From the NCBI GenBank assembly GCA_027488835.1, contig JAIYAW010000009.1, forward strand, positions 372,001 through 436,000: a stretch of 64,000 nucleotides of DNA. The letters run 5' to 3'. Below the pieces are notes generated by a model. The model did no database searches. It was not told the DNA's origin and saw only the letters and a list, made by a program, of their open reading frames with translations. The stretch comes from Bacteroidota bacterium. GTDB lineage: Bacteria; Bacteroidota; Bacteroidia; NS11-12g; UBA955. The stretch's first letter is position 1; each line of letters starts with the position of its first letter. This document shows, piece by piece, positions 1 to 64,000 of the stretch. Position numbers and translations under genes: made by a program.

Positions 1-2
1 TC

Positions 3-2630
3 CAATTGCGATATGGAATTGCCAAGCAGTTTCTAGATGAATATTTATTCGGTTTAACCTTAAGGGAAAAATCAGACAATGCATATGCAGAAAGAATACC
101 CGACTGGATGATCTACGGTTTTGTAAATTATTTTGCCAGCAGTATTCAGGTGATGGATTTTCAAAAGTTTGAATTGTACAACAACTTAGGGAAATTTAAA
201 AACATCAACAATATACCTAAGGCCGAACAACATATTTTTGGCACGGTGTTATGGTATTTGTTTGAAAAAGAAAAAGGCAAAAAATTCAACAGTGCGTTTT
301 GGAATTTAATCAGATCAGCGAATAGTTTTGATAATTCGTTTGGATATTATTTTGGCATCAGTTTTAAAGATTGGTTAAAAGAAAGAACCAAAGAAATCGA
401 AAACTTCAAGTCGAACCGACCCTTGAACTACGACTTACAAATAGATATATCTGAAAAACCCGATGGAATAATTACATTGTTACAAAGTGAGCATTTAAAT
501 TCATGGAAATTAATTCGGGTTGAATATCCTTTATCAGAGAAAATTATCTCGGCAAAAGAAAATGAATTTACATGTATTCATGAAAATAACTTCATTGGTT
601 TATACCCTTCAATACGTTTAAATCAAACATCGTTTTACAGAGATGATCAAAATAATGCCATGTTGTATTTCGACAACAATGAATGGCATTTCAAATCACC
701 TAAATTAACTAAAAAACTTGGCAAATCAGGCGTATACAGAAGTTTAAAAATGCTGAACGATAGTTTTTATGCCATTTTTGAAAACTGCGGAATGAGTTAT
801 TTGGTTAATATACTTGGAGATTCTAAGCCTATCATTTTGAATGCCGGAAACCAAGATAAAATCGAAGATTATCTAATGAACGCCAACCTATCCATTGTAT
901 TATCGAAAATCAAATACTCAATTAAGTCAGACAAGTTCAAATCTGAAATCGAATCCCTCCAAAATGGAATTTCCACTATCATTTATATCGATGAAGAAGT
1001 TGATTTCCCCGTAAATATCAAAAACTTCATTCAAGAAACACCCAACAGAATTAGCTTTGTACGAAGTTGCGAGTCAAAACAAAAGCTCATTTATTTAGAA
1101 AACAAAAATAGTATTTGGACAATTAAAGCTTTGGATACGAAAGGATTGTTTTACGCTCAAACATTGAGCAATGATAAAAAATCAATTCATGAATTATTTT
1201 ACTCTAACAAACAATTCTACTTAAATGAGTTGGGGTTGGGTGAAGACTTTCTTCTTTCAGATACATTTCAACCAAAATCTTATTCTTTCGATACGTTTAA
1301 AAATGTAGCAGTTGAAAATAAATCAAAATTACTGGATTCGTCATATGGATATTTTTTAAGTAATTTCAAAGTCTCTACCAATCGAAAACGTGCCCATTAT
1401 TTAAAAATTGAGAGCATGAAATCACCTGTTCTATCAACTTACGAAAATTGGTTTTATGCAAAAAAAGCGAATTTCATGTTGAGCAATCAGGAAATAAATT
1501 TGCCGTACAGCATTGATGTACCCATAAAATCGCTATTTAATTCATTTTATACCTTGTACTTTAACGGAAAATTGGCAAGTTCAAACAACAAGCACCAGTT
1601 TGATTTTACTGCGTTTACCAATTTTAACCGACGCAGGTTAGGTTTGTCATTTTTGCATGTTTATTTGTTGAATTCTAGATTAACTTACAGTTCGCAATTT
1701 GATTACCGGTTAAGAGAATACAACACAGAGAACAATTTATCGTCAAACAGGAATAGAACATTTTTGTTTCAACAAAAAATCATAAAAAAGTTTCCTAAAT
1801 TTAACTTGTCGGCAAATGGTACTTATCAATTTCAGCAAATCATCTATTTGAACAACAATCCTGGGTTATCTGAATTCCAAAACAAAAATCAACACTTTAC
1901 AGGATTGGAATTTTGCGCCAACATTGATAGCAAGCAAATTTTACACAGAAATTCTAATTTAAACTTTCAAGCAAACGCTACTTATGTCCCTCAAATCTCA
2001 ATCAATTCAAACGAAATCAAAAACAGTAGTTACCTAAAATTGAATGGTTTGGTGGAATATCATTCGCAAAACTTTATACTCAGAAGTGTGTTAAATGCAA
2101 AATATGCATTGGGAGAATCTTATATTTTAAATTTTATTGGGGGAAGCAGGGGCTGGATCAATGAAAATCAATTCAAAGACGCTCAAATGCGTTTGGTAAA
2201 TAGAACTGATTTTCTTCAAATTCAAAATGCAGGTTTTATAAGGGGATTTTACGCTGGAGATAGAATTGGTAGCAGCAGTATTTGCAGCCAAACAGAATTT
2301 ACAATTTGCCCAATTCAATTGCTTCCAATTGGTGTTATTGAGTCTCGATTTTTCAAAACATTAACCCTGGTTGCATTTTGTGATATCGGCACTGCTTTTA
2401 TTGGAAAAAACCCTCAAGAATCGACAAATCCCTTCAACACCTATGTATTAAACAATCCCAATTATCAAATTTCTGTAACAGCTTCTAGAAATCCGTATTT
2501 AATTGGCTTAGGTTATGGTTTAAACGTTGAAATATTTGGGTATGATGTTAGGCTTGAATATGGATATGGTTTTAGCGAAAACAAATGGCAAAATCCTATT
2601 TTGCACATAGGTTTCGGAAAGAATTTTTAA
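3..2630 (+). CDS. Peptidase-MA-like / outer-membrane barrel protein, 5'-truncated
   Basis: The reading frame is open to the window edge, so the true start lies upstream; the TTG at position 6 is only the first usable start codon inside the window. The first ~140 visible residues, with IPDWMIYGFVNYFAS and a later YGISFKDWL stretch, look like the part of a peptidase-MA (gluzincin-like) domain that follows the HExxH helix, which would be upstream. A long middle region is rich in beta strands and may be a propeller. The last ~300 residues alternate polar and aromatic residues and end in Phe, as outer-membrane barrels do. Very large proteins with this architecture are common in Bacteroidota and are often labelled TolB-like. 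The function is unknown. It lies 67 bp upstream of mreB on the same strand. Confidence 0.55.
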   Translation, partial: QLRYGIAKQFLDEYLFGLTLREKSDNAYAERIPDWMIYGFVNYFASSIQVMDFQKFELYNNLGKFKNINNIPKAEQHIFGTVLWYLFEKEKGKKFNSAFWNLIRSANSFDNSFGYYFGISFKDWLKERTKEIENFKSNRPLNYDLQIDISEKPDGIITLLQSEHLNSWKLIRVEYPLSEKIISAKENEFTCIHENNFIGLYPSIRLNQTSFYRDDQNNAMLYFDNNEWHFKSPKLTKKLGKSGVYRSLKMLNDSFYAIFENCGMSYLVNILGDSKPIILNAGNQDKIEDYLMNANLSIVLSKIKYSIKSDKFKSEIESLQNGISTIIYIDEEVDFPVNIKNFIQETPNRISFVRSCESKQKLIYLENKNSIWTIKALDTKGLFYAQTLSNDKKSIHELFYSNKQFYLNELGLGEDFLLSDTFQPKSYSFDTFKNVAVENKSKLLDSSYGYFLSNFKVSTNRKRAHYLKIESMKSPVLSTYENWFYAKKANFMLSNQEINLPYSIDVPIKSLFNSFYTLYFNGKLASSNNKHQFDFTAFTNFNRRRLGLSFLHVYLLNSRLTYSSQFDYRLREYNTENNLSSNRNRTFLFQQKIIKKFPKFNLSANGTYQFQQIIYLNNNPGLSEFQNKNQHFTGLEFCANIDSKQILHRNSNLNFQANATYVPQISINSNEIKNSSYLKLNGLVEYHSQNFILRSVLNAKYALGESYILNFIGGSRGWINENQFKDAQMRLVNRTDFLQIQNAGFIRGFYAGDRIGSSSICSQTEFTICPIQLLPIGVIESRFFKTLTLVAFCDIGTAFIGKNPQESTNPFNTYVLNNPNYQISVTASRNPYLIGLGYGLNVEIFGYDVRLEYGYGFSENKWQNPILHIGFGKNF

Positions 2631-2659
2631 AAAAAATACATCATTCATGAATATTGCTG

Positions 2660-2667
2660 TACTTTTG
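2660..2667 (+). promoter_or_regulatory. Candidate -7 box for the mreB operon
   Basis: TACTTTTG matches the Bacteroidota -7 consensus TAnnTTTG and ends 30 nt before the mreB ATG. I see no good -33 TTTG at the usual spacing, so this is only a candidate. Confidence 0.3.
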
Positions 2668-2697
2668 TGATTATTTTGCAAAACAAACAATTTTTGA

Positions 2698-3723
2698 ATG
2701 GGAATCTTTAGTTTTCTGACACAAGAATTAGCCATCGATTTAGGAACGGCTAATACCTTAATTATACACAAAGACAAGGTCGTTGTAGACGAACCTTCTA
2801 TCATTGCAATTGAACGTAATACTGGCAATGTAATTGCCATTGGAAGAGAAGCAATGCAAATGTATGGTAAAGAAAATGAAGGAATTCGCACAATTCGTCC
2901 TTTAAAAGATGGTGTGATTGCAGATTTCCAAGCGGCAGAACATATGATTCGTGGAATGATCAAAATGATGAATCAACGCCAACATTGGATTAGCCCTCAA
3001 TTGAAAATGGTAATTTGTATCCCATCTGGAATTACTGAAGTAGAAAAGCGTGCAGTAAAAGATAGTGCGGAAAGAAGCGGTGCAAAAGAAGTATATTTGA
3101 TACACGAACCAATGGCAGCTGCGGTTGGTATTGGAATTGATGTTACACAACCTTCTGGTAACATGATTATTGATATTGGAGGTGGAACCACTGAGATTGC
3201 AATTATTGCCCTAGGTGGAATTGTTTGTGACGAAAGTATTCGTGTTGCTGGAGATGAATTCAATCTAGATATCGTTGAATACATGAGAAGAGAACATAAC
3301 CTACTCATTGGTGAAAGAACTGCAGAAAAAATCAAAATCAATATTGGCAGTGCATTGCAAGAGTTGGAAAACCCACCTGAAGATTACGCGGTATTTGGTC
3401 GTGACTTAATGACAGGTATTCCAAAATCAATTCATGTATCTTATAATGAAATTGCACGTTCTTTAGATAAAAGCATCATGAAAGTGGAAGAAGCCATTCT
3501 CAGAGCGCTCGAACAATCTCCACCAGAATTATGTGCCGATATTTTAACTAACGGAATTTGGTTAACTGGCGGTGGTGCATTATTGAGAGGTTTAGACAAA
3601 AGAATTTCTGCCAAAACGAAATTAAAAGTAAATATTGCCGAAGATCCTTTGCGCGCAGTTGTTCGTGGAACCGGTACTGCTTTGAAAAATATTGGCAAAT
3701 TCAAATTCTTAATGACAGCTTAA
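2698..3723 (+). CDS. mreB: Rod shape-determining protein MreB (actin-like ATPase)
   Basis: MreB forms membrane-bound filaments that direct lateral peptidoglycan synthesis by the Rod complex. The protein has 341 residues, the normal family length. The phosphate-1 motif DLGTANT is at residues 14-20, the phosphate-2 motif DIGGGTTE at about 159-166, and the adenosine motif LTGGGALLRG near 283. The N-terminus (MGIFSFLTQE) can form the usual short amphipathic membrane helix. It is the first gene of a same-strand run mreB-mreC-mreD-mrdA-rodA with short gaps or overlaps, so all five are probably one transcript. No Shine-Dalgarno precedes the ATG. Confidence 0.97.
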   Translation: MGIFSFLTQELAIDLGTANTLIIHKDKVVVDEPSIIAIERNTGNVIAIGREAMQMYGKENEGIRTIRPLKDGVIADFQAAEHMIRGMIKMMNQRQHWISPQLKMVICIPSGITEVEKRAVKDSAERSGAKEVYLIHEPMAAAVGIGIDVTQPSGNMIIDIGGGTTEIAIIALGGIVCDESIRVAGDEFNLDIVEYMRREHNLLIGERTAEKIKINIGSALQELENPPEDYAVFGRDLMTGIPKSIHVSYNEIARSLDKSIMKVEEAILRALEQSPPELCADILTNGIWLTGGGALLRGLDKRISAKTKLKVNIAEDPLRAVVRGTGTALKNIGKFKFLMTA

Positions 3724-3734
3724 TACAGTAACGT

Positions 3735-4595
3735 ATGTTTATTGTACTGCAATGGCTTAAGAGAAACTCCTACCCCTTGCTTGCATTCTTTTTATTCGGC
3801 TTTGCCGTAAATCAGATAATGCGTTTTCAAATTTATCAGCATAGTTATTACTACAATTCCAGTATTTCATTCGCAAGAACGATTGACCAATGGAGAAATA
3901 ACGTTTCTTCTTATTTGAATCTAAAAAATGAAAATGAAGGATTACGTCAAGAAAACTTGCTCTTAAGAGGTCAATTGAGTATTAACAAAAGCGCCGTCAA
4001 TGCATTCAAAGACACTACTTATTTTGATTCCATTTCTAAATCACTCAACAATTATAAAGTTGTTTACACCTACATAAGAGCCAACATTGTCAAAAATACT
4101 GTAAACAGCAGAAATAATTATTTCATTATTGATCAAGGTAAAAAACAAGGTATCTTAGATGGGATGGCCGTGATTTCTCCAACTGGAATCGTGGGTGTCA
4201 TTATCAACACGGCGGACAACTTTTCTAGAGGGATGTCGGTTTTGAATAGCAAATTTGAAATCACCCCCTATATTCCAAAAATTGAACTGCGCCAGGGGGT
4301 AATTGGTTGGAGCGGAATGGATTACAATGTAGCCGATTTAAAGGAAGTGAACAGGACCGAACAGTTAAAAAAGGGAATGCAAGTTGTTACAAGTAACTAC
4401 TCCTCCATTTTCCCTCCAAATATTCCCATTGGAACAATAAAAGAAGTTTCACAAAAAAACAATTCTAATTTCCATCAAATTTCCATAAAGCTGTCAACAG
4501 ATTTTAGTAGATTGCAAACTGTTTATTGTATTAAAAACAACTACCATTTGGAAATTGACTCTCTGTCTAACCCTATCATTGATGAAGTAAAATGA
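3735..4595 (+). CDS. mreC: Rod shape-determining protein MreC
   Basis: MreC is a bitopic inner-membrane protein that activates PBP2-RodA from the periplasmic side. This 286-residue protein has one N-terminal membrane segment (about residues 13-30), a short coiled-coil-like stretch near residues 60-80, and a C-terminal beta-rich domain with the family-like pattern of a conserved YFIIDQGKKQGI element followed by GMAVISPTGIVG. It starts 11 nt after mreB, and its stop overlaps the mreD start (ATGA), which indicates translational coupling. Position and length agree with MreC. Confidence 0.93.
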   Translation: MFIVLQWLKRNSYPLLAFFLFGFAVNQIMRFQIYQHSYYYNSSISFARTIDQWRNNVSSYLNLKNENEGLRQENLLLRGQLSINKSAVNAFKDTTYFDSISKSLNNYKVVYTYIRANIVKNTVNSRNNYFIIDQGKKQGILDGMAVISPTGIVGVIINTADNFSRGMSVLNSKFEITPYIPKIELRQGVIGWSGMDYNVADLKEVNRTEQLKKGMQVVTSNYSSIFPPNIPIGTIKEVSQKNNSNFHQISIKLSTDFSRLQTVYCIKNNYHLEIDSLSNPIIDEVK

Positions 4596-5098
4596 TCGCT
4601 TTTGTAAGGTTATTTATCATTGCAGCAATTCTTGCATTCTTGCAAGCATTTATCATTCAACAGGTAGATATGGGTGTTTGGTTGAGACCCATGCCTTATC
4701 TGCTCTTGTTTTTTATCACTCCAATGAACATGAACAAATATGGTATTTTGGTAGGAGGATTTTTCTTCGGATTATTCATTGATATCTTGGGTGGGAATTT
4801 TGGAATACATGCTGCGAGTATTGTGGCAGTTTTGTTTGCCAAAAACTTTATAGATCAAAGATTTATCGACTTTGATTCAATCAAACTACAAGGTGAAACG
4901 TATGTTACAGTAAACACCAAAGGGTGGGCCTTTTTTTGTTATTATACCCTATCCATCATAGCTATTCATCATTTGGCATTTTTTATGTTGGATTATTTCG
5001 AATTCGTGAGTTTCTTTAGAATGTTACTCTCAACTGTGGTCAGTGCAATTGGTTCGTTTTTACTAATCCTATTGTTTAAGTCAATAATTAAAAGCTAA
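4592..5098 (+). CDS. mreD: Rod shape-determining protein MreD
   Basis: This is a small polytopic membrane protein of 168 residues with about five hydrophobic segments, the expected size and topology for MreD, which links MreC to the elongasome. Sequence conservation in MreD is low, so the call depends largely on the position between mreC (4-nt ATGA overlap) and mrdA (5-nt gap). The segment FFGLFIDILGGNFGIHA resembles the conserved G-x3-D motif region seen in MreD proteins. Confidence 0.88.
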   Translation: MIAFVRLFIIAAILAFLQAFIIQQVDMGVWLRPMPYLLLFFITPMNMNKYGILVGGFFFGLFIDILGGNFGIHAASIVAVLFAKNFIDQRFIDFDSIKLQGETYVTVNTKGWAFFCYYTLSIIAIHHLAFFMLDYFEFVSFFRMLLSTVVSAIGSFLLILLFKSIIKS

Positions 5099-5103
5099 AA
5101 ACG

Positions 5104-6957
5104 ATGCAAGACTTAAACAAAGACCGCTCGAAAGTCTTCGTTATTATTTTCCTAGTTATTTTATCGGCTTTTATCTATAAAGTGGGTTCACTCCAATTGA
5201 TGGACGATCACTATGAGCAAAAAGCCGTCAATAATGCATTGAATAAAATTACCCTTTACCCTGCGCGAAGTATTTTATATGACCGATTTGGAAAAGTAAT
5301 CGTAAGTAACTCCGCCATGTACGACCTTTTGGTGTTTCCAAAAGAAGTAAAAAATACAAATCCTGCATTTTTATGTCAGGTACTTCAAATTGATACTGCA
5401 GAATTTAGACAGCGAATTAATGATGCACTTCAAAAATCTAAAAAACGCCAGAAAAACAATTCATTTAACAGATCCGCGATTTTTTATTCCGATTTAACCA
5501 TTCAACAATACACCGTAATTCGTGAGAATTTGTTTCGTTTGAAGGGCTTTTACATTGAACCAAAAACAGATCGCCGATATGAAATAACCGGTGGTGCCCA
5601 TGCTTTGGGTTATTTGGGAGAAGTTACTGAATCTGTGATGAAAGAAGATGTATACTACCAGCCGGGTGATTTGGTTGGTATTACAGGCATCGAAAAATAC
5701 TACGAAAACGTTTTCAGGGGAATTAAAGGTGTAAAAACAGTTTGGCAAGATAGAACATATGCCGAAAGAGGTGTCGTAAATAACGATGCTTTTAACTTCC
5801 CCGCTACCGCCGGACCCAATGTAACTTGTGCCATTGATATTGAACTTCAAAAATATGCAGAAGCGCTTTTAACCGGTAAAAGAGGCTCGGTTGTTGCCAT
5901 TGAACCAAGTTCTGGTGAAATTTTAACTTTTGTGAATAAACCCGATTTTGACCCCAATGAACTCATCGGTCAAGACCGTGGTAAGGCATTCAGAAGAATG
6001 CTCATTGACCCTAAGAAACCCCTATACAACAGGGCTGTAAAAGGAACTTATCCTCCGGGTAGTACAGTAAAAACAGTTCTTGCACTCATTGCCATGCAAG
6101 AAGGTGTTCTGCGACCTGAAACTACCCACGGCTGTAACCATGGTTATCATTTGGGAAGTATTACTGTTGGTTGTCACCCCCACGGCGGACCCTTAGATTT
6201 GGTAGGTTCTTTGAGAATCTCTTGCAATAGCTATTACTGTCAGGTATTCAGAGATATCATTGACAATCCAAAATACGGAGATGTTAAATTGGGATATGCC
6301 GCATTAGAAAGACATTGGCGCAGCTTTGGATTGGGATCTCCAACCGGTATCGATTTGTTGGGTGAATCTGGAGGAAATATTCCCTCAGTGAAACAATTAG
6401 ATAGACGTCATGGAGGAAGATGGAAAAGCAGTATGATTATTTCTTTGGGAATTGGACAAGGTGAAATTCTACTTACTCCCTTGCAATTGGCCAATGTGAC
6501 AGCCATCATCGCCAATAGAGGGTATTATTACGCTCCTCATTTAATCAAAAGTATCAACGGAACTGGATTTCTAGACGCAAATTGGATAACAAAATTCAGA
6601 ACCAAGCATAACACCACCATAGATCCAGCTCATTTTGAAACGGTTATTGAGGGAATGTCGCAGGTTACCAAGCCCGGTGGAACAGCAGTTGGTACAGGCG
6701 TTGGCGATATTGAAATATGTGCCAAAACAGGTACCGCTCAAAACCCACATGGAAAAGATCACTCTCTGTATATTGCATTTTCGCCAAGGGTGAACCCTAA
6801 GATTGCCATTGCAGTTATTGTTGAAAATGGTGGTTTCGGTGCTACATGGGCCGCTCCTATTGCCAATTTGTTGATTGAGAAATATTTAAAGCCTACCGCT
6901 GAGCCATTCAATGTGGCAATGCGCGAGAGAATGTTGAAAGGAGTAATTAACCAGTGA
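5104..6957 (+). CDS. mrdA: Penicillin-binding protein 2, elongation-specific transpeptidase
   Basis: PBP2 is the monofunctional class B transpeptidase that cross-links new peptidoglycan with RodA. The protein has 617 residues: one N-terminal membrane anchor (about 10-30), a dimerisation/pedestal region, and a transpeptidase domain. The catalytic triad motifs are visible: SxxK as S320-T-V-K323, SxN as S373-C-N375, and KTG at 541-543. The stop codon overlaps the rodA GTG start by 4 nt (GTGA), so the enzyme pair is translationally coupled. It also carries several Cys residues around 344-379, which may simply be lineage-specific. Confidence 0.96.
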   Translation: MQDLNKDRSKVFVIIFLVILSAFIYKVGSLQLMDDHYEQKAVNNALNKITLYPARSILYDRFGKVIVSNSAMYDLLVFPKEVKNTNPAFLCQVLQIDTAEFRQRINDALQKSKKRQKNNSFNRSAIFYSDLTIQQYTVIRENLFRLKGFYIEPKTDRRYEITGGAHALGYLGEVTESVMKEDVYYQPGDLVGITGIEKYYENVFRGIKGVKTVWQDRTYAERGVVNNDAFNFPATAGPNVTCAIDIELQKYAEALLTGKRGSVVAIEPSSGEILTFVNKPDFDPNELIGQDRGKAFRRMLIDPKKPLYNRAVKGTYPPGSTVKTVLALIAMQEGVLRPETTHGCNHGYHLGSITVGCHPHGGPLDLVGSLRISCNSYYCQVFRDIIDNPKYGDVKLGYAALERHWRSFGLGSPTGIDLLGESGGNIPSVKQLDRRHGGRWKSSMIISLGIGQGEILLTPLQLANVTAIIANRGYYYAPHLIKSINGTGFLDANWITKFRTKHNTTIDPAHFETVIEGMSQVTKPGGTAVGTGVGDIEICAKTGTAQNPHGKDHSLYIAFSPRVNPKIAIAVIVENGGFGATWAAPIANLLIEKYLKPTAEPFNVAMRERMLKGVINQ

Positions 6958-8231
6958 GCAATAATTCATACAAATTCAACTCTGGAAGTGAAGGTAAAAT
7001 CGACTTTATTGCCTTTGTACTTTACTTGATTTTGATAACCATTGGTTTGGTAAATATTTACTCAGTTACGTCTGATGTGAATCAAACTGGATTTCATTTA
7101 AGTGCCATTGCCACCAAGCAACTTTTTTGGATTGGCGGTGCTGCATTGATCATACTCACCGTAATTTTTGCAAACGTTACCCTAATCGATTATTTCTCTT
7201 ATTACGCTTATATCATTGCAATCTTGCTAAATGTGGCCGTTTTATTCTTGGGGAGGGACGTAAATGGTGCCAAATCTTGGTTTGGATTCGGTGGATTTGG
7301 TATTCAACCCTCGGAGTTTGCAAAAGTTGCAACTGCCATGGCCATAGCCAAATTTCTAGGCACCTATGGCATCAAATTCAAAGGCTGGAAGAATATTGGA
7401 ATTTCAATTGGAATATTCTTGTTGCCAATGATGATCATTTTGGTACAGAACGATACTGGAAGTGCATTGGTGTTCATGTCGTTCTTTCTGGTTCTTTACA
7501 GAGAAGGAATGCCTGGCTATTTCTTAGTATCTGCGGTTTGGCTGGGGATACTTTCTATCATTTCTATCATTCTTGAGCAAAAACACGTTTCATTGGGTTA
7601 TTTGTATGGCACTATTTTGGGCATTTCAAGCTTTATCATCTACTTCTCAAGAAAAAATAAGCAAATATCCATTCTCGTTGCGTTGGTTGCGATTGTGAGC
7701 GTTGGCTACAGTGCTGGAATCGGACATGCTTACCAAACCATATTGAAACCTTACCAAAAAGACCGTATTGAAATTGTATTGGGCTTAAAAGAAGACCATC
7801 GCGGAATGGGCTACAACCTTGAGCAATCTAAAATTGCCATTGGCGCCGGTCGTTTGATAGGACGTGGTTTCCAAAATGGAACCCAAACAAAAATGGGATT
7901 CGTTCCTGAACAACATACCGACTTTATCTTTTGTACCATAGGTGAAGAATGGGGTTTTGTTGGCGTTCTTTTCTTCTTTGGAATTTATGTGGGATTGTTA
8001 ATTCGTCTAGTGCAATTGGCAGAAAGACAAACCGATACATTCGGACGGGTTTTGGGATATAGCGTTGCCTGTATTCTATTTTTCCACTGGTTTGTAAACG
8101 TGGGAATGACCATAGGTATTATTCCCGTAATTGGAATTCCATTGCCCTTTATCTCATTTGGAGGATCAAGTTTGTGGGCCTTCACCCTATTGCTTTTCTT
8201 ATTTTTAAGGGTTGACCAAGTAAGAAAGTAA
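6954..8231 (+). CDS. rodA: RodA, SEDS-family peptidoglycan glycosyltransferase
   Basis: RodA polymerises lipid II into glycan strands together with PBP2. The protein has 425 residues with about ten membrane segments. It carries SEDS hallmarks: GGFGIQPSEFAK with the W-x-x-x-G-x4-QPSEF type context, a periplasmic loop with the EQHTDFIF sequence, and the C-terminal IPLPFISFGGSS motif. It starts at GTG, overlapping the mrdA stop by 4 nt. It is the last clear member of the elongasome operon; the next gene begins 42 nt downstream without an obvious terminator between them. Confidence 0.96.
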   Translation: MSNNSYKFNSGSEGKIDFIAFVLYLILITIGLVNIYSVTSDVNQTGFHLSAIATKQLFWIGGAALIILTVIFANVTLIDYFSYYAYIIAILLNVAVLFLGRDVNGAKSWFGFGGFGIQPSEFAKVATAMAIAKFLGTYGIKFKGWKNIGISIGIFLLPMMIILVQNDTGSALVFMSFFLVLYREGMPGYFLVSAVWLGILSIISIILEQKHVSLGYLYGTILGISSFIIYFSRKNKQISILVALVAIVSVGYSAGIGHAYQTILKPYQKDRIEIVLGLKEDHRGMGYNLEQSKIAIGAGRLIGRGFQNGTQTKMGFVPEQHTDFIFCTIGEEWGFVGVLFFFGIYVGLLIRLVQLAERQTDTFGRVLGYSVACILFFHWFVNVGMTIGIIPVIGIPLPFISFGGSSLWAFTLLLFLFLRVDQVRK

Positions 8232-8273
8232 TTCTACAAAATCATTTTTGTATTATTGTAAACACTTTCTATA

Positions 8274-11200
8274 ATGAAATCAAATATTATCCTTTTATCG
8301 TTATGTGTTGCACTGTCATTTTGTGGCCAAAAAAGTGCAAACAATGAAGTTTTGTTTGAAAGAATTGATGCATCAGAATCTGGAATCGACTTCGAAAACT
8401 TAGTTCCTGAAAACGACACCCTCAATCAATTCTCTTACAACTATCTATTTAATGGAAATGGTGTAGCCGTTGGCGATATCAACAACGACGGATTGCCAGA
8501 CCTCTATTTCACGGGCAATTCAACCTCATCTAAGTTGTACTTAAATAAAGGTGATTTCAAGTTCGAAGACATTACCGACAAAGCCGGTGTATCCACAAAA
8601 AATTGGATGAGCGGTGTGGCCATGGCCGACGTAAATAACGATGGATTTTTAGATATTTATGTGTGCGGTAGCGGTCCCTCAAACAATTTAGACAACAAAA
8701 GAAACAAACTATTCATCAACAATAAGAACGCCACTTTTACCGAATCATCGGCGAAATGGGGCGTAAACGATCCAGGAAATGCCACTTGTGCCTCGTTTTT
8801 TGACATGGACAACGACGGTGACCTCGATTTTTACCTAGGAAACCATGCAGATAAGTTCTTCGTGGATGTAAATGTGCCGTTTACACGAAATTTGGGAATG
8901 GACATCCATTCTCAGCAGCACATGTTTAGAAACGACGGTGGAAAATATACCGATATTTCTGAAGAAGCTGGAATGAAAGCAACAGGATACTGCTTGAGCG
9001 CCACTCCATCGGATTTTAACAATGATGGATTAACAGATTTATACGTTTGTAACGATTATAATATTCCAGACTATTTCTATATCAATCAAGGAAATGGGAA
9101 GTTTATTGAAACCAATGCGCAAAGGTTCAAACATACCAGTAACAATTCAATGGGTTGCGACGCTGCCGACATAAATAACGATGGTTTACTCGATTTGATT
9201 ACCCTCGATATGTTACCAGAAAATCCCACCCGTTTAATGACATTAATGGGTCCTAGAGATTACGACTATGTTACTGTCAGTGAGAGAAATGGCTATGGAA
9301 AGCAATACATGAAAAATGCCCTCCAAGTGAATCGTGGAAACGGTTATTTTTCAGATTTGTCATATTTGTACGGTGTTGCCAGAACCGATTGGAGTTGGTC
9401 GCCGTTGTTTTGCGACTTTAACGACGATGGATTTGTAGATCTTTACATATCAAACGGTTATTACAGAGATGTAACCAATTTGGACTTTGTGATTTATCAG
9501 AACCGCAAAACCCAGCAACAAAGTTCTACTGTTTCGCACAAAGAAATTTTAGACCTCCTTCCCTTCCAAAAACTTCAGAATTACTTGTATATCAATCATG
9601 AGGGACAATCGTTCACCAACGAAGCTGCGAATCTTGGATTGCCAGAAGAAACGTTGAGTACCGGATCTGCCTATGGTGATTTGGATGGCGATGGCGACAT
9701 TGATTTGGTTCTTTGTAACCAAGGAGAAAAGCCATTCCTTTACAAAAACATTAAAAAATCGGGCAATTTTGCCAATTTCACCTTTACCTCAAAAACAAAC
9801 AAAACTGCAATTGGTGTGAAACTCATTGTTGAGGATGATAGCGCTGTGAGAATCTTTGAAAACAACACCGCCAAAGGATATCAGAGTTGTTCGGAGGGAA
9901 TGATTCACGTTGGATTGGGCGAAAAAACATCCCTCAAAAAAGCAACCTTCATTTTGGGGAATGGCAAATCGTTAACGCTTACAAATGTGGACATTAACAA
10001 AACAACAAAAGTAAATTTAGACGATTTTCAGGGAAGCCAAGGTTTGACATATTTGACATCGGTAACCAATAAAAACACCCCTTTGTTTGACGATTTAACT
10101 GCGAATATTCAATTGAATTTCAAACATTCAGAAACAGAAACTCCTGATTTTAAACGTGATCCGTTACTGCCTCACCGTTATACCATGATGGGGCCTGGAA
10201 TGACAACCGGTGATGTAAATGGCGACGGTTTAAGCGATTTGTTTATTGGAAACGCATCTTCAAGTAGTGGTTCAATCTTGTACCTTCAAAATACTGCAGG
10301 TAAAATGGTTGCTTCGAATAGCCAACCTTGGAAATCGATCAAAGCCGATGTAATGGGATCGTTGTTGTTTGATGCCGATGGCGATAATGATTTAGACCTT
10401 TATGTGGCTGTAGGAGGTGCCGAATTTGGTTGGCCCTCTCCCAATTACAAGCATCAATTGTATAAAAACGATGGCAAAGGCAATTTTACAGACAATTCAT
10501 CTGCGTTGCCAAATATCAATACCAGTGGAAGTTCAATTGCTGCCGGTGATTACGACAACGACGGTGATTTGGATTTGTTTGTGGCGGGTAGAATTCTGCC
10601 AAGCTTTTATCCCGAGTTACAAATTCGAAGCTATTTACTTAAGAACAACGGCGGTAAATTTACAGATGTAACTGCCACCGATGCTCCTGCTTTGGTGATG
10701 CCGGGAATGATTTCTTCGGCCATTTTTACAGATTACAACAACGACAATCAATTGGATTTGGCCATTGTGGGTGAGTATACCCCATTGGTTTTCATGAAGA
10801 ACATGGGTGGCAAATTCGAAATTGCCAACGAAGAAACCCAAACTGGCCTAAATACAGGTTGGTTTAATAGCATTTTACCGATTGATATTGACAATGACAA
10901 CGATTTGGATTATGTGTTGGGAAATAAAGGAAACAACAGCTTTTTGAATGCACGTCCTGAATTCCCAGTTGCCATATATTGGACGGACTTGGATAAGAAC
11001 GGCCGTGAAGATTTGTTCATGAGCTACACCCAAGATGGAAAGGAATATCCTGTGAATTCAATCGATGAGATGCAAACGTCTTTCCCAGGATTTTTGAGCA
11101 AAAAATTCACCAACTATGTTGATTTTGGGGGAAAGACGGTGTTGGAAATATTTGGTCAAGACAATTTGGACCAGAAGAAGCTCACTGCAAATAATTTCAG

Positions 11201-11744
11201 CAGCATGATTGCCATTAACAATGGCGGTGTATTTGAAATGAAGGCTTTGCCAAGAGATGTACAAAGTGCTCCTATTTTTGGAATGATGGCTATTGACGTA
11301 AATAACGACGGATACGACGATGTTGTTGGAATTGGCAACAATCGCTACAACCGCGTTCAATTGGGCCCTGACGATGCTTTAAATGGCTTTGTTTTGATTA
11401 ATAAAGCTGGAGTGCTCGCCTACAGCGATGGTCAACAGAATGGATTTTACGTTCCTAATGACGGAAGATCTTTGGTAGGACTACCAATAGGCAAGAAATT
11501 ATCGATTGTTGCCACGCAGAACAACAGCATGGCGAAGGCGTTTAAGCCGAAAGCGGATATTGAGTGTGTAAACATCCCAAAAACAGCGGCAAGTGCTTCT
11601 GTAACAATGGTCAATGGACAGACCAAAAGGGTGTATATTGGGTATGGAACGGGGTATTTATCGGGGAGTGCGCCAATGGTTTTGAAAAATTCTTCAATAA
11701 AATCGGTTATTTTTTACAATAACAAAGGACAAGTTTTGAAATAA
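8274..11744 (+). CDS. VCBS/FG-GAP repeat lipoprotein with ASPIC/UnbV domain
   Basis: This 1156-residue secreted protein starts with a lipoprotein-like signal peptide (hydrophobic run then Cys17, LSFC; Phe at -1 is not canonical). I count about 14 calcium-binding-type repeats of the form D-x-[ND]-x-[DN]-G-x2-D-[LI], in two blocks before and after a central ASPIC/UnbV-like segment (GYQSCSEGMIHVGLG, about residues 530-575). Such proteins fold as beta-propellers and are abundant at the Bacteroidota cell surface, often near carbohydrate-uptake or adhesion genes. The ligand cannot be predicted. It follows rodA by 42 nt and might be read from the elongasome transcript, although a functional link is not evident. 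Confidence 0.85.
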   Translation: MKSNIILLSLCVALSFCGQKSANNEVLFERIDASESGIDFENLVPENDTLNQFSYNYLFNGNGVAVGDINNDGLPDLYFTGNSTSSKLYLNKGDFKFEDITDKAGVSTKNWMSGVAMADVNNDGFLDIYVCGSGPSNNLDNKRNKLFINNKNATFTESSAKWGVNDPGNATCASFFDMDNDGDLDFYLGNHADKFFVDVNVPFTRNLGMDIHSQQHMFRNDGGKYTDISEEAGMKATGYCLSATPSDFNNDGLTDLYVCNDYNIPDYFYINQGNGKFIETNAQRFKHTSNNSMGCDAADINNDGLLDLITLDMLPENPTRLMTLMGPRDYDYVTVSERNGYGKQYMKNALQVNRGNGYFSDLSYLYGVARTDWSWSPLFCDFNDDGFVDLYISNGYYRDVTNLDFVIYQNRKTQQQSSTVSHKEILDLLPFQKLQNYLYINHEGQSFTNEAANLGLPEETLSTGSAYGDLDGDGDIDLVLCNQGEKPFLYKNIKKSGNFANFTFTSKTNKTAIGVKLIVEDDSAVRIFENNTAKGYQSCSEGMIHVGLGEKTSLKKATFILGNGKSLTLTNVDINKTTKVNLDDFQGSQGLTYLTSVTNKNTPLFDDLTANIQLNFKHSETETPDFKRDPLLPHRYTMMGPGMTTGDVNGDGLSDLFIGNASSSSGSILYLQNTAGKMVASNSQPWKSIKADVMGSLLFDADGDNDLDLYVAVGGAEFGWPSPNYKHQLYKNDGKGNFTDNSSALPNINTSGSSIAAGDYDNDGDLDLFVAGRILPSFYPELQIRSYLLKNNGGKFTDVTATDAPALVMPGMISSAIFTDYNNDNQLDLAIVGEYTPLVFMKNMGGKFEIANEETQTGLNTGWFNSILPIDIDNDNDLDYVLGNKGNNSFLNARPEFPVAIYWTDLDKNGREDLFMSYTQDGKEYPVNSIDEMQTSFPGFLSKKFTNYVDFGGKTVLEIFGQDNLDQKKLTANNFSSMIAINNGGVFEMKALPRDVQSAPIFGMMAIDVNNDGYDDVVGIGNNRYNRVQLGPDDALNGFVLINKAGVLAYSDGQQNGFYVPNDGRSLVGLPIGKKLSIVATQNNSMAKAFKPKADIECVNIPKTAASASVTMVNGQTKRVYIGYGTGYLSGSAPMVLKNSSIKSVIFYNNKGQVLK

Positions 11745-11766
11745 TCAAAATTTTCATTTATATTTG
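11735..11766 (+). promoter_or_regulatory. Bacteroidota-type promoter for the 51-residue ORF
   Basis: TTTG at 11735-11738 and TATATTTG at 11759-11766 are separated by 20 nt, fitting the TTTG-N17-23-TAnnTTTG consensus. It is the only site I found in this window with both elements. The ATG of the small gene is 16 nt downstream of the -7 box. The -33 element lies inside the 3' end of the preceding gene. Confidence 0.6.
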
Positions 11767-11782
11767 CACAAAATTCAAAGTT

Positions 11783-11938
11783 ATGGGTGTTACTAGACTT
11801 AAAAGAAAAGAAGCTAAAAATCGTGCAAGAAGCTCTCAAAGAGTTGAAGATATTAAAAGATTAAAAGAGTATGTGAAAATTGCATCTCCATACAAAAACG
11901 AATCTGGTATCATCCTTGAAGACCAAGTGAAAGCATAA
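11783..11938 (+). CDS. Small basic conserved-looking protein, 51 aa
   Basis: This ORF is supported by its own promoter (11735-11766) and a strong intrinsic terminator 20 nt after the stop, a complete monocistronic unit. The 51-residue product begins MGVTRLKRKEAKNRARSS. Its first 30 residues are dominated by Lys and Arg with no hydrophobic segment, so it is soluble and could bind nucleic acid or the ribosome. The start has a familiar look for small Bacteroidota proteins, but I cannot name a family. There is no Shine-Dalgarno. Function unknown. Confidence 0.75.
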   Translation: MGVTRLKRKEAKNRARSSQRVEDIKRLKEYVKIASPYKNESGIILEDQVKA

Positions 11939-11958
11939 TTAAAAAGATTTTTATAAAG

Positions 11959-11989
11959 AAAAAGCTACCAAGAGGTAGCTTTTTTTTTT
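11959..11989 (+). terminator. Intrinsic terminator after the 51-aa gene
   Basis: AGCTACC / GGTAGCT stem with an AAGA loop, flanked by an A run and a T run (11980-11989), so it may act in both directions. It would end the small-gene transcript and also any minus-strand transcript passing out of the kinase remnant at 12018. Confidence 0.9.
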
Positions 11990-12017
11990 GTGGGGGGATG
12001 GGGATTCAGGATTCCTG

Positions 12018-12413
12018 CTATTTGACCGCTTCAGCTGAACTGTTAAAATTCCTTACAGCTCTTACAAAGCAAGTTTCCTCAATGGACCTGACAAAATATG
12101 CGGTATCGTTCTGCTCAAAAACTCCCGTTACTTTTACTATACCGGGATTATTAAATTTTGCCAAGTCACGTGCCTCGGTAATAAATCGTTCTTTAAAGTA
12201 ATTGAAAGAATTTTCTTTCATATTCTGAGAATGAACCGTATTGTTTGCTCCACGGGTAGAATTACCGCTGATAAATAATTCTTTGATGCATACAATATTG
12301 CCAAGCGAAATATTTTCCGCTTTGTAAGTAATTCCAAATCCACCTTGCCCAATGACTTCAATGATTCGGTAATTGCTATCAAGTATTGTGTCGATTGGTA
12401 GGTATGATGACAT
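12018..12413 (-). pseudogene. Kinase remnant: N-lobe joined to the tail of an Lcl domain
   Basis: Residues 1-108 closely match the other two MSSYLP kinases in this locus, including the Gly loop GQGGFG and the beta-3 Lys (CIKELF). After AYFV, where the others continue MDFVEGE, the sequence switches to about 23 residues containing CFVRAVRNF. This matches the very end of the Lcl-like domains of the neighbouring kinases (CNVRVVRTL in the 14096-15700 gene, DVRAVRVF in the 22836-24431 gene). The simplest explanation is one in-frame deletion that removed the hinge, C-lobe, membrane segment and most of the sensor. HRD and DFG are absent, so it cannot be an active kinase. It keeps an intact frame and a conserved leader, so a 131-residue N-lobe protein could still be made. 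Confidence 0.85.
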
Positions 12414-12444
12414 AAATTCCTTTATTATTTTTTTAATATTTCCT

Positions 12445-12452
12445 GGAAACTA
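12445..12452 (-). promoter_or_regulatory. Kinase-paralogue leader box, copy 1
   Basis: Read on the minus strand this is TAGTTTCC, 32 nt upstream of the remnant's ATG. The same position upstream of the two full-length MSSYLP kinases carries TAGTTTCG and TAATTTCG. All three resemble the TAnnTTTG -7 box with one or two changes, and the surrounding AT-rich leader is also similar. Confidence 0.35.
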
Positions 12453-12541
12453 AATATTATAAGTTCTTTTTTAAGTAGTTATTTGATGAATATTCAAAAA
12501 GCCGAAAGGTTTAAAATTCTATTTCATCAGTTTTGTAATTA

Positions 12542-13900
12542 CTAATCTTCTTGTGGTATATGGTCAAAAGTATTAGTATTTTGATTATAAATATAATAAA
12601 AAATTTGAGTCCTATCATCCACCGTATAATAATCGCCATATTTGCCAAATATTTCATTGCCTATTAATTGCGATCTTTTTGTTTGAGGATCAATCCACTC
12701 CTTCATAATAAAATCTTTAAACCCTATTGGTGTATCTTCAAACTTTACAACTTGTTCATTATATGTTTGTTCGTCGGCGTATACTTGTTCTTGCGTTGAT
12801 GTTTGTTCTTGTGAATTTACAGAAGAATCGATTATTTGAGTTTCAAGATTATCAACAGCGGATCTTTTGGATAAAACTTCCAACCGTGCAGCAATAATTA
12901 AAAATAGCGCTATAACCAAAACCAAACATATTATGATTATAACTTTTTTGATCGATTTCTCATCTTTTCTGTTAGTATCATCTTTTATTACTGCATTATC
13001 CGGCGCTTTAGTTGTAATTGCACTTGTTAGTTCTAGTTTTTGATTTTTTTGGCTTTGTAATACTTTACGCATTTCAGCAATAGTTTGAAATCTATCCTGT
13101 GGATTCAAATTCATTGCCAACATAACCGCGCTTGATAGCGAAACTGAAATATCAGGAAATAAATTATGAGGAGCAGTCAAAATTTCAATATTTCTGGAAG
13201 TTGCAGGTATAGGTTTTTGGCCTGTAAGTAAAAAATACATTGTTGCACCCAAGGAATAAATATCGGTAAATGCTCCTCTTTTCACCCGTTCATCATATTG
13301 CTCCAATGGTGCATAACCAGGAGTTATCATGGAAGTATGAGTTATGGTATTTCCTTCAGTAAACTGACGTGCAGAACCAAAATCTATCAATACCACACTG
13401 CCATTTTTATCGATAATAACATTATCTGGTTTAATATCTCTATGCAACGTGTTCTTATTGTGCACATATTCCAAAGCATTCATTAAACCATCCATAATCG
13501 ACAACGCCATTTGTAATGTTAGTCGACCATTTTTAGAAACGTAACTTTTTAAAGTTTCGCCTTCTACAAAATCCATAACAAAATATGCAGTTTCATTTTG
13601 CTCAAAAACTCTTGTTACTTTTACAATACCTGGATTATTAAATTTGGCCAAGTCCCTTGCCTCAGTAACAAAACGTTCTTTGAAATAAATAAAAGAATTT
13701 TCTTTAGTATTCTGTGAATGAACTGTATTATTTGCTCCTCGGGTAGAATTACCACTTATGAATAACTCTTTAATGCATACAATATTGCCAAGTGAAATAT
13801 TTTCTGCCTTGTAGGTAATTCCAAATCCACCTTGCCCTATGAGTTCAATGATTCGGTAATTATTATCTAGTATGGTGCCGTTTGGTAGGTATGATGACAT
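12542..13900 (-). CDS. Membrane Ser/Thr protein kinase with unknown C-terminal domain
   Basis: A Hanks-type kinase of 452 residues. Residues ~15-280 hold the catalytic domain: Gly loop GQGGFG (22-27), beta-3 Lys44, HRDIKPDN with Asp near 155, DFG at 174-176, and GYAPLEQY in place of the APE motif. A single membrane segment lies at about 318-338 (IIIICLVLVIALFLIIA). The ~110-residue tail would be extracytoplasmic: a Gln/Glu-rich linker and a compact C-terminal part I do not recognise, different from the Lcl-like tails of its neighbours. The catalytic part is about 88 % identical by hand count to the kinase at 22836-24431. It follows the 14096-15700 kinase by 195 nt and may have its own promoter. 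Confidence 0.93.
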   Translation of the reverse strand: MSSYLPNGTILDNNYRIIELIGQGGFGITYKAENISLGNIVCIKELFISGNSTRGANNTVHSQNTKENSFIYFKERFVTEARDLAKFNNPGIVKVTRVFEQNETAYFVMDFVEGETLKSYVSKNGRLTLQMALSIMDGLMNALEYVHNKNTLHRDIKPDNVIIDKNGSVVLIDFGSARQFTEGNTITHTSMITPGYAPLEQYDERVKRGAFTDIYSLGATMYFLLTGQKPIPATSRNIEILTAPHNLFPDISVSLSSAVMLAMNLNPQDRFQTIAEMRKVLQSQKNQKLELTSAITTKAPDNAVIKDDTNRKDEKSIKKVIIIICLVLVIALFLIIAARLEVLSKRSAVDNLETQIIDSSVNSQEQTSTQEQVYADEQTYNEQVVKFEDTPIGFKDFIMKEWIDPQTKRSQLIGNEIFGKYGDYYTVDDRTQIFYYIYNQNTNTFDHIPQED

Positions 13901-13934
13901 AAATTCCTTTTCTATTATTTTGTTGTTGATTTTT

Positions 13935-13942
13935 CGAAACTA
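13935..13942 (-). promoter_or_regulatory. Kinase-paralogue leader box, copy 2
   Basis: Minus-strand TAGTTTCG, 34 nt upstream of the ATG at 13900, in the same relative place as the boxes before the remnant and the 24431 kinase. It is a candidate degenerate -7 element; no -33 match is visible. Confidence 0.35.
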
Positions 13943-14095
13943 AATATGCTAATACTAAGATAAAAGCTATGTTTTAAGTTTTTCAATGCGGTAATTACAA
14001 ATTCCTTTTTAATATTTTTTATCAATATTTTGAAATCTCGAATATTACTGTGAATAATAATTTGAATAATTCTTAATTGATTTTATCTTAAATCT

Positions 14096-15700
14096 CTACT
14101 TTTTGACCGAAGAGTTTTTTAGAGTCCTTACAACCCTAACATTGCATTTGTATCTCTTATTTAGGTTGTTGGACTGATTACCATTCATAAAATACTGAAT
14201 CCAAGCTTCATCCTTATTGTTTTGTGACGAACTCCAATAATGTTCATTTTTAAACCCTTGAATTTTATCTTTATTGTTATACAATTTATTTAGTTCATCT
14301 TTGGTCGGTAGTCTCCAGTTTTTACCCAAAGAAACGCAAAATTTATTTGCATCATACCAGTTCACTTGATCTGGCAAATCAAATTGAGCAATTTCTAAGT
14401 CCCCTAATTCTGTAATATCACCAATTATGTGTTCTAAAGAAATTTCCGGATCTTTTTTGGAAGTTTCTCTTTTTTCTATTATCGTCTTTTTTTTGATTTT
14501 GGATTGTTCTTCTAAAACTACATGTTTTTCTATCTTTATATGCTCATTTACTTTAGCTTCTACTTTTGCGCGTTTTTTTAAATTTAATTGTTCGCTTTGA
14601 TTAAATGTATTAGCGATTTTTGGATTTGTATGTTTTGATGATTTATTACGAACAAATACAACAGCAACAACTATTGAAATTAATAAAAATACAACTATAA
14701 TTGATTTGCTAACTTTAAACGAATTAATTGGCGGAATTTTATCTTTTTCAATAACTATTTCTTCTTGTACTTTAGCCTGATCTTTTTCTAATTCTAAACT
14801 CAGATTAGACTGAGTAATTGGTTTCGGTTTTATTTCTTTTTTTTGGCTTTGTAATGCTTTACGCATTTCAGCAATAGTTTGAAATCTATCCTGTGGATTC
14901 AAATTCATTGCTAGCATTACCACAGAAGCCAGCGTTTTACTAACCAACGGATTTAGCAATTCAGGTGACTTAAGTGTTTCCAAAAAACGGTCAGTGGCAG
15001 CTATAGGCTTTACCCCTGTTAAAATAAAATAAAAGGTAGCTCCTAATGCATAAATATCAGTATAAGGGCCACGTTTGGTTTTATCACTATATTGCTCAAC
15101 TGGTGCATACCCTGGAGTAAGTATTGCTGTCTGGGTAATTGTATAATCATCAGCAAAATCTCGGGCTGAACCAAAATCTATTAATATAGCTTTCCCATCA
15201 GCCGTAATTATAATGTTATCAGGCTTTATATCGCGGTGAAGCATGTGTTTTGAATGAACTTCCTCAACCGCATCCAATAAATTCAATATTAAGCTAATGG
15301 ACTTTTCTGTGGCTAATGCACCGCCTTCATTTACCATTTGCTTGAGTGTTTGACCTTCGGCAAAATCCATTACAAAATAAGCCGTATTGTTCTCTTCAAA
15401 AACATCCGTAACACGAACTATTCCCGGATGATTGAATTTAGCAAGCCCCCTTGCTTCCTCCATAAATCGCTTCTTGAAATAATCGAAAGAAACATCCTTT
15501 ATTGTTTGAGACTGAACTGTATTATTTGAACCACGGCTACAAATACCGCCGATAAACAATTCTTTAATGCAAACAATGGTACCAAGAATTGTATTTTCTG
15601 CCTTATAAGTAATACCAAATCCACCTTGACCCAATCTCTCAGTAATTTTATATTTACCTTGTAAAATAGTGTCATTTAATAATTCTTGTTGTAAGTTCAT
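14096..15700 (-). CDS. Membrane Ser/Thr protein kinase with Lcl/DUF1566-like sensor
   Basis: 534 residues. Cytoplasmic kinase domain ~17-285 with GQGGFG (24-29), Lys46, HRDIKPDN (155-162) and DFG (175-177). One membrane segment at ~332-351, then a Lys/Glu-rich linker. The C-terminal ~100 residues (NWYDANKFCVSLG, WRLPTKDEL, YWSSS, CNVRVVR) fit the Lcl C-terminal / DUF1566 domain, a compact fold found on surface and signalling proteins and likely to bind a ligand outside the inner membrane. The kinase domain is clearly more divergent than the MSSYLP pair. Its ATG overlaps the stop of the FHA-M48 gene by one base (TAATG), which places it in the same operon as the FHA proteins and PP2C. Confidence 0.94.
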   Translation of the reverse strand: MNLQQELLNDTILQGKYKITERLGQGGFGITYKAENTILGTIVCIKELFIGGICSRGSNNTVQSQTIKDVSFDYFKKRFMEEARGLAKFNHPGIVRVTDVFEENNTAYFVMDFAEGQTLKQMVNEGGALATEKSISLILNLLDAVEEVHSKHMLHRDIKPDNIIITADGKAILIDFGSARDFADDYTITQTAILTPGYAPVEQYSDKTKRGPYTDIYALGATFYFILTGVKPIAATDRFLETLKSPELLNPLVSKTLASVVMLAMNLNPQDRFQTIAEMRKALQSQKKEIKPKPITQSNLSLELEKDQAKVQEEIVIEKDKIPPINSFKVSKSIIVVFLLISIVVAVVFVRNKSSKHTNPKIANTFNQSEQLNLKKRAKVEAKVNEHIKIEKHVVLEEQSKIKKKTIIEKRETSKKDPEISLEHIIGDITELGDLEIAQFDLPDQVNWYDANKFCVSLGKNWRLPTKDELNKLYNNKDKIQGFKNEHYWSSSQNNKDEAWIQYFMNGNQSNNLNKRYKCNVRVVRTLKNSSVKK

Positions 15701-16947
15701 TAATTACAAATGTTATGATAATTGTTTTTAATATGATTCTCAATACAATAAGTTCTTTGCTTACTATATGGGTGTGATCGGAAAAATTTCCCTACTTCTA
15801 TGTCGCTTTCTTTTTGTGACATTCGGTTCCAGAATTGAATAATTGCGCATCCATCATACCCGGCATCAATAGCAAGATCTAAGCCATGAAAATCGCAATT
15901 AGTTTCATCCTTTTGATTAAATGACGTTGTTAAAATATTGTTAGCCAACGCCACAAACTGGCCAAGTTCATTTCCGAAAATATGTTTATAAAAAGCTTCT
16001 TTACGCAAAGCCCAATTTATATGCCCAAGTTCATTATGGTAAATTTCATGACCAAGAATACAAGCAAGCTCATCCTCTGTTTTTGCGAAATCAATAATTC
16101 CAGTTGTTACAAATACTCTACCACCTGCAGTAAATGCATTAATTTCAACGCTTTTAATTACATATATTTTATATATGAATCCCTTTGAAGTTTTGCCAAG
16201 TGTATTTAATAGCCTTTTGAAAATTCCTCCAATTTTGGCTCTAATCTTTACATCATTCACAAACTTGTATTTTTGAAGAGCTTGATTATATGCCTCTTTT
16301 CCTATTTTCATTTCGTCTGCAACACTAAATGGCTTAGTGTTTGAATTGATTGCGTCATCTTGTAAATCTTTACCCAAATTAATTACATCATCTGCTCCAT
16401 TTCCTTCATTTAAGCACGTAAGGTCATAGCTTCGTTTTCTTCTAATCACTGGATTAACGAAATAAATAGAGTCTTTTTTTGAACTTTCAACAAACACTTT
16501 TGTTCCATTCTGGCGAGGTTCTTCTGATTGAGTAGAGTCTTTGTTTAAAATTTCATTTGTGATTATTATTCCACTCTTTTTAAAAAAAATAAAATAACTA
16601 ACAAGTGTTAAAAAAAGAAGTAACACTGTTATTCTCCAAAAAAGCGGTGGCCATTTTAATTTAGATGAGTTATTAATAGGTTCCTCCGGTTGAACATGAA
16701 CATCTCCTGACAAAGCTTCCCTCCAGTTAAAATTAAAATTACCCAATTTAACTTGGTCATCGATATTCAAAACATGGCGATCATTTATTTGAACACTATT
16801 AATGAATGTACCATTCTTTGAATTCAAATCACATATGAATAACTTGCCATTATCATCAATTATTAATTGAGCATGAATAGCAGAAACAGATTTATCATCA
16901 ATAATAATCTGATTTGAATTTGCTCTTCCAATTGAAATAATATTCAT
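15700..16947 (-). CDS. FHA-membrane-M48 metallopeptidase fusion
   Basis: 415 residues. Residues 1-75 form an FHA domain (IGRANSNQIII, SAIHAQL, LNSKNGTFIN), a phosphothreonine-binding fold. One membrane segment lies at ~102-122. The C-terminal half is an M48-family zinc peptidase: HEIYH at 300-304, the downstream ELGH, the third-ligand region around Glu348 (DETNCDFHG), and the M48 tail element RSHPYSKQR. With the FHA inside, the protease would be periplasmic, so the protein could couple a cytoplasmic phospho-signal to proteolysis or chaperone activity in the envelope. It begins 9 nt after the ABC gene and overlaps the next kinase by 1 nt. The fusion is unusual; the domain calls themselves are firm. 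Confidence 0.9.
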   Translation of the reverse strand: MNIISIGRANSNQIIIDDKSVSAIHAQLIIDDNGKLFICDLNSKNGTFINSVQINDRHVLNIDDQVKLGNFNFNWREALSGDVHVQPEEPINNSSKLKWPPLFWRITVLLLFLTLVSYFIFFKKSGIIITNEILNKDSTQSEEPRQNGTKVFVESSKKDSIYFVNPVIRRKRSYDLTCLNEGNGADDVINLGKDLQDDAINSNTKPFSVADEMKIGKEAYNQALQKYKFVNDVKIRAKIGGIFKRLLNTLGKTSKGFIYKIYVIKSVEINAFTAGGRVFVTTGIIDFAKTEDELACILGHEIYHNELGHINWALRKEAFYKHIFGNELGQFVALANNILTTSFNQKDETNCDFHGLDLAIDAGYDGCAIIQFWNRMSQKESDIEVGKFFRSHPYSKQRTYCIENHIKNNYHNICN

Positions 16948-16956
16948 ACAGAATCT

Positions 16957-19248
16957 TTAGTTATTATTTTTTTCCATTTTACCTAACGCGGAAAATATAG
17001 CTATTATCATTACCGCATCAATCGATAAAACAACAATCACATTTTCCGTCAGAGAATTAAATAGTTTCATCATGTTATCGTTATAAAGATTGTTGTTTAT
17101 TTGAATCATAAATAAGTCTTGACTCCGCCCCAAATCTTGAATCCTGCTTATTCCTTCTGTCCCCCAGCGACCAAATGTAAGATAACTTAAAAATTCCGCA
17201 AATTGGCCCTTTAATGGATAAACAACACCAGCAAGCATAATCTGTGGCATTAAAGCAACTGGCAAAATTGACATTACCTCTTCAGCACTGCCGCTGATTG
17301 CGGATAATAATAGACCAAATAAAATAGCAGAAGAACTTATAAAAAGCAAGAAGAATAAAGAGTATGTAAAATTCAATAATCCTCCACTATAAAAAACCTT
17401 GAGCATGATAAGGAAAATAAGTAGTTGTACAAATGAAATACACGATAAAACCAACCACTTTGACAAAACATAATTCCCTGTATTTAGGTTATACATTTTT
17501 TCTCGCCGATAAACATACTTTTCAGCAATAATTTCTCGAGCCGAATTACTTACACCGAACCAGATTGCGGCAACTGCCATGAAAAATAGCACACCAATAT
17601 TGGCAATATCTTTTTTGATTTCAATTCCTTGTGCATTTACAACTTTAACCACTTCCAATATATTGGGGAAAACCAACATTAATAAAAACGCAATAAAAAT
17701 GGGCTGAATGATTAACAAAGCTAAATTTTTATTGTTGCTAACTTTTAAATGAAAATACCTAATTGTTAGCCAATACAATTGACGTAATAAATTTGTGTTT
17801 CTATCTTTTTGGAAATTACCCTGATTTGTAACTACATCTTTTGTAAAAGAACTACCCCATTTTGTATTCCATTCTTTCGAACTTTTCTCGGTATGAAGCA
17901 ATGCATATACTTCTACAATATATTTTTTGTTAAAGTGTTTCAAAAAGTTTTCTTTGGTACCATCATAAACATGATATCCGTGAGAACCTAAAAAAATCAT
18001 TTTATCTACAAAATCTAAATCTTCGGGTTTGTGGGTAACCATAACAACGGTTGTTCCTTCATTACATAAATTGCGAAGACACTTTAAAAACTCTTCTATA
18101 GTTTCAGGATCTAGTGGGCTTGTTGGTTCATCAAGAAATAAGATACTCGGTTTATTTAGTAATTCAACGGCAATAGATATTCGTTTTCTTTGACCACCAC
18201 TTAAACTAGCTACTTTAGTATTCCTTAATTTAGAATCATTGATATTGAGGGACGTTAATACCTCAGTAATTCTAATCTCAATATCTTCATTACTTACATC
18301 ATCTGCCAATCTTAACTTAGCTGCATAATAAAGTGTATCAATTACACTTAAGTCCTGATGTACTATATCGTCTTGAGGTACATAACCTATTTTTTGCTTT
18401 AATAAGGAATAATGCTGATTTAACTCTAGCCCAAACAAGTAAACATCACCACTTGTTGCTGGACTATCTCCATTTAGAGCTTTAAGTAAGGTTGATTTAC
18501 CACAACCACTTGGCCCCATTAATGCAACCATTTGTTGGCCTTGAATGGCTAAATTTATTGGGTGTAAACCTACATTACCATTTTTATAAACCTTACGTAC
18601 GTTAAGCGTTTGAATTGCATACTCTTTATTTAGATTTCTTGTTTCTGCATTTAATGAAAATGTATGTAATCCAATATAAATAATATCATGAGCAGTAATC
18701 TTTACTTTAACATTAGCCTTGACACGGTTTTGATTTATAAAAGTGCCATTCAGACTTCCAAAATCTTCAAGAAAGTAGTCATTTCCTATTTTCTCTATAC
18801 TAGCATGTTTCCTTGAAATAACCACGTCATCTAATACAATATCGCATTCGGCATTTCGCCCAATGAAAATCTGTGTTTTATTTTTCAGTAAAGCAGCAAG
18901 ACCAACTCTGTTAGAACCTGTTTCTGCGGGAGTAGAAAGTTCGCTATCAATAATTATTTCAGCTACAGCATTTTGAGTTAATTTTAATTTGTCGCCATTC
19001 GAAATTGAATATTTTTTTAATGGCTCCATTTGATTATTGTTAAGCCATGTCCCATTGGAACTTGCCATATCTTCAGCATATAAAACGCCATTTTCTAGAT
19101 GAATTTTAAGATGTCGTTTTGATACTGTAGGGTCTTGAATTACAAAAACTCCTTGAGAAGCACCTTCTCTTCCAATAATTAAAAACTCACCTTCTTTTAA
19201 TTCAGAAGAATGCTTTTTCCCATTTGTGAAGATTTGAATAATTGGCAT
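16957..19248 (-). CDS. Double-FHA ABC exporter (ATPase plus ABC2 membrane domain)
   Basis: 763 residues. FHA-1 at ~20-90 (IIGREG, SKRHLKIH, SSNGTWLN), FHA-2 at ~125-195 (FIGRNAECDI, SRKHASI, SLNGTFIN), ABC ATPase at ~210-430 with Walker A GPSGCGKST (245-253), signature SLSGGQRKR, Walker B ILFLDEPTSPLD, and a C-terminal ABC2-type domain with about six membrane segments. The layout matches mycobacterial Rv1747, a double-FHA ABC transporter phosphorylated by the Ser/Thr kinase PknF, so phospho-control of export is a reasonable inference here. The exported substrate is unknown. It lies between the PP2C gene (45-nt gap) and the FHA-M48 gene (9-nt gap). Confidence 0.94.
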   Translation of the reverse strand: MPIIQIFTNGKKHSSELKEGEFLIIGREGASQGVFVIQDPTVSKRHLKIHLENGVLYAEDMASSNGTWLNNNQMEPLKKYSISNGDKLKLTQNAVAEIIIDSELSTPAETGSNRVGLAALLKNKTQIFIGRNAECDIVLDDVVISRKHASIEKIGNDYFLEDFGSLNGTFINQNRVKANVKVKITAHDIIYIGLHTFSLNAETRNLNKEYAIQTLNVRKVYKNGNVGLHPINLAIQGQQMVALMGPSGCGKSTLLKALNGDSPATSGDVYLFGLELNQHYSLLKQKIGYVPQDDIVHQDLSVIDTLYYAAKLRLADDVSNEDIEIRITEVLTSLNINDSKLRNTKVASLSGGQRKRISIAVELLNKPSILFLDEPTSPLDPETIEEFLKCLRNLCNEGTTVVMVTHKPEDLDFVDKMIFLGSHGYHVYDGTKENFLKHFNKKYIVEVYALLHTEKSSKEWNTKWGSSFTKDVVTNQGNFQKDRNTNLLRQLYWLTIRYFHLKVSNNKNLALLIIQPIFIAFLLMLVFPNILEVVKVVNAQGIEIKKDIANIGVLFFMAVAAIWFGVSNSAREIIAEKYVYRREKMYNLNTGNYVLSKWLVLSCISFVQLLIFLIMLKVFYSGGLLNFTYSLFFLLFISSSAILFGLLLSAISGSAEEVMSILPVALMPQIMLAGVVYPLKGQFAEFLSYLTFGRWGTEGISRIQDLGRSQDLFMIQINNNLYNDNMMKLFNSLTENVIVVLSIDAVMIIAIFSALGKMEKNNN

Positions 19249-19293
19249 TTAAAATTGAAATTGATTTACTTTTGAAGTGTTACGTTTTTAAAT

Positions 19294-20511
19294 TCAATTT
19301 GGCTTTTTTGTTTTGAATATTGAATCAGACGAAGTTGTTACTTTGGTCTTTTTTCCCGGATTAACACTTTGAGTTGCATTTCCTTTATTCGCTTTTGATT
19401 TTGACCCTGTTGAATCTAGGACGGTCTTCTTAGTCCTATTTTTATTAGGTTCTTTATCAGTATCAATTACAACTTTCTGTTTTTCTTTGTTTATTGAAAC
19501 TGGAGATTTTACTTTTTCTTTTTTAGATGAGTCATTTATTCCAGAATCATTCAGCATCCTATTCTTTGAATTGACCTTATTTAATGACTTTGAAGAATCT
19601 AAATTACCCGATTTTACACTGATTAAATCTTGCTGTTTTGTATTGCCAAAATAATAAGTGGACGATAGACCTAGGACTAGAATTAAAAATGAAATCAAAA
19701 GAATATTTCTCTTATTTTTAATTTTGACTTTTAAAGGAATTTTATTTAAATCACCGGACGGGATAGTGCTACTTTGTTTCATACCAGAAACTTCTACAAT
19801 AGAAACAGTAACGTTATCTCTACCGCCACCTGCCAATGCTGCTTCAATAAGTTTATCGGATAGTTCCGATAAATTTGAATTGATTATAACCTTAGAAATG
19901 TTCTCGTCATTCACCATACCGGTTAGACCATCGCTACATAGAAGAAAAATATCGTTATTTTCAGGTCTAAAAGGAACCGCACAGAGTTCAGGCTTTATAT
20001 CTTCGTCTGAACCAAGGGCCCGTAAAATTTGATTTTTGTTTGGGTGTTTTTCTGCATCTTCTTCCTTTAATTCGCCTGAATCAACTAAAAATTGCACATA
20101 AGAATGATCTTTAGTTAGTCTTGATAATTTTTCGTTTCGATACAAATAAATTCGACTATCTCCAACATGACAAGTCCATGCAAATCCATCAGGTGTGACA
20201 AGTAATATCACACAGGTTGCACCCATTCCTTTTAATTGTTTGTCAAATATAGCCTTTGCGAAAATCTGTGTATTTGCAAACTTAACGGCATCAATAAGCA
20301 ATTCTCCAACATTTGAATCTACTTTTTTATTCAAATATTCAATAATACATTCAACACCAATTTTAGCGGCAATAGCACCTCCAATATGCCCACCCATTCC
20401 ATCACATACCACATACAAGTGTCCATTGGGAGTTTCTGACTGCCCCATAAAATCCTCATTGGCTTTTCTAACTAAACCAATATCTGTTGAATTAAAATTT
20501 TGAATGTTCAT
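19294..20511 (-). CDS. PP2C-family Ser/Thr phosphatase with membrane segment
   Basis: 405 residues. The N-terminal ~240 residues are a bacterial PP2C/Stp phosphatase: NED at 18-20, DGMGGH (37-42), HVGDSR (115-120), CSDGLT (192-197) and RDNVTV (231-236) supply the metal-binding aspartates. A membrane segment follows at ~269-287, then a ~115-residue Lys/Ser/Thr/Asn-rich tail with no fold I recognise, probably extracytoplasmic. Its likely role is to dephosphorylate the kinases and FHA proteins encoded beside it. It starts 2 nt after the VWA-FHA gene, so the two are co-transcribed. Confidence 0.95.
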   Translation of the reverse strand: MNIQNFNSTDIGLVRKANEDFMGQSETPNGHLYVVCDGMGGHIGGAIAAKIGVECIIEYLNKKVDSNVGELLIDAVKFANTQIFAKAIFDKQLKGMGATCVILLVTPDGFAWTCHVGDSRIYLYRNEKLSRLTKDHSYVQFLVDSGELKEEDAEKHPNKNQILRALGSDEDIKPELCAVPFRPENNDIFLLCSDGLTGMVNDENISKVIINSNLSELSDKLIEAALAGGGRDNVTVSIVEVSGMKQSSTIPSGDLNKIPLKVKIKNKRNILLISFLILVLGLSSTYYFGNTKQQDLISVKSGNLDSSKSLNKVNSKNRMLNDSGINDSSKKEKVKSPVSINKEKQKVVIDTDKEPNKNRTKKTVLDSTGSKSKANKGNATQSVNPGKKTKVTTSSDSIFKTKKPN

Positions 20512-20513
20512 AA

Positions 20514-22094
20514 TTAAAAATTAAAAATTAGTTGAATATTGCCCAATTTGATTACATCTCCATTGGATAGTTCTACTGCTATAAACCCAATATCATTTAT
20601 AGTAGGTATTTTTTTATTATTTACAAATGTGCCATTCGCACTTCCATTATCCCATATGAAGAAACGACCTTCTAACTGTGATGGCAATAGCCCTGGTCCT
20701 TTCTCAAAAGATATACAAGCATGAATTCTAGATACTGTAACGTTATCAATATTCAATTGACAGTTTGCTGCATCCCTTCCAATATTAAAATCAGGAGTAT
20801 TTATTAAAAACTTTGTGCTTTGAGAATTCTTTAATGATGGCAAACGAGGAAATATTTTTAATCGATTGGCTCTACGCTTTATATCATCTTTTTCCAAAGT
20901 TAAGAATTTATTGATCTGCGCTTCCTCTTCTTTAATTTGTTTTTCTCTTAAATGGTCAAGGTTTTGCTTAGCGAGAGCATCATTGTTTTCTTGTTTTATA
21001 CGCTCCATTTTGGCGTCTACTTCCTTTTTAGATTTGTCAAGCTGTATTGACTTCCTCCTAATTAAAAGATAAACTAAAAAAGCGCAACCTGAAAAAACCA
21101 ATGCAACGAGTGCCCATAACCAAGGATATTTTTTTAACCAATGCATTAAACCTGGCGACTGAAAACTGAACTTTGTGGAATCAAAGCCGGTAATCAACAA
21201 CTCCGCTTCATGCATTGAACCATCAGGCTCCACGTTAGACTGATATTCCAATTCATATAAAACCCCGTTACCACGAATTGTAACACTGTTAAGCATTTCT
21301 TTTAAGTTTTGAATACCACGTTCACTTTTGTTTACATCTGCATCGGTATGGTATCCATATGTTTCATTACATATTTTTTGAAAATTGTATTTCTCATTCA
21401 TCAACTTATACCTCATTGCATAAATTGGGATATTGGCTTTTCTAGCGTCATTTATAACTTCACCATCATCATATTTGTCATTATAAATATTACTAAATTC
21501 GGCACTTAATACTAAAATTGCAGGTGTATTTGTACTTTGTTTCCCTGAAAGAAACTGAATGCCTTCAGACATTGCTTGAAAAAGTTCAGTGGCATGAATA
21601 TTTCTAGAATTACCCCCAAATGCCGGAGCTTCAATGTTGTCGATTAGTTTTTTAAATTCATCAATATTAGCGGTTCCGTTATTTTCTAAAATTTCAAGTA
21701 CACGACCGTCTTTCTTATTGGTCCAATCAAAGGTTGCTAGAAAAAAACGATCTCCTTTTTTAAATGAAGCTGGTATGACCGATTGTAATACTTGTTTAAA
21801 ATATTTTCGAGATTGTGCATATTCAGGCCAAACGCTATTTTCAAAAAGAATGAGAATATCTTTACCAGAACTTTTCGAATCCGTTAATCTTTTAAGTTCC
21901 AATTTTATCTTTTTCCCATTTTCAACCAATGCATAATTCGTGGCCTTTTTTTCTTCAGGATTACGATCACAAAATTGAACTGCAATTTTAGGGAAATTGC
22001 TAGGATCAACCGCTTTTATAATAACTGGCTGTGCTTGAGTAGAAATGGTAACAAGAAGTAAAAAAACAATGAAATAAATTTCAACTTTTTTCAT
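20514..22094 (-). CDS. VWA-like / coiled-coil / FHA transmembrane protein
   Basis: About 526 residues from the ATG at 22094; a TTG at 22109 would add five residues, but the ATG gives a better signal peptide (KKVEIYFIVFLLLV... QAQ) and avoids overlap with the upstream gene. Order: signal peptide, extracytoplasmic VWA-like domain (~75-255), membrane segment (~323-345), charged coiled coil (~350-405), cytoplasmic FHA domain (~430-526; NIGRDAANCQL, SRIHACI, SANGTFVN). The MIDAS metal site looks degenerate: the DxSxS position reads FENSVW, and the later Asp position reads LSAEFS. Thr in HATELF may keep the second MIDAS position. A scaffold or sensor joining an outside ligand to phospho-partners is possible. 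Confidence 0.8.
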   Translation of the reverse strand: MKKVEIYFIVFLLLVTISTQAQPVIIKAVDPSNFPKIAVQFCDRNPEEKKATNYALVENGKKIKLELKRLTDSKSSGKDILILFENSVWPEYAQSRKYFKQVLQSVIPASFKKGDRFFLATFDWTNKKDGRVLEILENNGTANIDEFKKLIDNIEAPAFGGNSRNIHATELFQAMSEGIQFLSGKQSTNTPAILVLSAEFSNIYNDKYDDGEVINDARKANIPIYAMRYKLMNEKYNFQKICNETYGYHTDADVNKSERGIQNLKEMLNSVTIRGNGVLYELEYQSNVEPDGSMHEAELLITGFDSTKFSFQSPGLMHWLKKYPWLWALVALVFSGCAFLVYLLIRRKSIQLDKSKKEVDAKMERIKQENNDALAKQNLDHLREKQIKEEEAQINKFLTLEKDDIKRRANRLKIFPRLPSLKNSQSTKFLINTPDFNIGRDAANCQLNIDNVTVSRIHACISFEKGPGLLPSQLEGRFFIWDNGSANGTFVNNKKIPTINDIGFIAVELSNGDVIKLGNIQLIFNF

Positions 22095-22098
22095 GAAA

Positions 22099-22722
22099 TC
22101 AAAATGCAACTCTTAATAAAAAATCATTATTCCCAAATTTCAATTTATCACCATCTTTAATCTCCAAGGTCGCACCTGGTCCTAATTCCACTCCATTAAC
22201 AAAACTTGAATTTGTTGTCATTTCATCGCGTAAGTAAAACATATTGTTGCGAAATAATATCGTAGCATGATGTGCTGAAATTAAACCATCCTGAATGATA
22301 CGAACAGTGCAAGCTGAATCTCTACCAACCTTATTCTGCCCTTCAAACAAACGAAAATCAATACCCATAGCATCAATTGTAAAAGATACCAACCAACCAG
22401 TTAATTTCCTTGTTTGCCTTACACTATTATCATTTGATATAACACCTTCTTTATTTGGAACCCTAATTAAAGTACGATCGTCATCAGTGGGAGAAAAAAA
22501 TGTACTATTGTCTTCTTGATTCGTAGTAAGCTTTTCATTGCCATTTTGACTTTTAGGCTCTTGTTTTACAGTATGCTGAATAATTTGTGTTTTATCTAAA
22601 TCGGATGTATTATTGAAGTTCGTAACCGTTTTAGAATTACTTTCATTGCAATAAGGACAATCGCTTAAAGAGGATGCATAATAATGACCGGCTTTGCACG
22701 TTTTAAAAGATGGATTTGACAT
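22099..22722 (-). CDS. Zinc-ribbon FHA protein
   Basis: 207 residues, soluble. The N-terminus has C9-x3-H13 and C22-P-Y-C25, a zinc-ribbon-like knuckle. A polar linker with several Thr (DKTQIIQ, DDDRTLIRV) could carry phosphorylation sites. The C-terminal half is an FHA domain (NKVGRDSACTVRI, SAHHATI, TTNSSFVNG); the usual NG turn reads NSSFVNG. It is the first gene of the tight run that continues through VWA-FHA, PP2C, ABC, M48 and kinase. Its start is 113 nt after the upstream kinase. Thr motifs N-terminal to FHA domains are classic phospho-switches (for example GarA), but that role here is inference. Confidence 0.85.
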   Translation of the reverse strand: MSNPSFKTCKAGHYYASSLSDCPYCNESNSKTVTNFNNTSDLDKTQIIQHTVKQEPKSQNGNEKLTTNQEDNSTFFSPTDDDRTLIRVPNKEGVISNDNSVRQTRKLTGWLVSFTIDAMGIDFRLFEGQNKVGRDSACTVRIIQDGLISAHHATILFRNNMFYLRDEMTTNSSFVNGVELGPGATLEIKDGDKLKFGNNDFLLRVAF

Positions 22723-22835
22723 ATTGTTTTATTATAAATTTTATATTGTTTTGATAGTATGCTTTGCAATTATACACTTTTTAGATAATAAATTGATTAT
22801 TTTCCAATTAATCAGTTAGTTAACTATTTAAATAT

Positions 22836-24431
22836 TTAGAAAACCCGAACAGCCCGAACATCATATAAGTGAGATTTGTTGTCGAAGTCAAACTCTATAG
22901 CACCATATTGAAAACTCTGTATAAACGCGAGTACATTATTAAACTCACTGTAACTCCATAAATAACAAGCTGTTAAACCCTTTATTTTGTCTTTGTTTTT
23001 ATACATTTTTTTTAGTTCCTCTTTTGTAGGAAGTCTCCAATTATATCCCAACGATGCACAAGCTTCCTTTGCTTGATACCAATTCATTCTATTGGGGAAA
23101 TTATATTGAGCAATTTCTAAATTATCAAACTCTATTGGTACACCTATCACGGGATTGGATAAATTATTTGTTTTATTTAAAAGTTTTAATTCTTCAGCAG
23201 TTATGCGTTCTTTTTCTTTGTTTCGTTCTTTAATACTTACTCTTTCTTCAGCTTTTACTCGTTCTTCTTCCTTCAGTCGCTCTAATTCTTTTTCTTGAAC
23301 TTCTAAATTTGCTTGTTCTTCTGCACTTATTTGTTGATCCACATTTGTTTGTTCTTCTACATTATCGTTATTCACGTTAGTTGAGTCAAAAGTAATTGCT
23401 GGAATAGAAACTTCGGGTATAGAGCTTTCTGATGATTTAGTACCAATAATAACAGCTGTAGTAATAATTAAAAAAAGCACAATTACAATAAAAAAATCAC
23501 CCATTACAAAGTTCCTTCGGCTAGGTTTGCTGACTTCTTCTGGAACATCAGGTTTCGGCTCAGGTGTCGGATCCTCTTTTTGGCTTTGTAATGCCTTGCG
23601 CATCTCTGCAATGGTTTGAAATCGTTCTTCAGGCTTCAAATTCATAGCTAACATTACCGCACTAGATAACGAAACGGAAATATCTTCAAACAAATGATGC
23701 GGGGCTGCTAAAGTTTCCAAACCTCGGGAAGTGGCAGGAATAGGCTTTTGACCAGTCAGCAAAAAATACATAGTTGCTCCTAGTGAATAGATATCAGTGA
23801 AAGCACCTCTTTTAACACGCTCATCATATTGTTCCAATGGCGCATAACCAGGAGTGATCATTGAAGTGTGAGTTACTGTGTATCCCTCAGTAAATTGACG
23901 TGCCGAACCAAAATCTATTAATACTACTTTTTCGTTTTTATCAATTATAACATTATCTGGTTTAATATCTCTATGCAACATGCCCTTGTTGTGTACATAT
24001 TCCAATGCATCCATTAAACCTTCCATAATTGGCAAAGCTTTCAACAGTGTTAAGCGACCATTTTTAGATACGTAACTTTTTAAAGTTTCGCCTTCTACAA
24101 AATCCATAACAAAATAAGCAGTATCATTCTGCTCAAACACACCTAGTACTTTTACAATACCAGGGTTGTTGAATTTTGCCAAATCACGAGCCTCAGTGAT
24201 AAAACGTTCTTTAAAATGATTGAAAGAATTTTCTTTCATATTCTGAGAATGAACAGTATTGTTTAATCCTCGAGTAGAATTGCCACTAATAAATAATTCT
24301 TTAACGCATACAATATTGCCAAGCGAAATATTTTCAGCTTTGTAGGTAATACCAAAGCCACCCTGCCCAATGGTTTCAATGATTCTAAAATTGTGATCAA
24401 GTATTGTTCCGTTGGGTAAGTATGATGACAT
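22836..24431 (-). CDS. Membrane Ser/Thr protein kinase with Lcl/DUF1566-like sensor
   Basis: 531 residues. Kinase domain ~15-280 with GQGGFG (22-27), Lys44, HRDIKPDN (153-160), DFG (174-176) and GYAPLEQY. Membrane segment ~310-330. A Glu/Lys/Arg-rich stretch at ~365-415 should form a coiled coil, so this kinase may dimerise outside. The last ~95 residues are an Lcl/DUF1566-like domain (NWYQAKEACASLG, WRLPTKEEL, YLWSYSE, DVRAVRVF). The sensor resembles that of the 14096-15700 kinase, whereas the catalytic half is nearly the same as the 12542-13900 kinase. It is the most upstream gene of the cluster. Confidence 0.94.
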   Translation of the reverse strand: MSSYLPNGTILDHNFRIIETIGQGGFGITYKAENISLGNIVCVKELFISGNSTRGLNNTVHSQNMKENSFNHFKERFITEARDLAKFNNPGIVKVLGVFEQNDTAYFVMDFVEGETLKSYVSKNGRLTLLKALPIMEGLMDALEYVHNKGMLHRDIKPDNVIIDKNEKVVLIDFGSARQFTEGYTVTHTSMITPGYAPLEQYDERVKRGAFTDIYSLGATMYFLLTGQKPIPATSRGLETLAAPHHLFEDISVSLSSAVMLAMNLKPEERFQTIAEMRKALQSQKEDPTPEPKPDVPEEVSKPSRRNFVMGDFFIVIVLFLIITTAVIIGTKSSESSIPEVSIPAITFDSTNVNNDNVEEQTNVDQQISAEEQANLEVQEKELERLKEEERVKAEERVSIKERNKEKERITAEELKLLNKTNNLSNPVIGVPIEFDNLEIAQYNFPNRMNWYQAKEACASLGYNWRLPTKEELKKMYKNKDKIKGLTACYLWSYSEFNNVLAFIQSFQYGAIEFDFDNKSHLYDVRAVRVF

Positions 24432-24462
24432 GGACTCTTTTATTTAATTATTAAATGTTTTT

Positions 24463-24470
24463 CGAAATTA
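24463..24470 (-). promoter_or_regulatory. Kinase-paralogue leader box, copy 3
   Basis: Minus-strand TAATTTCG, 31 nt upstream of the ATG at 24431. It is equivalent in position to the boxes at 12445 and 13935, and is the likely promoter element for the head of the signalling cluster. Confidence 0.35.
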
Positions 24471-24820
24471 AATACAATACTGCTAATTTCAATATTTTTG
24501 TTTGTTTTTATTAAATTTCTCTTGAAAAAATTCCTATTCCTTAATGCTTGATAATTATTTAATTTAGTTGTCCTTATTCTTAGTGACACAAATCAATATT
24601 CCATAAAAATAATAGTTTGTAAAATATTCCTTGTAGTTTGCTTGTTGTAAACTCATGGGAACTTTTGTGGAGTTTTTAGATTTTAATATGTCCCTCATTA
24701 ATTAAAAAAATTATTTTACAAATCAATTTCATAAAACACAATTATATATTTAATTACCTTCCCACATCCCTCAAAATTCAAAATACTGACATTTATCATT
24801 TTATTCTAAATCAGATTCTG
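24471..24820. other. AT-rich intergenic region between divergent genes
   Basis: About 350 bp between the kinase leader and the -7 box of the haloperoxidase gene. I find no ORF, tRNA, terminator hairpin or long repeat. It holds two copies of the heptamer TCCCTCA (24691 and 24767). It marks the right-hand boundary of the signalling cluster. Confidence 0.5.
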
Positions 24821-24828
24821 TATTTTTG
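24821..24828 (+). promoter_or_regulatory. Candidate -7 box for the haloperoxidase gene
   Basis: TATTTTTG matches TAnnTTTG and ends 7 nt before the ATG at 24836, which would place the transcription start at or next to the start codon. Confidence 0.4.
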
Positions 24829-24835
24829 ATGTGTA

Positions 24836-26269
24836 ATGAAAAAAGTAACTTTTATTAGTGCCCTAATGTTCTTTGTGTTACAAGGTTGTACCTCTAGCAG
24901 AGAGAAATCTATCCTTAAGAATGACATTCTTAGCGATTGTAACAAAGCCATTCAGAATGCCATTGTAGTGGATCATATTTCGGCTCCAGTTGGGGCTAGA
25001 CGCTACTACTATGCCAGCGTGGCCGCCTACGAAGCACTCGTGCCCTTCTATCCCTCACAAAAAACATTGGCGGGACAATTGCACGGACTTAAAGCCATTC
25101 CAGCAGTGGATACATCTAAAGGCTACTGTCTCGACCTCGTAGCGCTTGCCGCACATACCTACGTTTCTAAAATTGTGGTGTACAAAGAAGATTCCATCAA
25201 CAGCTTCAGAACCAGAATGTTAAGTTGGTACGAATCGAAATTGCCTTCTTCCACTTTTAAAAACAGCATTTCATGGGGAGATTCTGTGGGCGCCCACATT
25301 GCAAAATGGTCGAAAAGCGACTCGTTTGGTTATTTTAGGGGACGTGATTTCTACCTCGCCAAAGATGCCAACGGTTTTTGGCAGCCTACTCCGTCGGAAT
25401 ACAAACAGGCGGTTGAACCCATGTGGGGACATATTCGCACTGCAGCGGTTCCATTGAAGCCCAATCAAGGTTCATCGGTATATGGCATTGGATACGGCAA
25501 TAAAAATCCAGGTGTTATAAAAATAACATTGTCTAATTGTAATGATCCAGATAGCCTTGCAAAACACCAGAATTTACACAACAATTGGATTCAATATTCC
25601 CTACCTGAACCCTTTTCGTCTGATAAAAACAGTAGATTTTATTCATTATGCAAAGAAGTTTACGATGTGGTGAACAGAAAGGATTCTAACGAATTGCGCA
25701 TTGCCAAATATTGGGATGACAATCCGAATACCACCGTGCATTACGGACATGCTACCATCAACATTTTAAAAGTGTCGCCGGCTGGTCATTGGCTCGGTAT
25801 GTTTTCGATTGTGGCACAGCAGAAAAAATACTCTTTGATTGAATCGGCTGAAGGAATGGCTATTCTTTCATCGGCAATTCACGATGCATTTGTATCTTGT
25901 TGGAAAGTGAAGTATGAAACCGAATATGTTCGTCCGGTTACAGCCATCCGTCAACTCATTGATTCATCGTGGGCAGCTCCCATTGAAACTCCTGGTTTCC
26001 CTGAATATCCTAGCGGACACAGTGTAGTATCGAGTGCTGCGGCCACCGTTCTCACCCATTTCTTTGGCGAATACGAATTCACCGACAGCTCTGAGAAGGA
26101 ATTCGGCTTGGGCACACGCACTTTCAAAAACTTCCGGGCAGCCAGCAACGAAGCCTGTGTAAGTCGTTTATACGGAGGGATACATTTCGTAGATGCCATT
26201 GAAAAAGGCAAAATACTAGGCAATGCCGTTGGCGATTGGATTGTAGGCCATTTGGTTACGAAGAAGTAA
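24836..26269 (+). CDS. Vanadium haloperoxidase / PAP2-family lipoprotein
   Basis: 477 residues with a lipoprotein signal peptide (lipobox LQGC, Cys18). The acid-phosphatase/haloperoxidase active-site motifs are in order near the C-terminus: K-x-E-T-E-Y-V-R-P (~362-370), PSGHSVVSSA (~397-406) and SRLYGGIHFVDA (~439-450), supplying the phosphate/vanadate-binding Lys, Arg, His and Ser and the catalytic His. Length and motif order fit the vanadium-dependent haloperoxidase-related branch of the PAP2 superfamily better than small phosphatases. Whether it oxidises halides or hydrolyses phosphate cannot be read from sequence. It is an isolated gene, convergent with the next one. Confidence 0.85.
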   Translation: MKKVTFISALMFFVLQGCTSSREKSILKNDILSDCNKAIQNAIVVDHISAPVGARRYYYASVAAYEALVPFYPSQKTLAGQLHGLKAIPAVDTSKGYCLDLVALAAHTYVSKIVVYKEDSINSFRTRMLSWYESKLPSSTFKNSISWGDSVGAHIAKWSKSDSFGYFRGRDFYLAKDANGFWQPTPSEYKQAVEPMWGHIRTAAVPLKPNQGSSVYGIGYGNKNPGVIKITLSNCNDPDSLAKHQNLHNNWIQYSLPEPFSSDKNSRFYSLCKEVYDVVNRKDSNELRIAKYWDDNPNTTVHYGHATINILKVSPAGHWLGMFSIVAQQKKYSLIESAEGMAILSSAIHDAFVSCWKVKYETEYVRPVTAIRQLIDSSWAAPIETPGFPEYPSGHSVVSSAAATVLTHFFGEYEFTDSSEKEFGLGTRTFKNFRAASNEACVSRLYGGIHFVDAIEKGKILGNAVGDWIVGHLVTKK

Positions 26270-26280
26270 TCAAAAGACTT

Positions 26281-26910
26281 CTAAATCCCTACAAAAACAT
26301 TGTCGTTATTGACGTAAATTATTTTTACTTTTTTGTTTGTTTCGAGTTTGCTATTTTCTTGAATAAAACGGACAAAACGTTTACTCTGTCGGCCCATAAA
26401 TCGATTCCAAAAAACGATTACGATGTAGTCATTGTTTTCGATGGAAAATTTCGTAGTATTTGAAAGTGGTTTCAAAAATTTCAGTTGTGTTTGAAGCGAA
26501 ACCAAACTGTCAACTGGGGCCTGTTGCTTGGGAGGAAAACTGGTCATGATTTCATCTCTCTCCCATTTTAAATTAGGAAATCCTCCAGCATAACAGTTTA
26601 CTTGAAATGATTTCAGATACCCAGCATTGTCATAGTAAAGTGCCTGTAATGGTTGGTAGTGATTTTTTATTTGCAATTTATATTTCGATGTATCAAGGGA
26701 AACTAAATATGTTAAATATGCCGTATCAAGTTCATAATTGTCGGCCATTGGAATGTTGAATCTTTTGGCATTTTTCGCAATTATTTTCTCGTTCACCAAC
26801 TTTATTTCCTTCACCCCATATAGTCCCGTAAGCATTGAAGTACAACTTGTCATCCCGAAAGCTAACATCAGAGCAACAATCATTGTAAAAATTGGCAAAG
26901 GTCTTTTCAT
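26281..26910 (-). CDS. Hypothetical lipoprotein, 209 aa
   Basis: Signal peptide with lipobox MTSC (Cys23), so it is membrane-anchored and extracytoplasmic. I do not recognise the family. The C-terminal third (YIVIVFWNRFMGRQSKRFV then KVKIIYVNND) has the beta-alpha-beta rhythm of a thioredoxin-like fold but no CxxC, so a redox role is not supported. It converges with the haloperoxidase gene with only 11 nt between stops. Confidence 0.65.
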   Translation of the reverse strand: MKRPLPIFTMIVALMLAFGMTSCTSMLTGLYGVKEIKLVNEKIIAKNAKRFNIPMADNYELDTAYLTYLVSLDTSKYKLQIKNHYQPLQALYYDNAGYLKSFQVNCYAGGFPNLKWERDEIMTSFPPKQQAPVDSLVSLQTQLKFLKPLSNTTKFSIENNDYIVIVFWNRFMGRQSKRFVRFIQENSKLETNKKVKIIYVNNDNVFVGI

Positions 26911-27028
26911 GGTTTTTAGTCACAAATAATAAAACTAATTCAGTTATCATAACAAGTAAATTAGAGAAAAGTTGACAGCCACGAATCAATGTCACAATTT
27001 TCAAAAATTTGAGACAATTTATAACAGC

Positions 27029-27057
27029 AAAAAGGACGCCCATTGAGCGTCCTTTTT
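27029..27057 (-). terminator. Intrinsic terminator of valS
   Basis: Perfect 11-bp stem (AAAAAGGACGC / GCGTCCTTTTT) with a 7-nt loop, 46 nt past the valS stop. The A/T arms make it usable in both directions. Confidence 0.92.
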
Positions 27058-27103
27058 ATGATTTATCTTTATCAAATTAGCTTCATCGCTAATTTAGAAT
27101 GAA

Positions 27104-29716
27104 TTATTTCAATGATTCTAATTGAACCTTGAGGTTGTCGATTTTGGTTAAGGCATCGTTTTTCTTTTGTTGTTCCTTTGCAACAACGTCTGGATGGGCA
27201 TTGGCAACGAACTTCTCATTCAACAACTTCTTGTCAACCGACTGAATGAATCCCTCCAAATAAGAAATGTCTTTTTGGATTTTCTCAATTTCCTCTTCTT
27301 TGTTGATTTCAATGTTCAAAATTACCTTCACTTCCGATGTACCAGAAATGAAAACAACCACATTGCTAGAATCGGTATTTTCGAAATTTAAATCGATGTT
27401 TGAAAGCTTCACAATCAATTCTTTGTATGTGGTAATTTCAACAGAAGGTTTAGCAACAAATACTTCTAATTTTTCCTTAGGAGATAACCCTTTCTGGCTG
27501 CGAATATTGCGAATTTCAGATACAAAGGCAACTGGCAAATCTAAGTTCAATGACGACTGAGTTAACGCCGTTGGATAATCGCTGATGGTACAAGCTTTTT
27601 CAGGATTTCCGTTGTTCAACGCCTGGAAAATTTCTTCGGTAATGAATGGCATGTATGGATGAATTGCCTTCATTAAGGTTTCGAAAATTGCGGTGGTTTT
27701 TTGCTTCGCAGCCACAGATATTTTCTCGCCAAATGCAGGTTTTACCACTTCCAAACAAACGCTACAGAAATCGTCCCAAATTAATTTATACAAATTCATT
27801 AAGGCATCGCTCAACTTGAATGCCGCAAAATGTGCTTCATTTTCAGCCAATACAGCCGAAATTCTGCTTTGCATCAATTCAATTCCTTGTTTTTCGTAGG
27901 GACGCATTTCAGTGTCAACCGCTTCAAAACCATGTACCAAACGGAAGGCATTCCAAATTTTATTACAGAAATTCCTTCCTTGCTCAATTTGAGACTCATC
28001 AAACAAAATGTCGTTTCCTGCAGGAGAACAAAGCAACATTCCCAAACGCACCGCATCTGCACCAAATTGTGCAATCAAATCCAAAGGATCTGGACTGTTG
28101 CCCAAACTTTTGCTCATTTTACGGCGTTGCTTATCTCTTACAATACCGGTATAATAAACGTTTTTAAATGGCAATTCTTTTTTGTACTCATACCCCGCCA
28201 TGATCATTCTGGCAACCCAGAAAAACATAATTTCCGGTGCCGTAACCAAATCATTGGTTGGGTAATAATAGTCTAGCTCTGTTTGGTTGTCTTTGTCGAA
28301 ACCGTCAAATACAGAAATTGGCCACAACCAACTGCTGAACCAAGTATCCAATACATCTTCGTCTTGGGTAATCTGGTTTTTGTCAATGGTTATTCCTTTT
28401 TCAACTAACTTATCAAAAGCGGCATCAATATTATGCGCTACAACAAATTCACCACTTGGTACATACCAAGCAGGAATTCTATGTCCCCACCACAATTGGC
28501 GAGAGATATTCCAATCGCGGATATTTTCAATCCAATGTCGGTAAGTATTCTTAAGTTTTTCAGGATAAAATTTAATTTCATCGTTCATTACCGATGATAA
28601 TACCTCGGGGTTTTTCTCCATGAATTTCTTCATGTCTAAAAACCATTGGGTACTAATTTTAGGTTCAACAACAGCGTCGGTTCTTTCTGAAAATCCTACG
28701 TTATGGGTATAATCTTCAATTTTCACCAAAAGGTCATTCTCGGTTAAATCTTTCACCCAAAGTTTGCGGGCTTCAAATCGATCTTTGCCAACAAACAACT
28801 CGCCTTGTTCTGAAATGGTTCCGTCGTCGTTCAAGGTATCAATCACGGGCAAATTGAATTTCAATCCAATTTCATAATCGTGAATATCGTGGGCTGGTGT
28901 AACTTTCAAAACCCCAGTACCAAATTCAATTTCAATATAATCGTCGGAAATGATAGTCACTTCTCTGTTGATAAGCGGCACCCTCACCTTTTTCCCAATC
29001 AGATGGCTGTATCTTTCGTCGTTTGGATTTACGCAAACGGCAACGTCGCCGGCAATGGTTTCAGGGCGTGCAGTAGCCACTTCCAAATGTCCCTCAAAAT
29101 CAACACCTACATATTTCACGTAGAACAATTGATCTTTCACTTGGCGGAAAATCACCTCTTCGTCGCTTAATGTGGTTTTACCTTGAGGATCCCAGTTCAC
29201 CATTTTGGTACCGCGGTAAATAAGTCCTTTGTTATGCAGGTCAACAAACACATCAACAACGGCTTCCGATAATTTTGGTTCCATGGTAAAGCGAGTACGG
29301 TTCCAATCGCAGCTGGCGCCCAATTTTTTCAATTGTTCAAGAATGATACCGCCGTACTTTTCTTTCCATTCCCAAGCATGCTTCAAAAAATCTTCACGGG
29401 TAAGGTCCGTTTTTTTGATGCCTTGAGATTCGAGTAATTTCACAACTTTGGCTTCGGTTGCAATACTTGCATGGTCGGTTCCAGGAACCCAGCAAGCGTT
29501 GAATCCTTGCATTCTTGCCCTACGAATCAATACATCTTGAATGGTATTGTTCAACATATGTCCCATGTGCAAAACACCGGTAACATTTGGAGGAGGTATT
29601 ACAATTGTATAAGGGGTACGGTGATCGGGAGTGCTTTCAAAATATTTTTGAGAAAGCCAATATTGATACCATTTATTTTCTATTTCTGAGGGATTATATT
29701 TCGGGGAAATTTCCAT
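27104..29716 (-). CDS. valS: Valyl-tRNA synthetase
   Basis: Charges tRNA-Val with valine. 870 residues, normal for the family. Class I signatures are HMGH at 50-53 (in PPPNVTGVLHMGH) and KMSKS at 533-537. The editing (CP1) domain lies between them, with a GTGVLKVTPAHD-type motif near 267-278. The C-terminal ~60 residues form the tRNA-binding coiled coil expected for ValRS. It has its own candidate promoter right at the start codon and a strong terminator, so it appears monocistronic. Confidence 0.97.
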   Translation of the reverse strand: MEISPKYNPSEIENKWYQYWLSQKYFESTPDHRTPYTIVIPPPNVTGVLHMGHMLNNTIQDVLIRRARMQGFNACWVPGTDHASIATEAKVVKLLESQGIKKTDLTREDFLKHAWEWKEKYGGIILEQLKKLGASCDWNRTRFTMEPKLSEAVVDVFVDLHNKGLIYRGTKMVNWDPQGKTTLSDEEVIFRQVKDQLFYVKYVGVDFEGHLEVATARPETIAGDVAVCVNPNDERYSHLIGKKVRVPLINREVTIISDDYIEIEFGTGVLKVTPAHDIHDYEIGLKFNLPVIDTLNDDGTISEQGELFVGKDRFEARKLWVKDLTENDLLVKIEDYTHNVGFSERTDAVVEPKISTQWFLDMKKFMEKNPEVLSSVMNDEIKFYPEKLKNTYRHWIENIRDWNISRQLWWGHRIPAWYVPSGEFVVAHNIDAAFDKLVEKGITIDKNQITQDEDVLDTWFSSWLWPISVFDGFDKDNQTELDYYYPTNDLVTAPEIMFFWVARMIMAGYEYKKELPFKNVYYTGIVRDKQRRKMSKSLGNSPDPLDLIAQFGADAVRLGMLLCSPAGNDILFDESQIEQGRNFCNKIWNAFRLVHGFEAVDTEMRPYEKQGIELMQSRISAVLAENEAHFAAFKLSDALMNLYKLIWDDFCSVCLEVVKPAFGEKISVAAKQKTTAIFETLMKAIHPYMPFITEEIFQALNNGNPEKACTISDYPTALTQSSLNLDLPVAFVSEIRNIRSQKGLSPKEKLEVFVAKPSVEITTYKELIVKLSNIDLNFENTDSSNVVVFISGTSEVKVILNIEINKEEEIEKIQKDISYLEGFIQSVDKKLLNEKFVANAHPDVVAKEQQKKNDALTKIDNLKVQLESLK

Positions 29717-29721
29717 TGCTA

Positions 29722-29729
29722 CAAATTTA
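29722..29729 (-). promoter_or_regulatory. Candidate -7 box for valS
   Basis: Minus-strand TAAATTTG matches TAnnTTTG and ends 5 nt before the valS ATG, predicting a leaderless or nearly leaderless mRNA. No clear -33 element. Confidence 0.45.
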
Positions 29730-29777
29730 GGTTTTTTAATTTAGTGAATAAAGTGATGGTTATAAAATTGGAAATAA

Positions 29778-29809
29778 AAAAAGGCTGTTTCAGAAGAAAC
29801 AGCCTTTTT
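29778..29809 (-). terminator. Intrinsic terminator of the act operon
   Basis: 14-bp perfect stem (AAAAAGGCTGTTTC / GAAACAGCCTTTTT) with an AGAA loop, 19 nt past the actF stop. It separates the complex III operon from valS, so no cytochrome oxidase genes follow directly. Confidence 0.94.
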
Positions 29810-29828
29810 AATATAAGTTCGTTGTGGA

Positions 29829-31244
29829 TTATACCCCAACGTCGTGATGCGCTGATTCTTCGATGAAAGGATGATTGACAGGAATCAAGCCACGTTTTGT
29901 CAACGCGGTTAATGTCCAAATCAAGAACAACCCAGCAAAGAACATGAATACACCTACTTCAAGGAATCCAACTTGCATACCTGGTCCAAAAACACCTGGG
30001 AATACCATGAACCAAACGTCGTGGTAGTGACCCAAGATCATGATGGTACCAACAATGCCCAAAACGTAACGGTTTCTCTTAGCAGAACGCATTAACAACA
30101 ATGCGAAAGGCAAACAGAAGTTCATTACTAGATTGGTTAAGAAATTGGCTTTGTATTGTTCAAAACGAATTTGGTAGTAATACATTTCTTCAGGAATTTG
30201 TGCATACCAGATCAACAAGTACTGAGACAACCAAATGTATGCCCAGAAAATGGTGAAGGCGAACATGAATTTACCTAAATCATGGATATGTTCATTAGAA
30301 ACGATGCTCAAATAACCAAGGCTCTTCAAATAAGCAACCAACAATGCGATGATTGTAATTGCAGTTACCCAATGTGTAATGAAGTTATATACACCAAAGA
30401 TGGTAGAATACCAATGCGCGTCAACACTCATGATAAAGAACCAAGCCATAAAGCTAATTGTGAATCCGAAGATTACTGCAAAAATTGCAGATGTTCTGAT
30501 ACTTTTTGTATGGAAAGTGATATCACCTTTTGTTCCGTTGTCTTCTTGTACAGACAAGTTTCTCAATCTACGTCCCAAGATCATCCAAATTGTTACAAGC
30601 ACAATTGGGAAAACAAAGAACATGGTAGAGTTCAAGAAACCTGATTTACCGTCAAGTACTTTATCGTAACCTTCTTGTCCTGGCTTCAAACCTAAGTGTT
30701 CGTAGTGTGCCCAGTGGTAGATATCGTTTTTAGCAATAAATACAGAGATTAACAAAACGATAAACCCAACAGGGATGAAAGTTGACATTGCTTCAGGAAT
30801 TCTTTTGATGGCAGCAGACCAACCTGCGTTTGCAGCGTATTGGATGGTAATCCAAAACATTGAAGCCAAAGAAATCATTAAGAAGAAGTATCCAGCTACC
30901 AATAAGTTAGCCCAAATTTTGGTTTGCCAAGGATGTTCAATCGTGTGATATTCCATTCTAGGTCCAAATTTTTCAGTCATAACATTTGCATGCTCTTCAG
31001 TGTGGTGTTCAGCCGCAGCAGTGTGCTCTTCGTGACCTTTAGCCGCTTCGTGTGACTCATGTCCTTCAGCTTTCGCTTCAACTTTGGCATGTTCGTCGTG
31101 ACCAGCAGCAGATTTGTCAATTTTGGCAATTCCAATACCAGCTAAAATCAATCCCACGACCATAAAGATCATTGAAAATTGTTTTGCTCTCGCAGGAATA
31201 ACAAATGTTTCCTGTTTAATTTCAATATGATGTCCGTGTCCCAT
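29829..31244 (-). CDS. actF: Alternative complex III membrane subunit ActF
   Basis: 471-residue polytopic membrane protein, about ten membrane segments, last gene of the act operon. ActF is the smaller NrfD-related/quinone-side membrane subunit of alternative complex III, the quinol:cytochrome c oxidoreductase that replaces bc1 in many Bacteroidota. Identification rests on position after actE, length and membrane pattern. The N-terminus starts MGHGHHIEIK, and a loop after the first membrane segment (~50-95) is strongly enriched in His, Glu and Ala, an unusual low-complexity insertion. Confidence 0.92.
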   Translation of the reverse strand: MGHGHHIEIKQETFVIPARAKQFSMIFMVVGLILAGIGIAKIDKSAAGHDEHAKVEAKAEGHESHEAAKGHEEHTAAAEHHTEEHANVMTEKFGPRMEYHTIEHPWQTKIWANLLVAGYFFLMISLASMFWITIQYAANAGWSAAIKRIPEAMSTFIPVGFIVLLISVFIAKNDIYHWAHYEHLGLKPGQEGYDKVLDGKSGFLNSTMFFVFPIVLVTIWMILGRRLRNLSVQEDNGTKGDITFHTKSIRTSAIFAVIFGFTISFMAWFFIMSVDAHWYSTIFGVYNFITHWVTAITIIALLVAYLKSLGYLSIVSNEHIHDLGKFMFAFTIFWAYIWLSQYLLIWYAQIPEEMYYYQIRFEQYKANFLTNLVMNFCLPFALLLMRSAKRNRYVLGIVGTIMILGHYHDVWFMVFPGVFGPGMQVGFLEVGVFMFFAGLFLIWTLTALTKRGLIPVNHPFIEESAHHDVGV

Positions 31245-31264
31245 ATTATTTCTTTCTCTTGGAA

Positions 31265-31903
31265 TTAATTCTTTTTAGCAGAATCTTGGGTGTTAGCAAC
31301 TGCAGCAGAAGCAGCAGAGGCGGCACTCAATTGTTTAACATATTTAATCACTCTCCATCTATCGATTGGTTTCAAAACAGAAGCATGGCTACCCATATTG
31401 TTTTTACCGTAAACCAGTGTATGATAGATTTTACCTTCAGGCAAAGTTTTTATATACTCATCGGTATATCCTTTCCAAGCTGGTTTCAATGTAGCAACTT
31501 TTTTGAACACTTCACCATCGTTGTTACCTTGGTAACCGTGGCAAGGGGTGCAATATATCTCGTAAAGGTATTTACCTCTTCCGTCTGCATCTGTTAAATC
31601 GGCAGGCGCCACAACTTGAGTTGCAGCAGCTTCATAACCTTCACCAGAATTTGGAAGTGCATATTTGTAATCGGCTTTACCGTATGCTACAGTACCTGCA
31701 ACAGGTTCACGCATAGACATACCATAAGGACTTACACTGTTTGAATCAGCTTGGTTATATGGTTCGTAACCTTTAGAATAATACATATCAGGAGCATATT
31801 CCCAACCTGTATTATCACCTCTACTTACGCAACTAGAAACAAGTGCTGCAGTAGCAATGGTACCAATGATTATTTGAATTTTTTTACTCATTCTTTTAGA
31901 CAT
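31265..31903 (-). CDS. actE: Alternative complex III monoheme cytochrome c subunit ActE
   Basis: 212 residues. A lipobox VSSC (Cys25) indicates a lipid-anchored periplasmic protein. One heme c site, CTPCH (~119-123), and a likely Met axial ligand in NNMGSHA (~168-174) define the cytochrome domain. It would pass electrons from the ActA hemes to the terminal oxidase. The start overlaps the actD stop by 1 nt; the Met at residue 5 is an alternative start. The last ~20 residues are an Ala/Ser-rich tail. Confidence 0.93.
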   Translation of the reverse strand: MSKRMSKKIQIIIGTIATAALVSSCVSRGDNTGWEYAPDMYYSKGYEPYNQADSNSVSPYGMSMREPVAGTVAYGKADYKYALPNSGEGYEAAATQVVAPADLTDADGRGKYLYEIYCTPCHGYQGNNDGEVFKKVATLKPAWKGYTDEYIKTLPEGKIYHTLVYGKNNMGSHASVLKPIDRWRVIKYVKQLSAASAASAAVANTQDSAKKN

Positions 31904-32469
31904 TAGATTGTTGTTTGAACACCGTGATTTAATTCTCTTAACTCAACAGCGCCATTAGATTTCATCGTATTTAAAACATCAGACTCGTTCATTCCGTCAA
32001 CACACTCAATTGCAATAACCATGCGGTCATCAGTTTGTCTTTCGTCTAACAAATCATTTTTTACTCCCATTAACAAGCGGTTTCTCCAAAAGAAGATGAA
32101 ACCCATACCGTAAGCTGTGCACAAAACCGTACCTTCAAACATTACTGGAATCCAGCTAGGTGTAAAACGTACAGGTTTGTTACCTACGTTTACTGGCCAA
32201 TCAAGAACATACATATACCAAATCATGGTTGTCATCAAAGTAAAACCGACCAAACCGCAAAGGAATGCAACTCTAGCCAATCTACTTCTGCGCGCACCAA
32301 TAATTCTCTCTAAACCGTGAACAGGATAAGGTGTGTAAATATCATGGATATGAATACCATCGTGCACCAAAGCACTTGTAGCTTCAACCAATTTATCTTC
32401 GTCTTCCCAAACACCAACCAGCATTTTGCTGCGGTTTCTAAGACTTAATTTTTTATCTAAAATTCCCAT
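31903..32469 (-). CDS. actD: Alternative complex III subunit ActD (DUF3341)
   Basis: 188 residues. A cytoplasmic N-terminal ferredoxin-like region (MLVGVWEDEDKLVEATSALV, GIHIHDIYTPYPVHG) is followed by two membrane segments (~67-87 and ~112-132) and a short C-terminal domain. This matches ActD/DUF3341 in size and content. It lies between actC (19-nt gap) and actE (1-nt overlap). Confidence 0.93.
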   Translation of the reverse strand: MGILDKKLSLRNRSKMLVGVWEDEDKLVEATSALVHDGIHIHDIYTPYPVHGLERIIGARRSRLARVAFLCGLVGFTLMTTMIWYMYVLDWPVNVGNKPVRFTPSWIPVMFEGTVLCTAYGMGFIFFWRNRLLMGVKNDLLDERQTDDRMVIAIECVDGMNESDVLNTMKSNGAVELRELNHGVQTTI

Positions 32470-32488
32470 TTTATGAATCTCCTATCGA

Positions 32489-33838
32489 TTATTCGCGGTT
32501 ACGCAAAATTGTTTTAACTTCAGCCATATTAATTACAGGCATATACTTAGCAAATAGGAAGAAGCATGTAAAGAAGATACCAAAAGTACCCAAAAACAAG
32601 CCTATTTCCGTTAACGATCCTGAATACATCACCCAGCTACTTGGCAAATAATCACGGTGCAATGAAGTTACAATGATTACAAAACGTTCAAACCACATAC
32701 CTACATTCACCACGATACTCATGATAAAGATAAACCAAGGTGTAGTTCTAGCCCATTTAAACCAGAATACTTGAGGTGCAATAAGGTTACAACTCATCAT
32801 ACTCCAATATGCCCACCAATATGGTCCGGTAGCACGGTTAATGAATGCGTATTGTTCGTATTCAACACCTGAATACCATGCAATAAAGAATTCAGTTAAA
32901 TATGCAATACCTACAATAGAACCAGTAACCATGATGATTTTTGTCATCGCTTCTAAGTGTCCAATTGTAATGTAGTTTTCATAGTTCATTACTTTTCTAG
33001 CAACAATTAACAATGTTGCCACCATACCGAAACCAGAGAAAATTGCACCAGCTACGAAATACGGAGGGAAGATTGTTGTATGCCAACCCGGTACAATAGA
33101 TGTAGCAAAGTCAGTGGATACAATTGTGTGTACTGAAAGTACCAAAGGTGTACTCAAACCAGCCAAAATCAAAGAGATCAATTCATAACGAGCCCAAGTT
33201 CTTGTAGAACCTGTCCAACCCATTGAGAAGAAACCATACCAGAATTTAGCAGTTTTGGTTTTTACTTTGTCACGTATTGTAGCGATATCCGGAATTAAAC
33301 CAATATACCAAAACAACAACGATACGCTAAAGTATGTAGAGATCGCAAATACGTCCCACAACAATGGCGAGTTAAAGTTAACCCATAAAGAACCAAAAGC
33401 ATTTGGCAATGGCAAAGCCCAGTAACCTACCCAAACACGTCCCATGTGGAATACAGGGAACATAGCAGCACAAACAACGGCAAAGATTGTCATTGCTTCT
33501 GCTGAACGGTTAATAGACATTCTCCATTTTTGTCTGAATAGTAACAATACGGCAGAAATCAAAGTTCCCGCGTGACCAATACCTACCCAAAATACGAAGT
33601 TGGTAATATCCCAACCCCACATCACTGTTTTATTGATGTTCCAAACACCAATACCTGTCCAAATTGTGTTAAATAAACTGATACCAAATATTCCTAAGAA
33701 AATTAGAGATAATGTAAATCCAATTTTCCAAGATTTGGTAGGTTGATTTAAAATGGGACGCGTAATATCGCGGGTAACGTCGGCAGCAGTTTTGTCGCCG
33801 GTTACCAATCTTTCCCTTATTAATGAATCGTGTATCAT
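32489..33838 (-). CDS. actC: Alternative complex III membrane subunit ActC (NrfD/PsrC family)
   Basis: 449 residues with about ten membrane segments, homologous in type to NrfD/PsrC quinone-binding subunits. Typical ActC elements include WGWDITNFVFWVGIGHAG (~74-91) and the His-containing GHLEAMTK region. It docks with ActB and is one of the two proposed quinol-oxidising membrane subunits. Its ATG is 17 nt after the actB stop. Confidence 0.95.
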   Translation of the reverse strand: MIHDSLIRERLVTGDKTAADVTRDITRPILNQPTKSWKIGFTLSLIFLGIFGISLFNTIWTGIGVWNINKTVMWGWDITNFVFWVGIGHAGTLISAVLLLFRQKWRMSINRSAEAMTIFAVVCAAMFPVFHMGRVWVGYWALPLPNAFGSLWVNFNSPLLWDVFAISTYFSVSLLFWYIGLIPDIATIRDKVKTKTAKFWYGFFSMGWTGSTRTWARYELISLILAGLSTPLVLSVHTIVSTDFATSIVPGWHTTIFPPYFVAGAIFSGFGMVATLLIVARKVMNYENYITIGHLEAMTKIIMVTGSIVGIAYLTEFFIAWYSGVEYEQYAFINRATGPYWWAYWSMMSCNLIAPQVFWFKWARTTPWFIFIMSIVVNVGMWFERFVIIVTSLHRDYLPSSWVMYSGSLTEIGLFLGTFGIFFTCFFLFAKYMPVINMAEVKTILRNRE

Positions 33839-33855
33839 TCCTTTTGCTTTTGGGG

Positions 33856-36800
33856 TTAAATATTTTCAGTATTACGAATCTTTGTCATGTACATTACAGA
33901 AGATTGAACGTTCAATTCTTCCAATACACCAAATCCTCTTTCGTTTTTGTATAATTTGCTCACTTCACTATTTTCGTTGTGTAAATCACCAAATACAATT
34001 GCGTTTGAAGGACAAGCTTTTTGACAAGCTGTCTTCACTTCTACTTCGTTTGGAGATTTGCCATCACGTTTTGCTTTCAATTTACCTTCTTGGATACGTT
34101 GAACACAGAATGAACATTTTTCCATCACACCACGGGTTCTAACGGTTACGTCAGGGTTGATTACCATTTTACCCAATGGATTGTTGAAGTGGAAATCAAA
34201 TGCATCATTGTCATTGTATCTAAACCAGTTGAAACGACGTACCTTGTAAGGACAGTTGTTTCCACAATATTTAGTACCAATACAACGGTTATATGTCATT
34301 TGGTTCAAACCTTCAGAACTATGTGTAGTTGCCAATACCGGACAAACTGATTCACAAGGAGCAGCTGCGCAATGTTGACACATCATAGGCTGATGAATCA
34401 CATTTACATTCTCCCAATGAGCAAATTCACCTTTATCTTGACTATCTACTTCAGCAATTTGTTTTTCACGGGTAATATAGTTAGCACCTTCAAATTGATC
34501 TTTGTGTGTGTTTGCAAAAGAATAGTAACGATCGATACGAATCCAGTGCATTTCACGACGCAAACGAATTTCATCACGACCTACAACTGGAACGTTGTTT
34601 TCAATTGAACAACTTACTACACAAGATCCACAACCTGTACAAGCATTTAAGTCAATTGCCATTGCCCATAAATGGTTTGGAGAACCATCTTTGCGGTAAT
34701 CGCGTTTTTCCCAAATTGTATAAACGTGTGTTTTTGCTTTGTCGTTTCCAGCTTTTGGATTTTTTTGCCAAGCTGCAAAAGTAGATTCACGAACAATGTC
34801 ACGTCCCTCAATGCTATGATGCGTTTGAGTTTGCGCCAAGTGGTACGTTTCGTCACCTTTTGAAATTTTAACATCACCAATCACGTAGTTACGGTCTGTA
34901 GGATTTACAAAGTTGAATGCATTCACACCTACAGATTTGAATCCTTTTTCAACAGAACCACCCACTTTACCAGCGTGTGTACGTCCAAATCCAACTGCCA
35001 AAGAAACAGTATTGTTTGCTTGACCTGGTTGAATTAATGCAGGTACGTTGTTTAATTTAATTCCGTTAACTTCTATATTTACAGTATCGTCTTCAGCGAT
35101 GTTCAATTTTTCTGCCAATGATTTTGGAAGAGCAACGTAGTTATCCCAACAAACTTTACTTACTGAATCAGGTAATTCGTATAACCAAGGATTGTTTCCG
35201 CTAGCACCATCTCTCATACCAACTGATTGGTAAAGTACCAAATCAATACCGGTAGATTTAGAAGATTTCATAGCAGCTTCGGCAACTGATGCAAGGTTAC
35301 CTGCATAAGCTGAAACTGAAGACAAAGGAGCTTCTTGGTAGATACCCATTTCCAACGCTTTGTTGAAAGCTTCATCTGAACCAAATTTAGCCATCCAATT
35401 GTTTTTGATAAACAAATAGAATGCTGCTGCATGAGGCTTTTGAGAAAGGATACCTTTAGCTTTCAATGTATCGCCATCTGTTGAAGGAAGTGCGTTAGCC
35501 CAACTCAACAATGACTCTTGTGCTTGACGTGTATTGAATACGTTAGAAATGGTAGGCTGAGTAAAGTGGAATACTCCGTTTACTGGTTCAGCATCTGACC
35601 AACTTTCTAGGTAGTGATTATCAGGACAAACATAACCACAAACTGCAGCTGTTTCATCTTTGCTTTGAGAGAAAGAAACAGATAATTTTGCTTTTGAAAT
35701 TGCCACTGACCATTCTTTGTTATGGTTAAATACTGGATTTGCGTTGTAGAAAATTACAGCAGAAATAGATCCATTTTTCAAACCATTCAAAGTATTGTTC
35801 ATCGCAGTGTCATCGCCTTTGAATTGGTTGCTAGAATTCACCATATCGATGGTTGAACCATAGTTATTCAATAAAGCGTTGGTTGCATTGATTACTTTTT
35901 GAACTTCAACATTGTTGCTACCAGAAATTACGATAGAACTTCCTTTTTGCGCCAATAAAGCTTTTGCTGCTTTTTCAATTGAGTTACCAGCCAATTCAGA
36001 ATTGGTAGGAACTGCAACTTCTTTAGCTCCAGAAGCACGGGCAATAGCATTGTATAAAGTTGTTACATAAGCCAATTCTCTAGAAGATTGCATTGGGAAA
36101 CGATAATCGGCGTTAGTACCGGTCATGCTCAATGAACTTTCGAATTGGATATGAATAGACATTCCACCTTCTACTGTTGGAATTCTGTGTTTTGTATAAC
36201 CTTTGGTGAATTCAACAGGCGACAACCAAGTACCTAAGAAATCAGCACCAAAACTTACTACAGTTTTTGCTTTTTCAAAGTTGTAACGAGGCAATGCGCG
36301 TTTTCCAAAATCTGCAAGGTTTGCATTCAACATACCGTTGTACGAAACTGCATCATAAGATACGTGTTCTGTAGTTGGATATACTGTTTTGAATGATTCA
36401 ATTGCTTTTAATGTTGAAGGACTATTGATAGATCCAGAAACCAAGGCAATCTTACCGCCTGCAGTTTGGATTGCTTTCAATTCCGCTACGATATCTGCAT
36501 CCATCTTTGTCCAATCGGTAACTTCAGCACCTTTAGACAATGGATTAGCCAATCTTTCAGTATCGTAAAGTGACAAGATAGAAGCTTGACCTGAAGCACA
36601 CAATCCACCGTTTGAAATTACTGAGTCAGGATTACCGTCAACTTTAATTGGACGACCTTCTCTAACTTTTACTTCAATACCGCAACTTACAGAGCAACCT
36701 CCACAAGTAGAACGGAAATAATTTGCTACACCTGGTGTAATATCTTCTGGCTTCACTAAATAAGGCACGGCATACCTTACTTTTGTTTTATAACAAGCAG

Positions 36801-36996
36801 CTAATGTTACAGCTGTTACGCTAAATCCAAAATACTTAAGGAAATCACGACGATTAGAATTTAATTCAAATCCATCTTCCGATAATACTTCCTCTAAGGG
36901 CAATGCCTCGTTAAACTCATTTTTTTGAGCTGCAATAAAACTTGCATCTCTGTTTAACTCCTCTTCGCCTTTCCAATATTTTATATTATTTGACAT
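33856..36996 (-). CDS. actB: Alternative complex III iron-sulfur / molybdopterin-fold subunit ActB
   Basis: 1046 residues, a fusion typical of Bacteroidota ActB. The N-terminus has a Tat-type RRDFLK (49-54), then a hydrophobic stretch ending LAAC (Cys68), a possible lipid-anchor cysteine. Residues ~85-735 resemble the molybdopterin oxidoreductase fold, with CGGCSVSCG near the start; in this family the fold normally carries no molybdenum cofactor. The C-terminal ~300 residues are a four-cluster ferredoxin domain: CTGCGSCVVSC, CQHCAAAPCESVC, CIGTKYCGNNC and CSFC with a distant CQKAC. The subunit relays electrons from the quinol site towards ActA. Confidence 0.97.
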   Translation of the reverse strand: MSNNIKYWKGEEELNRDASFIAAQKNEFNEALPLEEVLSEDGFELNSNRRDFLKYFGFSVTAVTLAACYKTKVRYAVPYLVKPEDITPGVANYFRSTCGGCSVSCGIEVKVREGRPIKVDGNPDSVISNGGLCASGQASILSLYDTERLANPLSKGAEVTDWTKMDADIVAELKAIQTAGGKIALVSGSINSPSTLKAIESFKTVYPTTEHVSYDAVSYNGMLNANLADFGKRALPRYNFEKAKTVVSFGADFLGTWLSPVEFTKGYTKHRIPTVEGGMSIHIQFESSLSMTGTNADYRFPMQSSRELAYVTTLYNAIARASGAKEVAVPTNSELAGNSIEKAAKALLAQKGSSIVISGSNNVEVQKVINATNALLNNYGSTIDMVNSSNQFKGDDTAMNNTLNGLKNGSISAVIFYNANPVFNHNKEWSVAISKAKLSVSFSQSKDETAAVCGYVCPDNHYLESWSDAEPVNGVFHFTQPTISNVFNTRQAQESLLSWANALPSTDGDTLKAKGILSQKPHAAAFYLFIKNNWMAKFGSDEAFNKALEMGIYQEAPLSSVSAYAGNLASVAEAAMKSSKSTGIDLVLYQSVGMRDGASGNNPWLYELPDSVSKVCWDNYVALPKSLAEKLNIAEDDTVNIEVNGIKLNNVPALIQPGQANNTVSLAVGFGRTHAGKVGGSVEKGFKSVGVNAFNFVNPTDRNYVIGDVKISKGDETYHLAQTQTHHSIEGRDIVRESTFAAWQKNPKAGNDKAKTHVYTIWEKRDYRKDGSPNHLWAMAIDLNACTGCGSCVVSCSIENNVPVVGRDEIRLRREMHWIRIDRYYSFANTHKDQFEGANYITREKQIAEVDSQDKGEFAHWENVNVIHQPMMCQHCAAAPCESVCPVLATTHSSEGLNQMTYNRCIGTKYCGNNCPYKVRRFNWFRYNDNDAFDFHFNNPLGKMVINPDVTVRTRGVMEKCSFCVQRIQEGKLKAKRDGKSPNEVEVKTACQKACPSNAIVFGDLHNENSEVSKLYKNERGFGVLEELNVQSSVMYMTKIRNTENI

Positions 36997-37017
36997 GATT
37001 TGTTTTTTTAATAATTA

Positions 37018-38334
37018 TTAATAATGACATTTTGAACACTCTAAACCACCATTCATTGCAGGCGTGATTTTCACCTTACCATCTGGACCAAAATATTGGC
37101 TATGGTTGTTGTTCGCTTTAATATCTTTTTTGGCTTTGTCGTGTAATGCTGCGTAATAGTTATTATTTGCTACATCAATACCCGTATTCCTGTGACAATC
37201 AATACACCAACCCATTTGCAAAGTGTTCCATTGTTGAACCTTTTCCATTTTTTCAATTGGACCGTGACAATTTTGACATTGTAACTTTCCAACTTTAACG
37301 TGTTGTGAGTGATTAAATACTGCGTGATCTGGAAGATTATGAATTCTTACCCAACGAACTGGAGAAGGATTTTTACCATACTCTTCACCTGGTTTCGCTT
37401 CTGGATTGTAATCCAGAGCTTTGTAAATCTTTTTAATTTCCGGAGATATTTCACCGTTGTATTTGTCGGTCAACTGAACACCTTTATGACAATTCATACA
37501 AGTATTCAATGCAGGAATACTTGCACTTTTACTTTCTTCAACTGTAGAGTGACAGTATTTACAATCTATTTTCAATTCACCACCATGCAACTTGTGAGAG
37601 AATGCAATTGGTTGTGTTGGTGCATAGCCTTTTTGAACACCTACTTCACTAATCGCAAACTTATATCCATAATATGAACCTGGTACACCAATTGCCAATA
37701 CTGTAAATATTGCCAAAACAGTTGGATTCATATTTGCTAAAACGCTAGGAAGAACTTTTTGATAGAATTTGCGGTTATCAACGTGCATGTCGTCAAAATC
37801 TTCTGGATTTTTATCGGCAGCAACACGTTTCAGCGTTTTGTTAACCTTTGCCAATACAAATAGAATGATTCCAAAAACAGCAACAAGAATCAACAAAATG
37901 TACTTAGTGGTAGGATCTTCCTTATCTGCATTCGCATTAGGATCAACAACAGGTCCTTTATTTGCAGTTGGAGCTGGTGCGGTTTTGATATACTCAACAA
38001 TATTCAAAACCTGAGCAGGTGTCAAGTTTTCAAAAATGTTCATCGCGGCACCACCATATTCCTGATACAATTTATTTGCATCTGGATCGCCACTCTCTCT
38101 AAATTTTTTGTTGTTTCTTACCCATTGGATAATCCACTCATTTGTTCTCCTTTGGTCAACGCCACGCAATGCCGGACCAACAACTTTCTTGTCTAATGCA
38201 TGACAGCTGCCACAGTTGTTTGCTTCATAAAGCTTTTTACCTTCTTCGGCATTCGGCTTGTCTTGCGCAAAACTAGGTACTGAAACAGCGAAAAGCGCTG
38301 CCAACGCCCAAAATTTGAATCGATTTATACTCAT
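37018..38334 (-). CDS. actA: Alternative complex III multiheme cytochrome c subunit ActA
   Basis: 438 residues from the ATG at 38334; a GTG at 38388 would add 18 residues but lies upstream of the likely promoter and would spoil the signal peptide (FKFWALAALFAVSVPSFAQ). The N-terminal domain is a monoheme cytochrome c (CGSCH, 41-45). Two membrane segments follow, then a pentaheme region with CKYCH, CMNCH, CQNCH, CIDCH and CSKCH; the last heme motif sits one residue from the C-terminus. That gives six CxxCH, one more than the five usual for core ActA. First gene of the operon. Confidence 0.95.
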   Translation of the reverse strand: MSINRFKFWALAALFAVSVPSFAQDKPNAEEGKKLYEANNCGSCHALDKKVVGPALRGVDQRRTNEWIIQWVRNNKKFRESGDPDANKLYQEYGGAAMNIFENLTPAQVLNIVEYIKTAPAPTANKGPVVDPNANADKEDPTTKYILLILVAVFGIILFVLAKVNKTLKRVAADKNPEDFDDMHVDNRKFYQKVLPSVLANMNPTVLAIFTVLAIGVPGSYYGYKFAISEVGVQKGYAPTQPIAFSHKLHGGELKIDCKYCHSTVEESKSASIPALNTCMNCHKGVQLTDKYNGEISPEIKKIYKALDYNPEAKPGEEYGKNPSPVRWVRIHNLPDHAVFNHSQHVKVGKLQCQNCHGPIEKMEKVQQWNTLQMGWCIDCHRNTGIDVANNNYYAALHDKAKKDIKANNNHSQYFGPDGKVKITPAMNGGLECSKCHY

Positions 38335-38362
38335 GTCTTTTACGAAATCTTTAATCGCGTCG

Positions 38363-38370
38363 CAAATATA
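38363..38370 (-). promoter_or_regulatory. Candidate -7 box for the act operon
   Basis: Minus-strand TATATTTG, an exact TAnnTTTG match, ends 28 nt upstream of the ActA ATG at 38334. It lies downstream of the alternative GTG start at 38388, which argues against that start. The -33 position is not well matched. Confidence 0.45.
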
Positions 38371-38587
38371 GATAGTGAAACGTTCCACTTAAAACATTTT
38401 GTTAACATCATTTGCAATTTGAAATCTATCTAAATTATATTAATATTTGATTGAAATACTACTCTTTACACAAAATAAAATTCTGTGCTAAAATCAAAAA
38501 TGTGTATTTTTAAATACACTTTTCACATTATCTACCGCGGAATTAATGAACAATTGTACTGAATACTGCATGAAAACGAAAAAAAAA

Positions 38588-39568
38588 TCACTTTCCAACG
38601 TTAGATTTTAGAAATTCTTTGTAGCCAAGATAACTTGCTAAGCATACCTGAGAATAGTTTTGAGAGCTATTTTGAAATGCTCCAATATTTGTATGCCACA
38701 ACTTTTTGATGAGTTCATTTCCATTGTCAACATCTGTTACATGTTTTACCGCATTTGCTACATTGCCAGCACCCGCATTATAAATATGCAAAACGAGTAA
38801 ATTAAACCACAATGCGTCTTTTTCAAATTCAATATTGTTTTTAATGCAAATTCTCTGAGCTTGAGGGACACAGTATTCCTTCACCAACCTGGCTGCGGCA
38901 TAAGCACTTTTGCTGAACACTAACCTGTCGTCTACCCCATTTGTTATTCTCAATCCATATTTTCGTGCAACCGATGGCATGATTTGAAAATGACCCGCAG
39001 CACCAGAATTTGAAACCCCTTTGTGATTACTTGGACTTTCGATCAGTAATAACAATTGCGAAACCATAGGATTTACACCCACCGATTCAAAAACCGAATT
39101 GGCAACTTTTAACTTTGGTCCTACTACAGAATAATTGAAAAACTCTTTTCGCCCTCTTACAAACTTTATTTTATGATTTGAAGGGATTGAATGCTTCATG
39201 GCATAAATTGCTCCTAAAGTTGTCAAATTTTGTCCCCTGTCAATTTTTTGTATGACATCCTTATGCACAACATCAATCACATGTCTTGTGGTTTGATTCA
39301 CCACCAAAAATGAATCAGCCGACAACATAATGTCCTTCATCCAAAAAATCACATTTGGCGAACTCAAAAAACCAAGTGCATTGGAATCATCTTCTATAGA
39401 CAAAAAATGGAATGTGTCATTATGAATGATATAATGACTGTCGTTTTTAAAACTAAAATCGTTGTTTCTTTCTGAAAATCCTTTGGACGGATTATTTCCT
39501 AAGGTAAATGATAACATTAATCCTGAAAATATCCCTCCAAATAAAATTGACTTTATAATTCTCTTCAT
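38588..39568 (-). CDS. Lytic transglycosylase, SLT domain (MltD-like)
   Basis: 326 residues with an N-terminal membrane/signal segment (~8-24). The C-terminal ~170 residues are an SLT lysozyme-like domain: catalytic Glu177 in LLLIESPSNHKG, then GAAGHFQIMPSVARKYGL, the DDRLVFSKSAYAAARLV helix, and YNAGAGNVANAV. These enzymes cleave peptidoglycan glycan strands to anhydro-muropeptides. It has no LysM repeats, unlike many MltD proteins. It follows the TPR gene by 5 nt, so the pair is an operon. Confidence 0.9.
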   Translation of the reverse strand: MKRIIKSILFGGIFSGLMLSFTLGNNPSKGFSERNNDFSFKNDSHYIIHNDTFHFLSIEDDSNALGFLSSPNVIFWMKDIMLSADSFLVVNQTTRHVIDVVHKDVIQKIDRGQNLTTLGAIYAMKHSIPSNHKIKFVRGRKEFFNYSVVGPKLKVANSVFESVGVNPMVSQLLLLIESPSNHKGVSNSGAAGHFQIMPSVARKYGLRITNGVDDRLVFSKSAYAAARLVKEYCVPQAQRICIKNNIEFEKDALWFNLLVLHIYNAGAGNVANAVKHVTDVDNGNELIKKLWHTNIGAFQNSSQNYSQVCLASYLGYKEFLKSNVGK

Positions 39569-39573
39569 ATCTC

Positions 39574-40614
39574 TTACTTACAATGTTTTTCAATATAGAG
39601 GGCTGCATTTTTCTCGCCCATCAATAAACTCCTATCCCAATCTTGGCAAGCCAAACCCAATTTCCCTAAATTGAACCTTGCAATTCCCCTTCCCAAATAT
39701 ACGTAAGATAAATTACCCGTTTTCATTTTAATTGCATGGGTGAATTTCTTTTCGGCATCTTTCCACTTCTTGGTTTGTAACAATACATGTCCGTAATCAG
39801 CTAAAAATGTTCCATTGGTGGGATTATTGTCGATAAGTTCCTCAATGATTTTTACTGCTAAATCAAAGTCTTTAGCGAAAAAGCAATTATCGAACTTTAG
39901 TTTTAACGCATCCACATTTTTAGGTTCTGATAACAAAAACCTGTCGATATCTGTATTTGACTGGGCATATTTCTCCATTTCATGCAAACAAACGGCTCTG
40001 AAATAGTACATTTTAGAATTGTTAGAATTTTGTGCAACTTCATAATTGAGGAAATTGAATTTGTCTTTCAATTTCTTTTGGGCATCGTAAATAGAAAGTA
40101 GTTGAATTTTAATTGTATCGCTGCCAATATTGTTCTTTACCATCCAAATTGCATCCAATTCTGCATATTCATACTCTCTCATTTGAAGTGAAAGTGCGTA
40201 TCTCGATTTGTGTGATTCTATGTCATTAGGAAAAGCAATCAGATAATGTGAAATATCCGCCAAGGCAAATTGAAAATTCGAAGTGAATTTATAGGCAATA
40301 TGTCTGTTGTAGTATGCTTCAATAATTGAGGTATCTAAATAAATAGCTTTGTTTAAATCAACAACTGCATCTCCATAGTTTTTCACCTGCAACTTCGCAA
40401 CACCTCTATTGAACCAATAATTTGCATTTTGAGGGACCATAGAAATTAATTGGTCATATGTTTTAATCGCATTAGAATAATCGTTGTCTTCCTGTTGCTG
40501 TAGGCCTTTTTTAACCAACTGATTTTCTGATGAACTAGGTTGAGCAGCAATTGTTTGATAAAACAATGCAAAGAAACATATGGTCAATATGTGTTTGTTA
40601 AAAATGAATTTCAT
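39574..40614 (-). CDS. Exported TPR-repeat protein
   Basis: 346 residues with a signal peptide (ILTICFFALFYQTIAAQ). Several tetratricopeptide repeats are visible: NAIKTYDQLISMVPQNANYW, GDAVVDLNKAIYLDTSIIEAYYN, KFTHAIKMKTGNLSYVYLGR. It is a periplasmic or membrane-associated protein-protein interaction module. Co-transcription with the lytic transglycosylase suggests an envelope role. The partner is not identifiable. Confidence 0.8.
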   Translation of the reverse strand: MKFIFNKHILTICFFALFYQTIAAQPSSSENQLVKKGLQQQEDNDYSNAIKTYDQLISMVPQNANYWFNRGVAKLQVKNYGDAVVDLNKAIYLDTSIIEAYYNRHIAYKFTSNFQFALADISHYLIAFPNDIESHKSRYALSLQMREYEYAELDAIWMVKNNIGSDTIKIQLLSIYDAQKKLKDKFNFLNYEVAQNSNNSKMYYFRAVCLHEMEKYAQSNTDIDRFLLSEPKNVDALKLKFDNCFFAKDFDLAVKIIEELIDNNPTNGTFLADYGHVLLQTKKWKDAEKKFTHAIKMKTGNLSYVYLGRGIARFNLGKLGLACQDWDRSLLMGEKNAALYIEKHCK

Positions 40615-40692
40615 TTACACTTGCAAGTTAATTCTTGTGTAATTATCAATAAAAAAGGGTTTTGCACATTTTTTAGTGTGTCTATTTTGAAT

Positions 40693-40700
40693 TAGTTTTG
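40693..40700 (+). promoter_or_regulatory. Candidate -7 box for the YhhQ-like gene
   Basis: TAGTTTTG matches TAnnTTTG and ends 5 nt before the ATG at 40706. A TTTG at 40661 is too far for the normal spacing (28 nt). Confidence 0.4.
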
Positions 40701-40705
40701 GATTT

Positions 40706-41440
40706 ATGTCTACCGAATTAGTTAAACGCAAAAACAAACTATTTCTAATCTTAGGAACTTTTTTCTTAACAAATGCCATTGTTGCTGAATTTATTGGTGC
40801 CAAAATATTTTCTTTGGAAGCTACATTGGGATTTAATCCTGCGAAAATCATATTATTTGGAGAAACCAATAGCTTTAACATGACCGCCGGTGTTATTCTT
40901 TGGCCTTTTGTATTCATCATGACCGACATTATCAATGAATACTTTGGAAAAGATGGGGTTCGCAAATTATCATATATAACGGTAATTATGCTTATTTATT
41001 CCTTCATAATGGTGAGAGTGGCAATGGGATTAAGTGGCGCAGACTTTTGGATAGGTTCAGGTAGCAGTAAAGGAATAGTGAATATGTCGAGTGCCTACAA
41101 TTCCGTTTTTGGTGCGGGCTTAATGATTATCATTGGATCGTTGGTGGCTTTTTTAGTAGGTCAAATGGTTGATGCCTTTATTTTTACTAAGATCAAGGAC
41201 AAAACAAACAATAAATTTATTTGGCTAAGGGCAACCGGAAGTACAGTCGTGAGCCAATTTATTGATAGCTATGTAGTACTTATCATTGCTTTTTATATTG
41301 GAGGGACATTTACTTTCAAACAAGTGATGGCCATTGGAACCATAAATTACATTTATAAGTTAACAATGTCAATTGTGTTATTACCCCTGCTCTATTTTGT
41401 GCACGGTATCATTGACAGATACCTAGGCAAAGCAAATTAA
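40706..41440 (+). CDS. Queuosine precursor transporter, YhhQ/VUT family
   Basis: 244-residue membrane protein with about six segments. Family-typical elements include NAIVAEFIGAKIF near the N-terminus, the conserved TDIINEYFGKDGVRK (~73-87), and a C-terminal TGSTVVSQFIDSYV segment. YhhQ proteins import queuosine precursors for tRNA modification. No queuosine riboswitch was recognised in the ~90 nt upstream. Confidence 0.88.
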   Translation: MSTELVKRKNKLFLILGTFFLTNAIVAEFIGAKIFSLEATLGFNPAKIILFGETNSFNMTAGVILWPFVFIMTDIINEYFGKDGVRKLSYITVIMLIYSFIMVRVAMGLSGADFWIGSGSSKGIVNMSSAYNSVFGAGLMIIIGSLVAFLVGQMVDAFIFTKIKDKTNNKFIWLRATGSTVVSQFIDSYVVLIIAFYIGGTFTFKQVMAIGTINYIYKLTMSIVLLPLLYFVHGIIDRYLGKAN

Positions 41441-41460
41441 ATTATTTGAGATTGAATTTT

Positions 41461-42099
41461 TCAGAATAAAAGCATTATTCCAGATAGTATAATTACCGCA
41501 CTGGTAATGATTCCCGAATTATGTTCCCATTTATGGGCATCTAATTTTTTCATGCCGTTATAACCAATGAATACTCCGGTTAAGATGCTAATCCATGTGG
41601 AAATGGCGTATACCAAAATCAACGAAATAATGGTTGGAAATCCTGAGGGCGCTAATGTAAAAAAATAACCTACGATTTCCATACAAGGCGATAAGAACAT
41701 AGAAAGCAATATGGCTCCAAACACCCATTTGTGAGTTCCAGAAGTTACAGGATCTAAATGAAAATGGTGGTGTTTATAATGTCTATATAAAAACCATATT
41801 CCCAATAGGATGAGTATGATTCCCCCAATTTTTTCGAATGGCAAATTGAGTAAAAAGTCATTGTTGGTATTGGTGCTATTTTTGAATTTCATAAGAAATC
41901 CATTGGTAACAAAATAAATAACCAATCCTATGAGAATGGTTCCAATAGAATGTGCCCAGGCAGCCATTGATGCGTAACGGTAAGTAGTGAACTTACTCCA
42001 CTTCATTTTATGCGCCAAAGACGCTAAGGGCAACCAATGGCTTGGAATAAAACCATGAAGTAAGCTAATAAAGAAAGCGAGAAATAATTGGGCCCTCAT
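41461..42099 (-). CDS. Putative nickel/cobalt-type membrane transporter
   Basis: 212 residues, about six membrane segments. HGFIPSHW (~15-22) in the first segment and AHSIGT (~49-54) in the second resemble the His/Asp motifs of RcnA/NicO-type and UreH-like transporters. A cytoplasmic His-rich loop (YKHHHFHLD, ~108-116) supports a metal substrate. The exact metal and direction are not deducible, and assignment to a named family is tentative. It is convergent with the YhhQ-like gene. Confidence 0.6.
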   Translation of the reverse strand: MRAQLFLAFFISLLHGFIPSHWLPLASLAHKMKWSKFTTYRYASMAAWAHSIGTILIGLVIYFVTNGFLMKFKNSTNTNNDFLLNLPFEKIGGIILILLGIWFLYRHYKHHHFHLDPVTSGTHKWVFGAILLSMFLSPCMEIVGYFFTLAPSGFPTIISLILVYAISTWISILTGVFIGYNGMKKLDAHKWEHNSGIITSAVIILSGIMLLF

Positions 42100-42106
42100 A
42101 AAAATG

Positions 42107-42114
42107 CAAAGTTA
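42107..42114 (-). promoter_or_regulatory. Candidate -7 box for the metal-transporter-like gene
   Basis: Minus-strand TAACTTTG ends 7 nt before the ATG at 42099, again predicting an almost leaderless transcript. It lies between that ATG and the rpsA terminator. Confidence 0.42.
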
Positions 42115-42125
42115 GTATAAAAAAC

Positions 42126-42152
42126 AAAAGCACCGCATTGAGCGGTGCTTTT
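42126..42152 (-). terminator. Intrinsic terminator of rpsA
   Basis: Perfect 11-bp stem (AAAAGCACCGC / GCGGTGCTTTT) with an ATTGA loop, 21 nt past the rpsA stop; the T run on the minus strand comes from the AAAA arm. Confidence 0.93.
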
Positions 42153-42173
42153 ATTTATGTTTTAGTATTTAGA

Positions 42174-44318
42174 TTAAGCGTTAGCTTCAGTCATCCATTT
42201 GTTCCATTGTTCAGCAGAAATCTTGCTATCAGTTTCAACCATTGAAGCGATTTTCTCTTCAGTTAATGAAGTTAATTCTTCAACAGAATTTACACCAAGG
42301 GCATTCATTCTTTTCACCATAGCTGGACCAACTCCTGCCAATGATTTCAATTCAGTGATTCCACCGCTTACTGCAGTTGCTTCATTCGCATCGGATTCAA
42401 CTTTCGCTGCTGCTGCATCGGCTTCCGCTTTTGCTGCTTTTTTGTTGCCTTTTTCAGCTTCTGCAAATTGAGCTCTCAATTCAGTAAATGCATCCAATTC
42501 ACCCAACGTAGATCTCTCTGAAGAATTACCCGATTTTTTAACTGGTTTTCCACCAGTAGTTTTACGAGATTTATCACCTCCTCTAGATTTATCGTCAGAA
42601 TCATTCTTCGCTCTTTCAGCACCTTTCCAGATGTTTGTGTGAGAAACGATGATACGTTTAGAATCTTTGCTAAATTCGATTACTTCAAATTCAAGAACTT
42701 CATCTTCTTTCAAAGGTTTGTTGTCTGCTTTCTTAATGTGACGGGTTGGAGCAAATGCCTCAACACCATACTGCATTTGAATTGTAGCACCTTTGTCGTT
42801 AATGCTTGTTACTGTTCCTTCATGAATAGAACCGATTGTGAAGATAGTTTCGAAAGTTTCCCAAGGATTTTCTTCCAATTGCTTGTGGCCTAAACTCAAA
42901 CGTCTGTTATCAGAATCAACTTCCAAAACTACAACATCTAATTTTTCACCTTTTTTCACAAATTCAGAAGGATGCTTGATTTTTTTATTCCAACTTAAGT
43001 CAGAAACGTGAACCAAACCATCAATACCTTCTTCAAGTTCCAAGAACAAACCATAAGATGTTAAGTTTTTAACAACTCCAGAATGCTTGCTACCCAAAGG
43101 ATATCTGTCGGTGATACTTATCCAAGGATCGGAATTCAATTGCTTGATACCCAAGCTCATTTTGTGCTCATTGCGATCAAGTGACAATACCAACGCTTCG
43201 ATTTCTTCACCTACTTTTAGGTATTCAGAAGGGTTACGTAGGTGTGAACTCCAGCTCATTTCACTCACGTGAACCAAACCTTCAACACCAGTTTTAATTT
43301 CAATAAATGCACCGTAATCTGCAACAGATACAACTCTACCTTTAACTTTAGAACCTTCAACTACGTCGGCTTCTAAATTATCCCAAGGATGAGAAGACAA
43401 TTGCTTCAATCCCAAAGAAATACGTTTTTTGGTATCGTCGTAGTCTAAGATAACTACATTAATTTTATCATCTAATTTTAACACCTCTTCAGGGTGATTG
43501 ATTCTACCCCAAGAAATATCAGTTATGTGCAATAATCCATCAATTCCACCCAAATCAACAAACACACCGAAGCTTGTCATGTTTTTCACAACACCTTCTA
43601 GTACTTGTCCTTTTTCTAGGCGAGATAATATTTCAGATTTTTGAGCTTCAATATCATCTTCAATTAATGCTTTGTGAGAAACAACTACATTTTTATAAAC
43701 ATCATTGATTTTAACGATTTTAAAATCCATGTTTTTGCCAACGTATTGATCGTAATCTCTTACTGGCTTCGTATCGATTTGAGAACCTGGCAAGAAAGTA
43801 TCGATGCTAAATACATCAACTACCAATCCACCTTTGGTTCTAGAGCGAACATATCCCGTAACAACAGTATCATTTGTATGAGCTTCAACAATTTTCTCCC
43901 ATGCAGTTTCTTGTAATGCTTTTCTTCTGCTTAGGATCAACTGACCCATTTTGTCTTCAGCAATGTCAACAAATACTTCTACTTCGTCGCCAACTGCCAA
44001 TTCTGGTCTGTCTCTGAATTCCGTTCTTGGAACAAGTCCATCACTTTTGAATCCGATGTTTACTACAACGTCTTTATCGTTGATAGCAACAACCATACCT
44101 TTAACCACTTGTTTTTCAACAACTGGGCTAAATGTTTTAGAGTAAGACTCTTCTAATACGTTTCTTTCATCTGAAGAGTACGATTGAAAACCTGCATCAT
44201 CTGCATCCCAATCGAAATCATCGTGTCCTGAAACTTTTGAAGCTGCCTTTTGTTTTGGGGCAACTTCCGAAACTGCTTGAGTTTCTTCAATGTTGTTTTC
44301 GTTTTTTTCGTTAGTCAA
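42174..44318 (-). CDS. rpsA: 30S ribosomal protein S1 with C-terminal helix-hairpin-helix
   Basis: 714 residues. Six S1 RNA-binding repeats are visible (e.g. GMVVAINDKDVVVNIG, GVVKNMTSFGVFVDLGGIDG, GRVVSVADYGAFIEI, GVVKNLTSYGLFLELEEGIDG). A basic Lys/Arg/Ser linker and an Ala/Glu-rich helix (~570-650) follow, then a ~60-residue helix-hairpin-helix-like domain (LKSLAGVGPAMVKRMNALGV). The start is TTG at 44316-44318: no ATG occurs before residue 75, and the TTG is preceded at 10 nt by AGGAGG. S1 helps mRNA bind the 30S subunit. The long acidic N-terminus (~70 residues) is also notable. Confidence 0.96.
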   Translation of the reverse strand: MTNEKNENNIEETQAVSEVAPKQKAASKVSGHDDFDWDADDAGFQSYSSDERNVLEESYSKTFSPVVEKQVVKGMVVAINDKDVVVNIGFKSDGLVPRTEFRDRPELAVGDEVEVFVDIAEDKMGQLILSRRKALQETAWEKIVEAHTNDTVVTGYVRSRTKGGLVVDVFSIDTFLPGSQIDTKPVRDYDQYVGKNMDFKIVKINDVYKNVVVSHKALIEDDIEAQKSEILSRLEKGQVLEGVVKNMTSFGVFVDLGGIDGLLHITDISWGRINHPEEVLKLDDKINVVILDYDDTKKRISLGLKQLSSHPWDNLEADVVEGSKVKGRVVSVADYGAFIEIKTGVEGLVHVSEMSWSSHLRNPSEYLKVGEEIEALVLSLDRNEHKMSLGIKQLNSDPWISITDRYPLGSKHSGVVKNLTSYGLFLELEEGIDGLVHVSDLSWNKKIKHPSEFVKKGEKLDVVVLEVDSDNRRLSLGHKQLEENPWETFETIFTIGSIHEGTVTSINDKGATIQMQYGVEAFAPTRHIKKADNKPLKEDEVLEFEVIEFSKDSKRIIVSHTNIWKGAERAKNDSDDKSRGGDKSRKTTGGKPVKKSGNSSERSTLGELDAFTELRAQFAEAEKGNKKAAKAEADAAAAKVESDANEATAVSGGITELKSLAGVGPAMVKRMNALGVNSVEELTSLTEEKIASMVETDSKISAEQWNKWMTEANA

Positions 44319-44328
44319 TTTAAGGGTT

Positions 44329-44334
44329 CCTCCT
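44329..44334 (-). promoter_or_regulatory. Strong Shine-Dalgarno for the TTG start of rpsA
   Basis: Minus-strand AGGAGG, 10 nt upstream of TTG. It fixes the start of rpsA and is exceptional here: the leaders of mreB, mreC, mrdA, valS, actA, actB, actF, serS and the 61193 gene lack any such sequence, as is normal for Bacteroidota. Confidence 0.8.
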
Positions 44335-44346
44335 TTGAATAGGGCG

Positions 44347-44354
44347 CAAATTTA
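44347..44354 (-). promoter_or_regulatory. Candidate -7 box for rpsA
   Basis: Minus-strand TAAATTTG matches TAnnTTTG and would start a leader of about 20-25 nt that just includes the AGGAGG. Confidence 0.42.
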
Positions 44355-44396
44355 TATGACACAAAGCAATTTTCCTAATGTTTATTTTTTGTTTTT

Positions 44397-45404
44397 TTAG
44401 ATATTTATCGTCGCTCCGCGATTGATCAAGCTTTTTTGTGCCGCTTCAAGAATTGTAACCACGTTTAAACCGCTATTTGCACTTCCCAATGGCGTTGTTT
44501 TTTCAGCAATAGACTTAATAAAATCCTCCGCTACCCCTTTCAATGCTTCAATTTGAGGCAACTTTGGAATATAAATATCACCAAAGCGGTAATCTATCAA
44601 CCATTTGTGCATGTCTTCTGGTGTACTCACAGAAAATCCTGAATCGTAAATTTTAATTTTTTCAGTTGGCTCAACATCATCGTAAATAATCATCTTGTTT
44701 GTGCCACCAATTAGGGTTTTCCTGATTTTCACAGGACTAATCCAACTAGATGTAATATGCGCAAACGTATCGTCATCAAAAAATAAAGAAATATACGCCA
44801 AATTTTCAATTCCCATTTTTGTATGGGCAATACCTGTTGCACTTACTGCAACCGGTTTTTTTCCACCAGATATATAATCAAAAATAGATAAATCATGCAC
44901 AGCCAAATCCCAAATGACACTCCAATTTGGATTGAATAAACCCAAATTAATTCGTGTACTATCAAAATATTGAAGCTGACCTAATTCTCCACTATCAATT
45001 ACACTTTTGATTTTTTGAACAGCGCCTGTATATAAGAAGGTATGATCAACCATCAAACTCAAACCCCTGGCATCGGCAATTTCCATCAATTCTAACACCT
45101 CAGCCCTGCTTGTTGCAAGTGGTTTCTCTACCATTACACTTTTGTTTTTGAGCAACGCTTTTTTTGCCAAATCATAATGTGTATTGATTGGAGTAGCCAA
45201 AACAACCGCGTCGATTTCTGGATTTTCAAAAATCTCATTTGCATCGTTGCACAAATTAATTTTGGGATATAATTGATGAATTTTCTGCAATCTGCTATTG
45301 TCAAAATCTGCTACTGAATGTACTTCAGCGCCATTTACCGATTGAAAATTTCTTACCAAATTCGGACCCCAATAGCCCAAGCCAACAATTCCAACTTTTA
45401 TCAT
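44397..45404 (-). CDS. Gfo/Idh/MocA-family NAD(P)-dependent oxidoreductase
   Basis: 335 residues. Rossmann motif VGIVGLGYWGPN at the N-terminus (3-14), the conserved VEKPLATSRAE (~91-101), and a C-terminal alpha/beta dimerisation domain with the HDLSIFDYI element. The GYWGPN form is common in enzymes acting on nucleotide-linked or free sugars, so it may supply a modified sugar for surface glycans. Substrate not determined. Divergent from the GT-C protein gene, which may use such sugars. Confidence 0.88.
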   Translation of the reverse strand: MIKVGIVGLGYWGPNLVRNFQSVNGAEVHSVADFDNSRLQKIHQLYPKINLCNDANEIFENPEIDAVVLATPINTHYDLAKKALLKNKSVMVEKPLATSRAEVLELMEIADARGLSLMVDHTFLYTGAVQKIKSVIDSGELGQLQYFDSTRINLGLFNPNWSVIWDLAVHDLSIFDYISGGKKPVAVSATGIAHTKMGIENLAYISLFFDDDTFAHITSSWISPVKIRKTLIGGTNKMIIYDDVEPTEKIKIYDSGFSVSTPEDMHKWLIDYRFGDIYIPKLPQIEALKGVAEDFIKSIAEKTTPLGSANSGLNVVTILEAAQKSLINRGATINI

Positions 45405-45453
45405 AACTTATATGCAAATTAAAAAGAATAATTCTGAATTTGTGAAGATTTCT

Positions 45454-45461
45454 TATGTTTG
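45454..45461 (+). promoter_or_regulatory. Candidate -7 box for the GT-C/TPR gene
   Basis: TATGTTTG ends 10 nt before the ATG at 45472. Because it lies downstream of the longer-ORF ATG at 45412, it favours the 45472 start. Confidence 0.4.
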
Positions 45462-45471
45462 TAATGAATTT

Positions 45472-48306
45472 ATGGCAAAAAAGACACAGAATACAGTTGA
45501 AATAAAAAATCCAACTGCAAAAAAGACAATTTCTTTGGGTTTCATTTCAGAAAGTCAGTCATTCAACACTGAATCAGCTTCGAACTACAATTACGTTTCA
45601 ACCCTTTCAGGAATTGAAATGCTAAATGACCTTAAAAATCAAACGTCTGATTGGTATTTAATTGCATTTAATCCAGCATGCTTGAAGTCCAATCAAACCA
45701 ATAAGGCTCTCTCATTAGTCCCTCAAAATCCCAAAAATGGAAGTTATTGCGTTGCAACTACTTTTAAAAAGGGAAAAGCCTTCAAAGATTTATTTTTGGG
45801 TAGCAATGCTCAACATGATTTGGCTTCGTTTGTTCTATTAGACGCAGATACTTTAAGTAGATTCATTGATCAAAATTATCTCCCAAAAAGCCAAGCAGAA
45901 TTGGCTTATGCCGTTGAAAAAACCTGTTCTAAGGAATATGTAATTCAAATAGATACTTTGGATGCACCAAAAACTAGTTGGAAAGTAGATTTCAATATCA
46001 AACATGCCAAAATTGCCAATTACTATTTTAAGTCATTTACCAATATTTCTAAAATAGCTTTTGTACTTATTTCCCTTATCGGATTGTTTTTCTTGGTTGG
46101 AATGAGCAAAAAAGCAGGTATTTCGGGTGATGAATTTACGCAATACGAATATTCTAAACTAACAGCCAATTACTACTTAGATAAAATTGGACAATCCATT
46201 CCTATCGATACAAACTTATTGAAAGGACAAAAAATGAAGACTTTGGCATCAGTTTTTCAAAACGAAGGTGTGAACACCGCAACGTTGGTAGATCCAGAAA
46301 AATTAATGCACTTATACGGATCTAGCTTTGATACATTTACCACCATTTTGGCTCATTTCTTTGGAACAGATGATATTATGGGATTCCGACATTTCTGGAA
46401 CGCTATTTTTGGATTCTTTATTATTCTTTACAGCTCGTTGATTGTTCGCCGTCTTACCAAAGGAAGTTGGTTTTGGGGAGCAGTTGCCTTCGCAATTTTG
46501 ATATTTACTCCCCGCCTTTTCGGTGAATCATTGAACAATCCTAAGGACGTTCCTTTTGCCTTGGGTTATATCATGTCGCTTTATTACGCTATTAAGGTTT
46601 TTTCAAATTTCCCGAATGTGAGATGGTCAAGTATTCTCGGTTTGATCGTTGGAACTGCATTGGGCATTAGTATTCGTATTGGGGGATTGTTATCAATTGC
46701 CATTTTCATCATGTATGCAGGACTTAAATTCATTGAAACAATTGGATTAAGTAATTTCTTAAAATTAAAGTGGAATCAGTTTGGCAAATGGATCATTTGG
46801 TTAGGCGGAATTTCATTGGGTAGTTACCTTTTGGGTGTCTATGTGTGGCCATATGGTTGGGATCAACCTTTTACAAATCCTTTCGTTGCATTGAAATCTT
46901 TCACCAATTATGCAGGCAGTATTCGTCAGCTTTTTGAGGGACGTATGTTCGATTCAGATGTTTTACCCGCTTACTACCTAACAAAGTATGTTTTCATTAC
47001 ATTGCCTTTGGTGAGTTTGGTTGGATTCGTGATATTCTTGATTACAACAATCATCAAACGCAAGGAATTCACAATCGAGGAATTCTTAATTGTTTTTGCT
47101 GCCATTTTCCCAATTTTGTATATTTATATCAATCACTCTCAAGTATATGGCGGTTTGCGCCAAATATTGTTTACTATCCCATGTTTCGTTATGGTTGGAA
47201 TTTTAGGATATGCCAAGTTGCAAAAAATGCTAAAAATAAAGGTACCAGTTTCTGCAATTTTAGCGGTTTTGTTGGCGGCATTACCTGCCAAATTCATTTT
47301 TGCCAATACCTCACTCTCTTATATTTATTTCAATGAAACCATTGGAGGAACAAAGGGTGCCTACGGAAAATTTGAAATGGATTATTATTTGGCTGGTTTG
47401 CGTCAAAGTGCAGAATGGTTCTTAGAGAATGTAGCGAGAAAAAATCCCTCAAAAAAATACGAAGTATTGACATATGGAATGGATCAAGTGAAATACTACT
47501 GCAGAAACGATAAGAACGTGCATGTAGGTTTTACGAGATTTGACGACAGAGGAAGTAAAAAATGGGATTACGCTATCTTCTACAATGCATATTTTGACAA
47601 AGACAGACTTTCATCTGGTGAATTCCCTCCAAAAGGAACGGTATTTTCGCCAATGGTTGATGGAAAACCAATGGGTTGCGTGATAGAGCGACTTTCATTA
47701 GAAAATTTTGAGGGAATCAAAGCCATTGAAAAAGATGCTAATTTTAGATTAGGTATCGATAAATTACAGTCTTATTTGAAAGTTGACCCAATTTCAAGCG
47801 AAACTCAGTTTTATTTAGCAAACGGATATGCAAATCTTGGAATGCTTGATTCTGCCATTATTTGCGCTAAAAAGAGTGTCGAATCTTACCCTGAATACAG
47901 CAAAGGATTGTTTTCATTGCATCAGTTTTATATGAACTTAAAAAAGTATGATGAAGCGGTTAAGGTAATGGATCAATATTTGGATTCACGTCCTCAAGAT
48001 GCCGAAGGATATATCATGAAAGCACAATCACAATTGATGAAAAAAGACAATTCAGTTATGACAACCGTGAACAAGGCAGTTGAATTGAGCCCGTTAGATT
48101 CAAGATCTTATATGTTGGGTGCTCAATACTACCAAAGTATCAATGACAAAGGCAATTTAGACAATTGGTATAAAGCGGCCATGTTGCAACAGGCAAAGAC
48201 CCAAGATGACCAACAAAATAGCATTACTGCCATCCGATTCATTTACGAAAGTATTACTGGAATGGGTGTTGAGGAATTCGATAAGAAATTCTTGAAAATG
48301 GAATAA
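45472..48306 (+). CDS. GT-C-fold membrane glycosyltransferase-like protein with TPR tail
   Basis: 944 residues from 45472 (an ATG at 45412 would add 20). A cytoplasmic N-terminal ~180 residues might be a degenerate GT2-like domain (weak). About ten membrane segments follow; the first outer loop holds ISGDEFTQYEYSK, the acidic pair expected for GT-C glycosyltransferases (GT39/PMT-like), and a later loop has the conserved-looking RLFGESLNNPKDVPFALGY. The C-terminal ~200 residues are TPR-like repeats (e.g. YLANGYANLGMLDSAIICA). It probably transfers sugars from a polyprenyl carrier to proteins or lipids. The acceptor is unknown. Confidence 0.75.
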   Translation: MAKKTQNTVEIKNPTAKKTISLGFISESQSFNTESASNYNYVSTLSGIEMLNDLKNQTSDWYLIAFNPACLKSNQTNKALSLVPQNPKNGSYCVATTFKKGKAFKDLFLGSNAQHDLASFVLLDADTLSRFIDQNYLPKSQAELAYAVEKTCSKEYVIQIDTLDAPKTSWKVDFNIKHAKIANYYFKSFTNISKIAFVLISLIGLFFLVGMSKKAGISGDEFTQYEYSKLTANYYLDKIGQSIPIDTNLLKGQKMKTLASVFQNEGVNTATLVDPEKLMHLYGSSFDTFTTILAHFFGTDDIMGFRHFWNAIFGFFIILYSSLIVRRLTKGSWFWGAVAFAILIFTPRLFGESLNNPKDVPFALGYIMSLYYAIKVFSNFPNVRWSSILGLIVGTALGISIRIGGLLSIAIFIMYAGLKFIETIGLSNFLKLKWNQFGKWIIWLGGISLGSYLLGVYVWPYGWDQPFTNPFVALKSFTNYAGSIRQLFEGRMFDSDVLPAYYLTKYVFITLPLVSLVGFVIFLITTIIKRKEFTIEEFLIVFAAIFPILYIYINHSQVYGGLRQILFTIPCFVMVGILGYAKLQKMLKIKVPVSAILAVLLAALPAKFIFANTSLSYIYFNETIGGTKGAYGKFEMDYYLAGLRQSAEWFLENVARKNPSKKYEVLTYGMDQVKYYCRNDKNVHVGFTRFDDRGSKKWDYAIFYNAYFDKDRLSSGEFPPKGTVFSPMVDGKPMGCVIERLSLENFEGIKAIEKDANFRLGIDKLQSYLKVDPISSETQFYLANGYANLGMLDSAIICAKKSVESYPEYSKGLFSLHQFYMNLKKYDEAVKVMDQYLDSRPQDAEGYIMKAQSQLMKKDNSVMTTVNKAVELSPLDSRSYMLGAQYYQSINDKGNLDNWYKAAMLQQAKTQDDQQNSITAIRFIYESITGMGVEEFDKKFLKME

Positions 48307-48313
48307 TTCTATT

Positions 48314-49162
48314 CTAATTAAACAAATTGGCCAATTCTCCATGCTCAATTGCATAGAATTGGCCTTTTTCATTTATGGCGATTCTCGACGCTTCAACCTT
48401 CAAATCATGCTCATAAAAGAAAATCCAATTTTCTTTTACTGCCAAATCATTCACCAATTGACGTTCTTTCATCGTAAGTAGCGGTTGAATGTCGTAAGCC
48501 ATCACGTAATTGGCCGGAATATGCGCAGAAGAAGGATATAAATCTGCAGCATAAAACACTTTTTGGCCGTTATCTAAATGAACCAACGGAGCAATCATTC
48601 CTATTGTATGTCCATTAAAAACCTTAATTTCTATGCAACCTTCAAGTATTTCTCCTTCATTCAGAAAGTTCAGTTTTTGAGAAGCTTGAAGCAATTCAAA
48701 ATTCTCTTTCAAAAAGGATGCTTTTTCTCGGGGATTGGGATTGTTTGCATGATTCCAATGTGCTTCATTCACATGATAAGTAGCATTTGGAAAGGTTAAC
48801 GCCAAAGAATCATCTTGTAAACGCTCAATTGCGCCTCCACAGTGATCGAAATGAAGGTGAGTCAACAAAACATCTGTAATATCTTCTTTGGCAAATCCTG
48901 CGGTCTTTAATGAGTTCAATAACGAGTGTTCACCGTTTAACCAGTAATGGCCAAAAAACTTTTCACTTTGTTTGTTTCCAATTCCAGTGTCAATTAATAC
49001 CAATTTCGAATCAGTTTCAACTAGCAAGCAACGCATTGCCCAGTTGCACATGTTGTTTTCATCGGAGGGATTTAATTTATTCCAAATTGTTTTAGGCACA
49101 ACACCAAACATGGCGCCACCATCTAATTTGAAATTTCCAGTTGGAATTACATGCAATTTCAT
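48314..49162 (-). CDS. Metallo-beta-lactamase-fold hydrolase
   Basis: 282 residues, no signal peptide. The zinc motif HLHFDH (~102-107, in LTHLHFDHCGG), a later His in FNGHTIGM, and an Asp in YAADLYPS supply the dinuclear site. The arrangement resembles the lactonase-like branch of the superfamily (AiiA-like), but substrate cannot be assigned. Last gene of the serS-yfiT-cbs-map-MBL run; it starts 1 nt after map. Confidence 0.85.
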   Translation of the reverse strand: MKLHVIPTGNFKLDGGAMFGVVPKTIWNKLNPSDENNMCNWAMRCLLVETDSKLVLIDTGIGNKQSEKFFGHYWLNGEHSLLNSLKTAGFAKEDITDVLLTHLHFDHCGGAIERLQDDSLALTFPNATYHVNEAHWNHANNPNPREKASFLKENFELLQASQKLNFLNEGEILEGCIEIKVFNGHTIGMIAPLVHLDNGQKVFYAADLYPSSAHIPANYVMAYDIQPLLTMKERQLVNDLAVKENWIFFYEHDLKVEASRIAINEKGQFYAIEHGELANLFN

Positions 49163-49163
49163 A

Positions 49164-49928
49164 CTAAAAATCTCCGTAAACGTCAGTTAGTGCTTCGCAA
49201 CCCGTTTCGGTAATCAAAATGGTATGTTCAAATTGAGCACTTAGTTTGCCATCGATGGTACGTGCTGTCCAACCATCTTTTCTGTCAATTTTACAGCGCG
49301 CTTTTCCAGCGTTGATCATTGGCTCAATGGTAAAAATCATTCCTGGCTTCAATTTAGGACCCGTATTTTTATCGGCAATATGCGATACATCTGGTTCCTC
49401 GTGAAATTTAATTCCTACCCCATGTCCACAAAATTCATAAACAACGCTATAACCATGCTTGTGCGCATGCTCAGCAATGTAGTAACCAATATTATTCAAT
49501 TGATTACCGGGAAAGCACTGCTGAATTCCTATTTTTAGGCATTCTTTGGTAACTTCAACCAACTTTTTTGCATATTCACTTGGTTCACCCACGTAATACA
49601 TTTTGCAGGTATCGCCAAAGTAGCCGTTTAAAATGGTTGTAACATCAATATTTACAATATCGCCAAATTCTAAAACAGTATCATTGGGAACTCCATGGCA
49701 AATTACATCGTTTACCGAAATACAGCATGAATGTTTGAATCCACGGTATCCTTTTGTTGCCGGAGTTGCCCCATGACTTCTTACAAAATCCTCACAAATT
49801 CTATCAAGCTCTATTGTTTTAACACCAGGTTTAATGAATTGCTCCATATATTTCAGCGTTTCGGCTGCCAAGTGAGAACTTTTCCTGATTCCCTCAATCT
49901 GTTCTGCTGTTTTAATATTAATAGCCAT
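49164..49928 (-). CDS. map: Methionine aminopeptidase, type I
   Basis: Removes the initiator Met from nascent proteins. 254 residues from the ATG at 49928; a TTG at 49946 is possible but overlaps cbs. Metal-binding residues appear in order: Asp in VNIDVT, Asp in FGDTCKMY, His in FCGHGVG, Glu in FTIEPM, and Glu near the end in FEHTILIT. It has no N-terminal zinc or linker extension, so it is type Ia. Confidence 0.96.
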   Translation of the reverse strand: MAINIKTAEQIEGIRKSSHLAAETLKYMEQFIKPGVKTIELDRICEDFVRSHGATPATKGYRGFKHSCCISVNDVICHGVPNDTVLEFGDIVNIDVTTILNGYFGDTCKMYYVGEPSEYAKKLVEVTKECLKIGIQQCFPGNQLNNIGYYIAEHAHKHGYSVVYEFCGHGVGIKFHEEPDVSHIADKNTGPKLKPGMIFTIEPMINAGKARCKIDRKDGWTARTIDGKLSAQFEHTILITETGCEALTDVYGDF

Positions 49929-49935
49929 TCGTTTA

Positions 49936-51306
49936 TTATTCGGCAATTGCCCTTATCACATCTTGTTTGGTAATGATATGCCAATTCCCACCCATGTCCA
50001 TCACCAACAAAGCGCTATTCTGCTTATTGATCATCGACGATAACTTTTCAATGCTTTCAGAAAAAGCAACTATAGGATAAGGCGGTTGCATGATTTTATT
50101 CACTTCATGATTCATCATTGAACTATTCTTCAATAATTCAGCATAAAAATGATTGTCTTCTATACTTCCAACAAATGCACCTTCTTTGTTCATTACAGGA
50201 ATTTGAGAAATGCCATACTTCTGCATTTTTGCAAATACAGTTTCGCACAAATCGTCTTCATGGCAATAAACCAACGGATGATGCATGTGATTTTGAATCA
50301 AATCTAAAGCAGACTTGGTAACATTGGCAGGCAAGAAGCCCCTGTCCCTCATCCAATCTTCATTGAACATTTTACCCAAATAACGGGTACCATGATCGTG
50401 GAAAATAACCACAACCACATCGCCTTCTTTGAATTCGTTTTGCAACTGCATGATACCAGCCATGGCACTACCCGCGCTGTTCCCCGCAAAAATCCCTTCT
50501 TCCCTCGGAATTCTTCTTGTCATCACGGCCGCATCTTTATCGGTCACCTTTTCAAACTTGTCGATCAATGAAAAGTCAACATTGGCAGGTAAAAAATCCT
50601 CTCCAATTCCTTCGGTGATGTAAGGATAAATTTCATTTTTATCGAACTCACCCGTTTCTAGGTATTTTTTAAATACAGAACCATAGGTATCAATACCAAA
50701 TACTTTGATATTCGAATTTTTCTCTTTTAAATATTTTGCTGTACCTGAAATTGTTCCACCTGTTCCAACACCAACAACCAAATGGGTAATTTTACCTTCA
50801 GTTTGATCCCATATCTCTGGACCCGTTTGCTCATAATGGGCTTGCGAATTACTTAAATTATCGTATTGATTCGGCTTCCATGCATTTGGAATTTCAGCAG
50901 CCAATCTAGAACTTACAGAATAATAACTGCGTGGATCTGTTGGTTCAACATCGGTGGGACAAACAATTACTTCAGCACCAAATGCCTTGAGGGCATCTAC
51001 TTTTTCTTTGCTTTGTTTGTCGGTAGTTGTGAAAATACACTTATAACCTTTAATCACAGCGGCAATGGCCAATCCCATTCCTGTATTTCCGCTTGTCCCT
51101 TCAATGATTGTTCCACCTGGTTTTAAAACGCCCGATTTCTCAGCGTCCTCAATCATTTTCAATGCCATTCTATCTTTGATAGAATTTCCAGGATTTGTAG
51201 TTTCAACCTTTGCCAAAACGGTACATGGCAAATCTTTGGTAATGGTATTTAATTTAACCAGCGGAGTGTTTCCAATGGTTTGTAATATATTTTCGAAATA
51301 TTTCAT
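49936..51306 (-). CDS. Cystathionine beta-synthase (PLP domain plus CBS pair)
   Basis: 456 residues. Fold-type II PLP enzyme with the Schiff-base Lys44 in NPGNSIKDRM, the substrate-loop EGTSGNTGMGLA, and the PLP phosphate-binding GVGTGGTISGTAKY. Residues ~335-456 are a CBS-domain pair (QIPVMNKEGAFVGSI..., ALLVMDMGGNWHIIT). The CBS pair makes cystathionine beta-synthase more likely than plain O-acetylserine sulfhydrylase. It could make cystathionine or cysteine for the adjacent thiol-linked gene yfiT. One-base overlap with yfiT. Confidence 0.9.
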   Translation of the reverse strand: MKYFENILQTIGNTPLVKLNTITKDLPCTVLAKVETTNPGNSIKDRMALKMIEDAEKSGVLKPGGTIIEGTSGNTGMGLAIAAVIKGYKCIFTTTDKQSKEKVDALKAFGAEVIVCPTDVEPTDPRSYYSVSSRLAAEIPNAWKPNQYDNLSNSQAHYEQTGPEIWDQTEGKITHLVVGVGTGGTISGTAKYLKEKNSNIKVFGIDTYGSVFKKYLETGEFDKNEIYPYITEGIGEDFLPANVDFSLIDKFEKVTDKDAAVMTRRIPREEGIFAGNSAGSAMAGIMQLQNEFKEGDVVVVIFHDHGTRYLGKMFNEDWMRDRGFLPANVTKSALDLIQNHMHHPLVYCHEDDLCETVFAKMQKYGISQIPVMNKEGAFVGSIEDNHFYAELLKNSSMMNHEVNKIMQPPYPIVAFSESIEKLSSMINKQNSALLVMDMGGNWHIITKQDVIRAIAE

Positions 51307-51833
51307 TAATTGTTGTTTAACGCAAAGGTGATTTGATTTAAATGGTGTGGCCCATGCCAGGCGTACAAAGCAATCAATTGACTCAAAGACAAATGACGTT
51401 GATTACCTGTATGATAAACAGATTTCGCCAAATGTTCTGTCGGATTTTTCAAACATTCAAGTAAAAACAAACTCCAACGTTGATGTACACCCAATAGAAT
51501 CATAAAACTCGCCTCATGGTGGAAAGAATAATCAATTTGATCAGCCCATTTATTCTCATGGTAAGGATGAATTTCAGTCACATCTTGAGAAACTACATGT
51601 TTTGTTCTAGTAAAAGCTACCATGTGAGAATCCGCTAAATGGTGAATAATTTCTCTAATGGTCCAAGATCCGTCTCTATAGGTTTTGTTTAAGTCTTCTT
51701 CTGTTAAAGTAGATAGCACTTTTGCCAATTGATTTGGGAATTCTTTGATCGCAATTACGCTTTGCAATAATTCTTCAATAGAAATATCCCTATCCCAATC
51801 AAAATTATCCGCAACATAAACTGGTTTTTTCAT
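51306..51833 (-). CDS. DinB/YfiT-family putative thiol transferase
   Basis: 175 residues with the three-histidine metal site of the DinB superfamily: His in IREIIHHLADSH (~63-70) and the pair in AWHGPHHLNQI (~159-168). The element DGSWTIREI is characteristic of the YfiT / bacillithiol S-transferase branch. The cofactor thiol in this organism is unknown. It sits 3 nt after serS and overlaps cbs by 1 nt. Confidence 0.85.
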   Translation of the reverse strand: MKKPVYVADNFDWDRDISIEELLQSVIAIKEFPNQLAKVLSTLTEEDLNKTYRDGSWTIREIIHHLADSHMVAFTRTKHVVSQDVTEIHPYHENKWADQIDYSFHHEASFMILLGVHQRWSLFLLECLKNPTEHLAKSVYHTGNQRHLSLSQLIALYAWHGPHHLNQITFALNNN

Positions 51834-51836
51834 TGC

Positions 51837-53108
51837 TTAATTGATTAAATCAAATCCGGTGTATTTCCTAAGAACTTCTGGTACAATAATTCCTTCAGGG
51901 GTTTGATTGGTTTCAAGCAAAGCAGCTACAATTCTTGGCAAAGCCAATGCACTACCGTTCAAACTGTGTGCAAGCTCATTTTTCCCTTCTGCATTTTTAT
52001 ACCTGCATTTCAACCTGTTGGTTTGGAAAGTCTCAAAATTGCTCACAGAAGAACATTCAAGCCACATTTCTTGCGCTGGCGACCAAACTTCCATGTCGTA
52101 AGTTTTGGCGCTGGTGAAACCCATATCTCCACCGCACAGCAACAACACACGGTAATGTAAACCTAATTTCTGAAGTAAGCTTTGAACGTAAGTTTGCATG
52201 CTTTCTAATACTTCATAAGAACTTTCAGGTTTCACAATTTGTACAATTTCAACTTTATCAAATTGATGCAATCTATTCAATCCCCGAACATGGGCACCAT
52301 AACTTCCCGCTTCTCTTCTAAAACATGGAGTGTAGGCACAGTTTTTAATAGGCAATTGAGATTCATTCAAAGTTACATTTCTATAAATATTGGTAACTGG
52401 AACCTCGGCAGTTGGAATCAAATACAAATCATCAATCGTTGAATGATACATCTGCCCTTCTTTGTCAGGCAATTGACCTGTACCATAACCACTCTCTGAA
52501 TTCACCATCAACGGCGGTTGAATTTCCATATAACCTTGACTACCCGCTTCATTTAGGAAGAACTGAATCAAAGCACGTTGAAAAATTGCACCTTTTCCTT
52601 TGTATACCGGAAATCCAGCACCTGTAATTTTAACACCCAATTCAAAATCTATGATGTCATATTTAGCAGCCAACTCCCAATGCGGCAAAGCGCCTTCATG
52701 TAAATTAGCTTTATCGCCGTAAATCGATGAAACGAAATTATCATTGGCATCTTTTCCTTTAGGTACAGAAACATTAGGTGTATTTGGCAAAGTTACCAAT
52801 ACGTTCTTTAGCTCCGTTTCTTTTTCTTCAACAATAGTTTCGAGGGACTTTAGCTCTTCCTTTAATCTTACCGATTCTTTACGAATGGCTTCAGCTTCCT
52901 CTTTTTTACCTTCTTTGAATAAGGAACCAACCTGCGCCGACAACTGATTGCCAAGTGCTTGATTTTGTTCCATATTGGTTCTAGCTTGACGCGCTTGCTC
53001 GTCGATGCTCAATATTTCGTTGATTGTAGCTGTTGCATCAAAGCCCCTAATTGCTAATCTAGAGATGATTTCATCTTTATTTTGTCGAATATTTGAGATT
53101 AATAACAT
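51837..53108 (-). CDS. serS: Seryl-tRNA synthetase
   Basis: 423 residues, usual length. N-terminal antiparallel coiled-coil arm (~35-105) that holds the tRNA-Ser variable arm, then a class II catalytic core: motif 2 FRREAGSYG (~262-270) and motif 3 GSALALPRIVAALLE (~391-405). First gene of the five-gene run down to the MBL hydrolase. Confidence 0.97.
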   Translation of the reverse strand: MLLISNIRQNKDEIISRLAIRGFDATATINEILSIDEQARQARTNMEQNQALGNQLSAQVGSLFKEGKKEEAEAIRKESVRLKEELKSLETIVEEKETELKNVLVTLPNTPNVSVPKGKDANDNFVSSIYGDKANLHEGALPHWELAAKYDIIDFELGVKITGAGFPVYKGKGAIFQRALIQFFLNEAGSQGYMEIQPPLMVNSESGYGTGQLPDKEGQMYHSTIDDLYLIPTAEVPVTNIYRNVTLNESQLPIKNCAYTPCFRREAGSYGAHVRGLNRLHQFDKVEIVQIVKPESSYEVLESMQTYVQSLLQKLGLHYRVLLLCGGDMGFTSAKTYDMEVWSPAQEMWLECSSVSNFETFQTNRLKCRYKNAEGKNELAHSLNGSALALPRIVAALLETNQTPEGIIVPEVLRKYTGFDLIN

Positions 53109-53212
53109 AATTACTGCAAAATTGCCAAAAAAAATCGGTTGTTTTATGATTAATTCAATAGTTTTTTAACAATCTTGATATAATCACCAATTATGATCAA
53201 AAAAATTAAAAA

Positions 53213-54625
53213 TTATACTTTACTCAATACACCAATTTTATTGGCATAATTTTTTGCAAATTCAATTGCAAATTCAATTTCATTTGGAACACTTCCATCA
53301 AGTATTGCTTCTCTAACCGCATCTTTAATCATTCCAATGTGCTTAGGATTCTTAATTTCAAACAATTCCATGATGTGATTTCCAGTAAATACAGGTTGCC
53401 AGTTGCGCAATTCATCCTTGGCCAACACATCCTCAATTTTTTGAGATACCACTGCAAGATTCTTAATATGCCTGGCTACCTTTTGTTCGTTTTTACTTGT
53501 AATATCAGCAGTACACAATATCATTAAATCTTGAATGTCTTCACCCGCTTCAAAAATCAACCTGCGTACCGCACTGTCTGTTACAATTTCCTTCGATAAA
53601 ACAATAGGACGCAAATGCATCAATACCAACTTTTCAACATAGCGCATTTTCTCATCCAAAGGCAATCTTAAACGCTTAAAAATCCCTTTTACCATTCTAG
53701 AACCTCTATCCTCATGGCCGTGGAACGTCCAACCTACTTTCTGATCAAACCTTTTTGTAGGAGGTTTGGCAATATCGTGTAAAATAGCTGCCCAACGCAA
53801 CCATAAACTATCCGAAAGCGCGCAAGTTTGATCCAATACTTGTAAAGTATGGTAAAAATTGTCTTTGTGGCTTTTGCCATTGATGGTTTCAACCCCATGT
53901 AAGGCAACAAATTCAGGAAAGAAACGAACTAGCAATCCGGTTTTGAACATAATGTCAAAAGCAAGGCTAGGTTTTTCGCCCATAATCATTGCGTTGATTT
54001 CATCAGTTACCCTTTCTTGAGAAACAATATCTATTCTGTGCGCATTTTCACATATTGAAACATAAGTTTTTGCTTCAATTTTGAATCCCAACCTTGCTGA
54101 AAACCTTATGGCTCTTAACATTCTCAATGGATCATCGCTGAAAGTAATATCAGGATCGTTTGGCGTTTTTATAATTCCATCTTGAATGTCTTGTACTCCG
54201 TTAAATGGGTCATACAATTCACCAAAATTATGTTTGTTCAATGATAAATAAAGAGAGTTAATGGTAAAGTCCCTCCTATTTTGATCATCAATTAAACTAC
54301 CATCTTCAACAATAGGTTTGCGAGACTCTTTTCTGTAACTTTCTTTTCTCGCACCAATAATTTCAATGATAAATTCATTGTATTTAATTTGTGCAGTTCC
54401 GAAGTTTTTAAAAAGTGAAATGTGTTTATCTCCTTTTAGCGATTGATATAAATGTTGCGCAAAATCAACTCCAGAACCAATGCAAACGACATCGATGTCT
54501 TTGTTTGATCGTTTTAAAAATAAATCCCTCACAAAACCACCCACAACATAAGCTTCGAGGTTTAATTCCTCGGCTGTATCAGAGATTTTCTGAAATATGT
54601 CGTGATTCAAAGGGTTGTTATTCAC
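53213..54625 (-). CDS. CCA-adding enzyme / tRNA nucleotidyltransferase with HD domain
   Basis: 470 residues from the GTG at 54625; a TTG at 54667 extends 14 residues but overlaps the start of the divergent gene and lies upstream of the -7 box. The nucleotidyltransferase head has VVGGFVRDLFL and the metal-binding DID (in SNKDIDVVCIG), followed by RRDFTINSLYL and the LRMLRAIRF motif. The HD domain (~260-360; FYHTLQVLDQTC, ILHDIAKP, HGHEDRG) resembles the phosphodiesterase/phosphatase module of CCA enzymes. It maintains the 3' CCA end of tRNAs. Confidence 0.92.
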   Translation of the reverse strand: MNNNPLNHDIFQKISDTAEELNLEAYVVGGFVRDLFLKRSNKDIDVVCIGSGVDFAQHLYQSLKGDKHISLFKNFGTAQIKYNEFIIEIIGARKESYRKESRKPIVEDGSLIDDQNRRDFTINSLYLSLNKHNFGELYDPFNGVQDIQDGIIKTPNDPDITFSDDPLRMLRAIRFSARLGFKIEAKTYVSICENAHRIDIVSQERVTDEINAMIMGEKPSLAFDIMFKTGLLVRFFPEFVALHGVETINGKSHKDNFYHTLQVLDQTCALSDSLWLRWAAILHDIAKPPTKRFDQKVGWTFHGHEDRGSRMVKGIFKRLRLPLDEKMRYVEKLVLMHLRPIVLSKEIVTDSAVRRLIFEAGEDIQDLMILCTADITSKNEQKVARHIKNLAVVSQKIEDVLAKDELRNWQPVFTGNHIMELFEIKNPKHIGMIKDAVREAILDGSVPNEIEFAIEFAKNYANKIGVLSKV

Positions 54626-54629
54626 GACG

Positions 54630-54637
54630 CAAAGATA
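54630..54637 (-). promoter_or_regulatory. Candidate -7 box for the CCA enzyme gene
   Basis: Minus-strand TATCTTTG ends 4 nt before GTG 54625, which fits a leaderless GTG start. Confidence 0.42.
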
Positions 54638-54652
54638 AGCAAGGCTTTTGAT

Positions 54653-54660
54653 TATCTTTG
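54653..54660 (+). promoter_or_regulatory. Candidate -7 box for the 54667 membrane protein gene
   Basis: TATCTTTG ends 6 nt before the ATG. It is the same octamer as the divergent box 16 nt away on the opposite strand, so the two promoters overlap. Confidence 0.42.
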
Positions 54661-54666
54661 TGAGCA

Positions 54667-56142
54667 ATGAAACAAAAGGCTGTTCTCATTTTATTGATTT
54701 ATTTGATATTTCGAATATATTTCATTCCAATGGGCCATACAGGCGATGGATGGGGGTATGCCTGTGAAATTTTAAAACTCGATCTTTTTTCACCGCATCA
54801 TATTCTTTACAAACCTTTTACAGTATTTATTACATTTATTGCCTATCCTATTTTTAGTTTCTTCCCTCAAAATAGCCCCATTTTAATTTTTAGTTTATTG
54901 AATGTCATTTGGAGTGTAATTTCATTATATGTCTTTTTTCTTATCCTAGAAATTATCAATCCCTCAAATGAAAAGAACATTTGGACAATGGTTTTTGTAG
55001 CTTTTGGATTCGGATTTATTCGGTATTCGGGAGAAAATGAAACGTACATCCTTCCTATACTTTTTAGTTTATTGGGGACATATTTTCATTTCAAAAAAGC
55101 GAATAAAATTTGGACATATTTGTTTTTGTCAATTGCAGTATTATTCCATCAAATTCATATTTTTTGGCTTTTAGGATTTGCAATTTCTGATATCATTCAA
55201 CACAAAAATTGGAAACCCTTGCTGATTTCTTGTTTTGCAATTGTATTGTTTTACATAGGATATGCCATTCATTACAGCATAACATGGTATCAATTGCCAT
55301 TTTACGATGTACATCAAGGGCAAGTAAATACTTCCTTGGGTATTAAAAATATCATCTTCACCCCAATTAACTTTATAAGAACTTTCATTCAAATCCACGG
55401 TGATATTTTGCTGATTTTAAAAATTTATAAGGTTTATCTCATTGCTATTGGAGGCATCATTTTATTAACCACAATCCTATTCTATTCTCGTTTTTTAAAA
55501 TTGATTCACAGTGTCAAGTCAATATCCCTCAAAAGAATTAAAGATAATTGCAAATTTTCAAATCCTTTGATATTGTGCATTTTATTTCATTTATTGTTTG
55601 CGTTTTACTCCGAAGGAAATGCAGAATTCATGGTTATGCTTCCTATGCTCATGTTGATTTGGTTTTCACAAAATAACCTTGTGCACTTTCAACTTGTAAA
55701 AGGGCTAACAATTTGCTTAATTGTTTGGAATACTATGTTTTTCATTATTCCTTCTAAACAATATGATTTCAAAGAAATTGCATTCATTACAAAAGAAATC
55801 CAATCGATTTCACTATCGAAAAACACACCTGTCGAATTCATAACCAACAACAATGTAATCTTTAGCAATTACGTAGAATATGAAAACTTGGTTGCAAAAC
55901 GCATTAAAATCAATATCACAGTAAAAAGTATTGAAGAATTCAATGAAGGGCCTAATGTTGCCTTATCAAAGTGCATAATGTTAACAGATGCAATCGAAAA
56001 CACTTTTGTGACAGATAGAAAAGCTATCGTATCTAAATTAGATAATCAAAATGGGTTATTTAAACAGAAATTCCAATTTAGAACTTTAGGCATTATAAAG
56101 CCAAATGCAGCCCAAGAAATCAAACTTACACAATTATATTAA
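54667..56142 (+). CDS. Polytopic membrane protein, GT-C-like
   Basis: 491 residues with about ten membrane segments. The first outer loop contains GHTGDGWGYACEI, with an Asp in the place where GT-C glycosyltransferases carry the catalytic acid, followed by HHILYKPF, which recalls the HPLY motif of GT39-like proteins. A ~110-residue soluble C-terminal part follows the last segment. Function is not established; a polyprenyl-sugar-dependent glycosyltransferase is the most likely option. Convergent with the ftsE-like gene, stops adjacent. Confidence 0.6.
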   Translation: MKQKAVLILLIYLIFRIYFIPMGHTGDGWGYACEILKLDLFSPHHILYKPFTVFITFIAYPIFSFFPQNSPILIFSLLNVIWSVISLYVFFLILEIINPSNEKNIWTMVFVAFGFGFIRYSGENETYILPILFSLLGTYFHFKKANKIWTYLFLSIAVLFHQIHIFWLLGFAISDIIQHKNWKPLLISCFAIVLFYIGYAIHYSITWYQLPFYDVHQGQVNTSLGIKNIIFTPINFIRTFIQIHGDILLILKIYKVYLIAIGGIILLTTILFYSRFLKLIHSVKSISLKRIKDNCKFSNPLILCILFHLLFAFYSEGNAEFMVMLPMLMLIWFSQNNLVHFQLVKGLTICLIVWNTMFFIIPSKQYDFKEIAFITKEIQSISLSKNTPVEFITNNNVIFSNYVEYENLVAKRIKINITVKSIEEFNEGPNVALSKCIMLTDAIENTFVTDRKAIVSKLDNQNGLFKQKFQFRTLGIIKPNAAQEIKLTQLY

Positions 56143-56832
56143 TTACCAATTTAATTGCGCAAAATCGTTGATTTGCGTCAATTTTTGGTCTTTTACCTGA
56201 TAAATTGTGCCACCAAACTTTTGAATCAAACGATAATCGTGGGTTGCCATAATAACTGAAGTTCCTTCAGAACAAATTTTATGCAATAAGGTCATTACAT
56301 CGTCGCTAATTTCTGGATCTAGGTTTCCGGTAGGCTCATCGGCCAATACAACCTTAGGATCGTTTAATAAAGCGCGGGCTATTACCAATCTTTGTTGTTC
56401 CCCACCACTCAATTCATTTGGAAACTTATAACTCTTTGTTTGTAATCCTACCTTTTCAAGAACTTCCATGGCGCGTTCCTTCATTTCAAAATCATTTTTC
56501 CAGCCAGTGGCTCTTAAAACAAAAAGTAAATTATCTAAGGCAGATCTATCAGACAATAATTGAAAGTCTTGAAATATAATTCCAAGCTTTCTGCGCAGAA
56601 ACGGAATTTGACTTGACTTTAATCCGTTAAGTTCGAAATCGGCAATTTTAGCATTCCCTTCAACCAAAGGAATTTCTCCATAGAGCGTTTTTAACAGAGA
56701 TGATTTTCCAGAACCCGTTTTTCCTACTAAAAATACAAACTCTCCTACACTTACGTCTAGGGAAATTGATTGCAACACAGGAATTCGACCCTGGTATATT
56801 GTAGCATGATTAATTGATATTGGCAATTCCAC
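56143..56832 (-). CDS. FtsE-like ABC transporter ATPase
   Basis: 229 residues: Walker A GKTGSGKSS (~37-45), Q-loop FQDFQLL, signature LSGGEQQR, Walker B VVLADEPTGNLD, H-loop THDYRL. The FQDFQLL and ADEPTGNLD forms fit the FtsE/LolD group; FtsE is the best match by length. FtsE works with FtsX to activate division-site peptidoglycan hydrolases. No ftsX lies in this window. It follows ung by 79 nt. Confidence 0.85.
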   Translation of the reverse strand: MELPISINHATIYQGRIPVLQSISLDVSVGEFVFLVGKTGSGKSSLLKTLYGEIPLVEGNAKIADFELNGLKSSQIPFLRRKLGIIFQDFQLLSDRSALDNLLFVLRATGWKNDFEMKERAMEVLEKVGLQTKSYKFPNELSGGEQQRLVIARALLNDPKVVLADEPTGNLDPEISDDVMTLLHKICSEGTSVIMATHDYRLIQKFGGTIYQVKDQKLTQINDFAQLNW

Positions 56833-56911
56833 CGAACAAAACTATATAAAACCATTGAACAAGCGAATGAAACATATTCACACTCAGCAAATAGTCCAAT
56901 TCGATGGAAAA

Positions 56912-57589
56912 TCAACTTTTAAACCACTGAATAGGCTCCTTTCCCATTTTACGGAGAAGTTTGTTTGCCTTTTTAAAGTGGTTATTGCCAAAAAATCCTT
57001 TGTGCGCAGATAAAGGACTGGGATGAACTGAGCTCAAAATGATATGTTTCGTTTCATCAATACATTGAATCATTTGATTGGCATTGTTTCCCCAAAGCAT
57101 AAAAATTATCTTTTCATGTTCTTCAGAAATTTTCCCAACACAAAAATTTGTAAAGTTTTGCCATCCAATTCCTTGGTGCGACAATGGTTGGTCTTTTTCA
57201 ACGGTAAGAATGGTATTCAACAAGAGAACACCTTGTTCCGCCCAAAACTGAATATCGCCAGACGTAAAAGGTTCACAATCAAACTCTGTTTCAATTTCCT
57301 TGAAAATATTTTTTAGCGAAGGTGGAATTTTAACACCATCATTTACCGAAAATGCCAAACCATTTGCCTCTCCAGTTCCATGATAAGGATCTTGACCTAT
57401 GATTACAATTTTCACATCATTGAAATCACACAATTCAAGTGCTTTTAATATATCGTTTTGCGAAGGATAAATAATTGTACCTTGCTTAACCTTCTGATTT
57501 AAAATATTATGAATTCTTTTTAACCCACTAATTTGATGGGCATTTCTCAATATTTTATACCAATTTTTTTCTTCTGATAAGCCAAACAT
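56912..57589 (-). CDS. ung: Uracil-DNA glycosylase, family 1
   Basis: 225 residues. Catalytic water-activating Asp67 in GQDPYHG, the uracil-binding FSV region (ANGLAFSVNDG), and the minor-groove loop HPSPLSAHKGFFG. It removes uracil from DNA. It starts 1 nt after the SNF2 gene stop, so the two are translationally linked. Confidence 0.97.
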   Translation of the reverse strand: MFGLSEEKNWYKILRNAHQISGLKRIHNILNQKVKQGTIIYPSQNDILKALELCDFNDVKIVIIGQDPYHGTGEANGLAFSVNDGVKIPPSLKNIFKEIETEFDCEPFTSGDIQFWAEQGVLLLNTILTVEKDQPLSHQGIGWQNFTNFCVGKISEEHEKIIFMLWGNNANQMIQCIDETKHIILSSVHPSPLSAHKGFFGNNHFKKANKLLRKMGKEPIQWFKS

Positions 57590-57590
57590 A

Positions 57591-60545
57591 CTAAGTTAAC
57601 AAATCCTCCAATTCTTCAATATCTAAATTGGTCAATACCACATCTTCATCTGGAATGATGCTTTCTGCCAATCGGGTTTTCTTCATTTGTAACGCCAAAA
57701 TCTTCTCTTCGATGGTGTTTTTGGTTATGAATTTATAACTCATTACCGTTTTGTTTTGACCAATTCTATGCGCCCTATCTTCTGCTTGCTTCATAGTAAA
57801 AGGATTCCACCATGGATCTGCCAAAAATACATAATCTGCAGCAGTTAAATTGATACCACTATTGCCCGCCCTCAAACTCAATAAGAATATTTTAATTTCA
57901 GGTGTGTTTTGAAACAAATCAATTTGATGTGCTCTTTCTTTTTCATCCATCGAACCATCCAAATAGCAATATTGGATTTTTGATTCTTTCAACAGTTCAG
58001 CAATATTTTTTAAATATCCTACAAATTGTGAGAACAATAAAATTTTGTGTCCATTCTCAATCGCACGTATCAACATTCTCGAAATTTCGTCATCCTTTCC
58101 ACTACCCCCTTCATAATTCTCATCTTTCAAACTTGGATTTAGTGCCAATTGACGTAAATGCATCAATCCATTAAAAATCTTCAACCTTGATTTGCTAATT
58201 CCAACTTGGCTTACATGATTCAAAATCTCGTTTCTGTATTGACTTTTGACTTTCTCATATAATTCCTCCTGTGCCGGACTCATTTCACAATAGTGAATTT
58301 TTTCAACTTTTGGAGGAAGTTCCTTCACTACTTGACTCTTGGTTCTTCTCAGAACAAATGGATCAATGAATTTCCTTAATTCTTCTGCTTTTTTGGCGTT
58401 TGAAGACTTTTCAATAGGTTTGATAAATTGATTTTCAAAGAATGAATACGAACCCAATAAACCTGGATTTAAGAAATTCATTTGGCTCCAAATATCCAAT
58501 AAAGTATTTTCAATAGGAGTACCAGTTAAGGCAATCCTATTTCGTGCATTTAATTTTAGTAAGTTTCTCGCAGTTAATGAGCTTGGATTTTTAATTGCCT
58601 GACTTTCATCGAGAACAACGCAACGGTATTCGAAACATTTCAGAATTTCAATATCGTTTCTCATTGTTCCATAACTCATAATCACCAAATCCATATCGGC
58701 AAATTCACCAATTAATTTATGTCTGTGAATGCCATTATACTTCATCACTTTCATGGTAGGGCAAAATTTATTTGCCTCCGATTGCCAGTTATATAAAAGT
58801 GATTTAGGACAAATTACCAAAGTAGGGCCTTGATAGAATTGATTTGATGGAATAATAGAAGTGCCATTTAATACTTTCTCAACCTCGTCAAACGCCATAT
58901 GGCGATGAACAGTTGTTGGGTGGTATTCATGGTTGATCATAGATTGTATAACTGCGAGGGTTTGAATGGTTTTACCTAAACCCATGTCATCGGCTAGCAA
59001 CGCACCTAGTTTATTTTCAAGTAAAAATTTAATCCAATTATAACCTTCTTTTTGATATTCTCTGAGTTCCGCAACAAAATCTGACGGCAATTCATAATCA
59101 GGTAGATCGGTTGATAAAACTTCATTCCATTTGGTTTTCGGCAGCTCTTCTTCAAACAAATCTTGAAGATCATCTAACAAACCAACATGAATATTTTTTA
59201 ATCGAAGTGTTTGATCATCAAAATCAGCCAAATTCACAATTTGAGAAAACCTTGCAAACCATTCATCAGGCAAAATTGCGATACTGCCATCGGGCAACAC
59301 AAATTCTTTTTTCTTTTGAAGGATGTTGTTTTTCAATCGGCTAAATGGAATTTCGAAATCGCCAAATTTCACTACGGCCATAACGTCAAACCAATCTTCA
59401 AATTGATTTACTTTGATTTTTAATTCGATTTTACCCAGGTAATAATTAACTTCAGTAAAATCTTGTTCTACTTTAAATCCTTTGCGTTGTAAATCTTCAG
59501 TGTGTTCATTAATCCACTGAATTAAAGAATAGGCAGTATCTTCCATTGGAACGCTGAATAAACTTCCCTCATTTACTTCCAATCCCAATTCCTTTAAAAT
59601 TGAAATTTTTTCATTTTCAATTTGATAAGATCTCCGAATTCTGTGAAAAGTAAACTTACCGTCTTTTTCTTCCAATGAAACATTGACACGTTTATTTACG
59701 TGATATGGAAACAACCAACTGCCGTATTTAAAATAAAGTACAATATGACTGTCTTTATCCCAAACCTTCGACAATCTCAAAACAGGTTGCACATCCAGTT
59801 GTTCCGTTACTATATCAAATCCTACAGCATATACATCGTGATTTTCCAATAAAGGAAGCACAAACTTTTGCATATAAACGGCTTCTTGAGCTGGCTCAAT
59901 ATGGATAAACTTTTTAGTTAAAAATGGTTTGATTTTTTGTCCGTCTACCCTGTCATTAAAAAATAACAATTTGGTATCCGTTAGCATCCATGCTGGTTTG
60001 TTAACCAACATAACACTCTCATTTTCAAAAAATCTAACTTTTTCATCTTGGTGTTTAACGGTTGCGAAATAATTCATACCTGTTTCATCCCGTCTAAAAT
60101 GAAACAACACCGATGCCGGTTCGTTGACAAATGAAATTGGGGAACCCATTGGCTCTCCTGTTACACTTGACCAATAAATTTGGTAATCTTTAACAATATT
60201 TAAAATATTTACAAGTTGACGCTCAATAAAAGCGCGAACTTGAATTTTCATTTCCGGTGTAAATTGTTTTAACAAAAAATCCGCTGGACGTAATTTTTTA
60301 GTACCTGTATAAAACTTGGCCATGATAGATTCAACCTCAAAGGTTTCTATCAACTGAACCGCGGCATTTTGCCTTTCATCTAACCTGAAATAATCGCTAT
60401 TCTTTTCTCTAATTCTTTGATAGGTAAGAGAAGGTTTTCCATTTTCAAGCAGTTGGACTGCATTTGCTTCAATGACAACTCCAAAATGAGCATGTTTTAC
60501 AAAGGTAAATACTACTTCGAATTGTTTTGAATTGATTACTTCCAT
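57591..60545 (-). CDS. SNF2-family DEAD/DEAH-box ATPase
   Basis: 984 residues. The C-terminal half is a complete Swi2/Snf2 motor: motif I DDMGLGKTIQT (~542-552), motif II LDESQAIKN, motif III ALTGTPIEN, then the helicase C domain with FLLSLRAGNSGINLTAADYVFLADPWWNP and HRIGQ. The N-terminal ~500 residues are lineage-specific, of unknown fold; I saw no SWIM CxC motif. Bacterial members may remodel RNA polymerase (RapA) or DNA-bound proteins. Coupling with ung hints at a DNA-repair role. Confidence 0.92.
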   Translation of the reverse strand: MEVINSKQFEVVFTFVKHAHFGVVIEANAVQLLENGKPSLTYQRIREKNSDYFRLDERQNAAVQLIETFEVESIMAKFYTGTKKLRPADFLLKQFTPEMKIQVRAFIERQLVNILNIVKDYQIYWSSVTGEPMGSPISFVNEPASVLFHFRRDETGMNYFATVKHQDEKVRFFENESVMLVNKPAWMLTDTKLLFFNDRVDGQKIKPFLTKKFIHIEPAQEAVYMQKFVLPLLENHDVYAVGFDIVTEQLDVQPVLRLSKVWDKDSHIVLYFKYGSWLFPYHVNKRVNVSLEEKDGKFTFHRIRRSYQIENEKISILKELGLEVNEGSLFSVPMEDTAYSLIQWINEHTEDLQRKGFKVEQDFTEVNYYLGKIELKIKVNQFEDWFDVMAVVKFGDFEIPFSRLKNNILQKKKEFVLPDGSIAILPDEWFARFSQIVNLADFDDQTLRLKNIHVGLLDDLQDLFEEELPKTKWNEVLSTDLPDYELPSDFVAELREYQKEGYNWIKFLLENKLGALLADDMGLGKTIQTLAVIQSMINHEYHPTTVHRHMAFDEVEKVLNGTSIIPSNQFYQGPTLVICPKSLLYNWQSEANKFCPTMKVMKYNGIHRHKLIGEFADMDLVIMSYGTMRNDIEILKCFEYRCVVLDESQAIKNPSSLTARNLLKLNARNRIALTGTPIENTLLDIWSQMNFLNPGLLGSYSFFENQFIKPIEKSSNAKKAEELRKFIDPFVLRRTKSQVVKELPPKVEKIHYCEMSPAQEELYEKVKSQYRNEILNHVSQVGISKSRLKIFNGLMHLRQLALNPSLKDENYEGGSGKDDEISRMLIRAIENGHKILLFSQFVGYLKNIAELLKESKIQYCYLDGSMDEKERAHQIDLFQNTPEIKIFLLSLRAGNSGINLTAADYVFLADPWWNPFTMKQAEDRAHRIGQNKTVMSYKFITKNTIEEKILALQMKKTRLAESIIPDEDVVLTNLDIEELEDLLT

Positions 60546-60638
60546 CTTGCTTTTTCTACAAATAAACTTGCAAGTTATAGCAGATAAATCAAACTATTGA
60601 CCTTTTTTTGTAATTAGTATCACTATTACGTAAATATT

Positions 60639-61124
60639 ATGGAAAATATACCAAATATGACCAATTCAGGACTTACAATCCCCCAGAAATATGAACATCT
60701 TCATGCTTTTTGGAATGGAATTGCTGATGATCAAGTTGATTGGGTTGCCAATTTGAGCAATGCCGCTGCTCTAATGAAAGAAATTTTTAATTGGTGGTGG
60801 GTTGGGTTTTATCGCATTCAAAACAATAAATTAATATTGGGCCCTTTTCAGGGTCCTTCTGCATGCACCAAAATTGCCTTTGGAAAGGGTGTTTGTGGAA
60901 ACTGTTGGAAAAATGAAATTACCATTTTGGTTCCAAATGTGCATGAATTTGAGGGGCATATTGCCTGTAGCAGTATTTCAAATAGTGAAATTGTAGTACC
61001 TATCTTTAAAGATAATAAAATATGGGGAGTTTTGGATGTAGACAGTGAGCATTTAAATCATTTTACTCATATCGATAAAATTGAATTGGAAAAATTTTGC
61101 CAATCGTTATCCCGCTATTTATAG
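60639..61124 (+). CDS. Free methionine-(R)-sulfoxide reductase (GAF domain)
   Basis: 161 residues, a single GAF domain. The three redox cysteines of the fRMsr family are present: Cys76 (GPSACTKI), Cys86 (GKGVCGN) and Cys110 (GHIACSS), along with the conserved VHEFEGHIAC and SEIVVPI signatures. It reduces free Met-R-sulfoxide using thioredoxin. An extra Cys89 is present. Confidence 0.93.
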   Translation: MENIPNMTNSGLTIPQKYEHLHAFWNGIADDQVDWVANLSNAAALMKEIFNWWWVGFYRIQNNKLILGPFQGPSACTKIAFGKGVCGNCWKNEITILVPNVHEFEGHIACSSISNSEIVVPIFKDNKIWGVLDVDSEHLNHFTHIDKIELEKFCQSLSRYL

Positions 61125-61192
61125 TGACGATTATTAAAGAAATACTCCGATTTCCATTTTTTTTTGCATCTTTGGAAAATTAATTATCAAGA

Positions 61193-62470
61193 ATGAATAC
61201 AACTAAAAGCAAAAAGAATATTATTCTGCTCATCATTGTGGCCTCTTTGGGGTATTTTGTAGATATTTATGATCTAATACTATTCAATATTATTAAAAAA
61301 GAAAGTCTAGAATCTTTACATATCGATTACAACACCTACGAAACAGTTTTATTCCGTTGGCAAATGGCAGGAATGCTGATTGGAGGAATACTTTGGGGCG
61401 TATGGGGCGATAAAAAAGGAAGGGTTTCAGTATTATTTGGAAGCATATTGATATATTCCGTTGCCAATATTGCCAATGCATTTGTTGAGTCCATTTGGGC
61501 CTATAAAATGTGGCGATTGATTGCAGGATTGGGTTTAGCAGGAGAATTGGGAGCAGCAATTACCCTTGTTGCAGAATTGATGCCGCAAAAGAAAAGAGGT
61601 TTGGGAACTATGATCATTGTAACCTTTGGTGCCCTTGGAGCGGTTGCTGCATTCTTGGTATCAAAGAATGGTCAGTTTATTGGTGATTTTATATCTGGAG
61701 TTATTCATAAACCAGTTGCAAATTGGCAAGTGGCTTATATTGTTGGAGGGACATTGGGTCTTATGCTTCTAGCATTAAGAGCAAGTACTTTTGAGAGTGG
61801 CTTGTTCGAACAAGCAAAACAACACAATGTTGAACGCGGGAATTTCTTTAGTCTTTTCAAACAAAAGGAGACATTTTTAAAATACTTAGCCTGCATTGTT
61901 ATAGGATTGCCCGTTTGGTTTGTTGTGGGTGTTTTGATTGCCTTGGCTCACAGATTTTTACCTGAAATCACTGGTAATACAGATATCCTTAAAGTTTTAC
62001 CTACCAAAGAAATGGTACTTTGGAGCTATGTAGGTCTTTCTATCGGTGATTTAACCAGTGGCACATTGTCGCAAATTTTCAAAAGCCGTAAAAAAGTCAT
62101 GTTCTCTAATATCATTGGCATTATCATTATGACAATCATTTATTTGTATGGACCAGTCGGTTCTGCTAATTATTATCGGTTTATAGCAGTAATGCTGGGC
62201 GCTGTAACGGGATATTGGGCTTTGTTTGTTACAAATGCCAGCGAACAATTTGGCACAAATATTAGAAGTACAGTTGCTGCAACTGTGCCGAATTTTGTGC
62301 GTGGTGGAGTACTTTTGATCACTTCAGGATTTGAAATTTTAGAGTCGCAAACACATTCTGCAAGTATTTCTGCACTTATTATCGGATTAATTTGTGTTTC
62401 TCTTGCTATTTGGGGAACTTTGCACATAGAAGAATCCTTTCACAAGGATTTGAACTATTACGAAAAATAA
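61193..62470 (+). CDS. Major facilitator superfamily transporter
   Basis: 425 residues, about 12 membrane segments. The loop 2-3 signature appears as GVWGDKKGRVSVLFGS (~70-85), and a conserved LGYFVDIYD element is at the start of segment 1, similar to the sugar/aromatic-acid/H+ symporter branches. Substrate unknown. Its stop is followed after 6 nt by the TTG start of rnr in the same frame. Confidence 0.88.
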   Translation: MNTTKSKKNIILLIIVASLGYFVDIYDLILFNIIKKESLESLHIDYNTYETVLFRWQMAGMLIGGILWGVWGDKKGRVSVLFGSILIYSVANIANAFVESIWAYKMWRLIAGLGLAGELGAAITLVAELMPQKKRGLGTMIIVTFGALGAVAAFLVSKNGQFIGDFISGVIHKPVANWQVAYIVGGTLGLMLLALRASTFESGLFEQAKQHNVERGNFFSLFKQKETFLKYLACIVIGLPVWFVVGVLIALAHRFLPEITGNTDILKVLPTKEMVLWSYVGLSIGDLTSGTLSQIFKSRKKVMFSNIIGIIIMTIIYLYGPVGSANYYRFIAVMLGAVTGYWALFVTNASEQFGTNIRSTVAATVPNFVRGGVLLITSGFEILESQTHSASISALIIGLICVSLAIWGTLHIEESFHKDLNYYEK

Positions 62471-62476
62471 CTCCCC

Positions 62477-64000
62477 TTGAATTCAAATTATAAACTTTCG
62501 TTCATCGAAAAAATTGTTTTAGCCATTTTGGAGGACTCTCCTAAAGGCGCATTAAATACACAACGCGTTTTTAGCAGAATTCCAATTGATGCCAAAATAG
62601 ATAAGGAATCTGTTTATCAGGCTCTCCTATCCCTCACTCAAAAAAAACTCATTAGTCAGCCTTCAAAAGGACAATTTGCATTTGTTAAACCATCGCAAAC
62701 CCTTCAAGGAAGATTAATTACTAGCAACAAAGGCGAATACTATGTGGTACTTGATGATGGACTATCCTATTTTATTCCAACGGTTTACATCAAACAATTG
62801 TTGCCTGAAGATCGTGTAGAATGCGAATACAAAGTCAAAGGCAAACGCGTTGATATAGTTTATGTAAGATTGATCGACAGAAAACCATCTAAAGTTGTGG
62901 GTTACTTAGATGTGTTTGAAAAAAATGCCTATTTACTTACATCGAAAGCAGGTTTTAAAGACATAAAAATCAAAGGTGATGTTGATCCAAAATTGGATGG
63001 ACAAAAAGCCATTGTTGAAGTATATGATTTCCCTCCAAACACAAAATATCCAATTGGTAGAATTTTAGAAGTATTTGGAACGCCAGGAAATAACGAAACC
63101 GAAATGCATGCTATTGTTGGTGAATTTGGATTCAAAACCATTTTCCCTAAGGATGTATTGGAAGAAACTGAAGCCATTGAGGAAGCTATTTCTAACAATG
63201 AAATAAAATCGAGAAAAGACTATAGAGACGTAACCACCTTTACCATAGACCCTGCAGATGCAAAAGATTTTGATGATGCTATTTCTTACCAAGAATTAGA
63301 AAACGGAAATGTTAAAATTGGTGTGCACATTGCCGATGTTTCGCATTATGTAAAAGTTGGAACTCCTTTAGATCGTGAAGCGTTTGAAAGAGGCACATCT
63401 GTTTATTTGGTAGACAGAACAATTCCAATGTTACCTGAGAAATTATCAAATAATCTTTGTTCATTGCGTCCCAATGAAAATAGATTGGCCTTTTCAGTTG
63501 AATTTGAATTGAATGATCAATTTCAAATAGTGAACAAATGGATTGGCAAAACCATCATTCATAGTAACCGCAGATTCTCATACGAAGAGGCCCAAGAAAT
63601 CATTGTTGCCGAAAGCGGAGAATATGCGCATGAACTCGTTACACTAAACAACATTTCTAAAATTTACGAAAAAGATAGATTTGACGATGGTGCATTGAAA
63701 TTTGAATCCAAAGAATTACGTTTCAAATTAGCTGAAAATGGAGAACCCATTGAAGTTTATGAAAAAACTAGGTTTGACGCACATAAAATGATTGAAACAT
63801 ACATGTTATTGGCGAACAAAGCGATAGCTGAGCATGTTTACAAGTTGAAAATTCCAAACTTGCCTTTCATTTACAGAACGCATGATAATCCCCCACCGGA
63901 AAAGTTAATTGAATTTGCTAAGTTTTGCAAAATCATGGGATACCCGATTCAAATTGACAATGAAAGAGTAATGAGGAAATCATTCAATTCATTGTTGGAA
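62477..64000 (+). CDS. rnr: Ribonuclease R, 3'-truncated by the window edge
   Basis: The frame is open to position 64000 (508 codons visible). It starts at TTG 62477; no in-frame ATG occurs near the N-terminus. Order: winged-helix region (~1-65), cold-shock-like RNA-binding domains (~70-235), then the RNB catalytic core with TIDPADAKDFDDAIS (~255-269), whose aspartates bind the catalytic metals, and VHIADVSHYV. RNase R degrades structured RNA processively from the 3' end. The C-terminal S1 domain lies outside the window. Confidence 0.93.
   Translation, partial: MNSNYKLSFIEKIVLAILEDSPKGALNTQRVFSRIPIDAKIDKESVYQALLSLTQKKLISQPSKGQFAFVKPSQTLQGRLITSNKGEYYVVLDDGLSYFIPTVYIKQLLPEDRVECEYKVKGKRVDIVYVRLIDRKPSKVVGYLDVFEKNAYLLTSKAGFKDIKIKGDVDPKLDGQKAIVEVYDFPPNTKYPIGRILEVFGTPGNNETEMHAIVGEFGFKTIFPKDVLEETEAIEEAISNNEIKSRKDYRDVTTFTIDPADAKDFDDAISYQELENGNVKIGVHIADVSHYVKVGTPLDREAFERGTSVYLVDRTIPMLPEKLSNNLCSLRPNENRLAFSVEFELNDQFQIVNKWIGKTIIHSNRRFSYEEAQEIIVAESGEYAHELVTLNNISKIYEKDRFDDGALKFESKELRFKLAENGEPIEVYEKTRFDAHKMIETYMLLANKAIAEHVYKLKIPNLPFIYRTHDNPPPEKLIEFAKFCKIMGYPIQIDNERVMRKSFNSLLE

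Follow-up and report, generated by a model that had tools for sequence, protein, structure and literature searches.

FHA proteins such as YscD/PrgH, TagH and GltG belong to membrane machines and carry a membrane segment with a domain on its far side, and on the inner side of the membrane Hanks-type kinases and their FHA readers are known to target transporters, enzymes and secretion machines. Among the M48 proteases, LoiP is an outer-membrane lipoprotein, and we know of no FHA domain in BepA/YfgC of E. coli. BepA is described as a periplasmic protein that both takes part in degradation and promotes the maturation of LptD (PMC8423444), and it has a TPR domain (PMC7950410). In Mycobacterium tuberculosis, the FHA-FHA-ABC exporter Rv1747 adjoins the Ser/Thr kinase PknF, which phosphorylates it, and the interaction of the two requires both FHA domains (PMC3908365). 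Linked genes for a kinase, a PP2C phosphatase and a vWA protein have been described as gene triads (PMC7159879).

Here, we analyze a protein in which a putative phosphothreonine (pThr) reader and a putative M48 zinc protease share one polypeptide. It is encoded in a window of 64,000 nucleotides (the whole stretch of DNA analyzed) from a Bacteroidota bacterium, contig JAIYAW010000009.1. Searches of an open-access library of papers returned no description of this FHA-M48 architecture.

The FHA-M48 protein and its known relatives

Pfam, hydropathy and an AF2 model agree with an earlier note, made from the letters of the DNA, that placed an FHA domain at about residues 1-75, one membrane segment at about 102-122, and HEIYH at 300-304 with a third zinc ligand in the region of Glu348 (Table 1). 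The ORF has the coordinates given in that note and lies on the minus strand. The FHA domain has the GR, SxxH and NG motifs described for pThr binding (PMC1262709): N45, G46 and N50 are present in 22/22 FHA rows of the family alignment, and G7, R8, S22 and H25 in 21/22, the remaining row being cut by a contig end. In the M48 part, HExxH, the downstream glutamate ligand and HPX4R, reported as the M48 active-site-plug motif (PMC7950410), occur in all 42 rows of the family alignment. Since these peptidase residues are intact, an inactive core, which the earlier note named as an outcome that would count against its reading, is not supported by the sequence. The plug motif H392-P393-x4-R398 does not appear in that note.

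The comparison with BepA, which the note had suggested, holds for the fold and not for the whole protein. The M48 part superimposes on BepA (6ait_C, Z 19.4, rmsd 3.3, 190 aligned residues) and shares its HExxH, glutamate ligand and HPX4R plug, but the TPRs of BepA are lacking, as FHA-M48 ends just after the M48 domain, and the BepA equivalogue model NF052400 scores 60.1 bits against a cut-off of 570. The best PDB sequence match (E 5.2e-18) is 3c37, a single-domain M48 protein of Geobacter (Z 18.3, rmsd 3.4, 192 aligned residues). Unlike 3c37 and the small M48 proteins of the LoiP type, the M48 domain here hangs on an FHA domain and a membrane segment, and its scores lie well under the cut-offs of the LoiP model NF052399 (52.7 vs 365 bits) and of the two HtpX models listed (18.6 vs 369 and 17.4 vs 355 bits). 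Among the 50 matches listed in the structure comparison, most concern the FHA domain and four cover the M48 part.

On the FHA side, the protein resembles YscD/PrgH, TagH and GltG in having an FHA domain (Yop-YscD_cpl, 42.4 bits vs a cut-off of 33.2), a membrane segment and a far-side domain, whereas this far-side domain is an M48 peptidase. No Pfam family for the periplasmic ring-building domain of YscD/PrgH was matched at E 0.01; residues 241-400 are assigned to M48, and no separate match falls on residues 122-206.

Table 1. Features of the FHA-M48 protein and its gene cluster, with positions counted from the first letter of the window
Feature	Position	Strand	Basis
Membrane Ser/Thr kinase 1	22836..24431	(-)	Pfam; C-terminal Lcl_C just below cut-off, 32.1 vs 34.9 bits
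FHA protein, N-terminal Cys-rich (zinc-ribbon-like) stretch	22099..22722	(-)	FHA Pfam; Cys-rich stretch read from sequence
VWA-fold domain (N-terminal hydrophobic leader ahead) - TM 332-350 - FHA	20514..22109	(-)	FHA Pfam; VWA via AF2 and structure comparison; hydropathy
PP2C phosphatase, one membrane segment (270-288)	19294..20511	(-)	Pfam; NCBIfam Stp1/IreP 245.9 bits vs cut-off 230; hydropathy
FHA-FHA-ABC-ABC2 exporter, laid out like Rv1747 and located 9 bp upstream of FHA-M48	16957..19248	(-)	Pfam
FHA-TM-M48 protein, 415 aa	15700..16947	(-)	ORF (ATG at 16947, stop ends at 15700) and translation, Pfam, AF2 model
FHA domain, residues 4-69, with G7 R8 S22 H25 N45 G46 N50	16741..16938	(-)	Pfam 4-69 (64.5 bits vs cut-off 20.7, E 1.2e-17), residue conservation, fold
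Single membrane segment, residues 101-121	16585..16647	(-)	Hydropathy maximum; AF2 helix 101-121, which separates the two domains
M48 peptidase part, residues 207-415	15703..16329	(-)	Pfam Peptidase_M48 241-400 (72 bits vs cut-off 20.3, E 7.4e-20); structural match to BepA 6ait over 207-415
HEIYH, residues 300-304	16036..16050	(-)	H300, E301, H304 in 42/42 family rows
E348, third zinc ligand	15904..15906	(-)	42/42 family rows; aligns with glutamate of 3c37
HPYSKQR, residues 392-398, M48 active-site-plug motif HPX4R	15754..15774	(-)	H392, P393, R398 in 42/42 family rows
Membrane Ser/Thr kinase 2, C-terminal Lcl_C domain	14096..15700	(-)	Pfam; Lcl_C 48.3 vs 34.9 bits; start shares one base with FHA-M48 stop
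Membrane Ser/Thr kinase 3	12542..13900	(-)	Pfam, hydropathy
Fourth-kinase remnant, N-lobe only	12018..12413	(-)	Pkinase 15-110, 31.2 bits, just below cut-off 31.7

A kinase, phosphatase and exporter cluster

FHA-M48 sits in a cluster of phospho-signaling genes (Table 1), which holds all five FHA matches and all three above-cut-off kinases of its 2.5 Mb genome. As in the Rv1747-PknF module, an FHA-FHA-ABC-ABC2 polypeptide is clustered with Ser/Thr kinases. The M48, VWA-FHA and PP2C proteins would stand outside the mycobacterial system, since the latter is described as a two-gene operon (PMC3908365). The linkage of kinase, phosphatase and vWA genes recalls the triads, but the vWA proteins there are described as standalone (PMC7159879), whereas the VWA domain of this cluster has a leader, is fused to FHA, and is accompanied by the exporter and the M48 protein. 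Partner genes were located by BLAST within 4.5 to 21 kb of sequence per locus, so the absence of a partner on a short contig means little. The FHA-ABC gene lies near the M48 gene at 29/35 loci. Besides the window, 20/21 FHA-fused loci have the FHA-ABC gene, and in the one miss (L043) the contig stops right behind the M48 fusion gene. A LEA_2 partner occurs at 19/35 loci and was not found in the window's own genome. The conserved family and this cluster, neither of which is in the earlier note, are together a larger finding than a single fusion.

A defense system was considered and set aside after a PADLOC search with six cluster proteins. FHA-M48, the VWA-FHA protein and the small FHA protein had no match, and kinase 1, FHA-ABC and PP2C matched models such as PD-T4-6, mad3/mad6/mad8 and PDC-M21C, which we read as reflecting shared kinase, ABC and phosphatase domains. 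A plasmid search matched 210 records, and in none did a single place span 80% of the query. In the top record, from Flammeovirga kamogawensis (H1), the match takes in residues 211-407, and of the 13 features listed around it in an incomplete feature table none is named as an FHA, kinase or phosphatase product. A promoter scan was uninformative (64 found vs 62.1 expected).

The family and its membrane topology

Judged from sequence, FHA-TM-M48 is a conserved family in several Bacteroidota, with 22 ORFs in 21 genomes (Bacteroidota records and relatives). A scan of GTDB genomes returned 51 stretches fitting a sequence pattern, and all 14 confirmed relatives show the order FHA, membrane segment, M48 (14/14), one of them (L044) being classed as FHA by reading because its first residues are missing at a contig end. 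There is one genome fewer than there are ORFs because L044 and L088 are assigned to the same genome (G462) from their matching contig number and coordinates; G464, in which the gene is apparently split over two contigs (L094 and L095), is excluded from the tree and the counts. FHA-M48 and FHA-ABC are present in the same 2/57 genomes, the window's own among them. Absences in the genome searches are soft, as these scored 4, up to 9, or 18 candidates per genome, depending on the search, at E cut-offs of 1e-30 to 1e-60.

In the tree, eight rows inside the fused clade are unfused M48 proteins, and four M48 rows (L106, L107, L108 and L110) have no kinase/exporter cluster in the stretch examined, so some M48 proteins of the subfamily do without the FHA domain, and some without the cluster. 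The distribution requires four label changes with the outgroup and three without it, the outgroup being the one very distant row of five intended that passed the motif filter. As the AU test does not reject a single clade of all FHA fusions (p 0.097), we claim neither single nor multiple fusion origins. Of five pairs compared, L036-L039 is the one in which dS is saturated in neither domain (dN/dS of 0.040/0.359 for FHA and 0.047/0.342 for M48), and in 5/5 pairs dN of the linker exceeds that of both domains.

The FHA domain most likely lies inside the cell with the M48 part across the membrane, as the note had proposed, and the periplasmic placement draws its support indirectly from relatives and residue patterns. 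Unfused M48 relatives in the same type of cluster have signal-peptide-like leaders (called by eye and hydropathy), and two genomes encode this M48 fused through a membrane segment to PP2C. On the M48 side, the partners of two cysteine pairs are always present together, a pattern that stems from few independent changes on the tree, and cysteine density is 2.8 vs 0.66 per 100 aa, which we count in favor of a periplasmic M48 side. Net charge asymmetry favors N-in in 21/24 fusions, the exceptions being L040 and the window protein together with L031, to which it is most closely related. The membrane flanks of the window protein itself speak against this orientation: they are not positive-inside, with two K/R before the segment and three after, and the net charge also runs the wrong way. 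By K/R count alone, 5/24 fusions run the wrong way.

A proposed mechanism and its alternatives

We propose that FHA-M48, as a single-pass protein of the inner membrane, connects threonine phosphorylation in the cytosol with an M48 metalloprotease in the periplasm. The cluster's membrane kinases may sense an envelope signal through their parts beyond the membrane, and would phosphorylate threonine residues both in their own chains and in partner proteins from the cluster. In the cytosol, the FHA domain of FHA-M48 would bind such a pThr, and this binding would recruit the protein to the assembly of FHA-FHA-ABC exporter and kinases. The periplasmic M48 part could then act, by cutting or by folding, at the site of cargo delivery by the exporter or at the ectodomains of partners, and the PP2C phosphatase would reset the system. 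We lean, if only slightly, toward this account of a periplasmic protease tethered to the cytosolic phosphorylation machinery and probably recruited through FHA-pThr binding to the exporter/kinase complex. Sequence and comparison establish the catalytic and pThr-binding residues, the conserved family and its place in the cluster, while the pThr ligand, recruitment, the substrate and gating by phosphorylation are inferred. The wider reading, that one periplasmic M48 module has been swapped among signal-peptide, FHA-TM and PP2C-TM anchors within a dedicated Thr-kinase/phosphatase/FHA-exporter machine, with phosphorylation in the cytosol setting the place of protease action across the membrane, is more tentative and falls somewhat short of what we would call probable.

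It is unlikely, in our view, that the FHA domain merely holds a constitutively active quality-control protease at the membrane complex of the cluster, with phosphorylation altering neither its activity nor its place. The same M48 does occur fused to PP2C and, in related clusters, untethered behind a leader, so the type of anchor can vary while the M48 part stays intact. However, every FHA row that covers the pThr-binding positions retains these residues, beyond what a mere anchor needs, and dN of FHA is low in the one pair with unsaturated dS. The exchange of FHA for PP2C under one periplasmic domain also resembles a sensor with exchangeable outputs, and one locus (L060) has an FHA-TM protein without M48. 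Signaling could thus run from outside in, with the M48 part sensing or cutting an envelope substrate or itself and the FHA or PP2C domain as output, but the catalytic residues are invariant, as expected for an enzyme, and M48 is also found without any cytosolic part; we see little likelihood in this direction of flow. Slightly less credence still goes to an M48 part that is mainly a chaperone or assembly factor rather than a protease. BepA offers a precedent in its promotion of LptD maturation besides degradation (PMC8423444), whereas the zinc and catalytic residues are retained throughout the 42 rows, although an intact site is still compatible with a chaperone role.

The two remaining alternatives question the protein's layout. 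Both domains could be cytosolic, in a hairpin or in an arrangement like that of HtpX, an M48 protease whose catalytic domain is in the cytosol, and N-in is not favored by the charges on either side of the window protein's membrane segment. The leaders on close M48 relatives, the PP2C-TM-M48 fusions, the cysteine pairs and the net charge of most fusions all run counter to this arrangement, which we consider very unlikely; an HtpX-like cytosolic protease was set aside on this topology evidence. That the fusion is due to chance, or is an assembly chimera or a frameshift product, is hardly credible and was likewise set aside: the carriers on record are MAG records, but the architecture recurs across the 21 genomes, and dN is low in both halves of the one testable pair.

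If the favored account of a phosphorylation-directed periplasmic protease is true, a cell could, through phosphorylation inside, steer the cutting of proteins outside its membrane. Passing phosphorylation state over the envelope by a direct covalent link from a phospho-reader, or in two genomes a phosphatase, to a protease across the membrane would be unfamiliar. M48 proteins that are unfused, FHA-fused or PP2C-fused lend themselves to comparison, and the cluster, as it gathers every FHA domain and above-cut-off kinase of its genome, is compact enough for rebuilding and testing.

The FHA-M48 protein and its family

The earlier note had described an FHA domain joined through a membrane segment to an M48 protease, and every element of that description holds. 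The reading frame is real, running on the minus strand from a start at 16947 to a stop ending at 15700 (415 residues), with an FHA domain in its N-terminal part (residues 4-69, E 1.2e-17, Pfam), a Peptidase_M48 domain (residues 241-400, E 7.4e-20, Pfam) and, between them, the strongest hydrophobic stretch of the protein (residues 101-121). An AlphaFold2 model based on 14 members of the family (mean pLDDT 73.4, pTM 0.57) contains both domains and a helix at 101-121, flanked by linkers that are both of low confidence. The M48 half resembles E. coli BepA (6ait_C; Z 19.4, rmsd 3.3, 190 aligned) and a Geobacter M48 protein (3c37; Z 18.3, rmsd 3.4, 192 aligned), and the FHA half aligns structurally with numerous FHA domains, including FHA-2 of the mycobacterial exporter Rv1747 (6cah; Z 10.1, rmsd 2.1, 75 aligned).

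The HEIYH motif at 300-304 and Glu348 are also present as claimed: H300, E301, H304 and E348 are invariant in all 42 family rows, the aligned M48 parts of FHA-fused, PP2C-fused and unfused forms. Equally invariant (42/42) are H392, P393 and R398 of H392-P393-x4-R398, the M48 active-site-plug motif HPX4R, known from BepA, in which H246 serves as fourth zinc ligand (PMC7950410). In the FHA domain, G7, R8, S22 and H25 are conserved in 21 of 22 rows, the 22nd being lost to a contig end, and N45, G46 and N50 in all 22. These residues correspond to GR, SxxH and NG, named as pThr-binding motifs of FHA (PMC1262709).

Scanning GTDB genomes with a sequence pattern returned 51 matches; 14 of them were confirmed, all as FHA-M48 fusions in records labelled as Bacteroidota MAGs or as taxa of that phylum. 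With more fusions from searches around four of the carrier genomes, the working set comprises 22 FHA-TM-M48 reading frames from 21 genomes, window included and G464 omitted, a genome whose gene is apparently split across two contigs. FHA-TM-M48 is a family, not a one-off. Its distribution is patchy: with few candidates scored per genome, FHA-M48 occurs in 2 of 57 genomes of the window's own neighbourhood, its own included, and in 1 of 395 sampled phylum-wide, again its own, with five further genomes of that sample matched by an unfused M48. Five gene pairs were compared; for the only one with unsaturated dS, dN/dS comes to ~0.11 for the FHA and ~0.14 for the M48 part.

Membrane topology and origin of the fusion

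That the FHA lies inside and M48 outside, as the earlier note proposed, is supported indirectly by four comparative lines (leaders, a PP2C swap, cysteines, and charge in most fusions), but opposed by the window protein's own charges. Eighteen of the 42 rows are M48 without FHA or PP2C, and nearly all start with a hydrophobic leader, judged by eye from printed N termini (weak at locus L105, start uncertain at L106). Fourteen of them lie near at least one FHA-ABC gene (L031, L036, L039, L060-L063, L085, L087, L089, L091, L104, L105, L109), and none was found near those of L106, L107, L108 and L110. In genomes G561 and G661 (L092 and L093, proteins nearly identical), the same M48 module comes after a PP2C phosphatase plus a membrane segment; since a PP2C serving this kinase system would have to be cytosolic, the swap points to an M48 outside.

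Among the FHA rows, the M48 part holds 2.8 cysteines per 100 residues versus 0.66 in the FHA. Cys178 and Cys401 occur together in 39 of 42 rows and are jointly missing from 3; for Cys367 and Cys414 the figures are 30 and 12, with zero discordant rows for either pair; the remaining cysteine pairs co-occur less strictly. Disulfides would give such a pattern, behind which lie few independent tree changes. Net charge favours N-in for 21 of 24 fused proteins (22 FHA, 2 PP2C), and the K/R count alone does so for 19. Three proteins break the net-charge pattern, namely the window protein, L031 as its nearest relative, and L040, so that for the window protein alone the charge rule opposes FHA inside.

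On the maximum-likelihood tree built from the M48 part (42 rows, rooted on one distant outgroup row), every FHA fusion (22) and both PP2C fusions fall in a single clade (100/99) along with eight unfused copies, six of which stand in tandem with a fused copy. All ten rows outside this clade are unfused, so the ancestor was probably an unfused exported M48 that gained its cytosolic partner later; single and multiple origins of the FHA fusion are not distinguishable (AU test, p 0.097). Five of the six unfused copies tabulated near a fused copy directly adjoin it. At L060, an FHA-TM protein lacking M48 has an FHA whose nearest kin are those of the fusions (up to 54% identity), and an unfused M48 with a leader lies two genes away; this may be either a natural split version or a leftover of fusion.

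Coordinates of cluster genes in the window and of informative M48 forms at related loci
Feature	Location	Strand
Kinase 1	window:22836-24431	-
VWA-TM-FHA	window:20514-22109	-
Kinase 2	window:14096-15700	-
Kinase 3	window:12542-13900	-
Kinase remnant	window:12018-12413	-
PP2C-TM-M48 fusion, same M48 module	L092:2381-3991	+
PP2C-TM-M48 fusion, same M48 module	L093:9443-11053	-
Unfused M48 with leader near fused copy, then LEA_2-type membrane protein	L031:12805-13623	
Unfused M48 with leader near fused copy, then LEA_2-type membrane protein	L036:2348-3151	
Unfused M48 with leader near fused copy, then LEA_2-type membrane protein	L039:11222-12025	
Unfused M48 with leader near fused copy, then LEA_2-type membrane protein	L085:8490-9296	
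Unfused M48 with leader near fused copy, then LEA_2-type membrane protein	L087:10527-11330	
Unfused M48 with leader near fused copy, then LEA_2-type membrane protein	L089:2943-3740	
FHA-TM protein without M48, and unfused M48 with leader, same cluster	L060:6845-7375 and L060:8192-9019	

The gene cluster and its partners

The cluster reads, on one strand and mostly with close spacing, kinase 1, Cys-rich FHA, VWA-TM-FHA, PP2C-TM, FHA-FHA-ABC-ABC2, FHA-M48, kinase 2 and kinase 3; FHA-M48 and kinase 2 share one base, where the stop codon of the former ends and the latter starts. All five FHA matches of the genome fall in the cluster, as do all three kinases above the Pfam cut-off, and three weaker kinase matches comprise the remnant and two sites elsewhere (29.4 and 22.9 bits; cut-off 31.7). 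The remnant has a cluster-type N-lobe abutting an apparent Lcl_C sensor-domain tail, as after internal deletion. In kinase 1, kinase 3 and the remnant, roughly the first hundred residues are very similar, a likeness that suggests recent duplication or gene conversion.

No Pfam match to VWA was found in the window VWA-TM-FHA protein, and two of three relatives have sub-threshold matches only; the assignment rests on structure comparison, in which the model matches VWA domains over approximately residues 75-280 (e.g., 4fx5; Z 19.6, rmsd 2.6, 180 aligned). The predicted fold resembles TFIIH p34-type and BatB VWA domains, and a TM segment and long helix lead to the FHA.

The same players come back in other genomes, in an order that differs between them. 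Of 35 loci with a family M48, 29 have an FHA-ABC gene; of the 21 FHA-fused loci 20 have one, and the exception (L043) runs into a contig end. Another partner is a LEA_2-type membrane protein (19/35 loci by BLAST; 4/4 tested confirmed by Pfam), and a search of the window's genome found none. Of 57 genomes, the two with FHA-M48 are also the two with FHA-ABC, a pattern suggesting that these genes are gained or lost together. G+C is 31.6-33.3% in the three 4-kb blocks of the cluster (window 12001-24000), against 33.4-39.2% elsewhere in the window; together with presence in 2 of 57 genomes, this makes horizontal gain possible.

Proposed action of the M48 protease

The residues, family and cluster membership of FHA-M48 are computed results, and what follows on its ligand, substrate, recruitment and gating we infer. 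In the most likely reading, kinase parts beyond the membrane would sense the state of the envelope, and the kinases would phosphorylate threonines of their own or of the exporter; FHA-M48 would then dock through its FHA, its periplasmic M48 domain working locally on exported cargo or on the ectodomains of partners, and the PP2C would undo the docking. Kinase-FHA-exporter coupling has a precedent in the Rv1747-PknF pair (PMC3908365). It is also possible that FHA-M48 is a static tether or an outside-in sensor, or that its M48 part acts as a chaperone.

Every single part of FHA-M48 is already known, and neither the FHA-TM-M48 nor the PP2C-TM-M48 join was found in a search of the open-access literature. 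In our view FHA-M48 is a BepA/3c37-fold M48 protease set under a Hanks-kinase/FHA module.
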